Positions 1 through 64,000 of a stretch of DNA of 64,000 nt are shown in pieces. The notes under the pieces were generated by a model that had not been told where the DNA came from, ran no database searches, and saw only the letters and a list, made by a program, of their open reading frames with translations. Numbering within the stretch: the first letter of the stretch is position 1; the number at the start of each line of letters is the position of its first letter. Origin of the DNA: Antedon mediterranea (taxonomy: Eukaryota > Echinodermata > Crinoidea > Comatulida > Antedonidae); contig NC_092676.1 in the NCBI RefSeq assembly GCF_964355755.1, positions 17,404,288 to 17,468,287 on the forward strand. The letters are read 5' to 3'. A program made the position numbers and the translations under genes.

Positions 1-580
1 ATGGTCTGGAAATTCTCTTGCTGTTCAAAAACACAGTATACAGTAGTAGGATTTACCATGATTGTCGGGGAAATAAATAGGATAATTCCTGATAAAAATA
101 AAACAATACTCTACTGAGTGTGGCCAATCAAGTATTTTCATCTTAAAAACGACTAATTTCAAATATCGTTGGGAGCTTTCGGGGAATCCTCCCTAACCCC
201 CTTGAAAGTCTCAGCCAACAGATGCTAGCTTTGGCAAATCCCAGTGTCACCATTGTTATAATTTATTTAACTGGTATTAGGGCCATTTCTTTTAATCGTA
301 AAGTGCTTTTTTACTATTAAGCGTGTCTCGAGACAAAATAAAAAGGGTTAGTTTTTTTCCAAAAAAGCAAATTAATTTTCCTATACTGTATAAATCTGTC
401 AACATCACAATCTGTATATGTGCTAGATTTGAATGAGAACCAACACAATAAGCATTACAGTCAAATACTGCGTAAATGTTTATTGTAAATGCAATGATTT
501 GGGATCATGCACATTTATGTTCATTTACAACAATCTGAGATGTATGGCATGCATTTTGGGTAATAAACTTAAGAACCTAC
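1..580. other. Intron of the ORP gene, no exon seen
   Basis: This is intron downstream of the exon at 581-691. I looked for the next ORD exon, which should begin in phase 1 and encode the strands after VVMVGDG. No fitting open segment with splice sites was found, so that exon probably lies outside the window. Confidence 0.6.
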
Positions 581-3385
581 CGTCACCAACCATCACTACG
601 CCAACAGACATTCCCATGAACTTTGACTTTGTCCATATCCATGAGTTCATACTGATTCTTTTCTCAGGACATTCAGTGTAAAATGCAGTAACTGGCAATG
701 ATTAAAAAAAAATTGTTGACATATAAAATGAAGGACACAAATTATTTGCTTGTATAAAGCTCTGTCTGCACTATCAGCATAAAGCTCTGTCTGCACTATC
801 AAACTGGTTTGACAAAATGTGTGAATTGCCAAAATATGTCCATATATGGGCACATCACATTTTTTTGTCACATAAAGTTTGAGAGTGTGGACAGAGCTTT
901 AGAATGAAAGTTCTTTGTTTAATTCTATGAATATTTTAAGCATTTTCTTAAGAAATCATTAATTAGAAATGTTAACAATAACATTTGATGATAAAAAAAA
1001 AAGAAGAATCAGAAGATACAATGTGTTTGCATAATGAAATATTACTTTAAAAATATATATCATTATAATTTTTATAATACCGCAACCTCAAAACATCCAA
1101 ATAAAATAGTAATTTAATAGTGTAAAAACAGTGACATTACACCGTACATTGGGACCATTTCATCTACATAAATTTTTGTTATAAAGGGTACAGTATTTTT
1201 TTCCGAGCATCTAGATTTTAGGAAATTGGATATTAAATTGAACTAATATTCAAATAACATTTTATACATTCTACCAACCTGGAGGATGATGGGATACCTG
1301 CTCAGCTATGTAGGTCAGCCTACATTTAGAAGTACCTTTTGAACTTTGACCTAGTTGCTGTGATGCTGGAACTTGCCAAGAGCAATGAAAGCTTTCTCCG
1401 ATAATTGGATTGTAGGGCTTTTTAGCTAATGATCCCTAAATAGCAAATGTACACAATAAAGCTTTTAGTTGAGATGAAACACTGATAACAAATATGTTAA
1501 TTAAAGTAATTGACCATCGCCAAAAAGCAAATAGTTAGCACCAGGGAAGACTGGTTCTAAATATTTTCTTTTTGGCGAGCATGAACACTCCTCCCTGGTT
1601 AGAACTATGACGAAATATGTACAAAATGTTCAGATCATTGTGGATTTAAAACAACTGTAACATCAGTAGTCTGATATTGTTTCCTCTAGATCCCCAATAT
1701 TGTACTAATGGCTAAAGTTAGATTCGAGCCCAATGAAGCAGTATATACTGTATTGATAGCAATTTGCAACCAACAGTTTTATAGATTTATATAGGACACT
1801 AAAACAGGGGCAAATTTCTTTTTCTTCTTCTGACCAAATAGTAAGTGTCACCGTAATAACTCGCATGCGAACATTCCAGTATCTTGACTGTACAATTTAC
1901 AGAGCTGCACAAAAAGCTTTGTCGAATCCTGCTTGCCTAGTAAAACCTACCAGGATATAGTTTCACACCTAAGCAGAACCATGTGCAAATGCTTCTTCTC
2001 AGAGAAACTTACTATAGGAATGGTTTTCCTAACTAGGACTCTGTGACTCACAGGGTCAAGAAAGTCCATGTGTGGACAGTGGTAAGGTTCCCCCTAAGGT
2101 TTTAACTGAAATACTAAGTTGAGTGTGATTGCAGCTAAAAACTCTATTACAGTACTGGAAGTAAAATTACTGCAGTAAGTACAGTAAATGTAATTGATGA
2201 ACATACCTTTCTTCCAACATGGAATGAGCAGAGATAGTATTCAACCACAGCAAGCATCCTTGCTTCTGGTGTAGCCTGGTCAGCTATCCGTAAAAACATG
2301 TCAGGGTGTCCAAAGAAATCTGCAAACATCTCTAGTAGCGATCTTTTTTCAAGAATAAATGTTGGAAGTACCACCTAAACGATTTAAAAACAAACTTATA
2401 AGATTTCAAACAATACATCTAGAATACAAAAATAATGATATTTATTTTATTAAGTCTCAATTTTATATAAACCAAAAGAGATGTATAACTTGGTATAAAG
2501 TTGGATCTTGAGTAAACACCAGCAGTGAAGTCAATCGATGATAATGTATTCGTCAATAACGGCCATGCGCCCCCAGAAGAAGGTGGCAACAAGAACAGTA
2601 ACAGATCATTCATATTCATCTCCCAAAATACATAACTACTATATTTCACAAAAGTATTATTAGATACTCTGGTGCAAAACTTTGAATATTTTGCTTCTTT
2701 CGTTCCAAAACATACAGAATGTAAATAGTTTTAAAAATATTGCAAAATATTATTCATTATCAAACAATACTTAGCGACCATGTTTTTGTTAACATATTTA
2801 CCTCTAGCAATTGAAAATGTATTATTATGATTTATACTGCAATTGAAATGTACCGCTTTTCATTTCTGTGATTTATGTATATGTTTTGTTTGCTAATGAA
2901 TGTTTTATTTTGGCATCCCTGACACAAGCCTTTGCTTTTTTGGTGACGCCACCATTTTGGAAATAAATGTTAATTTTGATTGATTGATCATGAGTTTGAG
3001 TCCCAACCGAGAACATCTTAGTTTAACATTCAGTACAAATAACATCAGCATTATTAGTTTTTTTGGTGAGGGCTATCCCCGGTACCAAACAAAATGATTG
3101 AGTTTTGTTCATGTATGGTATGGTAATGACATAAATCAAATCAAACAGAGTTTGGCCCTTTCTAAACATTCATTCTAATTTCTTGCAATTAAACCATGTT
3201 TTATTATCGGCCGTTCAATTGTTATGACAACATAACTAGAAAGACAATACAAACCCTTGTAAGGTCCATGCCAAGCTTGAGCTGCGATAACAAGTGTAAA
3301 ATCACGCTTTTGTGTTGTTCCACTCCTCCCAATTCTTTCTCCTCATCAATTGATGGATCGATGACATCATCATCATGGTTAACTT
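581..3385 (-). CDS. OSBPL11: OSBP-related (ORD) lipid-binding domain exons
   Basis: Four exons encode the N-terminal half of the ORD. Exon 3255-3385 ends the acidic linker ([17 protein letters not shown]) and gives the lid region [11 protein letters not shown]. Exon 2207-2374 gives [20 protein letters not shown] through [12 protein letters not shown]. Exon 1279-1435 gives [17 protein letters not shown] and EQVSHHPP. Exon 581-691 gives [11 protein letters not shown] and [19 protein letters not shown]. The His-His pair of HHPP is the known PI4P headgroup contact in this family. The next exon (after GDG, phase 1) is expected below position 1. Confidence 0.92.
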
Positions 3386-6300
3386 CTGTAAAAAACAACA
3401 AAACATGACCTTGAAAGGAAAAAGATCAAATTTTGTAAGATATAATAATTTTCTGGACCATCAGAGTGTTCAGAGATTCCTCAATCTATGTCTTTTATTC
3501 TAATTTGCAAAAATTCTTGTCATTTTGGCCACACCACAAAATGTACTCTTTTTCAATTAGTAAAGTTCTACCATTTTTCTTCCCCTTGCATATGACCGAG
3601 TATAATCCCATGCTTCAGTGTAATCCCACCCCATGTAGGATACATATTATACAGATATTGACTGCTTAGAGGTTAAATATAAGATTTGACATCCCCGAGG
3701 GAATGATATTAAGTTCGAGGGAATATATATTTCCCGAAGCGCCAGCTGAGGGAAATATATATTCCCCAAGAACTTAATATCATTCCCGAGGGGATGTCAA
3801 ATCTTATATTTAACCGATATAAAAGGCAATATCTGTTATATTATATAGCCAAGAACAAGTCTGCTGGGTTGGGTGAAGCTAGGCTAGGCCAGGCCTCCTA
3901 TAGTATTTGTATTGTATTTATTAAACAAGCCTGCCTAGACACTTTACCTTGCGAAGAATAATATACAGATAATTACTAATTAATGATTCCTTGGCAATAT
4001 TCACTTAGGCCTAGGTCGTTTAAATTAACAGAAGAATTTCCATCAATAAGCCTATTAATAATATTATAATCAGGTAGGCCGAATAAACAATTCGTCTTCT
4101 TCTCTTCGAGGAGCCGAATCACCGGATGTTCAGCGCGTACTAGTTACTAGGTTACTACCGCGAGTATTGACCAATCACAAACGGTGTTTCATCACATTTA
4201 GGGTGGACTAATAACAAATGAGGGCGCTATGTATGCATAGCTTAAATAGTTTAGAAGATTAATTTCTTCAAGCAAGTTCCGTGGCGCAGCGGTTGAAGCG
4301 TTGTCTTGTGATGGAGTTACAATTGCATCGCAAATTCAAGACCCAATAGATGACTTTTGTTTATTTATCGGCAAACGCGAGTGTTGCACGTGAAAATTAC
4401 ACAGTCAATATCATCGTTCTCGAGGATATATACGATTTACGATCCTCGCAGCGGTAGTCATGTGATGCAGTTTCAACCAATCACGTTCGCGTATTTACAA
4501 AGGCTATGTAATATAATATTATATTATCTTTTCTTCACTAACAATTGGGTATCCCTGCAAACTATGTCAGCTCTCAAAATATGGCACCAATACACAATCA
4601 TTTAACACTTTGGCAACATCAAATATTCTTTATTTTGACAACCACAATTGTCTTCCTCAGTCTGTCCACCATTTCCCTCAACCCGACAAGAATCGAATTA
4701 TATTACAATCAGAAATGTTGTCAATCTCGCAAATCCTTAATTTAATTTATGTATTGCAAATTAAAAATTACTTTCCAAATAGATATTAGTCTGTACACAA
4801 GGGGTAAAACATACACAGAGCTAGTCTTATGGTAAAAAGAAAAATATTTTGGCACACATGGCGTTTCATATAATTACTTTAGCTTGAAAATCAAAACTTT
4901 GACTGGTGAACTAATAAAAAAAAAACTAAAGTCACATAGCATGCCCTGTTTGTCGTAAGAAGTATGCATACAGAAATTCATAAAATCAAGAACACATAAA
5001 CTATATTCATACAATATTCACATTATTACTAATATTTAATTAACAAATAAAACGAATACATACAGATAACATTTTATATCAAAATATACAAGTGTACATA
5101 AAATATATTTCCTTTAATATTTTTATTTATAGACTATTTTAGTTGATTTTTATTATTATATTACAGTATTATAAATCATAATATGTTAAAACTTGAATTC
5201 TATTTTTGCATATTTCACCCTATTATTTATAATACAACTTGTTTGTTACGAAAATTAACATTAATTAGTATGGCATCCTGTGTATTTTTAGTCTCAAACT
5301 AAAATAAATGGGGCTTAGAGGGTTGGGGAGAAAATATTAAATTAAGCATCTTATTTAAAGTATTTTAGTTCATTTCTATACAAAATAAAATATGTTATTA
5401 ATTATAAATGCTAAAATCAGTAAAATAAAAAAAAAAAAAAAAAACAAATATATAAATGCTTTTACTATTTATTTTTAAAGTTGTTTCTGTGATCAATCAC
5501 TAAACTGATTAATTTGCCAGCCTAAAAGCATTTTATATTTTAAACATTGAAAACCAGTTGGAAGCAATTTATTCTGGTAAATCTGGCTTTGTGGGAGAAC
5601 ACTATTAGAATACTATACTATCAGTGGTGATTACAATACCAATTCTAGACCAGTTTGCCGAATACCAATTTGCAGAGCCCAATTTGCAGAGCCCAATTTG
5701 TAGTCAAGGTTTGGAGACAAACAGTGGAAATGACCCAATATAAATACGGTGAAGTCGGCATTTACGAATCTCAGATTGTAGTGAATAAAAGATATATGTA
5801 TTAAAGTTAAATAATATTTATTAATTATGCAAGTGTTACAGATAATATTGTAGAATGAAATATTATAATTATCTTTTTGAATGTTTTATTACAGTTGACA
5901 AACTGAGATTTGGCAAACTGGACACAGCAAATTGGGATTTGGATAATTTTAAAATACTTTTAGCAGGTTAGAAATGTTTATTATTATAGTTATTCAATAT
6001 AGTTTGATGTATAAAGACAGTTTATACATACATAATCTGCTAAATTTAAGGCACTAAAATATTAACACGCTCATTTTTTTAAAGGAGATCTGGCGGAAGA
6101 CTTTGAATGTTATGTCCGGGTTTCTTTGCATTGAATCAAGACCTTCTGAAAGAATCAGGGGTTCATCCGGATACAGAATCTGTGGAGAGGTAAAGGATAT
6201 AGCAGCCAATTTGAAAAGAATCAAGTTGTGTTTTAGTGCTGTTAAATTCCTATTGTATAATTTGTTATTATTATAAAGTGCATGCACTTGTAAATTTTAA

Positions 6301-9300
6301 GATTAGATAGATCCCTCTTAGCTTTAGTAGAATGTTTGAATTCCAATTCCATATTCTAGGGTTCAACTCCGTCTTTTTGTCTGGATTTTCTCAAATAATT
6401 TTACCAAAGCTATATTCTGTGATAACGTAGTATTTAACACAAGATAGATATTTTATATTTGCTCAATGAATTTTATATACAAATTTTCCTTTTTTATGTC
6501 GTTGTAATATATTTTAATTTGATAAATATTGTAATTATACTGTAAAAAAATGCAGCAATTCAGCTTTTGGCTGCCAATGTCTTTTATAGTCAAATAAAGA
6601 TACCAAGATATAGATTCCATCATATAAATTGATTACCAGTGTATGATATGATGATGATATGTGAAATGCAAAGTTCTTATGCTATAATAAATCTAGGTTG
6701 TTGGGCTCAATGGTAAAATATTGTCATGGTAGATGTATAAAGATGGCAATTATGGCATGGGTCATAACAGCTACGAGAGAGGCTGTTATTGCGGCAGTTC
6801 TAACTCCGAATCTCACAATACAAACTAATTATTTTTTGAAGTAGTATCGGGCAGTTATTGATAATTATTTTGTCAGTTAGAATTGTGTCATCGGTAGCTT
6901 TAGTATCGATAGTGTATCACATGCTGTTCTCTATGATCAAATCAACAACCGCATTCTCTTAAGCTTCAATGCCCATGATGACTTGTTAAATATGGTGTGA
7001 ACAAAACTATTGATAATGATTTGACTCAACTGACTATCATAGCAATTCCATTGTTTTTGCTATTTTCCTTTGTCATAGTTTCAACAATTGGTTATTGTCT
7101 TTCCAGTCAATTCCTGTTGGTTTTCATTATTTGAATACAAATTATTTCATGACTGAACGAATTTCAATGATTTCAAATGAGAAACTCTGTCAATATTGCC
7201 TGTGAAACCCTTTGACATTTTAGTTAAGAATTTGCACGAATAAGTAAATACCAATTAATAGTCAGATGTAATCATGGTGGGCGGTCACACATCATAAAGG
7301 TCTACTTATGTAATACACTTGCTTAGGTCTAAAATTTTCCATCTATGTTTACTACCGTGGGATACATTATACATACACTCTGAATTGATGTTTACAAATC
7401 ACTTACTTACTGTAGCACTAATATACTCATAACGTTGTACGGGTATTGTACTCTATCTCAACCTAAATCACATTAAAAGCGCTGTTTGAGACGGGCACCA
7501 TTTAATTCCCAAAAAAATCATATTTTTGTAAAACTAATTTCCGTGTGATGGCCAATTACGCTGCCTTCTGTAATTCTTGGCTATTTTTTCTACGTCACAA
7601 ACATGTCGCAGTTGTCTAACTAGATGGTAGCTGTACATTCGTAGGTAACCGCAAAGTAATATTTGTTAAGCCACTATAACTGGTAGCTTCAAAGGTACTA
7701 ATAGAGTACCCTACAATGATTTTAAAATCAATAATAAGTTGATGCATAAATGTTCCTATAGATACTATACCTCTATTGGGACCATAATAGTGCCTTTGCA
7801 TTAGTATTTAGGATTTCTGAAACAAGTACACTAGACTTTAGTTAGGATGTTTCGACCTCCATGTGAGCGTCACCTGAGCAGTGACCTGACCATTTAAAAG
7901 TGTGTTTCTAAATTATTAATTAAAAATACATTGAAAGTGAATGGTGTTTTATTGAACTGTGGTGTACTTATGGAACTATTACAACAATATTGAATAAACA
8001 TCCAAACAACACCACAATTTACAAACTTTAGTTTTATACAAAGACAATATCTCATGTGGTAATTACCACCACAAACTTTAACTAACTACAGAAAACATCA
8101 TGATCTCATAAAATGAAAAATTTACTTACCAGACACTATATGAGGCATGTTATTTAATGATGTAGAAGACTGCAGATTTTGACTTGTTATTTCTGGTAGA
8201 CTAGATTTAATATCAACACTGCAAACAAACAAAAATAAAGATAAACTCCACAATAGAAATAAATGCGAATACAATAACATACAAAATCTTCCCACAAATG
8301 AAATGACAATTTTAAGTGACTATTATATACAGTGTTTTAAACTCCAAGAATCATTCACCCATGACCTCTGACCCATCAAAACTAATTGAATTCTATCAAG
8401 CAATACTATGGTTATCCTATAAATAGGATCTCCCTGCAGTATATTTAACACTTTTAATATGGCTGAATATTGAAAGAAATTGTTTTTCAAATTGCTTTAT
8501 AAAATGTCAGAGATAAAATGAGACATGGTAAAAATAACTTTGTTAATTATACTTTGGAGACTCTCTGCAATTTTCTCTTCAATAAAATAGATCTGAAAAT
8601 TCACTAGTCTGTAGAGTCAGCCTGAATTACCCAATTACTGAAATTGTAAGTAATTTAATAAGCATTAAATTACATTAAATTTCATTTTACTGGCGTCCAA
8701 AATGAGGTACAAGATTTCTGTTGTGTGAGCGGTTATAATTTAAAGTATACATACAGTATATGTTAGTATTTTTTTCTTTCAGGTGAACCATAAAAAAATA
8801 CATTTTGGCTACTTACATTGGTAGCCTTGTTCACGTGAAACACAGAAAGATAGTAAGTAAGTCTTATCTTTAATATTTGCCAAAAAAAAAATATAAACAT
8901 AAATCAGATGAATTGTTTTGAGAGTATACACATTATAAATACACACAAAAACATTAACATGCTGATTGGTTCATTTGCATATTTGTCGTTAAAGTGCATA
9001 AACAATAATGTGTTTGTTACATTTTAGAACAGCTGAATTTTCAGATATTTATTTAATAGAAGTTGGAACTCGCACACAACTACACCTGGGATATCGTAAA
9101 TTTAATCAATCCAATGGATGCAGGGCTCGCAGAATCCTAAAATATTTGGTTGCCCTTCGGGCAAGTAGGTTTTAGATTTTGGTTGCCCTCATCATTTTTT
9201 ACTTGCCCACTATTTTAACTTTTTATACCGCGACTGCACCGCGAAAACACGTCAGTGAAAAACGCGTATGCTTAATACACTGTGGTTTTTTCGATGGATT

Positions 9301-12300
9301 TTAAGTAGTGAAAACAATTTTTCAAATTTTTTCAATTACACAGTGATGTAGGCCAATCTTTTAAGAACATTTTACAGTAATTTATTTTCTCATACGATCC
9401 TCCGTGCAAGAGTTGCGATTGTTTAATTAACATGGTGTCCTAAAATCCCTTGAAAACGCTATGTTATTTCTGTTGGTTACGCTTCGTTGCACGGCATTGT
9501 TTGTCATCGATCGAAGATGTGTTCCGTTTCGTGAATGAACACGTGGGTTTACTTTGGGAGCAAAAACGTTTTGCTTCTATTGTGCAATGAAATTCCGAAA
9601 TCAAGCTATTTTGCGATATTTAAAATGTAGTGGCCTAGACATGGCACTAATTATCTTACAATTATTTAATAGATATATCTAAAATATTGCCTATAGAAAT
9701 GTAGGCCTAGGCCTAAAAAGTTTAAACAAAGTACTTATGAAGGTGATGAGCTTGAAATCATAAAAGAAGAAAAAAACAAACAAACAAACATCAACTGACG
9801 TCCGTCTACGTGATGTGTAACAATACGCATGCATATAGCAAAAAACCTCACAGCAGCTGCTGCCGTACGTAGTAGGAGCACATGGGTACGGTGTGTGGAG
9901 AGTGCGGGCTTGTGGAAGTTTACTTGTTGTTTCAGTAGAAGCTCGCACAGGTTGGATAAAAAACAACCATCTGCTCGCACAAGTTGCTGATTGAAAACAA
10001 CACAAGGGAACTGTGCCGAATTGTAGTGAAAACCACGTGCTCCGCCAAGTTGGAGTTTTTGAAAGTTCAACTCTCGGCGATACCCGAAGAAGTGTATTAT
10101 TTTCAATGTTGATAATAAAAAATATACTGTAACTATTTAAGTATTCAATGTATTTATTAAATAAATTATTAGGCCTATTAAATTTATATTCTGTAATATT
10201 TATAAAAAAAAATGGTAGGCCTACTTGCCTGTGTTAAAAACATCGGCCGCCGAATCCAACTCCCGGTGCCTATTTGGCACAGACAATTACAATTACGTAT
10301 CTATTATAATTTAATAATATACTGTATTTTCAATACAACTGTACATTTGAACAATAATTACAGTAATTCAGCAAATTATTTATTACACACAAAATACATA
10401 ATTAACATGAATGTAATTAAACATAGGCCTAATCTACTATCTAGGCTGTCGCTGTAGGTCACATAATTAATACTATTAAGTAGTAGATTCAGATTTTATT
10501 ACCACCGTAAAATGATGTCGATAATTGAGAAAAACAAAATCATACTAGCCCCTATTTTATTTGGTTTATAGTATAACTAGGGAGTTGTTAATTAGAAACT
10601 CCCTGGTATATAATAACTTCAAATAAGTTAAAAGCCGAGAGTTCAACGCTTCCTATTTCGCGATCAATGGATGCCGCAAGAGACCGCGTGCTATATGACA
10701 GACCTGGAAACTCTATACGCAACGACTTGATACGCAACGACTTGATACGCCCGACCGCATAGAAACACATGTTTTGGCTCCTGGAGATAACGTTCCATAC
10801 CACCGAATTCTGATCCATACATTTACTTAACAAACACTACACTGGTCTCGACGTCAAGAGAATTCGTTCGTGCGCGACTATTATTTTCATTGTTACAGTA
10901 TTTCACAACCCCTGTAAAACATCGTGGACATTTTCGGTGATTTTAAGAGGTTGCCCGTCGGGACATGACATGTTAAATTTTAGTTGCCCGACGTATTTAT
11001 TTGGTTGCCGCGGGACGTCGGGCAAGCGATTCTGCGAGCCCTGGGATGGCTCTTTATATCGTTTAGAATATGCTACAGAAACGTATTTACCTGGTAAACA
11101 CAACCATTAAGCAAATGAAAGGAATAACACACTCACAAAGACATTAATGTTCAAAAACCCACACATGCAATTTGAAGCAATTTATCAATTCGAAAAAAAT
11201 TTTGATTTGAGAATACATTTGCTTCAAACCCACAAGAGGTTCTAAGCGATCTTATTAGTTAATGTAAAAAAATGTTTAAATTAGTCATGTGCCAACTGTA
11301 CTGCAGAGTGTAAAGTTGAAACAATCATACTACAATCTTATTGGCTGGTAATAATGTTTGAAATTACTTAGTGAGCAAATCAAATAAATAACTAATCGTA
11401 ATATACATAATTATGAAGCTTATAAAGCAAATTAGAAAAAGATAAATATAAATAGTTACCAACCACATTTTGAAATATATATTTATACTGGGCGACCTCA
11501 TGAGTCAAAGACTGGTCTCCCGGACGGCCCAGTTATGATCATTGGCTGTGATGTACTAATACACCGGGGTAACCCCCTACTCGTCTCGAAAGATGTACTA
11601 GGTTCTTTAAAGTGCACACGAGCTAGATGTGTACACTGGATCTACGGTTTATAGTCCTTATCCGAGAAGACTCGTTCTACCACCAGAACCATGAAGTGAG
11701 TCTTGAACCTCTGCCGATGTTATGGCTACGTAATACGGTTCCACTGTCTTAACAGTTCGGCCGGCCGGCCACTCACTCACGTTTTAAACATTTACAAATA
11801 AAATACAAAACATGTACCTTATACTAGCCATTGATTTAGATATTTCCATTTCAGAGTCACTATGAGGATAATGTGTATGGTCCTGTTCCTGAAGCATGTT
11901 CAAACAATCTTCAAGACATGATACAGTCGACTGCGACGTTGCTTTCAATAACAAACATTCCTGAAATTTAACAGTAAACAAAAATAGAAATTACAAAACT
12001 AGAAGGGGTGATTGTAGGTAATGAATGGAAAGCTAACCCTTTTAATATGCCTGAATATTAAAGGGAATGTTTTAGAAATTGGTTTATAAAATGTCACGTT
12101 GTTAACGTTTTCCATCTTTCGACATTATGCTTTCCACAATTTGTTTCCATTTTTTTCTGTTTATGGCAGGATGGTTTGTTATTGTGTTAGTGTCTACTTG
12201 TCCTTGTAAGTCTTTCTTTATTTGATTCATCCAGTTAAAATGTCATGTAAAATAATACAAGGACAAACTAACAATAGCCTATCTCTCCAATTCGAGAATA

Positions 12301-15300
12301 GAGCTAAAACGTGGATGCATAATGATCAGACAGACAATGCTACAGTATATTCAGTAAACCTTGCTCCCAAGAAATCAAGGTCAAATGCCATTTTTTAGCA
12401 AATACGTGTATTAATATGTAGCTTGGATGTATTTTGGGGGTGAGAAATTGGTTTAAATATCCATGTTTTGCAATGAAATGGTTAATTTTCCTTTTTTTCA
12501 TGAAAGGTCACAAAGGTCAAATCAGATATTAAGTAATTTGATTTGGCATCTCCATATCATACTGTTACAGTATATTGAAAAATTCAGTTTTGTAAAATCC
12601 CCACCAGTTTTTTTTCCCAAAGGAAAAAAACTATTAGTTTACCACTTCATACAATATTTAAAGTAAGATAATCTACCTTGTCCAGAGCTGTAATAGGAGC
12701 ACCAGAATGAGGTAACCTCTGAAAAATAAAAATATACATTATAAACTGATGTGTTGTGTAAGGTACAGTACTATCTATATTATAAGTTTGTATGTTAATT
12801 TGCCATCTTGAATCATAGTAGCAAAATGGCATACATGTCCCACTTCTCTCCACTTCTTGGATGTAGTTACTGTAGGTATTGTATGGGAAGATTACTAAAC
12901 TACATTTCCCATCACTGGAACTATTTTTAAGCCACCACCAGGGAGGTGGTTGGTGGTTTTTGGGAAGTAAATGAGTATCAAAATGACTGGAATTGTGTGG
13001 GAAAAATGTTATATTTGGAGGGGTGGTGGTTTGGGATTAATGGGGTGCATGACCAGGATTTGTACTTTTATATTGAAGCGGGGTAAGTGGGTTGAGATAG
13101 ACCGTACCGATCCATAGGGCGGGTATATCTCCTAGTAAGAAGTTAAAAAACATACTTTCTTAATTTATTTTATTTCATACACAACTAACAGCGAGTAACT
13201 CGCCAATTACAGAATGGATGAACTATTTTATAATTTATCGTGCTTATATTAAACCAAGTCTCATTTGGCTTAGGGAGTTTTTGAAAGAGTTGCGAGTTAC
13301 AACCCCGGCACTAGGTCAGGATTGGACCTCGGAATTGGAAAGCAAGCACGACCCACCAAGCTACAGCTCTATTACAAGAAGTGAAGAATATCATTATTTA
13401 CATTACCGTATATAGCACACACACTATTAATTGGATTTTGAAGAGTTTAATATTATTAGTTTAAAAAGTAACACAAGAAAAGTTGGGAAAACAAAAAGTG
13501 GAAAAACATCCCTACCTCAATATTTGTCACTAGTTGCTGTTTTTGAGTTTCTGCCTGATCTATTAGTTGTTCCGCGTTGTGAATACTTTCTTTTGAGGCC
13601 GGTGAAGAATATAATCGTTTTGTGCGAGTTTGAGTTGGATGTGGTAGAGTATTGCTTGGAGAATCACTACTGACGTTGACGTGGTGGATGTGAGCTGGTT
13701 GTAACTCGCCAGGTATTTGCTCCGAAGGACTTGCCGATTGTCGGTAATTCTAATAATAAGCAGAATTTAAATTATTATTATACCATCATGTATGCAAGTG
13801 CATCTTTTGAATAGTGAAAATGATCTTGTTAGGTGTACTACAAACTATCTGTTATGATCTTCAAATCTCTTCACTAAATGGGAGAAAATCCTATTTTAGT
13901 ATGATTGTCTGTTTTTGAATTTGTTGTATATGGTATATTTATTCTGAAATCAAGTGATCAATCAATAAAGTTATTAGTGCTTCAAGTAACAAAGGTAATT
14001 CATTAATACAGATACAGCAGACATGTTGTTTAGTCTGTCTTAAATGTGTACATTACAGGCATAACTAGATTCACTGAATAAAATAAAATGAGATTAATTC
14101 TACATGAAGAGACACAATGTTTATCTATTTGATCATTTTATTATTAAGTAGCGTACCGTTCTTTAACAAATTTAACATTGTGTATAAAGTGTCAATTGCA
14201 TTTGATGATGTTTTATCTTAAAATGTAAACATAACACTCACTTTTAGTGATAAGGATTCGTTTAACCTCTGTACAACAGCTCGTAAACGACTGACCCAAT
14301 TCTGTCGTTCTTTTGCGTCTTGTGCTCTCAGCCTAAATACTTCACCATTTGTTGCATTCACATTAAATGTTTGTGAATCTTCGTCTGTAGGCGACACTAC
14401 GGCACCCTACATGTAAGGAAACATTTTAAATATAAGTGAAGCTGTAGCTTAGTGGTTAAACAGGTGGATCTGATATTGATAAGGGGGTATTTTGGGCTCT
14501 GGTCGGGTGCAGCATTACTCCCAGATGGGGGATGCAGGCAAAACTCACAAAACAACATTTATAGTAGAAATTCAATGCTTATAGACTTTACATGTACTGT
14601 ATGTCTATGAACGACATCAATCAATAATTAAAAGATGTGGATCGTTTGAGATGGTTTAGGTTTTCATAGTGGTGAGGGTAGTGGGGGTGAGAGGGTGGTT
14701 CGCAGTAAAAGGGGCGTATGTCCAAACTATAAAAACCCTGTCTGCCTATGGGCCTATGTTAAAATGCTTGCCTTCCAAGTCTGACCTAGTGCCAAAGTTG
14801 TATCTGATGCCTGAAAAGTTTATCAATTGTAATTGGCAAGTTGGATGTGTATGAAATTAATCACAATTCAAAAACATACATTATATCCTAGTAACCAATA
14901 TAAAAAGGTTAAAGGTCACACATTTAATTATAAATTATTATACGATGCCACATTATATTTCAATCAAAGAAAAGTCAATTGCTGTTGGACAATTGTTTTA
15001 AAATAATATGTACATACTGGTGCAGTAAACAAATTTAAAAGGTTAAGAAGATAGCATTTAATTATATAATGTGCCAAATCATATTTCAAATATAGTTCAA
15101 AAAAAATAATTGAAGTTCACACATTTCACAAATAAAGCAAACAGTAATTGATTGCAAATGTGGTAAAGCAATTTATTTATAAGAATTTTTTCAAAATTAT
15201 TAGTACATTATATGTCAGGTGCATGTCGCTGCTATTCAATAATAACCCTATAAGTAAATGTGACTCTACTATAGAGGGTGTTCAAGAAAGATCTTGTGGT

Positions 15301-18300
15301 TTGAGGAAGAGAGACTCGTGTTGTGAGTCAAGTTGTGTTATGTTGGAACAACCCAGTAAAGTGTTGTATTTGTAGCTACTGGATGTCAAGTCTCTATTTT
15401 TTATAACTGCCACCTACAATATACGATCAAAGGTTACACTGGCGCCGTGACCAGTCCGAAAACAATCAAACCAACTTTTCATCGCCGTCATCTCTATTAA
15501 CCATGCTTTTCTTCTGAAGCCATGCTGTCCAGGCGTACCCACGGTCACCAACAGACTTGACATAGAGTAGCTACAGTACAACTTTATATTGGGTTGTTCC
15601 AATACAACTTGACTCACAAAAGGAGTCTCTCCTTCTCAGCCCACAAGGTCTCTCTTGAACGCTCTCTAGTAGAGTCAAATTTATTATATTATATACTGTA
15701 GGGTTACAGTATTTCCTTTATTTTTTAAATTGACCCAATGTATTCATCAGATGTATCATGCAAATAATTCTGGCATTTTAGTTGCAAAACAATCAGAACA
15801 TGTACAGTATATTTTCACAGCTCATATTATTTCTTGATGTCCTACATGCAAGGTTTAGAAAACAAAATGAGAGTGAAATTCTATTAAAAGTCACCCCAAA
15901 TTCCACGCTCCAAGAAAATTATATCAGTAACTCGGAAGTTAACTACCGTATACACTTTCAACATTTTTTAATGTGAAATAATTCAAATGTTCAAGTATTT
16001 GAAAACAAAATTGTTTTCATTTATTTATTCATTTCTAAAATATTTTATTGGAATCTGCCCAGTATTTTTCCAATAAACAAACATGACTTACATTATAAGC
16101 ATGTTTAACACCAAGTGATTTTGTGAACTCCTGAAAAACAATGTTTTGTGGATTTAAAAGTAGTGATGATTTTCAATTAAAATGTACATAGTTGCTTACC
16201 ACTAAACTGACAGAACCTCGTGGGCGATTGCCTTTCCTTGCTTCTTCACTCTGTAAGAAAAATAGATAAATCATTATTTATCCAAAAACAAATTAGGTTA
16301 GGATTGGATTTGAAAGCTAGCCCACGAGGTTAATTACATTATGACAAAAAGGAATGCTTCCCCCGGGGTGAATTTCTGTGGAAAAAACACTTTAAACAAT
16401 GAAATTTACATGGTGAATAAAGATTTGATTTAATATTCCTGAGTCTGTACATTAAGTATAATTTTTCCAGATGTCAAACTGTATACTTCCTAACAGATCT
16501 ATTTTTGTTGCACAGTATAAAGTTGATATCGATCAAATGCATAGTAATACAGGTGAGAAGACTAGTGTGCAGGTAGTACATTATTGATTGACAAGAAGAC
16601 ATTTAAAGTAAAGCTCTGTCTACACTATCAAATTAGTTTGACAGAAAAGTGTGATGTACCCAAATAATGATAGTGATATGCCCAAATATGGTAGTGATAT
16701 AACATCATCATGTTCGTATATGGGCACATCACAATTTTTTCTCACATAAAGTTTGATAGTGTAGACAGAAACTTAAAACCAACCGTTTTAACTTTTAGAG
16801 ACCCTTTTTTCCTATATGCTTGTCTATAGGCCTAATGTACATTTTTCAAGATAATTAGTTAAGTTGTTACGTTTTTATATTGTGTTTTAAATTGTATTGT
16901 ATCTATGTTTCTAAGTTTAGGAAAACAAATTTAATGTATGTAACATTATGTGACAATAAATTGAATATTGAAACTTGAATCTCTTGAACCATGGAGGAAA
17001 AAATAATTTTTTCCTCCATGCTTGAACAGAGCTCAACAATTATGTTTACTCTGTTAAAGCCAGAAGTACAGTACAGTACTGTGCAAATAAATACAAGATG
17101 GTGATTCATATCCAATTAATAATCCAAATAAGGCCATTTAATCCAGCTTAAGTTGTCAGTACTGTGCATTTATGTTGATTTCATCAGGGAGTTGTAAACT
17201 CCCTGATTTCATGAATGTTTTTCCTAAATCTCAAAATTTGTAACTTAATAGTTTATTTTTGATTAACCTCTGAAATGAACAGCAGTATGTGTATACATTT
17301 AATATATACAAAAAATTAATAGAATAATGCGTATGTTTTTTTGGCATCATCTTTCATCTAAACACGCTTTGTAACTACTGCAATCAACACCTTTTGATTC
17401 AGCTTGATTAATATGTCAGAAAAATGTGTAGAATAATAATTAATTGTTTATTCTCCTCCTGATTGGAACATGGAGGAAATAATAATACTAATATTTTTCT
17501 TCCATGATTGAACATAATGGATTTACAAATTATAGACAAATTTATATTGCAGAATGTACATAATAAAGAATTAAAATACAGTATTTTTCCCCAAAAAAAT
17601 TTAATTTTTATTTAATAGTTTTAAAAGGCATGTATATGTATTGAACAATCTGAACAATCTACTATGATGGACGTAAACCTATATTTATTTCGCTTATATC
17701 TCCTCCAAAAATACATCTTTGTAACTTCATTAATTTTTTGACAATTATTGACAAATGACATTCAATCCTTCATTTATAAACAAAAACCAGGAATATATTA
17801 TGCATGGTTGCTATGGTTACTAGCAATGCATAGATTATTTAACCAAAATCAATTTCACACATGGTTATTTAATTACAAGGCTAATAAACTTGATAACCTC
17901 TGGGGATTTTGATATTATAACAAACTATTATTATATAACACTCTTACATAACCACATCATCCAAATAACAATCTTTATCCTAAAGAGTACTCTGTGTCTA
18001 TATGATGTATCATTTTTGTTATTTAACATAATAATTATTTACTAATAATATTCAGAAAAATAATTAAAAAAAACGACTAGAAATACTGAACTAGCAAAAT
18101 ACCAAAATTTTTGACAAAATCAATTTGATACAATCTACAAATATTAGAAATTAATATTATTATTCAATTTTTTTATTTCAACTTTATTTATAGAGGATAA
18201 CCCTTCTCCCAGTTGATATTCACGAGGCCTCTTAAATTCCAATATAAAACAGACAAAAGTATGACAACTACTAGGTACAGTGATTTTAATCAAGTCCAAA

Positions 18301-21300
18301 GCCGCCCTACTGAATATAGAATAAAATGTAATTGTTATCATGGATGTCACCTGAAAGAATGGTATAACTATTTATTATCTAAATAATGACAGTTTATTAT
18401 TATGAATAAACATTAATTAGTAAACAAAACTATTCCTTACTTCTACTACAACAATTAATGGAATAGTATCGCTATTTTATCTACTATTAAATAAAATAAA
18501 TAGTTTATCATTCATAATTATGAAACATTAATTTTAAATAAAAATATCATTTTTATACTTAATTAACAATTAATAAATACAAAGTAATATAAACTATAAT
18601 TATTCTTATTATCCCCATTAATACAGTTATAAGTATCAGAATTAAAAAATTAATTGATATTCAATATTACCTTAGGAATTAATACTATCTCTACTATGAT
18701 AGATTCATATTTTGAATTGTGCAAATAACTTTTAACAATCAATAAAATTCCACTGAATTTATATATATTTTATTACTCTTTAGTGTAGAAATTAACATTC
18801 ATTATATACAATAAAAATTGTTGCCTGTATGTAATGTAATACATTAAAACAACTCTTTGTATTTAGCATAGCCTAACAGAAAATAAAAATATATGATTCT
18901 GAATTCGTAACTAGACTAAAATTTAAATGACATACCATGAATGACTCCAAAATGAATATTAGTCTCAAAGTAAACATTCATTATATTTGATAATGCTATG
19001 AAATGCCATGATTGTCTCATATAAAATGCTTTCGAAACCTAATTAATCAATGATAGCAAAAGTATCATTCCTACAGTAAATTTCTGGAGAAAAATAAATT
19101 TTTAGTAAAATTTCAGATTGCATTGCAAACTACACATTCATTATGGATACATTTTATCTAAAATCACTCTGATATAATGTACGTCATTAAAAAACGCTCA
19201 CTCGTGTATACCAAAATGCTCTTTGAACCTAATTCATATACACTATATAACAACAACAGAATAACAGAATTGTGAATTTTAACCTATTTAATTTACTTTA
19301 AATACAACAACTTACAATTTGTGATATAACCTCAATTGGATACTGGAATATTCTATGCTTATACAAACATCGTCTGTCACTGCTAGTCGTGTCTGAAGTA
19401 TGATGAAGAAAGTCTAATGCAGCGAGCACTTATTATCGTTTGACGTCAAACGCATACAAATCAATACCATCAAGAAATTCCTGAACCACGTGTAATGATT
19501 TGTTGAGAAGGAAATTATTGATGAAAACCATTACTAAAATCTTTAGTTCTAAATTCCTAATTGTTTTTGGAATGAAATTGCCTCATCATCTAAATCAATG
19601 TGCAGAATGTAGAATTACAGAATAAATGTAAACTACATACACTAAATAAATTAATTACCAAATTATTAGGGATACAGTATTAAAATAAATTATACAAATA
19701 ACAGTCAGACTGTTTCCTGTTTTTCTAAAAATAACATTTTTCAGGTTTAAAGTGCAGGTTATTATTTTTATTTATATTTTAGTTTTGTTAATTATATTAC
19801 TTAAAGTCCTATCCCCCACAATATAAATACATTATTACTTTCAAAACATTAAACAGTCATTCCTTGTCTTAAATATACTACACTACCTATCGTTTTGTGT
19901 TGAATGTCCTCTCTTGGACAGTTTTATGCCTTATGCTTAGTTTTGTAGGCCTAGCTAGTAAACAACACTGATATACGAATATCATACACTAGCAATAGGC
20001 CTAGCCTGATGTTGTCTAGTTGCTGTATTAATAGGTATTGCTAAACCCTGCAAACCTCCAAAAAAAACATAGCAAACCTCACCGACCCAACATAAAAGTG
20101 ATTGAATCATGTGGTGTACAACCCACTGGGTCCCGTATTAATTGTCCTTCTGTTTTTGCCAGAATCTGTTAATACAGATTGGGGAAAACCCGATATTTCC
20201 GCTGAAAAGTTCTTTTTGATCGATCGAAAGTGGGCAAATCACAGAAGAAAAACGAAAATATCAATCCACATGCAATGCATGTTGGGATTATAGCGGGCCG
20301 CTTAAATGATTAGAATCGACTTATTTTTCACATTTTTAACTGTTTATGGACATAAAAATTTATTGCAATAGGACCATATAGTATTTATTTTTACATTAAA
20401 TTATACTGTAGTTTGTGACCTTAAATTAGATTTAAAAGATGTAGGGAATGTAACTATGGTACAAAAAATGGGTTTATTGTGTTGAAAAAGATATTTATCC
20501 TATAATATTCTAAATCCATAGATTACTAAAATATGGTGATGCTGTGTGTATAAGTGGATGGATCTCAGTGGAGATACAAATAGAATAAGCATAAAGCTAT
20601 ATCAAATCAATAAATTATTATATGCCAGAACTCAATTGCAAAGCTTTCGGGCAATTCTAGACCTTTCTCAGTGCGAAAGTATTATATATTGGCTCAGCCT
20701 ATATATTGTGCCAGTTCTGCGGTACATTTCATTTCCAAACCTGAGCTGCACTGACGAGATCTAATAAGATCGAAACAGTACTGTTTGCAGATTGTATATT
20801 ATTATTATACAGATATTGACTGCTTAGAGGTTAAATATAAGATTTGACATCCCCGAGGGAATGATATTAAGTTCGAGGGAATATATATTTCCCGAAGCGC
20901 CAATATTTTACCGATATATTTTATTATATAAGCCAAGAACAAGTCCTATAGTATTTGTATTGTATGTAAACAAGCCTGCCGAGACACCTTACCTTGCGAA
21001 GAATAATATACAGATAATTACTAATTAATGATTCCTTGGCAATAAAATATTCACTTTGGCCTAGGTCGTTTAAATTAACAGAAGAATTTCCATCAATAAG
21101 CCTATTAATAATAATATTATAATCAGGTACTGTAGGCCGAATAAACAATTCGTCTTCTTCTCTTCGCGTACTAGTTACTAGGTTACTACCGTGAGTTTTG
21201 ACCAATCACAAACGGTGTTTCATCACATTTAGGGAGGACTAATAACAAATGAGGGTGCTATGTATGCATAGCTTAAATAGTTTAAAAGATTAATTTCTTC

Positions 21301-24300
21301 AAGCAAGTTCCGTGGCGCAGCGGTTGAAGTGTTGTCTTGTGATGGAGTGACAATTCCATCCGGAGTTCAAGATCCAGTAGATGACTTTTGTTTATTTATC
21401 GGCAAATGCGAGTGTTGCACACGAAAATTACACAGTCAATATCATCGAACTCGAGAATTTATATGATTAATGACAGGGGACACGATAATTACGCGAAAAT
21501 TACTCAGTCAATATCATCGTTCTCGATGATATATACGATTTACGATCCTCGCAGCGGTAGTCATTTGACGCAGTTTCAACCAATCACATTCACGTATTTA
21601 CATAGGCTACAGTATGTAATATATATATATATCTTTCTTCTTTTTGTAATAAGATCTGTGATATTGAAATAAACAAAGTAACATTATACATGGGTTAATA
21701 CTCACCACATAATAGTTAAGTTGACCAGATATTGGGTCCAAAACAAACCAGCGAAACTGCCAACCTTTCATAACATTTGTATATTTATTCAAGCTACCCT
21801 CATAGGGTTGACTGTTAAAAAAAAACATATGGTTAATAAAAAAATTCATTCATAAACCATGTACTGCTTTAGCAATGTGTATAGGAATATGAAAATACAT
21901 AAGTACAATGTACGACCAAGTCAAAAGGTAAAGGTATTAATATTTGTCCTCAAACTGAGAAAATTCGGATTAGGCCATCAACAGACCCACAGCAGCCAGC
22001 AGCGCCTACCAGATCAGCATGCTGGGAGATGATCCCTTACCCTTTACCAATAGTGTACCAAGTTCTTCTACGTGCACTATGTACACGGGACCAACGGCTT
22101 TATGTCCCATCCGAAGGACGAGGCAATGAGAGTAAGGCATCTTGCCTAAGGTTACATACTCGAGTATACAATAATAAGGTTTATCGCAAATAGCTTGCAC
22201 AATGCATGATGGGAAGGGTTTGGGAGCAAACGTCACGACGCGTACGTGCAAACAACAAATCACGTACGTACGCGTTGTGACGTTTGCTCCCAAATCCTTC
22301 CCATCATGTATCGCACACGCTATTTGCGATAAACCTTATTCCAACTCTTAATTTAGGCTAGACAGAAAGACTGAGACACACTAGGACGATAACAATAAAT
22401 AGAATATAAACATACTTTATCTTATAATTACATAAACAAAAGAAATTAGACAGTTTTCATTCTAAAACTATAGTAAACATTTGCAAAGTCTTAATTTAAT
22501 TATTAAAGAATAAATTTTTTTTTTTAAATCCAATCAAATGACATCAAGATATTATTTCTTTTACTAATCATATCATTTGATTGGACGTGTGAAAATATAA
22601 TTTTCAACAAAGACAGCATAGATGTTATCTTATATTTTGTATGGTGAAAACCTTTTAGATTTTGTTTTTTATGAAGGAAAAATGCATCATTCATTCATTA
22701 TCGTCTTATAGTGTGATAGGCCTTAAGACTTTTGTTAAATCCATTGTTAATGTGCAATTCAATTATAATCACATGCCATAAAAGGACTGGGACTAACTGT
22801 ATATTCAATCAATATGGTATTCACAACAACATAATAATACAATAAAATATGTATGATTTTATACTTACTTTAGACTTGCTTCATCCTCCATTTCCTAATT
22901 TAATAATGATAAAATATAATAAAAAAACTAATTAACAGTACATCAATGGTATGGGTAACAATAGGAAACAGAAGGAGGCATATTCTAAAAACATAGGCTA
23001 TAGTACATCCAAGATTCAAGGCGTTTCTTTGTACATTTTTTAATTCTCTACATATATCATTGTATGAATGAGGCTAATATGTTTGATATTTGTAAAATTG
23101 TGTACAGTACAGTACATTGTGCTTTACACTATTAAGCCAATGCATTTTTGATAGCTATAATTGGATTGGAACAATTCAAGCATGAATTATCAATATCATT
23201 TCATTGTGTATTTTTGATGAGCGTAATATATTTACCTTGTTAGGTCAACACAAATTTGACAACAATCAGTGGAAAAGGTATAGGGAAAATTCATGCTATG
23301 ATAACCAATGCAATCGAACAGTTGGTATTTTGGTAGTAACCTCCAAAATTGTGGCGCTAATTACACCATGGAAAATATGAGTTTAGCAGTCTCACTTTGA
23401 AACAGATTCTATTTTTACATACAAAACAAACGTTTGTAATGGTAATAATAAATATCCCTTTTTTACTGACTGTAGCAAAAAGTATAAATGATTTGCATGC
23501 CACCAGTCAATTTTAGAACATTACATCTAGTAAAATCAAGTTGTATATGATTTTCATAACAAAATAGAAGTTGATTTTTAATGTGGCCACATGTAATAGG
23601 TGCAGAGTCGGAGGGAAAATGGCATCCTTCCCACGTCACCCTTTGAACAACATAATTTCAATTACCTTAACTTTATTAAATTCTGAATGGTGATATTTAC
23701 TTAAATTATTAATAATTAACAGCGCATATTCCTTAATATTATTTTAGAGATATTATATTAACATGTATGGAAATTCTGTAATACATGTGGTGCCTTTAAT
23801 TTCGCTTTGGGTTACTGTAACTGTAAGTTAGGTATGGCCTGTACGATACAGATGTCACATGTGATACTGATACAGTAGGTCACTCTATTTACAGAATTTA
23901 CATGACAAACTAGAGAAACAGCACTCAAAATCTGCTGTTTTCAAATCCAAAGTAAATGGTTGGGAAATTAAGAATAATGTGTTTAAAGGAATTAACTTTG
24001 CAACTCTCTCACTTTCAATTCTCTGGTGAAATGAACAAAAAGTATTCACATGAAATTGAACAATAATAATGATTAATTTCATCATATTAAAATGTAAATT
24101 GGCATTGATGAATAGGTAGTTATGGACTCGTATTTCAATAGAAATTACAATATATACTAAGTAAAATATATTGTTGAATGGCTGTGAATGTATAATAATG
24201 AGTCCATAAAAAACCTGTTTTGGAAGAAAATATTCAAGATGCAACTTATTAGACAATATCCAAAAATTAAGTGTATATTGAAATGAGCCAATATTAAGAT

Positions 24301-25743
24301 TTATATGATAAAATTCTCAATTTACAATTACAATTTTGTTTAAATTTTGCAATGTGTAATATAAAATAAGATTCTATAAAATTGACACCTACAGTACTGT
24401 ATCAATACTGAAAAGCAAGCTATTTTTATCTGCCTTAAAGACCCATTCCCTACAACTTTGGATCTTTTGCAAAAATAATGCATGGAATATTAATTTAAAA
24501 ACATTAAACCAGGACATTCCCAAGTCTTAAAATGAATGCCGGACGCAACTGCATCGGCCGCTGCACCTCAACCTCCGAGTATGCAGTCTGAAGGTTTTTC
24601 CCCAGCCGTACTGGAGGCCATCGCAGCAGCGGTGCAAGCTCTACCGAGGGAGGCTGTGCCTTCAGCATCCTCATATAAATTTCCACCTGTGCCAATGCTG
24701 CCTCCACAGTAGTTTAAAGGAAGAGGGACAGACCCATCGCCGGATGCTGGTACGACAATAAAACCATGACCTCACCGGTTAGTGAGGGACGTTCCGATGC
24801 TGCACAGGGTCAATCGTGTAGTTCCTGCTGTACTGTCGTACATCAGAGTCGAGTACGTGTACGATGCTCTAAAGACCTTTTGAGTATGCGCTCCACTCAA
24901 GCGAGTGACGACCTGTCCAGTCGCGTCACTGGACCCCAAACTGGTCGCCAGGCTAGAGGCCATTGCCAACGAGCCGAAGGCCCGTAGGGCTGCACCGCAA
25001 GATCTAGCTGCAGCCTTCCTGTTTCCGCAAAACGATATCATTAATGTCGGCTGCCACGCGAAAAGTCAATTGCCTCCAGGCCACTGACATCGCGCCCACG
25101 CATTACCACCGCTTTATGTACAGCAAGTCATTCGGTGTCGTGGATCTCTTTTATTTACCGTAATTGTGCTGAAAAAAAAAAAGTGGGCTCGCGCATATGT
25201 AACAGGTGCGGGATGTTGCTACATCCTGGGCGTTGTACGCTGGTGTTTTTTTTTCACCGATATACACACGAAATAATCTATACATAACGGATTAAAGGTA
25301 TAACCGACCAATCAGAACTGACTGGGTTGACGACGTTTCTATACTTGTAAGTTTAGAAGTAATTTTTAGGCCAGGAAGTGGGGGGGGGGGGGGCTTCCCT
25401 GCTTAATATTAATAATAAAGAGGTATTATTATGCCTAGCCCCACCTAGGCCTAGGCCTATAACCTAACGTAGGAGCCTAGTAGTAGTAGTGGTACGCCTT
25501 CTTCTAGGCAGAGAGTAGTATATACTGTAGGCCTAGCTAGCTAGGCCCTACTCTACTAGTACTACTACTACTAGGCTAGTTTGTTTTGAATAAGACGTAA
25601 CGGACACGTGGATTTATTGACACGTGGATTGAGCTTACCTTCACTTTCCGAAGCACACCTATCAAATGCGTTTTTTCTGTTTCCGATAACCCGGTCATAT
25701 CAGGAGCGAATTCGCTGACCTCGGTGGTAGGCACCGTTGCCAT
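581..25743 (-). CDS. OSBPL11: Oxysterol-binding protein-related protein, ORP10/11 type (3' end outside window)
   Basis: Cytosolic lipid-transfer protein with an N-terminal PH domain and a C-terminal lipid-binding ORD. Coding exons in transcript order: 25639-25743, 22869-22894, 21706-21811, 16200-16250, 14242-14406, 13516-13749, 12677-12718, 11818-11960, 8130-8218, 3255-3385, 2207-2374, 1279-1435, 581-691. All have usable acceptor and donor sites and their phases join without a break, giving 509 codons before the gene leaves the window. The start is the ATG at 25743, which opens [12 protein letters not shown]. Residues about 46-143 are a PH domain ([32 protein letters not shown]). Residues 425-434 read [10 protein letters not shown] and 465-472 read EQVSHHPP, the OSBP fingerprint. 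The PH wording is nearer to ORP10/11 than to ORP9, and I saw no FFAT motif. It may be the single ancestor-like gene of vertebrate OSBPL10 and OSBPL11, so the symbol is approximate. Exons after the one at 581 are not in the window. Confidence 0.93.
754..902. mobile_element. MITE, family with AAAGCTCTGTCT ends, copy 1
   Basis: A short non-coding element whose left end (aaagctctgtctgcactatc) is the reverse complement of its right end (tttgagagtgtggacagagcttt, imperfect). The left terminus is present twice in tandem (754-775 and 779-803). The interior shares the tatgggcacatcacat block with the copy at 16606-16775. It lies in the ORP intron between the 581 and 1279 exons. Confidence 0.75.
3650..4515 (+). 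repeat. Composite interspersed repeat, full copy (foldback end plus tRNA-like segment)
   Basis: This roughly 0.87-kb block recurs at 20811-21615 and, reversed and internally deleted, at 62465-62688. It opens with a foldback: arms 3671-3735 and 3750-3815 are near-perfect reverse complements around a 14-bp loop. It then has AT-rich sequence, followed by a tRNA-like segment from about 4277 with a box-A-like word (gtggcgcagcggtt) and a weak box B (aaattcaagac). It ends with a shared tail (cgatcctcgcagcggtagtc). The open frames in it are not shared between copies, so it is non-coding. It sits in a large intron of the ORP gene. Confidence 0.8.
4516..8129. other. AT-rich intron, no gene seen
   Basis: Remainder of the ORP intron between the 8130 and 3255 exons. 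It is AT-rich with homopolymer runs (for example an A-run near 5428) and short internal duplications such as ccaatttgcagag near 5670-5700. I found no exon, RNA gene or recognisable element. Confidence 0.6.
9121..11043. mobile_element. hAT-like non-autonomous DNA transposon, about 1.9 kb
   Basis: The element starts CAGGGCTCGCAGAATC and ends with its exact 16-bp reverse complement, GATTCTGCGAGCCCTG. Next to both termini lie related, imperfectly inverted words built on ggttgccc and gggcaa. The flanks share a 5-bp repeat, ggatg, on both sides. The CAGGG...CCCTG termini recall hAT elements, but hAT insertions normally make 8-bp duplications and I see only five matching bases. The interior has overlapping short frames (about 9690-10106 minus) without recognisable transposase motifs. 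It lies in an ORP intron. Confidence 0.72.
11482..11780 (-). mobile_element. tRNA-derived SINE, family S1, copy 1
   Basis: Read on the minus strand the element begins with a degraded tRNA-like head, continues through a core shared with the copies at 30728-31030 and 45494-45712, and ends in a tail (gactggtctcccggacggcc reads as tail on plus). In the best copy the head reads GTGGCCGAGCGGTTAAGAC (box A) and GGGTTCGAGGCTC (box B), like a Leu or Ser tRNA. Here the head is altered by a small ggccggccgg expansion near 11760-11770. It lies in an ORP intron. Confidence 0.8.
13190..13380 (-). mobile_element. tRNA-derived SINE, family S2, full-length copy
   Basis: On the minus strand the head reads agctgtagcttggtggg (box A type) followed by tccaatcctgacctagtgcc (degenerate box B and start of body). 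The tail has gagttgcgagttacaa-like words in plus orientation and ends near the ctcgccaatta motif. The same order occurs in plus orientation at 51584-51770, and truncated copies are at 14437-14800 and 38935-39080. It sits 136 bp from an ORP exon (13516). Confidence 0.75.
14242..21811 (-). CDS. OSBPL11: PH-domain exons of the ORP gene
   Basis: Three exons (21706-21811, 16200-16250, 14242-14406) encode the whole pleckstrin-homology domain. Strands 1-4 come from the first exon ([18 protein letters not shown], then [12 protein letters not shown]). The short middle exon gives [17 protein letters not shown]. The last gives the remaining strands and the C-terminal helix ([14 protein letters not shown] to [12 protein letters not shown]). 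In known ORP10/11 proteins this domain binds phosphoinositides and helps target the protein to Golgi or endosomal membranes; here that is inferred from the family. All three junctions are in frame (first exon after phase 2, the others phase 0). Confidence 0.92.
14437..14800 (+). mobile_element. Degraded family S2 SINE pieces
   Basis: The segment starts with gtgaagctgtagcttagtgg, the tRNA-like head of the S2 family, just outside an ORP PH exon. A later piece (tctgacctagtgccaaagttg near 14780) matches the body. The part between is not shared, so this is either a disrupted copy or two independent fragments. Confidence 0.5.
15257..15680. mobile_element. MITE with about 135-bp inverted arms
   Basis: The left arm (15257 onward, tgactctactatagaggg) and right arm (ending ctctctagtagagtca) are imperfect reverse complements over about 135 bp. 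The shared interior words include gagtcaagttgt and ggaacaaccca. The 140-bp centre is unique. Short open frames on both strands are by-products of the inverted structure. It lies in an ORP intron. Confidence 0.78.
16092..16130 (-). CDS. OSBPL11: Candidate 39-nt cassette microexon inside the PH domain
   Basis: Between the PH exons 16200-16250 and 14242-14406 lies a 39-nt open segment with a good acceptor (tttcag) and a consensus donor (gtaagt). Both flanking exons join at phase 0, so including it would add 13 residues ([13 protein letters not shown]) without a frameshift. Known ORP10/11 proteins, as I recall them, run straight from the PRG-S-V-S-L strand to GAVVSP, so this would be an optional exon. 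I have no transcript evidence and the match could be chance. Confidence 0.4.
16606..16775. mobile_element. MITE, AAAGCTCTGTCT family, copy 2
   Basis: Left end taaagctctgtctacactatc and right end gatagtgtagacagaaactt are inverted repeats. The interior shares the tatgggcacatcacaa word with copy 1. It is about 360 bp upstream (in gene direction) of the short PH exon. Confidence 0.78.
16984..17030. repeat. Short stem-loop repeat (ggaggaaaaaa/ttttttcctcc)
   Basis: A small palindrome, ccatggaggaaaaaa followed by ttttttcctccatg, flanked by ttgaa words. A second, more decayed version is at 17464-17512. No function can be read from it. Confidence 0.5.
17520..20100. other. Very AT-rich intron, no gene seen
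   Basis: Part of the large ORP intron between the 21706 and 16200 exons. It is dominated by A/T runs with TAGGCCTA-type words near 19950-20000. I found no exon, RNA gene or recognisable element. Confidence 0.6.
20165..20460 (+). repeat. Interspersed repeat family D, copy 1
   Basis: About 290 bp recurs at 50895-51190 in the same orientation, sharing gttgggat, tatagcgggccgct, tcttatttttcacattttta and gtgaccttaaatta. The 3' third alone is found at 26100-26190. It has no open frame conserved between copies and no clear tRNA head. Class unknown. Confidence 0.7.
20811..21615 (+). repeat. Composite interspersed repeat, second copy
   Basis: Same order as 3650-4515: the tacagatattgactgcttag start, the first foldback arm, the AT-rich middle and the tRNA-like segment from about 21309 (gtggcgcagcggttgaag), then the tail. 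The second foldback arm is deleted here, so this copy cannot form the hairpin. A short internal duplication of the aaaattacacagtcaat block is present near 21425-21510. It ends about 90 bp from the PH exon at 21706. Confidence 0.78.
22030..22130 (-). mobile_element. SINE-core fragment related to family S1
   Basis: About 100 bp resembles the internal core of the S1 SINEs (gtgcac, gtacac-gga, acgg-ttta-gtcc, atccgaaggacgag) but lacks the same head and tail. It may be another SINE family sharing a conserved core domain. The similarity is imperfect and judged by eye. Confidence 0.5.
22174..22341. mobile_element. Foldback (near-palindromic) MITE
   Basis: The element reads aataaggtttatcgcaaata at the left and the reverse complement tatttgcgataaaccttatt at the right. 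The arms continue through catgatgggaag, gggagcaaacgtcac and gcgtacgt words to a short centre near 22250. Almost the whole 168 bp can fold into one hairpin. It lies in ORP intron 2. Confidence 0.82.
24530..25260 (+). pseudogene. GC-rich relic, possibly a retroelement gag-like remnant
   Basis: This block is clearly richer in GC than its surroundings. An open frame from 24536 to a TAG at 24710 gives a 58-residue Ala/Pro-rich peptide ([20 protein letters not shown] at the start). A second frame at 24905-25087 gives another ([16 protein letters not shown]). The two are separated by stops. I do not recognise either; the composition recalls the N-terminal part of retroelement gag proteins, but no zinc knuckle, protease or reverse transcriptase motif is visible. 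It lies in ORP intron 1. Confidence 0.4.
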
Positions 25744-26099
25744 TTTTTTGGTGTTGGACCTTTAAATATAGATGGCGACAAACTGAATAAACAAACGCAC
25801 ATGTGATTAGGCTCAGGGAATTGTAAATAAAAATTAGGTAGACATTTTCGATAAAAATACAAGGCAAAAGCGAATTTAAATTTAAATTACTACTATACTA
25901 ATCTATAAACGATAGATGTAGGTTATTTTTATTTCGGATCAGTGCAGCCTAGCCTAGAACTAAGCCTCTAGTAATACTGTATAGATAGGCTTTTAGCTAG
26001 GCCCAGTCCTAGCTAAGCTAGGCTAGTATAGTACTAGTAGGGCCACTCCATGGTTGGGCCAAGGTTAGGCTAGGGTGCGGCCTAGGCCTAGAAAGTGTC

Positions 26100-26190
26100 T
26101 CAGTCTCAATAGGACCATATAATATTTATTTTTACATTATACGTAGTTTGTGACCTTAAATTATATCTAAAAAACGTAGGGAAGGGGTCT
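26100..26190 (+). repeat. Interspersed repeat family D, 3' fragment
   Basis: Matches only the last third of the repeats at 20165-20460 and 50895-51190 (caataggaccatata, tttatttttacatta, gtgaccttaaatta). The 5' two thirds are absent, as expected of 5'-truncated retroposition, though a deletion is equally possible. Confidence 0.65.
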
Positions 26191-27325
26191 TTGAATAATG
26201 CCGAGATGCTTTGACAATTGAATTGGAATTCTTTATTTTAAACAATCAAAATGTTTAAAGCAAAATCTTTATTTAATTCTGCTATCGAGTTAAAATAACT
26301 ATTGTGAGTTTTGAGAAACTATTCTCATCATCAGTACTTATATACAGTACCAATAGGACAGGTTGTATGTAAATGAGGAAGTAATTAGCATATTAAACAC
26401 ACACCCGACTCCGGGATAACCACTCCTTAAACTTTGCGTCTTATATAAGTAAAATAACAGCATCTATGAATTTATCGAAGCGCCTGTATACTATAATACT
26501 TGACCTTAAGGAATATCATTCAGCATTTACTGGGAATGTAATAAACATGCATCTGTTGTACAGTATTGTAAATAATCATAGCCTTCAATCAACTCAGGCT
26601 GTTTTTTTCTTCTATTATACTATGTTTATTATAAAACACTTCATTATTATATTAAACAAGGCCATATACATGGTTGCAGGCGCATGCTCAAGTTAGTGTT
26701 TACCAACCGACATAGTGAGCTGTCGCATTGCACGTGACTAAAAATGCCTACCATCAAGTCTTGCACATTCAGCAGATTTTCTAGGTCTATTGAATTAATA
26801 AAATAATATAGCATGTAATAATATAAAATCTATTTATGCAAGGACCAGAAGAGGGCCCCCCCTTTCCTCCTATTGGGTCCTGCTTCTACTAAAATCTTAC
26901 ACATGTGCTTTTCTCTAAACGTAAACCTGGCATGTATGTAATAATTCAGTAATTAGATAATTGTATATAAAGTAGTTCATATATACAGTAATCTTTCATG
27001 CTCATATTTTCTTATTCAATAGACAGACAATGGAACAAAGTATTTTGGATTCAGTATTGTGTGTAATGGTAAAGCCTTGTAATGCAAAACAAATGAGGTA
27101 TTCAAATTCAATCAGATTTGTATTATTCTGGGGTATGGGGTTTTAAAAAATTAAAATGATGAAAAGCGATAGGCAAGTTTATGATAATCCACATAGACCG
27201 GGCCGGGCCGCTTTTACAATTATTGATATTGGCAATATTTAACCTGCTTGGCCAAATCAATCAATTAACCCTTTTATCTTTTTGGGACCTATAAGATGCG
27301 AGATGGTGTCGTACTGTTTTTAATC

Positions 27326-27478
27326 AGTGGCATTATGCAGGAAATGCCCCTGGTTTAGCACTCCTAAGGGACCCTCAAACACTGGATAGTTGCATTGAAT
27401 TGCTCATGCTCTGAGGCCCCTTAAACTCTGGAGCCTCTGAGTTCAGCTAGTAAGCCCTCATAGCTGTTACGCCACTGT
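27326..27478. mobile_element. hAT-like MITE with CAGTGGC ends, copy 1
   Basis: Begins cagtggcattatgcagg and ends gttacgccactg; the ends are imperfect reverse complements of the CAGTGGCGTAAC type. The interior has gcccctggtttagcactc and ctcatgctctgaggcccc, shared with the copy at 33976-34130 and, in reverse, a fragment near 49368-49440. It ends about 70 bp before TYW2 coding sequence. Confidence 0.7.
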
Positions 27479-27548
27479 TGATAATGTTAAAGTGTAAACA
27501 TTTACATACTTTGTTTATTGCAGATCTACTTTATCTCAACTTGGTGTG

Positions 27549-30500
27549 ATGGATACGACTAAGAAAGCAACAACATATGGCCAGGTTGTGGCTATACCAA
27601 TCACTGAAATGGCTTTCAAACACTTCACCAATGCCTCAAGGATTTGGCCATATCAAAACATTGATGACTCTTTGATTTCTGTTTGCATTACTTGTGGAAA
27701 AATATCTCAAATTACCCAGGAGGCAACATCTTCTAATCCATCAGAGACATGTCAATGCATTCAATTTAAAAGTTTTGGTTTCCTAAATAATATCACATTC
27801 CATGTTGCGAAAATTCCACTGGAGAAAATTAGGAAAAAACGCTTATCACCATCACAGAGGTTGGAAGACGTTTTACTAATGATTTTTGACAACAAAAAAA
27901 TACCTATTAACGATGATATGAAAGAGAAATTTCCCAAAAACTGGGAAATTCATGGAGACTTGGTTTTATTTCCGTCAAATTGCTTCAACAATGACATCTG
28001 GAATTCAATGACAGTTGAAGATTGGCAGAAGGTGTTGGTAGCAGTCGGAGGGAAGCGCTTGGCTCGTAGTAGGGGTGGTGTGCACAGTGATGGCTTCAGA
28101 ACACCAAATGTTGAGTTACTATTAGGTGATAGTGGATGGGTGCAGCATATTGATAATGGTATTAGGTAATTATGTTATTTATTGTTTTTAGTAAAACAAT
28201 TTTAAAGAAATATATTCATACTTTCACATTTCATCCAACCAATTGAATTAGAAAACGAGATCAGTTATCACAACCAGCAAATTAAAAGCTTTGTCTTGAC
28301 TGGCAAACTTTATGTGACAACAAATATGATATGATATGATGCCTATATATGGACATGATGAAGTCTTATCACTACCATATCTGGACATATATAACACTTT
28401 TTTTGTCAAACTAATTTGACAGTGTAGACAGAGCTTAAGTTGTATTACAATTGTAAAAAAACATTACCTCTAAACCTTGGTTCTCACTAGGACGCAGTGC
28501 AAGGACGTAGGCACAATGCAAGTAATTTGACCAATCACAAAGCTACGAATTATTATAATCATGTCATTGGTCAACTGGCTTGTGTTGCACTTATGTCCTT
28601 GTGTTGCGTCCTAATGAGAAATGAAATGAATGTGAGGCAATATAAATGTTTAACCACCAGCTATCCAGAGGACACCCCTATTAAGGTTACATGTTGTACT
28701 GAAGGATTCTAAGTGTAGTTTTTAGATGCATTCTCGGCTTTAATGCATTGTATTTTTCTATTACAGATACAGTTTCGATATCACAAAATGCATGTTTTCC
28801 TCTGGTAACATTACCGAAAAAATAAGAGTGGCAAATATGAATTGTGATGGAGAGACAATTGTGGACTTGTACGCGGGCATTGGTTATTTTACACTACCAT
28901 ATCTGGTACATGCGAACGCAGCATTCGTACACGCCTGCGAGTGGAACCCAAATGCTATTGCTGCCCTCAAAAGAAACTTGGTGTTGAACAAAGTACAGGA
29001 CCGGTGTACTGTTTATGAAGGAGATAATAGACAGGTGTAGTAACAAAACAAGTCTTATTTAGGAGACACTTGGTTGTGTCCTTAAACTTATAAGGCCAAC
29101 ACAGACAGCGTTGTACGACTAGTCGTCTCTTTGGGATAAAAATTAAACATGTTTAAAGTTCTCCAATAAAAACTATGCGCGTAGCTATTCAACTGAGACA
29201 GCACTGACAAGTCAAGACATTTCGTCAGGCCATGTCGTACGATGCTCTCTGAGTTACGATGCTCTCTGAGTTACGATGCTCTCTGAGTTACGATGCTCTC
29301 TGAGTTACGATGCTCTCTGAGTTACGATGCTCTCTGAGTTGGCCTAAGTATCCCATTAATAGGAGCTCTATTGTAATTAATCACATGACAGTTTGGATAA
29401 AATACAGTAAAACCCTCGTTTGGAAAACCCCTATTCAGGGGACACCCCTTATTAAGGCGACACTTTACCATGAAACAAACAGGAGAATTGTATGTTTTAA
29501 CACTACCCTTATTAAAGGGGCTTGCTATTAAGGGGATACTTTGTTGTATCCCGAAGGTGTCCCCCTTAAAAGGGGTTCTACTGAAGTACATACCAAAAAA
29601 AAAAACGAGGGGCATTATATATTTTAACACTACCCTTATTAAAGGGGCTCGCTATTAAGGGGACACTTTGTTGTATCCCGAAGGTGTCCCCTTAAAAGGG
29701 GTTTTACTGAAGTAAATAACAAACAAAAAAAACGAGGGGCATTATATATTTTAACACTGCCCAAAGGGGACATGTCTATTAAGGAGACATTTTGTTGGAT
29801 CCCAAAGATTTCCCCTTAAATGGGGTTCTACTAAAGTACATACCAACATTTGTTCATGCTTGGATCCCACTTGGATGCAACACAAGGATGTTAGAACTAA
29901 TTTGACCAATCATGACGCTAAAGGATAATCCAAAAGGTTTGTGATTGGTCAATTCACCTATGTTGTGCCTATGTTATTGCATTGCATTCAAGAGGGAATC
30001 AAGTCTTAATATGTTCTACACAAATACTTTTTTCTTTAATTTTCAGATATGTCCCAGTGAAGTAGCAGACAGGGTTAACTTGGGGCTTATTCCAAGCTCT
30101 GGTGCAGGATGGCCAGTTGCTTGTAAGGCTCTAAAAAAGAAGGGTGGTATACTACATATACATGGCAATGTAACCAGTCTACCTGCAACAAAGAATTCCT
30201 CCAGTCTGCCGCAATCCAGCAAACTTTCCATGTCACCTTTTGTCCCCGAAAGTAATGCATTGATTGATAATTCTTTAGCCATTGAAAGAGATGTTCAAAT
30301 GACTGAATCATCGCTTTCTTATGCCTTTAGCGTTGGGCACTTAGAAGATAAAAACTTGCCTTCTTGCAATCCAGAAAATGTTCCAACAAAAAAAGCAATA
30401 CCAACTTGCAACTTAAGCAATACGTCATCAACAGTTGCTAATGTCAAGGCTCAAACATCAGTTGACACAAGTGCCCATAGTTCAAATGATTGTCACATGC

Positions 30501-30712
30501 TACCAGATAAAAAGAATTCTCAACAACAGTCCTGGAAAAATTGGTCATATGAAGTTTCGCAACAAATAAGACAACTGTGCATTGAAATTAAAGGTGGTGA
30601 TTGGTCCACACATGTTTTACACATTGAACAAGTAAAGTCATATGCTCCACATATCGACCATGTTGTTGTTGATTTAGAATGCAGACCAATAAAGCCAGAG
30701 GAAACAAGCTAG
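27549..30712 (+). CDS. TRMT12: tRNA wybutosine-synthesizing protein 2 (TYW2), SAM-dependent transferase
   Basis: TYW2 transfers the 3-amino-3-carboxypropyl group of S-adenosylmethionine to the modified G37 of tRNA-Phe in wybutosine synthesis, in the cytosol. Exons 27549-28165, 28767-29034 and 30047-30712 join in phase (phase 2, then 0) to give 516 residues. Exon 2 carries the family motif TKCMFSSGN (residues 212-220), SAM motif I DLYAGIGYFT (239-248) and CEWNPNA (263-269). Exon 3 starts with VADRVNLGLIPSS and GGILHIHGNV. About 115 Ser/Asn-rich residues (341-457) then separate this from the conserved C-terminal tail starting WKNWSYEVSQQI. The human protein is about 448 residues, so this one is longer mainly by that insert. 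The ATG at 27549 is chosen; the frame is open back to the acceptor at 27523, so a further N-terminal exon is possible. Confidence 0.93.
28283..28438. mobile_element. MITE, AAAGCTCTGTCT family, copy 3
   Basis: Left end ttaaaagctttgtcttgact and right end tttgacagtgtagacagagctta are imperfect inverted repeats; the tatatggacat interior also matches the family. It lies in intron 1 of TYW2. Confidence 0.7.
28479..28621. mobile_element. MITE, GGTTCYCACT family, copy 1
   Basis: Starts ggttctcactaggacgcag and ends ctgcgtcc-type sequence, here gttgcgtcctaatgagaa, the inverted terminus. Internal ttgaccaatcac and its inverse attggtcaa are also shared with copies at 29859-30003 and 63212-63386. It lies in TYW2 intron 1. 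Confidence 0.75.
29239..29340 (+). repeat. 17-bp tandem repeat, six perfect copies
   Basis: The unit acgatgctctctgagtt is repeated six times without a mismatch, exactly filling 102 bp, in TYW2 intron 2. Perfect identity implies recent expansion or homogenisation, and copy number is likely polymorphic. Confidence 0.95.
29400..29840 (+). repeat. Degenerate tandem repeat of about 120 bp
   Basis: Three to four units share acactacccttattaaagg, gctattaaggggacactttg and aaaaaaacgaggggcatta. Units differ by point changes and by poly-A length. Open frames on both strands here are repeat artefacts. It is in intron 2 of TYW2, right after the 17-bp array. Confidence 0.85.
29859..30003. mobile_element. 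MITE, GGTTCYCACT family, copy 2
   Basis: Starts cttggatcccacttggatgc and ends attgcattcaagagggaatc, inverted relative to each other, with ttgaccaatca and gattggtcaa inside. It ends 43 bp before TYW2 exon 3 and so abuts the splice acceptor region. Confidence 0.7.
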
Positions 30713-30727
30713 AATGTTTGTTTGTTT

Positions 30728-31030
30728 GATCTTTATACTGGGTGACCTCTTCAGTCAAAGACTGATCTCCCAGAGGGCCCAGTTGGTGATCAGTGGCGGT
30801 GATGTACTAATACACCGGGGTAACCCCCTACTCGTCTCGAAAGATGTACTAGGTTCTTTAAAGTGCACACGAGCAAGTTGTGTACACTGGACCTACGGTT
30901 TATAGTCCTTATCCGAGAAGACTCGTTCTACCACCAGAACCATGGAGTGAGTGAGCCTCGAACCCCTGCCGATGTTATGGCTACGTGATTACGGTTCCAC
31001 TGTCTTAACCGCTCGGCCACTCACTAACTC
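30728..31030 (-). mobile_element. tRNA-derived SINE, family S1, best-preserved copy
   Basis: On the minus strand it begins GTGGCCGAGCGGTTAAGACA (box A) and has GGGTTCGAGGCTC (box B), then a body with the conserved core, ending near gaccaactgggccctctggg and a short tail. The head resembles a Leu or Ser tRNA but has an irregular anticodon region, so it is a SINE and not a tRNA gene. It begins about 16 bp after the TYW2 stop codon and probably forms the 3' UTR in antisense. Confidence 0.85.
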
Positions 31031-31034
31031 TGAG

Positions 31035-31386
31035 TTAAGGCTAAACTGAAAGCAGCCAGATTAAACAGATTGAAACAAGTTTAGGCTAAGCTGAAAGCAG
31101 CCAGATGAAACAGGCTAGAGCGAGTTTAGGCTGAACTGAAAGAAGCCAGATAAAACAGGCTAGAATGAGTTCAGGCTGAGCTGAAAGCAGCCAGATGAAA
31201 CAGGTTAGAACGAGTTTAGCCTGAACCTAAAACAGCCAGATGAAACAGGTTAGAACAAGTTTAACCTGAACTGAAAGCAGCCAGATGAAACAGGTTAGAA
31301 CAAGTTTAGCCTGAACTGAAAGCAACCAGATAAACAAGCTAGAACGAGTTAGGCTGCACTGAAAGCAGCCAGGTGAAACAGAAATC
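31035..31386 (+). repeat. Tandem repeat of about 44 bp, roughly eight copies
   Basis: Units of the form ctgaactgaaagcagccaga followed by tgaaacaggttagaacaagt are repeated with scattered changes directly after the SINE downstream of TYW2. The unit is not a multiple of three and no frame is conserved. Confidence 0.85.
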
Positions 31387-31389
31387 TAC

Positions 31390-34334
31390 TCGTGATATAG
31401 ATACTATGAGATGAGCAACAATCTTCATATTTCACCAAAATAAATAATTGACGGAAATGTGTTATTTTCAACTGTAGACAAAAGTATAATATAAAATGTA
31501 ATATTTCAAATATACAATGAAAGTATATATAAATTATTTTAATACAAAGGTTACATCAATGTTTATCCCTAATAATAATTATTACCAAATACCTAATAAT
31601 AATTATTACCAAATAAACTAATAAATCGTTCAAAACCTTAATATGGAATTTTACAATATCGGTTTGTCTATTATATTTAGTGTATGTATTGCCTGTACTG
31701 TATTAATTTGAAAATTACCACTGAGATATTAACAAAATAGTAATAACAAAATTATGTTATTTAATAAATATTTGAATTATTTCACATTTAAACATTACAT
31801 ACAAAGTTTGCTTTTTCATTTTCTGACATATACCATTATGTTAGAAATTAACTCTGGTTAGTTTCAAAACCCAAGAATTTAAAACATACATGGTCAGACA
31901 CAAATTCTGATTGGCTATTGCTTGCACAAATAACAGTAAAGCGTCTTTCACACCTGCTCCGGTCTGGCTATAATTACGTTTACGCTTACAGCATTTATAG
32001 TGACTTTTTGATTTCACAAAGCACCACGCAGCTATTCACATATCGAGTAAAAGTATTAATGCATGGCCACATGGAGCATTGTGAAAATGAAAAATTGAGA
32101 GAGATTTTATAATTATGTCGGAGCTGGAGTGAAAGATGCGTATTAACTCAGTTTCAGCAACAAAAATGGATACAGTATTATGTAAAGATTTTGAAAGGAT
32201 AGCGACAAAACATTTATTTTGATATACAGTATTTGTTATGTGCTGTCCAAATGTGCTGAGTATTCCGTACATGAGAGTTTGGCAAACAACGCTCTAATTA
32301 ACCTAATTCCCTCACGCAAATCTATTTGCTACTTGTAGTAACAATATACCCTCCACCAGTAATCAAAATATTATATCAAACATAATTTAAACCACTTAAT
32401 TAATTTAATTCATTAAAACATGAAAAATAAATAATAATACTATACTTTGAAAATGCCATTATCGCATTCATAGAAAAAGATTTTCACAATGTAAATAAAA
32501 AAATTAAACAGTTAAATTCCACCAAAAACCTATTGGCTGGCATCAAATTAGAATATTTTTTGCTTTAAAAAAAATGTTAAATTTTAAAATATTTTTTTTG
32601 AATCAAATTTTTAGTCAAAGTGAATAAAAATTGGATTATTCAAGAAAACAAACAGACAATATATCTTTAAAGTAAAAAATAATTGTTATAAAATCAACCT
32701 TGGAACATTCTGTTCAATGAAAGTTACTTCATACAATAATTTATATAAATCAATTATTTATATTACCCCTTCAGAATTCCTGCTTAAGTAAAAGTGATTT
32801 GACCTCAGTTTACAATAAAATCAAGAACAATAATCCACACATCCTAGTAGAACCCATCTTTTTCAGTTTAAAGTTTCTCTATTCCATTATAATTTATATA
32901 AATATAATTGTCTACTAGTTTAAACAATGTTTTGTTAATTACAAACAGAATATTATTTTAAAAAATTACATTTTGTGCAATGTCATAGTAAATACTTGTT
33001 TATTCAAAAACTTAAATTTAGAACATGATACAGTAGGTCTACAGTATACATAAAAAGAACAATAAAAGCTAGTTTTACTGTAAAGTGAGCACCCACAAGA
33101 ACATGCTATCTAGATTTTAATCACAATAATTTGATTTCCTGATATCAGTGATTAGAATCCCTATTGTTTTTATTATATATAAAAAAATGTACACTTGATT
33201 TTAATGGAATGTTGTATTTTTTATTTACATTTTTATTTTTAATTATCTTATTTGTTGAATTTGGAAAATCAAGATCCTATTCTATATTTTAATACGGTTT
33301 AGCTATTCAATTTGTTCTAAATACTATTGAAATATATTAGATGGCGTTACTGACCATGTTCATTGCCCCAATATCGAGCTTTGTTTTCAGAATGGGATGC
33401 AAAGGCATCTATGGAACGCAAGTAGAATTTGAGCAATCGCACGCAGCAAAAAAGGAGGACAAGTGTGCAAGAGGAAAGTTTGGAAGATGGATCTTCAAAA
33501 ATGGTTTAAAAAATGTAAATCATAGTGTCTGGTAAAAGAGCAACATATAATCATGTTGGTATAATATTTACAATTTTTTTTCAAGGTACATATAAACTAA
33601 TTTATCAATGCAATCAAAAATTGGTAGGAAGTTAAAAACAAAAAGTACTGATAATAATAAATTAAAATTGCTATTAGAATTTACCCAGAAATTTCAGACT
33701 ACATAAATATTATTTATATACAATTTAGAAGTTTACATAACAATGTGGGTATGCAAAAAATGGTTCACTAAGAAATAAAAATATTACTAATTCTAATAAT
33801 GTAAAAAAGAACAAAAATAGCAATAAAATACCAATGTAGAAATCAGTATTGTTTCTGCATTGAGCTGTATATTATAAAAAATGAGAATATAGTGGTGAAT
33901 TCAGAGGGCAATTTGGCATAATTATGCTACCCATTTTTAAATATTTAAATTTTGGAATACTGTACAATGAAAATTGGCAGTGGTGTAATGCACAGGCCAA
34001 AGGCTCCTAGTTTAGCACTCCGAAGAGGCCCTCCAAAGCTGGGTAGTTGCATTGGACTGCTCATGCTCTGGGGCCCCTGGGATTAGCCAGTGAGCGCTCA
34101 TAGTCGTTGCGCCTCTGGCTCTTGGACTATATGCCCCATGTGGTTTTACCTCACAATAAGTAGCATTTTATCAGGAGAAACCTGCTTTCAAAATTCAGTA
34201 ACCTTCAATGCCTAAGCCAAACTGCTATAATTACCCTTAATACCATAATTGATTATTGCATATCTATCATTTCGGTTGATGTGATCAAGTAATGAAGATT
34301 GATAAGCCTCTTGTTTCACTGCTTCTCTTCAGCA
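31390..34334. other. Intergenic region between convergent TYW2 and GNPTAB
   Basis: Strongly AT-rich sequence with no exon I can support. It contains duplicated ccctaataataattattacc words near 31566-31615 and a hAT-like MITE at 33976-34130. A 64-codon frame at 33341-33535 has no recognisable motif. Confidence 0.6.
33976..34130. mobile_element. hAT-like MITE with CAGTGG ends, copy 2
   Basis: Begins cagtggtgtaatgcacagg and shares tagtttagcactccgaag, tgggtagttgcattg and ctcatgctctggggcccc with the copy at 27326-27478. The right end (cgttgcgcctctg) is degenerate. Confidence 0.65.
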
Positions 34335-34340
34335 TTTATT
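34335..34340 (-). promoter_or_regulatory. Candidate polyadenylation signal of GNPTAB
   Basis: AATAAA on the minus strand, 47 nt beyond the GNPTAB stop codon. Sequence and distance suit a poly(A) signal, but use is not shown. Confidence 0.5.
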
Positions 34341-34386
34341 CCTTCTTGGGTTCTTCTTTACGCTTCTGTTTTTTCTCTTTTCCTAG

Positions 34387-37300
34387 TCACACATGAATTA
34401 ACTTTTCAGCAGTTTGTTCCCTCCTCGTACGAGGACGTCTCTTTGGACAGCACTTGCGTTTTAAAGCCAATAGCTAATAAAAGTTAAAAAACAAAGTTAT
34501 TTAACTGTATCATTTCAATAAAGTTAAACAGTTAATAAGTAAAATTAAATAGAATTACCTGGTTAGAACAGAATGACATGAAAGCAAAAAGGACCAAGGC
34601 AGACAGTGAAAGATGAGTCCAAAACCGCAGCCAGTCTCGGTATCGTCTCCTGTAATACATAAAATAACGTAATTTGTGACAAAACAGAATTATAAAGACT
34701 TCAAAAACACATTAATGTAACAGAAGATATAATGATTCTATGTGATGTACTGCACTGTCTTTAAAAAATACACAAACAATAGTCTTTCAGGGGCTTTGAA
34801 ACCGTGGCATATGCCAATATACATTGTAGAAAATACATTGACTCCGTAACACATTTTATGGCTTTAGCAAACAAAGAGGGCCTACTGGTAAAGCCCCTAA
34901 ATGTTAAATATGTGCACTATCAGGATGTTTTTTGCTATAATATCCACAACATTTGGGTGAAATTGCCCCTTTAGTGGGAGACGGCGGATCACTTAAAATA
35001 TTGGCAACTCTGGCAGTTATAGGAAGACTCAGGAGGTCTGGTTTGGTTTTCTTTGATGGGAATAAAACAAGGCACCTCCTAATGCCACCTACCATTTATA
35101 AAGCTCATCCATATGGAGGAAGCGATTCCTATATTCTGGAGGGAGTTCAAACTGTGAAGGCAGGGGAAACAAGGACTCGTAGAAATCTTGTAAAACTGCT
35201 TTAACCATCTCTGCATCTTTTAAACTGTGATCAATGTTATCATTCAAACATACAAATTTCCTAAAATAATAATAATAAATAATGTACAGTATTTATTATA
35301 TAGCGAAAATTCCATATATATGTTAAAATTATGCTTTATTTTATGGAAACATACATGAATGTTGCAATCAGTGCAGTTGGTGGTTTAACCTAACCAGGTA
35401 CCCATTTGTACACCTGGGTAGAGAATCAAACTCTGTGATAAGACAACAAACTTACAACATACTACACCACACGTCCTCGGTCTATACAGCACCCGACGCG
35501 ATTCCCAGGCAGTCTCCCATCCAGAACGCAACCAGGCCCAACATCGCTTAACTTCGGTGATCAGACGAGAACCGGTGTTTCAATGCAATATGGCCATATA
35601 TAATTTATTATTAGGATCTATATGTCACGATAGCATCATATATTCCAACCAAATATATTCTTTAGGCTAATTGACTGTAACAGATAAAACAGTACTTGCG
35701 CCAAATAGCTACAAAGTACAAGATATACTTACTTTGGGTTCTTGCGGATGTCATCAAGTTGTCCTATGACATGTGACACATTGGTACGAATCATTTTAAA
35801 TGCTACTTCATCATCATTAAGAATTTCATGTCTGATAAAGTACAAAAAATAACAAAAAATGCGTAAACAAATATGAGTAAAGTAACCAGGAGACAAAACA
35901 TCTATGTAATATAATTCTGTTAAATTTAATCCCTTTTAAAAAACTGGAATGTGCTAATTTTGTGTACACTGGGTTTTATTTATTCTTTTCGAAAAGAAGC
36001 CCCCCTCTGTTGTTAGCAAAAGAATTTTGAAAAGAATTACGGTATGTACCATATGGTTGTGGGTACAACTATCAGGCAATTTAAAAGCTTAGATGATATA
36101 TTTAAAAACTTGTGATTTACCTGTACTTATATTTTGCTTTGAAGGTTTCATTCATTTTGACAACAAGTGGTTTGCAATGCTCAACTAAACCAAGGGTTAC
36201 TTGTGGCTTAAAACAAATAAAAGGCAACTTTATTACAATATAAATATGAAAAATAATGTCTAATTTCCATGTTACGGGTCAGTTTATATTTCTGTCGTCT
36301 GCCTCCTCTACTTTCTGTAAGAAATTTTTAACATGTTGTGAATTATTTGTGCTATCTGTCCGCCAAATGAAATTATGAATTCTATTGTCCTTAGTTTACC
36401 ATGTCTAAACACCGGTTCTCGTCAGATCACCAAAGTTAAAAAACATGGGTCCGGTTAGAGCTTGGATGGGAGACCATCTAGGAATACCAGGTGCTGTATG
36501 GAGCTGGGGTCCCATTAGGCATTTGAAATCAGCACTGCTGACTCTTATGGCAGCCCCTGCATCTAGTATCTGCCTCAGATGTATTGGCTTATGCATCTTC
36601 TCTGGTTAAGGTGGGCACTGGACGAGAGAAGCCCTTGGTCAATGTTGGGACCAGTCCTGGCTTAGTCATCATTCAGATGAATTCAAGACTAATTGACATT
36701 GTCGTTTACGACAGATATATATCGTTTAGTTGAGTGAAATTATGCCTAGCTTACTTACCATAGTATCTGCCTCATAGTAAACTTCTCTCGTTTCTTCTGG
36801 TACAAATCCTTGTAGAGACATTGGAATGTGTTTTGAACAGTTAATAAGCTGATTCTCTAAGGACGTCAATGTCTGCAAATCCAATGGAAGCTCAAAAAGT
36901 CTTGTTGCTAAGGTACGGATTTCTCTATCTGATAAAACTCTACAGTCGACAAAAAATAGATAATATTTCATACGGTAAAATAAGTTTTTAAGTTTTAATG
37001 TTAATCTAAGTGCAATATAGTGCTATGGTTAACAACCTCTTGGTCGAGTGTAATGGCCAAGCTTTTAAATGTCACTGTCTTTTAAAAGTATTTAAAGATA
37101 TATTATTGTCCTCCCTAAAAATTGTTTTTTTTTTTAATTTCTTTAATTGAATATGCCATTTTAATGTCACATAATAGTTATTCATTTTTACTAAAAATTG
37201 AAGAAAATGAAGTGAAAACATAATTTTTACCACTTTTTTTCTATGAAAACTACAAAATAACCAATGAATGAATTCTTTTATTATGTTTTTGAGGGACAAT

Positions 37301-38687
37301 ACATCTTTAAATGTCACGGTCAACGTTACAAGCATTATAGTCTGTTTAGTCTCATGGTGTCACAACCAACATATCTAGTGTCACAGTGACCTTTTCAAAG
37401 GTCACAGTAGTGGTTGCAATTGTTGTGTTAACAATTTTATGTTAATATTCATTCATTGATAATGGCTTAATTTGTGTAAAGATGTTCATTGTTTACCTTG
37501 AGTTATCTGTATCAAATTCAGCGAATATTTCAGAGATGTTAACCTCCTTTGTTTGACTCATCATAAAGTACATAAATGAGAAAGCAAACTGCATGTCTTT
37601 TGAATGACGAAGTTGATGTGATGATGTGATTGCAAACTCCTCTTCAAACCTATAAAACAAATACATAAAGACATTTATAAATGCTTTAGATATACTATAA
37701 ACAGAATATGTGTTAACTGTGGAAAACAACAAAAATAGTAATTAGATTAATAATCTATATTAATAAATACAAATAGAGATCTTCATCAAAACCCAAGCAC
37801 AATAAATATCTTGTAACACTATAAAAAAAAGGTTCAATGTTTGTCACTAACAATACAGTTGGATCAAGGTAGTCTTAGTTGATTGAAATGATTGTAAATA
37901 AACGTGGACTGGAACCAGCACTTATATTAACAATAAACTGAATGCAACTGATAATAGATAAGATAGATAAACATTTTATTCATCATAAAATAAATAAAAT
38001 TACATTATGAAAATTATCTTCCTTGGCAAGAATATAAATATTAAAAAAATATATAGGCCTAACATATTTAAAATATTTATAAAACAAATTACACAAAAAT
38101 ATTTATAATAATATACTGCATAGGTATGAATAGTGAACGCATCGGTATTACAAACTTCTCTTAAATCGTGAATTAAAAATATGAATAGCATTTGGAACAA
38201 AAGATAGTCTAAAACGTGAATTATTTGATCGTGGTGGTCTAACTCTCACTGATCTATTTACAATAAATTCATTGTGTAGTGAGTGAGAACTGTTTCCCAT
38301 AATTACTGGTCATGGTAACCCATACCACACATGTGACATAAATCAAAGTTTTCAGGTTTTTATTTCAGAAAAGCACATATCTTGTGCAGCTGTGTGTTGA
38401 CATAAGCCTTTATTTTGTGATTGCACATATCTAAAACATGTACAAATACAGCAAAAGCTTTTAAAAAACACAACGTAAACAACATACTCATCTTGTAGTT
38501 CTCTCATGATGTCAACGTCAATCATATGAGGCATGTGGGCAGGCACCTTACGAGCAGTGAAGCCAAACCGATGATTGTAAAGCTTGTTGACATGGCGCAG
38601 TGAGTTTCCAAACGTATCTAGAAGCTGCCGACTTCCCGTTCCTCTTGGCGTATCAAACTCATTCTGTTTTTCTAGCTGCTCTATTTG
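34387..38687 (-). CDS. GNPTAB: GNPTAB exons 20-27: cleavage site, EF-hand, CR4, C-terminal membrane segment
   Basis: Exons: 38488-38687, 37497-37649, 36759-36939, 36121-36206, 35733-35831, 35093-35260, 34559-34649, 34387-34473. Exon 20 has [21 protein letters not shown] fits the site-1-protease rule (R-x-hydrophobic-x, cut after), so cleavage is expected between Leu1298 and Asp1299, making the beta subunit. It continues [11 protein letters not shown]. The exon 21/22 junction forms an EF-hand loop, DTDNSRVLSDRE, with Arg in place of the usual Gly at position 6. Exon 25 has [11 protein letters not shown] (CR4). Exon 26 holds the hydrophobic [15 protein letters not shown]. Exon 27 ends with a basic cytosolic tail ([14 protein letters not shown]) and TGA at 34389-34387. 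Confidence 0.95.
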
Positions 38688-41600
38688 CTTCAGAAATGAA
38701 ATAAAAAATACATAAAATTAAACACATTATCATCAAGTAAATAACAAATGTGGGATAAATATTAATCAAACTGAATGCAAGTGATGAAAAAATAAGATTC
38801 ATCTTAAACATTCAACTTAAATATTCACTAGAGAAGTAGTTTGTCAGTTCCAGCTATGACATAAACGTGTATATTGTATAGATGGTTAATTGCAGGGTAA
38901 CAAATTTGTAAAAAAGTAAATGAATGATTTATATAGGGTGATTGGTGATCCAATCCTGACCTAATGCCAGTGTTGTAACTCATGACTCAACTCCACTCCG
39001 TAAGCCTCAAATGAGACTTAGCATATAAGCATGATAAATTATAAAATAGTTTATCCTTTAATTGGTGAGTTACTCCTTGTTGGATTTTTTTTTTTAAAGT
39101 AAATTATTATATTGTACGAAGTAATGAAAAAATAAGAATTATCTTTAAATAACATTCAATTAAAATATTCACTGGGGACGTTGAGGAATATTAGAAATGT
39201 GGTTGTTAGTTCCAGCTACAATACAAACGTGTATATTGTATTGGACGGACGGCTTAACTGCAGGGTAACCCACTTTAGTAAAAGTAAATGAACGATAATA
39301 GGGAGCTTTCGATTTGTAACAAGCTACAGTAGGACCTAGGCCTATGCATATTATGTCATTGGTTATTGAACAGAACTGTGTCAAGGAATTGCATGAGGGA
39401 AGCATGTTCCAGTTCCATTGCATACATTCTCTGAATCAAGATTACATAACTAGTTTCCAAGCCCTCGCAAATTGAAAGCTCCTTGTGAAACATCACCCAA
39501 ACTAACCTCTGTATATTTTGAAAAATCTTGTGACTTTTCCCAAGGTAGAAAACTGCCTTCTCTGTAGAATTGCTGTCTTTGTTTGGCTAACTTATCCAGC
39601 TGCCTTTCATCAGCATCTTCACTAAAAATATTTGCTAAGGGATCTGAATTCTGCTTCAACAAGTCTTTCTTTGCAGCAATATCAAGTATATCATGTGTAA
39701 CAGAATCCTGCAATATCCTCATTTTTACTAATTGTTTAGATTGTCTCTGAATATTGGATTCCTTTAGTTGTCCTATATGTTCAGCAATATCTGTATTTAA
39801 TAAATTTAATTTTCTACTTGATCTTTGCGATTTCTCTAAATTGAAGGCTGATATATTCTTTAAAATTGTTAAATTATTATATAGTGTTATGTCATTCTTT
39901 ATATGATCATTTTCATATTTATAATTCTGTTTTATTAAAAGTTTTCTCATTCCCGGATGAAGGTTTTGTTCATTATTCTGGTTATCTTTTTTCTCATTAT
40001 CTATTTCTTGATATTCAAAATCAACCCCATCCTTTGACTTTCTTTCATCTAAATTGTCATCTTTTAATATATTATTCATTTTAAACTCATCTTGATCTAA
40101 GTCTATTGGATGAGCATTTTGTTTATTCATTTTGGGTAAAACTTGACCATTCATAACTGGTTTATTTAACTGTTGCTGTACAAGTTCAGCCATATTCAGA
40201 TTTTCTTTAGCCTCTTTAACTGCTATTTGATTCTTGTCATCACCAATGATATCGGTATCATCAACTAGTTTCTGATTGGTTGCGTCCTTATCTGCATTAT
40301 CTTTTTGCAGGTTAGGATTCCCACCAGCAACATTAACATCATGTACAAAAATTTTCGGATCTTGCTGTTGGTCTTGTCTCATCTCAAACTGATTAACACC
40401 AACATTGTGTGGTTCAACTGGTTTCTGTGGGTTACCATCAATTTGGTCAACCGGTCTATTACCAATTTGTGGTTCAACTGGTTGTTGCGGATTAAAATCT
40501 TTAAATTTATTACCACCAAATTGGTCAACAAGGCCAGCTTTACCAATTTCTGGCTCAACTGGTTTCTGTGGGTCTTGAACTTCTTTAAACTGGTTACCAC
40601 CAATTTGGTCAACAAGGCCAGCTTTACCAATTTGTGGCTCAACTGGTTTCTGTGGGTCTTGAACTTCTTTAAACTGTTTACCACCAATTTGGTCAACAGG
40701 TCTATTTTTACCAATTTGTGGTTTAACTGGATGTTGTGCATTAAAATCTTTAAACTGGTTATCAACAAATTGGTCAACTGGTCTATCATTACCAATTTGT
40801 GGTTCAACTGGTTGTTGTGCATTAGAATCTTTAAATTGGTATACAACCCCAGCAAATTCATTTTGCTTAATTGGTATTTGATTTGCAGCAGCAGCCCCAT
40901 GTGCCTCCTCCCCTTGATGTTGTTCATTCTTTGATACCTGTTTATTATCAACTTGTTTACTGGGTTCTTTGACAACTGGCACTATTTTACCAAATGCATC
41001 TAGCTGAATTTTGTCCTGATTATCATACTGCATTTTTGCATTATCATTAATTACAGGTATCTCCTGTTTGCGTAAGTGGAACTCATCTGCTTTAGGTTGC
41101 ATATGTTTAATTCCATCTTTGTCAGATTTTTTATTCCTACTTTGTTGTTTTCCTTTAGATAAAGGTGTTTTTTTCGCCTTACTGGACAAGTAATTATATA
41201 TTAATTCAGCCTTTAATTTGGTAAAACCTTTCTCAGTTAAGTCTCCTGCAACATAAAACATTCAATAAATAATTATTAAATAAATTATTTAAAAAAAAAA
41301 CATTGCATCTGTAACTTGTCCTACACTATTAAAGTCTCCCTCAGAATTGTTGATGTAGATGTTGATATTGTAATGTTCCAAGACAGGACCATATACGGTA
41401 CTTTACTATGAATATTCAGTATAAATATTTAATTTTTCTCAACATGTGTTCAACTGGTCAACATGAGCATTTGGAGAAACTAAATGAAACTGGCCTCACA
41501 GTTGCGCAAAATATGAGTGTTTGTTGTAAGTTTAACATAACCACAACTACTACGTACAGAAAGTGATCTAAAGTGAAAGAAACTAATCACTTCTTTCAAC

Positions 41601-44600
41601 TTTGGACTCTTTGCATGCACAGCGTTAGTTACCACATGACCTGTAACAATCAGTTCAATGTCAAAATGAGCGTTCCCACAAACTTGATCATTTCAGTTAT
41701 ATTCAAAGTTTGCAACTAGTTCCTTTCAGTGATCTATTATAGCCTTTATAGATATTATTATACAAATAATGAATGTTTATGAGTGCAATGGTACAAATAA
41801 TGGCACGAGGTGAATGATGAAAGGTTATATCAACGAGGCAAAGCCGAGTTGATATAACCTTTCATCATTCACCAAGTGCCATTATTTGTACCATTACACG
41901 AATACAAAACATTCATTATTTGTTTTATATAACATCTAGACGTTTTTTTTCGTACACAAAAATGTTTCAAAAAGTACTATTTAACGATCGTTGAATAGTG
42001 CGTACTATTGCACGCCATGTGACCCACATTCGTCCAATCAAATGACAGGAATTTATATAGGTGTTATATAATAGTAAATATTGTTACCATCACTTAGTTG
42101 TTTTTCTAGTTGCTCCAGCTGCTTCTGAAACTCTGGGGGAAGCTGTTGTTCACCAATATCAGGGACATCTTTATTGACAACATCTTTATTGATTGCACGT
42201 GGTCCACTGTAAGAAGGAAAGACTCTCAATAAAATGCAGAAACAGAAAAGGAAACAATATGATGGTTATGATGGTAATAACATTTTTGTAATTTTTTCAT
42301 ATTGTAAAATAGTGGTAATACAATAGATCTCTGGTATTTTTTATTTTCATCTCACTCAGTTAAAAAAAGTGAAATATAATACAACAAATAAGTATAGTAA
42401 CCACAACAATGTTTATATTGTAATACAGTATTACATTATCTAATTTGATTTAATTAGAAAATTGGTGTGAAACCCACTTATAATACAGTAACATGGTTTG
42501 GTCAAATTCTAAAACTATAAAGCAAATCAACACAAACACACTTCAAACCTTTTTTCAAAAAATGTTTTGTTTCAAACCTTTTTATTTAACTTTTTGCATT
42601 GGAAATTTTAGTTTGTTTCTATTTCTACATATAAAGTGGCTACACCACCTACAAATTTTTTTGTAATAATACATATAAAGAAGCTTTATTTAAAAACAAG
42701 AAGTAAAATAATAATATACTAACATTAGATTTGAGTCAAATTCTTCAAATACAAAATTATCTTCCTCTGTTTTGGTGTTATTCTTGCTATCGTTCTTGAT
42801 AACCATCAATGCCCTCTCTGCTAATGGTATTGTGTTGACAGTTACATTAAATGTTACCTAAAATACAACATTACAAAATCACTCAAGTAAAACCTTCAGA
42901 ACCCAACAATGTCAATAGGGTGTCCATTCAATAGGAGGTGTCCATTCAATAGGAGGTGTCCATTCAATAGGAGGTGTCCATTCAATAGGAGGTGTCCATT
43001 CAATAGGAGGTGGCCATAGTGTTAAAACATTGCTCTTTATTCATTTTATTTATTTTCATTTATTCATTTCCCAACCAACAGTGAACTCATGGTTCACCAC
43101 TTACAGGAGGGAACATTTCACAGACATTTGTCCTCTATAATAATAATGTCCTAAATGACGGTTCTAATGTATAAGGTATAAAAGAACAACCACTTTTGAA
43201 AAAGGTGATCAACATGTATTAATGCTTTCTTGAAACTGAACAATATCATTCTTCTTGGTGCATAAAAAACATCAAAACTTTAAATGTTGAAATCAAAGGT
43301 CAAATTCTTGGTATAAATGCATTTTTCACGATTAAATCTAAAAGTACATTAAAGAATAATTGAAAAATTTTGAATGGTGTAAACTTGCCTAAAGAACACT
43401 ACTTACATTTAACCCAGATCCATCCGACTTGGTTCCTTCTACAAAGAACGAAACATTCTGCTCTGTGTGGTTTTTGTATAATACTAGATGCATTGTTTTG
43501 AATTTTTGTGCAATTGTTCCTGTTCGTACAATGTTATTATTGCTGTAGTAACCACTGGCGATCGTACCATTGTTTCCAAACATAGATGTTACATTGAAAT
43601 ATCCAACTTGAACACCTAAAAATACAAATCTTTGGCATTAAAACTACACGCTAACTGGCTATGTTTATATATGCCTAGAAAAACATAAATAAACAATGAT
43701 ATAATATGTATATTATTCAGCAGGAACAATTCTTTAATTGACAGACTTTTTTCATACTCTGTATTCATTTAGATACTTTCAATTCCACTAGTACCAACCT
43801 TTTGACCTCTAGAGTGTGTTTAGAAGTCATCCGGCCATACGTCATTCCAAACATGACATCATCCAACTCATATTAGTACTGTACCTTTCATGACAACAAT
43901 GTCCATTATTTGTTGTATAATAATATACACGGTGAATATACAATTTACCTTGTGGCATGGTGATGATTTGTCCAGAGTACTTGATTTCAGCTGAGAACAG
44001 CCTGTGTAAATTCTTTGAGCCACAATCTCCTGCATCAAAACCGCATTCAGGGATATTACAAGACTGAAAAAAAAAGTACATTACTAAATGCAAATTGTAT
44101 AAATTATGCATGTTGGAATCTATGGAACGCCTCCTCTGCCTTCAGTTCACATTTATCATGCAGTACACACCAATCGTCATGCAGTACACACCAATCGTCA
44201 TGCAGTACACACCAATGGTCATGCAGTACACACCAATCGTCATGCAGTACACACCAATGGTCATGTAGTACACACCAAACATCATGCAGTACACACCAAT
44301 CGTCATGCAGTACACACCAATCGTCATGCAGTACACACCAATCGTCATGCAGTACACACCAATGGTCATGCAGTACACACCAATTGTCATGCAGTACACA
44401 CCAATCGTCGTTCACATTTATCATGCAGTACACACCAATCGTCATGCAGTACACACCAATTGTCATGCAGTACACACCAAACATCATGCAGTACACACCA
44501 ATTGTCATGCAGTACACACCAATCGTCATGCAGTACACACCAATCGTCATGCAGTCAAATATTGCGTAATTTATACCGCCACCTATCGACAAAATCGAAT

Positions 44601-47600
44601 ATCACGTGAGGTTTATTAGACGGCTGTAAAACTAAGACTATTTAAACTTCTTTTATGGAATTCAATAATTGCAATGGCCTCCTAGCCGCGCCTGTGTCTC
44701 GCATAATAAATTATTGTATATATAAAAAAACAGAGCATTCACAGAGATGTGTAGCGGTTAAAATAAGTACAGTATGTCAAACATAAAAGAAATCTTAGAG
44801 TCGATGGCCTAGTTTTACAGCCGTCTAATAAACGTCACGTGATATTCGATTTTGTCGATAGGTGGCGGTATAAATTACGCAATATTTCACTGCATGACGA
44901 TTGGTGTGTACTGCATGACGATTGGTGTGTACTGCATGACAATTGGTGTGTACTGCATGACCATTGGTGTGTACTGCATGATGTTTGGTGTGTACTGCAT
45001 GACGATTGGTGTGTACTGCATGATGTTTGGTGTGTACTGAATGACGATTGGTGTGTACTGCATGACCATTGGTGTGTACTGCATGACGATTGGTGTGTAC
45101 TGCATGACCATTGGTGTGTACTGCATGATAAATGTGAACGACGATTGGTGTGTACTGCATGACCATTGGTGTGTACTGCATGACCATTGGTGTGTACTGC
45201 ATGACCATTGGTGTGTACTGCATGACCATTGGTGTGTACTGCATGACGATTGGTGTGTACTGCATGACGATTGGTGTGTACTGCATGACCATTGTGAACT
45301 GAAGGCAGAGGAGGCGTTCCATAGGAATCTACTCAAATGTTAAGGCTGGAGCGCTGCAAATAAAGTCTGAGGCTCCTCAATCAAATTTCCTCAAAATTGT
45401 CAATGATAAAAAATGGGAATAAAGTAAATCCAATAGAAATGTATGATGTACTTTCTTCACAACTTAATACATGAATTGAATTGAATTGAAATTTATATTT
45501 ATACTGGGTAACCTCTTCAGTCAAAGACTGGTCTCCCAGAGGGCCCAGTTGGTGATCAGTGGCTGTGATGTACTAATACACCGGGGTAACCCCCTACTCG
45601 TCTCGAAAGATGTACTAGGTTCTTTAAAGTGCACACGAGCTAGATGTGTACACTGGATCTACGGTTTATAGTCCTTATCCGAGAAGACTCGTTCTACCAC
45701 CAGAACATGCACAAACAGTTTCTGGTTTATTACGTTGCACCTACCAAGTCTCTTAGGTCTGTTGATCATGTGATATGATAGCAAACACTAGACAGACAAT
45801 TTTCAAGAATATTCCCATTTAGGTATACATACCTGATCACAGTATTTATCAGCAATCCAGCCATTTGCACAACCAGTGTTACAGTACACTGAAATAAACA
45901 GATTAAGTTTTAATGGTGGTCCTGGACGACTCTATAAAATTTTGGAAGTAATCCAGACCAGGATCCCAATTCTGGGCCACTTTTTATTATTTTACTAAAT
46001 TTAGGCTGTATATCTAAACTACAAAACGGATCTTTAGCAAATGTAAACCACAGATAGATATGTGGTCACAAAAGACTTAGGAGGCAATCTGGACCAGGAT
46101 CCCAATTCTGAACCACTTTTTATTATTCTACTAATTTCAGGTCGTACATCAAAACTACAAGGCAGATCTTTATTTTTTTTCACTTTATACACTTTGAGAC
46201 ATTTCAGAATTATATATTATTTAAACTTGCTTTGTTCCAGAGCAGCTCCACCAGCACCACCTCCAAAATGGCCACCAGCACTAGCATGAACACCTATAAA
46301 ATAACAATTTTTTTAATCAAATTGTTTAAACATAATCTAACACTTATAGGATTCTTCTGATGAAGAAACATAAAACGTGTCTAAAATTAAAGGTATGTTG
46401 AATTTTATGCTCTTAGTTTGTTTAAAAAAAATGTACAATCCAGTATATTCTTCAGGGGAACCAGAGCCAACATCATTGTGGATATATAGTAGCACCTATG
46501 TTCTCTATTTTTGACACTTGATAAACATTACAGATAAAATTATAATCTCTAAATAAATATATATTATTACCTTTACAATCTCCACCATCCCAGTCACATT
46601 CTGAGGTATTGCAAGCTTTATCACAATAATTATCTTTGATCCAAGATGAAGGACACCCCTCTGCACAATTTGGAACAGGCCATGTCAAATAAACCTAAAC
46701 AAAGTCGTACCATAGTTTGTTTTTATCACAAAATATAAACATTGATTTATAATCAGAAATGCTCTATGGAACTTAAAAAGCAAAGAGCTTGTTACACTTT
46801 TAAAAATACTTTATTCATTCTCACTTATTTTTTTGCAAAAACCCTGAGAAACTTAATCTTCAATACCTGATGCGGGTCTACCAGACCAAAAATTCAAACA
46901 CTAGGGTAGTAGGGATGACGTAAACAAAGTTTAGGGGTGGGTGGGATAAAACAGTACTTTTATTAGATTAGTGCTGTATTGTATGTTGATATAAAGTTTG
47001 TGGTAAAACATGTATGTAGTTCTGAAAAGAACTGATCAACTGAACATTTTGATCAATTTGATTTAGTTATTCTGAGGAGTTAGAATGCAGAAAGTCCATG
47101 AAATTGGGGAATATAAGTGATATTGAGTGGGATAGGTGTGAAAGCAAAGTGTGAGCCTTGCTCACTGGGTGGAAAGCTGTGAGCTGTAGGCTGACATTAA
47201 GGAAGAAATTAAATTAATACATTCTTAGGTAATCTTTAAGTTAAAAAATTTTGCATTTTCTGTAAAAAGTAAACTTTTTCATACTTTGCATTCATTTAGA
47301 TACTTTCAATTCCACTGGTACCAACCTTTTGACCTCTAGAGTGTGTGTAGAAGTCATCCGGCCAGACGTCATTTCCAAACATGACATCATCATTGAGGTA
47401 GATAAACTTTTTAGACAGCCCAGGGATCTGATGTAAGTGGCTCTCAATGGCAGGAGAGCCAAATGAAGGCAGATGTGACTGGTTTTGAAAAATGTCCTAC
47501 ATTGAAGATACAAATAGAATAAGTAACTAATTACTATCTACATTCAATTCAATAAAACTTTATTATCCCAAACTCCGGGGAACAGTTATTTTCAGAACTA

Positions 47601-50600
47601 ATATACGTGGTGTACCGAATAAATTATCATCGCGTTCAGTATTTATTTTTCTCATGATCAGTATTCTGAAGCTTTAAGGACTAACATTGAAAGTATTGGA
47701 AAGAGCTTCATCCTTCATGATATTTCTAATCTTATTTAAAACAAAGTCAGAACTCACAAAAGCATTCGAACTGTGATGGTCCAAACGAAATGAAAACGTT
47801 CACGGTTCAGCGCACAACACAGTGACTACCTAAAGTTAAACCAACTGCGCTATGCCACTCTCTCTTTTGTTTACATTTATTTTGGCAAGACAATGGAAAT
47901 ACCTTGGTTCTTGTACATTCTATGCTAATCTATATCAGTAAAATTCTAACCTTGTGTGTAACAACTGTGACCCTTGGATTGTCCAGGTTCAGCCATGATG
48001 GAATTTGTCCATTAGTGACGATGTATATGTGACGTACCCACGGCGTGTATCGTTCAACTGATCTCAACGAGTAACGTAACTCTTCATTGTCCTCAAACCT
48101 GCTTGCTGAAACATCTTCATTTCCTTTAAACTCATCCTACATAATAGTTTTATTTGAAAAATTGAGTCAAAAAGTCAGAGACCATAAAACTTGTCAGGCA
48201 AATTAACATTATTATTACATTATTTTTATACCATACAATGAACAAACACAGTTAATATGCAAGAAAATGTAATCATTTGTATTGTACCAGGGATAAAAGG
48301 AAATTGACACATTAAACTACTAACCTCTTCAATATTCCATATAAGGTATGCAGAAACAACCTTCATTCCATTGCTGGCATCACTATGTTCAAACTGTAAC
48401 AAATTGAGAGTGTATACATGATACATAGAACCTTACTATAATTCACCAAATCACTGTGTCTGTCTGGCTTTATTTATTCAGAGACTAAGGGTTGTCCGTT
48501 GCATTCGTATTCCGTATATGTTCTATATAGGCTCCTTCTCATTGATTGATTTTTAAAGCCTGGATATAGTCTTTTAAAACATACCATCATGTTTATGAAT
48601 ACTGACTTTCTAACAATCCCATGAACTAAACTAAAAAAAAACAAAAACACTTGTTTTCTGTATCTAGACCCAAAATTGATTGGTTGATTTTGAATCCAAT
48701 TATTTTTTCATTATTTTATTTTAAATTAAATATATTTTTATTTTATTTTTAAATTCTTGTCTTCTATATTCATGCTATTTTCTTATTGTATTGTTGTGAG
48801 AGTCCTTAATGATCAGCTTCGGCTAGATGGACCACCCTTGTTAAATATTGTTAAAATAAATATATGTGTGCTATATAAGTGTTAATGTTATGTTACTGAA
48901 ACCCTTGAATTTACAATTGTGGTGTTGGCTGTATTCTACAAAATAGTAATACCTGTGATAATATGGACTTAGCTGCTTCTTCATCAGGCACTGTCATCAA
49001 AGCTACACCTTCTACATTGTGCAGCTCAACCTTAAACAAAACAATTTAATTTCTGTGAGTGAAATAATCATACAGTACTATATAATCAAATTCATTCTGA
49101 CCACCATTACATGCATACGTTCATAATATTGTTTTTATCTTATGTGAGTTCATCCCACTTTTGATTCCATATACAGTACTAGTGAGATATGAGAAGACTG
49201 TAATTTCACCTCCTTATTTGCATATTTCATGTAACTTGGACTACTAATGTGCATACTTTTAAAGTGAAAAAAAGGTGATTATGAGAACATAAAATTTTAC
49301 ATTAGAGCATAAATATGTACATTCTGATTAAATCAGTGAAAAAATCCACTCTTTCTGACTAGTAGTTTTTGACGCCCAAGGCCTTCCAGCGTTGGAGGGC
49401 CACTTTAGAGTTCCTAAACCAGGGGCCTCAGGCCTCTGTGTATGAATACACTATCAAAAATGCATTATACATACCTCTGTTATCCTCTCCCTAAAATCAT
49501 CATCCTTTATGATATTTCTGACTTGTAATTTAGTTGTGTTTTTACTAACACCAGTCACTAATAGCTTATCTTTCAGCAACAACGTTTTATCACCAGTCAA
49601 TTCACTGGACTACAAAAACAAATAATACGACAACATTAAAGGATTTAAATTTGTTTCAAAATGTCTTCACTGTAAATTGATGTCAGTTATTTTATCTGTG
49701 ATGTGTGTGTGTGTAAATAAACAGCTCACCAGTGGCAACATATTTAATAATGTTAACCATAAAGTAAAGTTAGTGGTTGTGTGTAAACAAATGAGAAGCA
49801 GGTTGTTTTGAATGGTGGAGTTGGGGGTGCGAAACTGGGAAACAAATATTTAGGGTCATTATGAAATTGGTGCTTTGTAATTTTAAGAGATAACTGTGCC
49901 AGTGTTTAAACAAGTGCAAGTATATAATGTTTGTTGTACGAGAGAATGTACCTGGTGTGTGAAAATCTGTGATAATACCATATACGGCTCTGTGGTCAAA
50001 TGGTATGATACGTGAGTGAGAGGTCGCAGGTTCAAATCCCGCCAGAGACATTTTTTCATACAACTAAAAATACAGAATTTTCGCCGATGAGCTATCCTCA
50101 ACACGATTATAAGATTATGTTTCGAATATGAGCACTGTTTCTATAATTTGACAGTATGATTTATATATATACTGTATTATAACAATAATAAAAGCTGTAG
50201 TAATGTAACAAATAATTGTTATGGTTGTATAAAATATAAACTAATATTAATACAAATGTGTCTTCTACTTACAATATATACTCTGTTCATTGTAATATTT
50301 TTATCTCCCATTCCCAGCACCTTTGTTGCTTTCAATATACTGTCAACTTAAGTAAACAAACATATTAACTTTATGAAAATTAATTATGTGAAAATAAAGA
50401 AATCATTTTAGGAGAACGAATCAATAACTTTGTGAAAATCAACAATGTAAACCCTAGACATTAAATGCTACCTGAGTGGTCTTTGTAAAAATGCCTGGCT
50501 AAGTGATCTTGAGCATTTGCTAATGGAATGTACGTAATAGGAGAGCTTATTTCTCTGAAGTTATAGAAACCCATGTATTCTACAATGATATATACAAACT

Positions 50601-53600
50601 ATTATAGCATGGTTTATTTTTGCTTCCTATTTTAATGGCCTACAGTGGCTTCCAGTCCAAGATTTAATAAAATACCGAATCAGCAGATTAATTGGTTAAA
50701 TAATATTTGTTTTAATTTAGAACAAATATAAATGAATTTTTTTTTATTATGAATTATGTAATAGGTCAATGATTAACATTGCATTCAACTTTGTGAGGAT
50801 TTAAATTTAGACGCATTTTAATCAACAAACACTAATGTAAAGTGAAGTTACCAATGTCATAATACTATTATTATTTATTCTAAATTACTCCTTGATACAA
50901 ATTGGGGGAAACCCAGGATTTTTGCTGAAAAGTTACATTTGTTTTGGCCTCACAAGCGATTGAAAAGTGGGTCAATTACAGAACAAAAACAAAAATATCA
51001 ATTCATACGCAATGCGTGTTGGGATTTATAGCGGGCCGCTAAAATTATTAGAATCGTCTTATTTTTCACATTTTTAACCATTTAAAGATGAAAAAAGTTA
51101 TCTCAATAGGACCATACAATATTTATTTTTACATTTAAATGTAGGTTGTGACCTTAAATTAGATCTAAAAAATGTAGGAAATTGGACTTTAATTCTTTAA
51201 AAAAACCTATCTTGTTTATTTAAAATATTTTTCCATCTATGGTTTAATCACACTTCAACTCATGAATAATTCTCACATTCAACTCATAAACATTCATTGT
51301 ATACCTTAAGCAAAGACAAAGAAACAAAATAATAATAATATAAACCATACCTTCTTCCTGATTTGAAAACTCTGCCAATGTATATGTTGGTCCAGCTTCC
51401 TTATTTACAGTCATATTAAATAGTCTTGTCATTTTTAAGAATGTTGGGTTATAAATTGACAACTCTAAACTAGTTATAGCTGATGGAAGAGATCTACTAA
51501 AAATTAACGTTTTAGCAGTGATGCAATTTTTCTTTTTACAATACACATATCTGAAAAACAGAAACAGAGTTATATTTGTAGTGGAGCTGTAGCTTGGTGG
51601 TTATCATGCTTTCCTTTCAATCCCTAGCTCCAGGGTTCAATCCTGACCTAGTGCCAGGATTGTAACTCACAACTCTTTCAACTCCTCTCTCTAAGCCTTT
51701 TATTGGAAGTACAATTTTATCCTGTAATTGGTGAGTTTGTGCTCGCTGTTGGATTTGTATGAACAAAAACAAGGCATTTTTTCTGTAAGAATTGACAAAT
51801 TGTTAAATTTATATGAAGCTAAAAAATTACAATTTCAAACATTTATATTTCTTTATTAAATTAACAAATTCAAATTTACTTTTTATATATACTATAATTT
51901 ACAAAATTGGAAAATATAAAACAAAAATATAATAACTAAAAAGATATGACAATAAAAATTATTAATATAACTATTATTATTAATATCATCATTCAAATAT
52001 TTATGTTTAAAATTGTGATTAGAGAGTTTAGTGGCTTGTGGCCGGTCAATTAAGAGAGCAATACACTATATAGTAATAGCACATTAAAACATGAGATTTA
52101 TAAGGTACAGTACACTGTACCTACATTACTGCAATGAGCCAGATGTCTTTATGGCTTAATTGCACAATTCTTATTGCTACTTATTATAATTTTTTTAGGA
52201 TAGTCAAATCTCTTGGAAAGCTGACACATTCAAGATAGGAAAAAGTGTTGGATTATGGTAGATGTCTACTTACAAGAGTTAATGAATTCAAAACTAAATA
52301 TTAAAAAGTATTTTATTACACAAATGAGAAAAAAGCAGTTATAATTATATTTTACCTATCAAAAAGGGATGTGCATGTCCCTAACTGGGTTAAGGGGGGG
52401 GGGGGGGAGTGGAGGGGCAAGCATTATTATAGTGTAAGTAATATCAATCTAAAATATCTTAAAGCAGAAGCAAGTACGGTAGTTTATTAGTGGTTTATGG
52501 CAATGTGAAACTGAACTCGCTTAAGTTGACTATTCATGCAACTGAACGAAATTGAACTTTAGAGTGTCGACAATAGAATGGATTCTAACTAGGCATGTGT
52601 ACAACACAAAAACTCATATTTATTATTTAATATATTTGTGACAACAAACAGATCGTGGTTACCCCGAATCACATGCATGACACGATTATAAAGTTTTCAG
52701 TTCCAGAGAGAGTAAACCATGTTCACCTTAACTGAACTACACATGTCAACTAATTTTGCTTTACTGTAAGCTGTGGTCAGTTACTTTGAGTTGCGGTCAG
52801 TTACTTTGAGTTGCGGTCAGTTACTTTGAGTTGCGGTCAGTTACTTTGAGTTGCGGTCAGTTACTTTGAGTTGTGGTCAGTTACTTTGAGTTGCGGTCAG
52901 TTACTTTGAGTTGTGGTCAGTTACTTTGAGTTGCGGTCAGTTACTTTGAGTTGCGGTAAGTAACAGTACTTTGAGTTGTGGTCAGTTACTTATAGTTGTA
53001 TATTATGTTTAATTTAACAGTTTGTTTCAGATTTGAAAAAAAAGAATGAACAGATAACTTACTGTGTTCCATTTTGAGATAAAATACCATTGCTATATTA
53101 AAAGAAATAGAAACATTTTAATAACTACACAGATCAAAAAATTAATTGTACTACTGTATTTGCTTTCATTCTGCTTTTAAAATAAAATATTATTACTGGC
53201 TCAAGTCTATTCTAGATAGATTTCACAAACTTTTACAAATACAATGAAAATGAGTTTACTATTGATCCTTACCTAGATGAATTCATAGTAAGAGCTACAT
53301 GCTTTGCTTTGACTGTGTTTAATTCTTCTATAAGCCTAGAGTCAGACCCATTGACCCATGTATAAACAATATCAATTGGAATTGGCAAACACATTCTGAA
53401 AATTACAGAAAAAAGACTACAAATCATAAACAACAACAAATTCCAAAACTGAAGACTCCCCTCTGTGATGTCTTTCTGCGAAGAAGCTGACGATTGACTC
53501 ATTTTAGAATGAAAAGTGTAATAATATTTTAACATGTACTGTACTGGGCGATACTGGGTGTAGGCCTAGATTAGTTAGTATCGTGACCAGATAACTTTTT

Positions 53601-54419
53601 TGTATTACCTATCTTGAAAAAGTTTTCCACCTATGTTGTCATGGTAAACATTAAATAAAGCAGAATATTGATCTTGACTCCATTCCAATGCTACCTATAA
53701 AAAAAGGGGATAATTGTAATTAATAAAAATCATAGGTTGGTATATTGAAAATATTCTTTTTTCCAAACCAATAATTAGTAATACAAACTAACCTTGACAG
53801 TTTCGCTACAAACCAGATGAACATTTTCAATCATCATAGGTTGGTGTATTTATTTCTTGAACCAATCTTAATTAACTAATTGTATGCATGCAAATGTAAC
53901 CATTTGCATTTTAATTCCTAGTTAGGCATATTTTTTTGTGATTAATTCTAGTAGTACTAGCAATTATGGTGTAGATTTTGAATTGACTAGGCCTAGGCTA
54001 TAATAATATAATAGGCCTAGGATAGGTCTTTATTAGTTAGGCCTATCTAGTAGGCTAGTTAGAATAGAATATTTTGATTCAAATTCCACTGAAGAAATCT
54101 GCATACACTTACTGCTACTATACAATACGTGTACGTCCACTGACGAGGCTAGGAGCTAGTTAAAAATAGTTTTATAGCCTAGGCCTCTATATCCACCTAG
54201 CTAGTAAAAGTAGGCCTAGCCTATCTTGTTAGATAGGCCTGCCCCCGGCCTGGCACAAACCCCACCACACTCTGCACTCTCTACTCTCTGCTCTGGCCAG
54301 CTTACCTCTCCAAATTGAAAAGCTGATACCAGCACTAAAACGACACCGGTAAAGCACAAAATTGTTCCGTATCGATGCGATAGACATGAGTACGTCTGTT
54401 TCTGCACAATTTTGAACAT
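34387..54419 (-). CDS. GNPTAB: N-acetylglucosamine-1-phosphotransferase alpha/beta precursor, complete gene
   Basis: This Golgi enzyme transfers GlcNAc-1-phosphate from UDP-GlcNAc to mannoses of lysosomal hydrolases, the first step of the mannose-6-phosphate tag. I place 27 coding exons; coordinates are given in the five entries that follow. Lengths sum to 4890 nt, giving 1629 residues plus stop, with every junction in phase. The human protein is 1256 residues; the excess is mostly in the spacer. Domains in order: short cytosolic tail and membrane segment (about 18-34), Stealth CR1 (about 70-85), CR2 (about 320-350), CR3 (396-405), two Notch/LNR repeats (432-463 and 487-518), DMAP1-binding-like segment (about 677-716), long spacer (696-1275), site-1-protease cleavage motif (1295-1298), EF-hand (1388-1399), Stealth CR4 (1517 onward) and a C-terminal membrane segment (about 1579-1598). 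The start is the ATG at 54419 ([18 protein letters not shown]), matching the conserved family N-terminus. Confidence 0.96.
35466..35598 (-). mobile_element. 5S-rRNA-like sequence (SINE3-type element or 5S pseudogene), minus strand
   Basis: On the minus strand this reads caccggttctcgtctgatca, then ccgaagttaagcgatgttgg, gcctggttgc and tggatgggagactgcctggg, closely following eukaryotic 5S rRNA through the internal promoter. The 3' end (gggtgctgtatagaccgagg) diverges from 5S. It lies in GNPTAB intron 24, in the same orientation as the gene. Since a second 5S-like copy nearby carries a long non-5S tail, a 5S-derived SINE is likelier than a true 5S gene. Confidence 0.75.
36403..36692 (+). mobile_element. 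5S-rRNA-derived SINE, plus strand
   Basis: Starts with aacaccggttctcgtcagat, caccaaagtt, gcttggatgggagaccatct and aggaataccaggtgctgtat, i.e. a diverged 5S rRNA head. About 180 bp of non-5S body follow (ggtcccattaggcatttgaa; ggtgggcactggacgagaga), ending near catcattcagatgaattcaa. The 5S head plus unrelated tail is the architecture of SINE3 elements. It lies in GNPTAB intron 22, opposite to the gene. Confidence 0.8.
38770..38934. repeat. Intron 19 duplication, unit 1
   Basis: About 165 bp (gtgatgaaaaaataag, cgtgtatattgtat, aattgcagggtaac) is repeated in direct orientation at 39118-39303. The two units flank a truncated S2 SINE at 38935-39080. Confidence 0.75.
38935..39080 (+). mobile_element. 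tRNA-derived SINE, family S2, 5'-truncated copy
   Basis: Contains ccaatcctgacctaatgcca, gttgtaactcatgactcaac, taagcctcaaatgagactta and aattggtgagttactc in the order of the full S2 copies, but lacks the tRNA-like head. It lies in GNPTAB intron 19 between two copies of a duplicated segment. Confidence 0.72.
39118..39303. repeat. Intron 19 duplication, unit 2
   Basis: Direct repeat of 38770-38934 with small insertions, including extra sequence near 39180-39200. Shared words are aatgaaaaaataag, gttccagcta and acgtgtatattgtat. The spacing suggests a local duplication followed by SINE insertion, or the reverse order. Confidence 0.75.
39507..41245 (-). CDS. GNPTAB: GNPTAB exon 19: long low-complexity spacer with 27-residue repeats
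   Basis: One 1739-nt exon encodes residues 696-1275. It starts [20 protein letters not shown], completing the DMAP1-binding-like segment, then runs through about 500 residues rich in Lys, Gln, Asn and Asp. About 40409-40839 hold five full and one partial copies of a 27-residue unit of the form QFKDxNxQxPVxPQIG followed by a VDQIGGN-like end. The exon closes with [20 protein letters not shown], matching the FLPWEK motif just before the family's cleavage region. The human spacer is also poorly conserved but much shorter. A 209-codon frame on the opposite strand (40305-40934) is a shadow of the repeat. Confidence 0.93.
41764..41924. mobile_element. Foldback MITE (near-perfect palindrome)
   Basis: Left arm words acaaataatgaatgttt, aatggtacaaataatggcac and gaatgatgaaaggttatat are mirrored as atataacctttcatcattc, gtgccattatttgtaccatt and aaacattcattatttgt. 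The centre is only a few bases near 41845. It lies in GNPTAB intron 18. Confidence 0.82.
42088..43615 (-). CDS. GNPTAB: GNPTAB exons 16-18: luminal region and start of DMAP1-binding-like domain
   Basis: Exons: 43407-43615, 42724-42857, 42088-42206. Exon 16 begins [20 protein letters not shown] and carries several N-x-S/T sequons (NVT, NGT, NHT, NVS). Exon 17 gives [19 protein letters not shown] and ends at the donor gttagt, which sets the phase needed by exon 18. Exon 18 encodes [19 protein letters not shown], which continues into [19 protein letters not shown] of exon 19. Together they match the DMAP1-binding domain pattern known in GNPTAB and DIP2 proteins. In human GNPTAB this region contributes to recognition of acceptor hydrolases. 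Confidence 0.9.
42920..43015 (+). repeat. 18-bp tandem repeat, five perfect copies plus a partial
   Basis: The unit gtgtccattcaataggag recurs at 42920, 42938, 42956, 42974 and 42992, then continues as a changed partial unit (gtggcc). It lies in GNPTAB intron 16, about 60 bp upstream (gene direction) of exon 17. Confidence 0.93.
43745..43863 (-). pseudogene. Partial pseudo-copy of GNPTAB exon 11 and its donor intron
   Basis: About 118 bp match 47281-47399, which covers the 3' half of exon 11 and the first 45 bp of the following intron. Both contain catttagatactttcaattc, ttttgacctctagagtgtgt and agaagtcatccggcca. This copy has lost one T in attccaaac (atttccaaac in the exon), so its frame is broken, and it lacks the exon's 5' half and acceptor. 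It lies in GNPTAB intron 15, 85 bp past exon 15. The retained intron bases show a DNA-level duplication, not a retrocopy. Confidence 0.85.
43948..48136 (-). CDS. GNPTAB: GNPTAB exons 10-15: Stealth CR2/CR3 and two Notch/LNR repeats
   Basis: Exons: 47951-48136, 47326-47496, 46571-46694, 46231-46293, 45833-45888, 43948-44063 (last exon boundary may be off by one; frame requires 115 nt). Exon 10 encodes [20 protein letters not shown] and [17 protein letters not shown] (CR2). Exon 11 encodes [20 protein letters not shown] (CR3). Exon 12 encodes the first LNR with [17 protein letters not shown]. Exon 13 gives a Gly/Ala-rich linker and, as read, ends at a GC donor. Exons 14-15 encode the second LNR ([20 protein letters not shown], then CGFDAGDCG). 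In the family, LNRs help select lysosomal substrates, and the Asp-rich CR3 belongs to the catalytic core. Confidence 0.94.
44120..45324. mobile_element. 1.2-kb inverted repeat with 21-bp minisatellite arms
   Basis: Outer ends ctatggaacgcctcctctgc (44120) and gcagaggaggcgttccatag (45324) are exact reverse complements, with gaat directly outside both, a likely 4-bp target duplication. Inside each end lies a 21-bp tandem array (unit atgcagtacacaccaatcgtc with four main variants). Inner sequence 44556-44637 (attgcgtaatttataccgcc to gtaaaacta) is mirrored at 44808-44890. The central 170 bp is unique. The left arm has about 12 units, an interruption (ttcacatttatc) and about 6 more; the right arm, read from its outer end, has about 7, the same interruption, then about 11. 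Long open frames here on both strands are repeat artefacts. It lies in GNPTAB intron 14. Confidence 0.9.
45494..45712 (-). mobile_element. tRNA-derived SINE, family S1, head-less copy
   Basis: Body and tail match the copies at 11482-11780 and 30728-31030 (caaagactggtctcccagag, aagtgcacacgagctagatg, cttatccgagaagactcg). It stops at accaccagaac, so the tRNA-like head, which is the 5' end of the element, is missing: a typical 5' truncation. It lies in GNPTAB intron 14 between exon 14 and the big inverted repeat. Confidence 0.82.
47800..47870 (-). mobile_element. Degenerate tRNA-like segment
   Basis: The minus strand reads gagtggcatagcgcagttgg, a box-A-like word, and then ttgtgcgctgaaccgtgaac, a very weak box B. 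It could be a SINE head or a tRNA pseudogene. It is in GNPTAB intron 10. Confidence 0.35.
48325..54419 (-). CDS. GNPTAB: GNPTAB exons 1-9: membrane anchor, Stealth CR1 and alpha-subunit N-terminal part
   Basis: Exons: 54306-54419, 53609-53694, 53273-53395, 53063-53092, 51351-51550, 50273-50346, 49475-49609, 48953-49030, 48325-48393. Exon 1 gives the cytosolic start and the hydrophobic segment [13 protein letters not shown]. Exon 3 has [17 protein letters not shown], the Stealth CR1 signature. Exon 4 is only 30 nt. For exon 6 I chose the acceptor with the better pyrimidine tract (ttacttaag), which gives [14 protein letters not shown] and keeps the frame; a nearer cag would create a stop. Exon 9 ends [10 protein letters not shown], equivalent to the family motif before CR2. 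Sequence between CR1 and CR2 is weakly conserved, so exons 4-8 are less certain than the rest. Confidence 0.88.
49985..50052 (+). mobile_element. tRNA-like sequence (SINE head or tRNA pseudogene)
   Basis: The segment ggctctgtggtcaaatggta ... gcaggttcaaatcccgccag has an acceptor-like pairing (ggctctg with cagagac, one mismatch) and a good T-arm with GGTTCAAATCC. It is only about 65 nt, and I could not form a regular anticodon arm. Antisense translation gives AGFEPATS, the usual artefact of SINE box B. It lies in GNPTAB intron 6. Confidence 0.55.
50895..51190 (+). repeat. Interspersed repeat family D, copy 2
   Basis: Aligns along its length with 20165-20460 (shared ttgggg-aaaccc, gttgggatt, tagcgggccgct, tattagaatcg-cttatt, gtgaccttaaattaga). 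It lies in GNPTAB intron 5. Confidence 0.7.
51584..51770 (+). mobile_element. tRNA-derived SINE, family S2, full copy
   Basis: Head gtggagctgtagcttggtgg with box B ggttcaatcc, then tgacctagtgccaggattgt, aactcctctctctaagcctt and tgtaattggtgagtttg. It has the same order as the minus-strand copy at 13190-13380. It lies in GNPTAB intron 4, about 35 bp upstream of exon 5 in gene direction. Confidence 0.78.
52771..52996 (+). repeat. 20-bp tandem repeat, about eleven copies
   Basis: The unit ttgcggtcagttactttgag repeats with only a c/t change (ttgcgg or ttgtgg) across most units, and the last copies have small insertions. It lies in GNPTAB intron 4, about 70 bp from exon 4. Confidence 0.93.
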
Positions 54420-55231
54420 GATGTGTATTAATTATTATTGTACTTTGATCCAAATAATCAAAAGACGATCGCGGAATCGTATATCGATGTGGAAGCTGCC
54501 ATGTTGCAAGTTTTAAATAGAGGGCGCTATAATAGTAAACAATGAGATAATAGGTATGGAACGAAGGTTGCGCCAAAGCAAGAAATTAAGTTGGTTTAAA
54601 AGTGTACAGTATTCGATTGTAAATTTTGTTGATATTTTAATTATTCTTTAATTTTTAATTTTCAGTTTTTTCATTTGCTTGTAATTCAAAAATTGAATGA
54701 TATTTAAGTACTAGAAAATAATATTATATCCTATTCTTTGTTTGTACTTCTTTAGCGTTCCACAGTAAAGTGAAAACAAACCGCTGCCGACGACAAATGT
54801 TCGTGCATAATTATTTCGTGTACAAAGAAGGAAGAAAAACCAACATTTTGAATGAATTTATATAAACTAAACATCAACTAATCCTATAAATTTAATAATT
54901 TATCAGTTAGAAAAGACTCATGTCCATGATAAGACAGGAATAGGCTGTGGATCTTAGTTAGGCCTATCTGCTCTCCTCTGTGTGTTTTCTACGGCGGAAA
55001 TGACAGGCAATTATGCACGAATTGTCTGGTGGTTAAGCGAGGCCGATGACCTAACACAAGGCCTAGCAATTTTACGTATAAAGCATGGTTTTGTAATATT
55101 TGCTGAACATCTTATCTGAGAATGAACAATGTTGACTGTTTTAGATACTAGGCCTATCTATTAGGCCCAAAACTACGTTGATTATTTAGCACATATTTAT
55201 TAATAATTTATCAAATTAAACAATTTGCATC
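54420..55231. promoter_or_regulatory. Divergent promoter region of GNPTAB and PGAP4
   Basis: The 812 bp between the two start codons must hold the 5' UTRs and promoters of both genes unless there are distant 5' exons. I see no firm TATA box or recognisable factor site. A related pair, gacgacaaatgttcgtgcataatta and ggcaattatgcacgaattgtc, occurs in opposite orientation near 54790 and 55007. The close head-to-head arrangement allows a shared promoter; this is inference. Confidence 0.5.
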
Positions 55232-56467
55232 ATGGTGCTTAGACCCACAGCGTTGGGCAGCAAATACCTTCGAATCCTACTAATATTTATTATCATATAT
55301 TTCATGACTTTTTATCTTATTTTGCCAAATGTGTTACGCGACTATCCATATTCCAGCTATTTTGCTCCAAAATGGAATATATATCGAAAGGCCGTAGATT
55401 TGAACGAGGATCGTATACAAGTTGCAGAGGACTATTTGAGGTCCGTAAATGCAGCTAAAAGTAGGCAAATGTACAGTCAAAAAACGCCAGCAAAATATGT
55501 CATAGGTATCATCACAGTTCAACGCTTTTCATATGACAGAAATACTCCTCAACCGAAATATCTTACGCAAGTTGTTGCACGATTACATAACTTAATCGCA
55601 AAATCTTCATCACAGTCGGATTATCAATTGTTTGTGTGCAATGTGGACAGCCAAGGTAGCAGACACGATGAAGCCATCCATCTTTCTAACTACGTCAGAA
55701 TGGTCAGCAAAAACGAAAATGGTAACTCGAGAAATAACTGGAATACTAACCGTTGGGAACGCGAGAAGTTGGATTACATTTACTGCTTAGAGCAGGCTTG
55801 GCTGTACGATTCCAAATATGTTCTTTTACTTCAAGATGACGGCTTACCGCATTTCAACTTCATTGAAGTGTTAGAATACCTTGTGAGTGACCACTTAGAA
55901 AATAGAATTCAAGGTGGTGACATGCGGCCAAATTTGGAAAAATGGGCGTGGCTAAAACTCACGTTCCCTGAAAATCTTGCTGGATTCACAAGGAACTGGC
56001 GCTTTGTTCTTGAATGGATTTGCATTTCATTAATATTAGCGAGTGTTAATACATTATTGGCATTATGTTGTTACAGATATACATTAATATCTCTATCTTT
56101 TTTCTATATTATTTTTATTGTCAGTTTTTGTTTCTATTTAAACTTCACATGGGCTATTGGTAGGCCAATGTTTGTGAACTTTGGGTATGAGAATAAGCAT
56201 TCATATTCACTTAAACCAGCTACCTCCTGCTGTCTTCCAGCAGTGTTGTATCCATCAAAAAATGTTCGCGATATTTTAAATTACCTCGAGAACGTCCGTT
56301 GCAACAATGATTTGCCTATAGATTTTGTTTTGCCTAATTATGCGGAAAAATCTGGTTTAAAAGAGTACCTCGCATCGCCAAATTTGTTTACGCATATCGG
56401 AATGTTCTCGTCACTCAGACAGCGAAATGATCCAAGAACAGCGTGGGCATATTTGCGGGAAATTTAA
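55232..56467 (+). CDS. PGAP4: Post-GPI attachment to proteins factor 4 (GPI N-acetylgalactosamine transferase)
   Basis: PGAP4 (TMEM246) is a Golgi glycosyltransferase that adds GalNAc to the first mannose of GPI anchors. One uninterrupted 411-codon frame has the family layout: an N-terminal membrane anchor (residues about 13-32, RILLIFIIIYFMTFYLIL), the first part of a GT-A domain (VIGIITVQR at 90-98; KYVLLLQDDGLP at 195-206), a tandem pair of membrane segments (about 258-280 and 284-305) that splits the domain, and the C-terminal part (FVLPNY near 365-370; LFTHIGMFSSLR at 385-396). The human protein is about 403 residues, also intronless in its coding part as far as I recall. Gln-Asp-Asp at 201-203 occupies the metal-binding acidic motif; its first residue is not acidic. 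The ATG at 55232 is the first in a frame beginning MVLRPTALGS. Confidence 0.93.
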   Translation: MVLRPTALGSKYLRILLIFIIIYFMTFYLILPNVLRDYPYSSYFAPKWNIYRKAVDLNEDRIQVAEDYLRSVNAAKSRQMYSQKTPAKYVIGIITVQRFSYDRNTPQPKYLTQVVARLHNLIAKSSSQSDYQLFVCNVDSQGSRHDEAIHLSNYVRMVSKNENGNSRNNWNTNRWEREKLDYIYCLEQAWLYDSKYVLLLQDDGLPHFNFIEVLEYLVSDHLENRIQGGDMRPNLEKWAWLKLTFPENLAGFTRNWRFVLEWICISLILASVNTLLALCCYRYTLISLSFFYIIFIVSFCFYLNFTWAIGRPMFVNFGYENKHSYSLKPATSCCLPAVLYPSKNVRDILNYLENVRCNNDLPIDFVLPNYAEKSGLKEYLASPNLFTHIGMFSSLRQRNDPRTAWAYLREI

Positions 56468-59232
56468 TTAATAAACCGAATTAAAAAGTTGTTTAATAGT
56501 TATTGCAGGGAACATGTTTACCAGTGTAGCATAGAGACGCATAACTACCTTGATACATGTGATAGATAGCAAAAACTGCAATAACAATACAATGCACTTT
56601 TTTTTTTTTGTATATTTAGGCAAATTTCCAAGGATAACCATAAGCAAATTCATTCACTATCCTTATTAAAGGTGGCAATCCCATTCACAAGACAATATAT
56701 ACACACATGCTCTACATAAACAAGTCTTTGAGGGTGGAGTTGTTGTAATTTGTCATTAGAAAAAAACATGACAGACTATAAACCCAGGACCCTTAGATTA
56801 GTAGCCAAGCATCATAACCACCACTTTCATATTGATTACTAATTATTGAGATCAAACATTTCAAGGACAAATTGTCTTGTTGCCCACCTAATAATTATGC
56901 TTTCATTGATAATTAACTGTATAATATCTTTACAATTCTGTACTGTATGTGTTGAATAAGATGAAATTGGTGCTCAGCATGTGGACTCGACCATTTAGTT
57001 TGAATAGAAATATGTAATATGACTAAGTGGAAAAAACCAATTCAGTATATGGCCGAGTTTAAGCCCACAACCCCTAATTTAAGATGAATTCAGATAAATT
57101 CAATCCTAGTTTTATAATCCATCTGCCAAATTTTCGTAACTTGGTCAAATATACTTGTATCAATGTTGAATTATATGCCCACCAAGTATCAAACCTATGG
57201 TCATAATCAGTGTTGGTTAGTATACTAAAAATGAATGTATAATCAGTGAAGAAAATATTGTTTGTTTGTATACACAAGCAGATGTTGCTTTGTATTTTGA
57301 ATAATTTTCTTAATATATTTTAAACTCATATTTTCTTAAAACATAAATTGAAAGAATAGGAAAGAAAGGTGCTATTTTTAAAGTGTAATACTAAAACCTT
57401 CAAATTATATTATTTAATTTTATGATCAAATCAAGGAAGTTAAATGTTAAGTATTCTATATATAATCTGGGAAATTAAATGTACAGTACATCATTATTTT
57501 TATTTATTATTGAGTGTATTTAAGAATTATAAAAAAGAGGGTGAATTTTGATTAGATCACACCCACAATGTTTACACTTTATTGTGACAGCAAGACACGG
57601 CATTAATTGAAATTCAGAATTTTTTTAAGCAATAATTTTAATACAGTAATATACATTGTGTGCTTTTGATCATGAAATGTACAAATTAGTATCTTAGCAA
57701 TAGCATGTAGAATTATAATCATTGTTTGTTTATACTATATAATCATGCTGTAAGTGTTATTTAATGCAAATTTATGCATAGTACTGTACATTCACCTAAT
57801 ATTTACAAAATATTGAATGTTGTCGCAGTTGTGCATTAATAATGTTAATCAAATATTATGATGTATAAAAAGGAATATTTATGTGTTCAGAACAAGAGCA
57901 ATATTTTTATGTATAGCAAATTATTGGCTTTATTTTTTGTCATGTACGATACAACCATTAACGATAATTACAATAAAAATCATTGTTTATATTAAATATT
58001 ATACAGAACAATATATTATTAAAAATTAAGTTTAGTGAGAAATGTATAGCAACAACATTTTTGTTCAGTGAGAAATGTGTTTATGTATAACAAATGTTTA
58101 CTTTATTTGTTGTCATATACTGTATGATACAACCATTAATGATCATTTAACAAAAATCATTGTTTATATTATAAACAATTAAGTTTGAAAAAAAAAAATT
58201 TATGAACACAATGTAGACATTAAACTTTGAATAGAGATTTTTTATTACAAAATGGTTCAATTATTTTTGACTTGTTGAAACACAGTACTGTACTTTTCAA
58301 TACATGACATGATTTACATTACTACATACGACAGTATATAATTATATAGTAAAGCAAAATGTTATTCTGTATTATTAATATCTTATACAATGGTACAAAG
58401 TAATAAATGATGATTTTGTCATTATTGTACATACATCAAAAGATGCTGTATGTACAGTATTGTACTACTGTTATGGTTCATACAGTAAGTCCCTATCACT
58501 TGGGCCTGCCTTTTTCATACTAAAATGAATTAGCCAATCACACTAAGCTCGCTCATTGTGATAAATAGAATGGCAATAATTTCAATACTTTTACTGTACA
58601 TGCAAGTTCAGTATTAACTTATAAAACCTCGATCTTTTATAAATGCGAAGCAAAGTACCTAAACAACAACGAAATTGGGGAAGTTTGGAAACACACAGTA
58701 TTTCACACTAGACAGGGTGTCGCATAAATACAAGTATAGAGTATAGTAATAGTGAAAATACACCCATTCCTAGTGCAGGGAATAATTTCGCCAGTGTAGC
58801 ATAGCAAAAAGCTATACAAAACAACCTTTTTGCTACACATTTCTACAATTGTGTAGCAAAAAATACAATACAAAACTATGTTTCTTGACTAAAAAATCTG
58901 TTTGATTTTCAAATGAAATTTTTCCCTGTAGTGTCAGTTTTTTTCATAATCCGACGTAAATATTGGGTTGTGTGACCCACAGTTTGTGGAACAGGGGACT
59001 ACTAAATCAATCTTTACAATAATATTATAATTCTTATGGCAAATGAACCCTAGTAAAGGTAAGTTTGCATTATACCATGTGTCTCAAAGAGGAAATAAAT
59101 TGTTGGAAATGTCTCAAAATTTCAACTGTCTTCTAAGAAAATATTAATATATTCTCCACATTCTCATTTCTGTAGATTGTTGTAGCACGTCAAGAAGCGA
59201 AACATCGACACATTCTCAACCTTGAACCATAC
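56468..59232. other. Region between convergent PGAP4 and TXNL4A, no gene seen
   Basis: AT-rich, with no exon I can support. AATAAA at 56470-56475 is probably too near the PGAP4 stop to be its poly(A) signal. A fragment at 56760-56840 resembles a reversed SINE head (aagcatcataaccaccac). Two similar AT-rich stretches around 57960-58030 and 58130-58190 look like an old local duplication (acaaccattaa-gat, aaaaatcattgtttatatta). Confidence 0.55.
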
Positions 59233-59238
59233 TTTATT
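59233..59238 (-). promoter_or_regulatory. Candidate polyadenylation signal of TXNL4A
   Basis: AATAAA on the minus strand, about 60 nt beyond the TXNL4A stop codon. Confidence 0.45.
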
Positions 59239-59297
59239 TCCTTTTGGAATCACATGGTGTACTGTCAAACCTAACTAGTGTTGAAATGAAGATCACA

Positions 59298-59726
59298 TTA
59301 ATAACGATATTTAGTTGAGTAATCTTTTGGCGATACCACTAAACCTCGTCCCTTGCGAGCACCACGAAATACGGTTTCTACAATGTCAATCATTTCCTGT
59401 TTGTCTTCCAGCGGCCAGTTAATCTTATTATTGTTACCAGTTCCTAAATCAATCATAATGTGCTTGTTACGATAGAAGAACATCAGAGTACATGGATCGT
59501 AAAGCTCGTACATCTTATTAAAGTCTGGTACTTCTGTGATATCAACTACATAAATTACTGCAAAGTTCTTGACCTTGTCCGCAATACCAAATAACACCTC
59601 ATCCATTTTCATACAAAGAGGGTCCCAATCGTGTCCGAATCTTATAATGATGACGCGGTCTTCTTCTGACAATATAGCCTGGTCAACTTGCCATCCATTA
59701 TGTAAATGAGTTAACATGTAAGACAT
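59298..59726 (-). CDS. TXNL4A: Thioredoxin-like U5 snRNP protein DIM1
   Basis: DIM1 (U5-15K) is a thioredoxin-fold component of the U5 snRNP and tri-snRNP needed for pre-mRNA splicing in the nucleus. The 142-residue frame has the family's exact usual length and is nearly identical to the human protein: it opens MSYMLTHLHNGWQVDQAILS, has RFGHDWDPLCMKMDEVLF, VDITEVPDFNKMYELYDPC and DLGTGNNNKINWPLEDKQEM, and ends KGRGLVVSPKDYSTKYRY. The family lacks the CxxC of true thioredoxins, and so does this one. The whole coding sequence is in one exon, whereas the human gene has introns. The frame is fully intact, so this is either a naturally intronless gene or a functional retrocopy. I see no poly-A tract or target duplication. 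Confidence 0.96.
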   Translation of the reverse strand: MSYMLTHLHNGWQVDQAILSEEDRVIIIRFGHDWDPLCMKMDEVLFGIADKVKNFAVIYVVDITEVPDFNKMYELYDPCTLMFFYRNKHIMIDLGTGNNNKINWPLEDKQEMIDIVETVFRGARKGRGLVVSPKDYSTKYRY

Positions 59727-62464
59727 TTTGATGTTTTTTGGCTATTTTCACACAACCACTCTACAGTATAACAAAATACATTAATTATGTTACTAACAAT
59801 ACATTAATAATATACTGCACAGTACTAAAATTAAAGATGTATTGTCCTCCAAAAACATGAAAAATGAAGATTAATTAATCAGACTTTAATTTTAATAGAG
59901 GTACAGTAATCCCTTCTTCTTAAAAAAAAACCTGATAAAATTCAACCAAAAACCCATTTGCTAGCAAATTTTTGTTCAAAGTAGATAACCATTATGTGAC
60001 ATTAAAATGGCATATTCAACAACAACAAAAAAAACTAAATTGTTTCAAGGCGATACATCTTGTCTTGTTTAATTTTAAAGAAAAACATTCAAGTTGAGCC
60101 GCTGCCAGAAAAACGTTATTTTCTATGAAACGCCAAATGCTAACTTTCGCCGGTGCTCGTTTTTATTAGGGATCCGATGACAATATATATTTAAAAGTTT
60201 ATGTATATAGCCTATATCACGGTTTTTAGTATATATTATTTAATATTATTAAATATTACAATTAAAGAAATAATTATGAAAATCTGACTTGTAGATTCCA
60301 AAATATAAGGCCTAAAACATCACAGAAAATGATCGTTTTTAGCCAAAAATGACTTGTTGTATGAACATCTAGGCCTACTCCATTATCAGTAAAATAATCA
60401 CGTCATAAAATCACCATTATTTTAGTAAAATATTTTGTGTATTAACATTGTAAAATTCAATAAAATATGATAATAAAAGATAGTAAATAAAAAATAATAA
60501 TTATTTAACCTCATTCGAAGAACATCAATACTCTATTTATTTAGGCCTAGGCCTAGTCCTGAGAGACAACATGATTTTTACGTGGTAGCCCTACAAGCGA
60601 GAAAAATATTATGGAGTGCACTGCATTTTTTTTTTTAACAATTAAATTATTAAATATGACTATGGTACTTTCCTTTGCTGTTTTGTTATGCGATTCAAAC
60701 TCAACAAAATTGTACTTGTAGTATGTAGAATAGGCCTAATTATATATTTATTATTTATTTTCATGACACAATAAACCAAAGACCATATGAACTATAATGT
60801 CGTAAAAGACGCACTGGGCGTTTCATAGAAATTACCGGCGGCTCAACTTGTCGGCGGCCCAAACGGTCATATCCCGTTTAACAACTGGGGCGAAACGACT
60901 CGCCTACAATTGATGGTGATGTGAATGACGGTGATGTCTATATAAATTCTAGCTTTGAATGACGAATAAGGCCTAGGCCTAGGCCTAGTAGGACTAGGGG
61001 ACTAACCCAGTCGTTTAAAGCTAGAATTACATGCATCACCGTAATTTATCAGTTTTTACAACAATAACAACAGGACCTTTTAAACCTCTAAATGACGTAA
61101 AATACACTTACAGATACAATTATTTAAGTTTCAAAATAATGAAACAAAACAAACGTTCTTCCGACGATTAATTAGCTACAACTACACCACCAACGACCGT
61201 ACCACCAATCAACAAACTTCTATATGGCCTTGAAATGAACGCCCTCAATTCGTGAATTTTAGAACAAAACTTATTTATATTACCAATTACCAAGTTAGCA
61301 GAAAGTAAAATGAAACATCAGAAAAATAGAAAACAGTAAAAAAAACGAAATAATTGAGGAGACAATAATCATTCATAAAATTGTTTATAATGTTAATTGA
61401 TGTAGATAATAAAAAAAAGCAATATTGCAGAAAAAAAAAGTAGGCAAAATGTTTATTTTTGAGAATTAAAATGTTACGTCATTATTATCATTATTATAAT
61501 TCATTCATCGTCACAACAGCGTACAGAACCTAGCTAAATAAAATAAAAGCCTGTTACACGACCGTCCCATTTCCGTTATCATCTAGGTCCGTTATCTATC
61601 TAGATAAAGTGCTGGTAGAAAATGTAATACTGTAGGCCTACATATTGGTTTTATTTACACCACCATTGTACGCTGGAGATAGCATAATAATTACGTCACT
61701 TAGGTAAAGATAAAGTATCGGTTATACAGTATTATAAATGCAGGTCAATCCAAGGAAAGAAGAATCACACCTCTAATATCCGGGTTAATAATTTGTTTGT
61801 GAGGCTCGCGACCAACACAGTTTTTTAGGTGATTCAGTGATTGAAACAAAAATGTGAATAACTGACGGTGGACACAACGCTTGATTTATTATAAAGAGAG
61901 ATACACAACAAGCTATAACAATGTATGTATTAGGCCTAAGCTTATTTGAATCGTATAATTTTAGTTTGAACACGAGTTAGGAACCTTTGAACCGTGATAT
62001 CTGTAGAATAGCACTATATGTTTACTCATGGAGTACTGTAAACCATGTTGTTTAGATGTTAAGAAATAACAGAAAACACTGTTACAGTTACATTGATTAT
62101 TGAAAAAAAGTATTTTTCTATTATAATAAATCATTAAAAGCATATGCCATAATGAACCCAAACAACACAAATTGTTTTATGCTTTGCCTAAAGACAAAAG
62201 GGCTAAGGTAAACATGTCTGTCTGTTCAATTATTGTCTCAAGTTAATACGTTATAATCATAGAATAGGCCTAAATAATTAATGCAGTAGGCCTGTGAAAT
62301 TGTTGTGGTTTCATTATTTGTATCCATCTTTATACAACAGTGACATTTAAAACATGGCAATATTGTTTATCAATTGGAGTTGGAGATGGAGAAATGTTGT
62401 CACTTAGGAGTAACTATAATTTCCTGAATAAATCTCTCCTAACATTACAATTTGTTATATTGCA
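59727..62464. other. Region between divergent TXNL4A and VAMP-like genes, no gene seen
   Basis: Mostly AT-rich with TAGGCCTA-type words (tandem aggcct near 60968-60988). A GC-richer patch at 60830-60905 (gcggctcaacttgtcggcgg) may be regulatory, but no defined element is visible. No exon can be supported. Confidence 0.55.
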
Positions 62465-62688
62465 TAGCCTATGTAAATACGTGAACGTGAACGTTGAAAC
62501 TACATCACATGACTACCGCTGCGAGGATCGTAAATCGTATATCATCGAGAACGATGATATTGACTGACTAATTTTTGCGTAATTATCGGGATATATATAT
62601 TCCCTCGAACATAATATCATTCCCTCGGAGATGTCAAATCTTATATTTCACCTCTAAGCAGGCGATATCTGTAGGCCTATAATATTAT
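62465..62688 (-). repeat. Composite interspersed repeat, reversed and internally deleted copy
   Basis: In reverse complement it carries both ends of the 3650-4515 repeat: the tail (ctaccgctgcgaggatcgta on plus) and the single-arm head (gagatgtcaaatcttatat on plus). The middle, including the tRNA-like segment, is missing. It ends about 70 bp before the first VAMP-like exon. Confidence 0.75.
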
Positions 62689-62739
62689 GACAAATCAGGC
62701 TTCAACTGAATCCTTAAAAAAAGTATAGATCCGAATTCA

Positions 62740-63646
62740 ATGAATGAAATCTTATTCAGGTCTTCTGACAAAACCAAGCAGCTCCAGAAAGATGTCGATC
62801 AAGTAACCGACATTATGCAAGAAAATATTGAAAAAATACTGGAACGTGGAGACAAACTTGACGACTTGTCTAAACATGCTGGTGAGTTATTCTTTAGCGT
62901 CTTAACAAAACGGAGAAAAGGTAACACAGGGGAGGAATGCGATAACACATCATTTTGTTTTTGGTATTAAACCAAAATAAGGAAACACTGTATCCCCATG
63001 ACACTATTAATAACCTAGCCCTGATGATCTTGAGAGATGAACCCAAATTGGAAAATTTAACTTCCAATGCATGATTCGCGTTACGCAGATATAAGAATTT
63101 CAGATTCACAAACTGTATGGGGATAGCCAGACTACATTATGTGAGCATGTTTCCATACGTGTTTGATCCAAAAAATGTCTCGGGTAATAATATGATGTAC
63201 AGTGCTTATGCGTGGTTCCCACTGCCGACGCAACACAAGGACGTAACGCAACGCAAGTGAATTGACCAATCACAAGCGATGGCTTATTCGCTTGTGATTG
63301 CAAACTGCCTATAACTTTTCGCTTGTCATGGTTAACACGCTTGCGTTGCGTTTACGTCCTTGCGTTACGTTCTAGTGGGAACCACCAAGCTTTAGAGGTT
63401 TCACAACATTAGGCGCTTTATATATCCAAGACATTATCAATATTATCACCGGATTTGCGCCACCGTCACCAAGATTGTTTATTTCCATTATGCAATGTTA
63501 ACTGTTTGTTTCTAAACACTATGAAAGTAATATCTCATCGCCTTTCTGTTTGTGCTTCATTTTTAGACGATTTAGAGCAAAATTCGGCTGGATTTAAAAA
63601 GACCGCTGTAAAAGTTAGGAAAAAAATGTGGTGGAAAAATACTAAG
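62740..63646 (+). CDS. R-SNARE (VAMP-like), partial gene: two SNARE-motif exons
   Basis: Vesicle-associated membrane proteins drive membrane fusion through a SNARE coiled coil. Exon A ends at 62881 (CAT GCT G, donor gtgagt) and exon B is 63567-63646 (acceptor tttttag, donor gtaaga); they join in phase to read DKTKQLQKDVDQVTDIMQEN, IEKILERGDKLDDLSKHADD and LEQNSAGFKKTAVKVRKKMW followed by WKNTK. The Arg in LERGDKL is the R-SNARE zero-layer residue. The basic WW end before the membrane anchor resembles VAMP8 and VAMP3 most, but I cannot assign a paralogue. The anchor exon must lie beyond 64000. The ATG at 62740 is in frame, but an acceptor-like ttattcag at 62752-62759 directly precedes the SNARE homology, so the true start may be in an upstream exon. 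Confidence 0.85.
63212..63386. mobile_element. MITE, GGTTCYCACT family, copy 3
   Basis: Left end gtggttcccactgccgacgc and right end gttctagtgggaaccacc are inverted repeats. The subterminal aacacaaggacgtaacgcaa is mirrored as ttgcgtttacgtccttgcg. It is the best-preserved of the three copies and lies in the VAMP-like intron. Confidence 0.8.
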
Positions 63647-64000
63647 GTAAGAAAATAGTTTACCAAAGCCAAAGTGATGCTACTATATTTAACGGTTGAT
63701 ATATTCCGTGATTGAAAACTATTTTTATCATTCTCATTTACTATTCAAAACCTCATATTTTTACAAAACATAATTTTACAAGAGAAAGTTTTTTTTTGTA
63801 ATTGTTCTTGTAAACATAAATGCGTAATGAATTGGAAAAATGCCAAATTCCAGTAAAATGTAAAACATAATAATCAATAAAAAATAAAATGCTGGATCCA
63901 AAATAAGTATTTTGAATTATTTTCCAGGAATTGATTTTAAATGTAAATGTAAATGTGGGAACTTGCAGCCTACTGGGCTGAATTACGCACAGGTGTGGAC

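Follow-up and report, generated by a model that had tools for sequence, protein, structure and literature searches.

We analysed a window of 64,000 nucleotides from the crinoid Antedon mediterranea (NC_092676.1, positions 17,404,288 to 17,468,287 of the forward strand) and found that an intron of GNPTAB carries what is probably a young, non-autonomous, cut-and-paste foldback DNA transposon, most likely an IS3EU element, inserted at the hexamer GGAATC. The whole non-autonomous foldback element spans 1,203 bp (44121-45323, no strand assigned; all positions are those of the window unless stated).

Inverted-repeat and tandem-repeat finders recovered paired arms built from a 21-bp unit, in agreement with a first-pass annotation of the same DNA that had described a large inverted repeat of a 21-bp minisatellite. 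The outer 24 bp, TATGGAACGCCTCCTCTGCCTTCA, are present with 0 mismatches at 44121 (plus strand) and 45323 (minus strand), and no further match was found in the window, where none was expected. The annotation had placed the inverted repeat at 44120-45324; its matching outer ends are real, but the element is bounded exactly by 44121 and 45323. The insertion is flanked by an exact 6-bp target-site duplication, GGAATC (44115-44120 on the left and 45324-45329 on the right, neither with a strand), and, given this duplication, the ends of the element are TATGG..CCATA. The leading C of CTATGG, which had been read as the element end, belongs to the left duplication, and the duplication is the 6-mer GGAATC rather than the 4-bp gaat proposed earlier. 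The left outer terminal repeat (44121-44152, plus strand) is TATGGAACGCCTCCTCTGCCTTCAGTTCACAT, and the right one (45292-45323, minus strand) ends in GGCGTTCCATA; the family end sequence is also denoted TATGGAACGCC.

The left arm array, type A (44156-44555, plus strand), consists of 12 full 21-bp units, a spacer (44408-44420), 6 full units and a partial unit, while the right arm array, type B (44889-45288, minus strand), contains from the outside in 7 full units, a spacer (45129-45141), 11 full units and a partial unit. The two arms together contain 36 full units (up to 3 mismatches) vs 0.01 expected, and a chance origin of the structure was rejected. The arms had been called unequal, which is correct for the arrangement of units (12+6 on the left and 7+11 on the right) but not for the totals: each arm has 18 full units, and the arms differ only in the position of the TCGTTCACATTTA spacer. 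The arrays are followed by inner inverted repeats of 79 bp, of which the left one (44556-44634, plus strand) begins with CAAATATTG, the marker of arm A, and the right one (44810-44888, minus strand) with GAAATATTG, the marker of arm B. Between them lies a middle domain of 175 bp (44635-44809, plus strand).

Searching the genome (354 Mb in 18 contigs), we found 224 matches to the terminal 24-mer with up to 3 mismatches (114 forward and 110 reverse), while the reversed control gave 0. With both classes of flanking base counted, the genome contains 190 exact 21-bp ends. About a hundred recent copies of the element are scattered through the genome, and at least 40 copies of the central 333 bp are 99% or more identical. 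Exact 6-bp target duplications were identified at 32 copies, none of them longer; among these duplications there are 30 distinct hexamers, in which G or C predominates at the first and sixth positions (40/60, p about 1e-7). Moreover, four loci (L007, L008, L012 and L015) contain nested copies, each inserted inside another family copy. When the nested insert and one duplication were removed, the resulting junctions were found uninterrupted in intact copies in all four cases, i.e. as exact empty sites; thus, insertion with a 6-bp duplication is directly shown. In total, these observations demonstrate that the element is a transposon, as the first-pass annotation had proposed; that annotation had named a lack of further copies of the termini as evidence against a transposon, and the search had the opposite outcome. 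Long inverted arms with tandem repeats around a middle domain, together with multiple dispersed copies with target-site duplications, are the features of the foldback class, and the element shows both.

That a minisatellite was duplicated in inverted orientation within the intron, without a transposon being involved, deserves practically no credence: an array and its inverted copy can be produced by local rearrangement, but the structure is shared by scores of unrelated loci, along with target duplications and the empty sites of nested copies, and this multicopy spread refutes the local reading.

Several loci depart from the standard form of the transposon. Mini copies of 112, 261 and 288 bp (L081-L083) keep their target duplications, and therefore either a small number of repeats suffices for mobility or these copies were trimmed after moving. 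Two insertions on C5 (L051 and L052, at 13.23 and 14.11 Mb) have an identical duplication and near-identical flanks and represent one insertion in two duplicated segments; 5.06 and 9.6 kb, respectively, separate their ends, with a non-LTR-like fragment inside. Dense family clusters are present at C5:28664609-28676851 and C6:29762662-29768193, apparently as copies within copies. At L032 (1501-3024) a family outer end is followed by a longer and more diverged array and then by an unrelated inverted repeat. Finally, at L089 (1-170; C10 from 395650; minus strand) there is a matrix-metalloproteinase-like gene with a HELGHTLGLSH-type exon and a hemopexin domain, the last open frame of which enters a decayed family end, which adds the tail WCVLHDECELKAAEAFHS, and takes its stop from flanking DNA. 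On this frame evidence, the tail may represent exonisation of the decayed end.

To map the arrays, we coded unit variants by letter, with S for the spacer. Nearly every copy has one arm similar to aabaadaaabca-S-aadcaa and a second similar to abbba-S-babadadbcaa. Either arm type goes with a particular marker at the inner border (CAAATATTG or GAAATATTG), and array lengths vary among copies by a few units. The map of the left arm of the window copy is identical to that of one arm of L003. The mirrored array lengths had previously been attributed to change at this locus after the inversion formed; this does not hold, because the two arm types with their own maps and markers recur across copies of the family, and the mirrored arrays characterise the whole family, having been established in its founder. 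The arms are not homogenised, and the arrays drift through small gains and losses. Because the spacer GTTCACATTTA repeats the border between the outer end and the array, amplification of the array probably began from the segment adjoining the outer end. The same maps bear on an assembly artefact that would have joined two arms. Long inverted repeats are difficult to assemble, but each arm has an array map and a border marker of its own, and the A/B pairing recurs genome-wide; since the two-arm structure is found at dozens of loci, we consider an artefact extremely unlikely.

We measured divergence on the centres of 20 sampled copies. On average these centres differ by 0.28% (maximum 0.9%), and 59 of the 190 pairs have no substitution. 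Because the centres are this similar, we conclude that the transposon family is young, and it may be active now.

The middle domain contains a TATA-like stretch (about 44715-44730) and an ORF stub of 12 codons (44774-44809, plus strand) with a stop codon at the inner-repeat border (through 44812). It reads TATATAAA, then ATG TCA AAC ATA AAA GAA ATC TTA GAG TCG ATG GCC. A cousin sub-family, B, is represented by at least 11 full centres; pooled over copies, its centre reads ATG GCT GGC AAA ACT ATT AAA GAA ATC TTG GAA TCT ATA and encodes MAGKTIKEI-ESIG. The stubs of the two sub-families have 5 differences over 8 shared codons, all five of them at third positions, a pattern with a probability of about 0.001 by chance for that frame. 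Several sub-family B copies have a stop within the stub. The middle probably represents the promoter region and first codons left from a transposase gene by internal deletion, and the likeliest reading of both centres is that they derive from autonomous elements by internal deletions.

The termini of IS3EU elements are TA..TA and their duplications are usually 6 bp long (PMC10045372), and several fungal IS3EU families end in TAYGG..CCRTA with 6-bp duplications (PMC12730594). The present element has TATGG..CCATA at both ends, which fits TAYGG..CCRTA at every position, and its duplications are 6 bp (32 exact, 0 longer). The copies seen are non-autonomous, and searches of the genome, which were not exhaustive, revealed no autonomous partner combining the family ends with an IS3/IS481-like DDE transposase. 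In the long copies L051 and L052 as well as L078 (3.2 kb) and L079 (2.3 kb), we found no intact transposase-like frame, and the DNA between their ends is captured or decayed. The matches listed in a search with an IS481 transposase model were mostly retrotransposon-type integrase frames. An integrase and OTU gene (L053/L073) was considered as partner and rejected, being without matching ends; at L073 (2600-5300; C7 from 21684000) integrase-core and OTU-protease frames lie side by side in a Ginger-like arrangement, and matching ends were not detected there. Patterns that continue the reading frame of the relic beyond the junction of the deletion had zero matches in the genome, the variant ends TATGGAACGCCTCCV had 5 matches, one of which is a decayed family end, and did not lead to a partner, and among half-matches of the sub-family B centre L090 and L091 show no coding continuation.

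Because no transposase linked to the ends was found, the superfamily assignment is based on the ends and the duplication length, and the sequence signature points to IS3EU. This signature could in part be mimicked by hAT6 elements, which have 6-bp duplications, or by other groups. Mutator target-site duplications are about 8-11 bp. We regard it as unlikely that the family is a foldback of another cut-and-paste superfamily, e.g. a hAT with 6-bp duplications or a new group, with IS3EU-like ends arising by chance. The lack of a transposase for the family is compatible with such an origin, foldbacks are commonly assigned to Mutator or P and most described ones are of these types (PMC4079207), and hAT groups with 6-bp duplications exist (PMC12730594); but duplications of exactly 6 bp exclude a Mutator foldback as well as P-type foldbacks such as Galileo, the duplications of which are 7-8 bp, and the agreement of the termini with the IS3EU consensus extends throughout.

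For an IS3EU foldback, we propose that an IS3EU-type transposase supplied in trans would cut at the TATGG..CCATA ends, and that the cut ends would be joined to the target strands with a 6-bp stagger. The arms would have formed as a subterminal 21-bp unit was amplified into arrays. In Galileo, tandem repeats of the TIR carry binding sites for the THAP domain of the transposase in vitro (PMC3688188); by analogy, the 21-bp arrays probably multiply transposase-binding sites. Slippage or unequal exchange would add units to the arrays or remove them, with each arm keeping its own identity, and internal deletion of an autonomous parent would leave the 175-bp middle with the promoter region and first codons.

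The host intron (44064-45832, minus strand; 1,769 nt) has, as read from the sequence, its acceptor AG at 44065-44064 and its donor GT at 45832-45831, and 68% of it is filled by the element. It separates two exons of an LNR domain, and the flanking exon ends, of 18 and 15 residues, spell 33 residues across the intron. These exon ends, and Pfam matches to LNR and to both halves of Stealth_CR2 in neighbouring minus-strand exons, support the earlier identification of the gene as GNPTAB. The long GNPTAB open frame (39453-41261) also contains 84-bp tandem repeats (40459-40848), which give 28-residue protein repeats, and further tandem arrays in the window are located at 29238-29340 (17-bp unit), 31032-31381 (45-bp unit), 42919-43017 (18-bp unit) and 52775-52991 (20-bp unit).

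The predicted RNA fold of the element is a single hairpin with 1,066 of the 1,203 bases paired and a minimum free energy of -955 kcal/mol vs -371 +/- 9 for 12 dinucleotide shuffles; thus, the model bears out the proposal that the arms would be able to pair as dsRNA, as a structural capacity. Host effects of the element on dsRNA, editing or splicing are possible. The stability of this predicted fold, together with the position of the nearer end of the element 56 nt from the splice acceptor, would also fit a functional hairpin that is retained because it yields small RNAs, serves as an editing substrate or regulates GNPTAB splicing; but the element was inserted recently and hardly differs from copies at other loci, and we consider a retained function very improbable. 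Long near-perfect intronic palindromes are likely sources of dsRNA and rearrangements, and Galileo copies are sources of inversions.

Sea urchin TU elements are similar to this family in that the outer domain of their foldback arms contains short tandem repeats, but they have 15-bp units and 8-bp duplications. Tetris, a foldback of Drosophila virilis, is also non-autonomous, and its arms have flanking, tandem-repeat and inner domains around a non-coding middle; by contrast, its unit is 220 bp, its duplications are 8-10 bp and it has few complete copies (PMC4079207). Galileo, a P superfamily foldback of Drosophila, has long inverted arms with variable internal tandem repeats, arm variation among copies, and subfamilies (PMC4168063, PMC3688188), but differs in its 7-8 bp duplications, P-type transposase and other ends. 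With IS3EU/GingerRoot elements the family shares the TA..TA termini, the TAYGG..CCRTA form of several fungal families and the 6-bp duplications; by contrast, the long minisatellite foldback arms are particular to this family and not described in the passages on IS3EU that were consulted (PMC10045372, PMC12730594), and no transposase was found with the family. We found no report of a foldback IS3EU element in the open-access literature covered; the only paper there that names both 'foldback' and 'IS3EU', a satellite-DNA survey, does not describe such an element. The kind of transposon is therefore known, while its foldback hairpin form seems undescribed within IS3EU. We put at about even the chances that the family is a recently or still active IS3EU foldback lineage in which minisatellite arms originated independently where none had been described, with two arm types of distinct repeat maps and arms derived from an amplified subterminal transposase-binding unit. 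Near-identical copies with differing array lengths provide a natural series for asking whether repeat number governs mobility and, if the assignment is true, the existence of a young foldback family that bears the IS3EU signature would mean that this architecture arises repeatedly in unrelated superfamilies.
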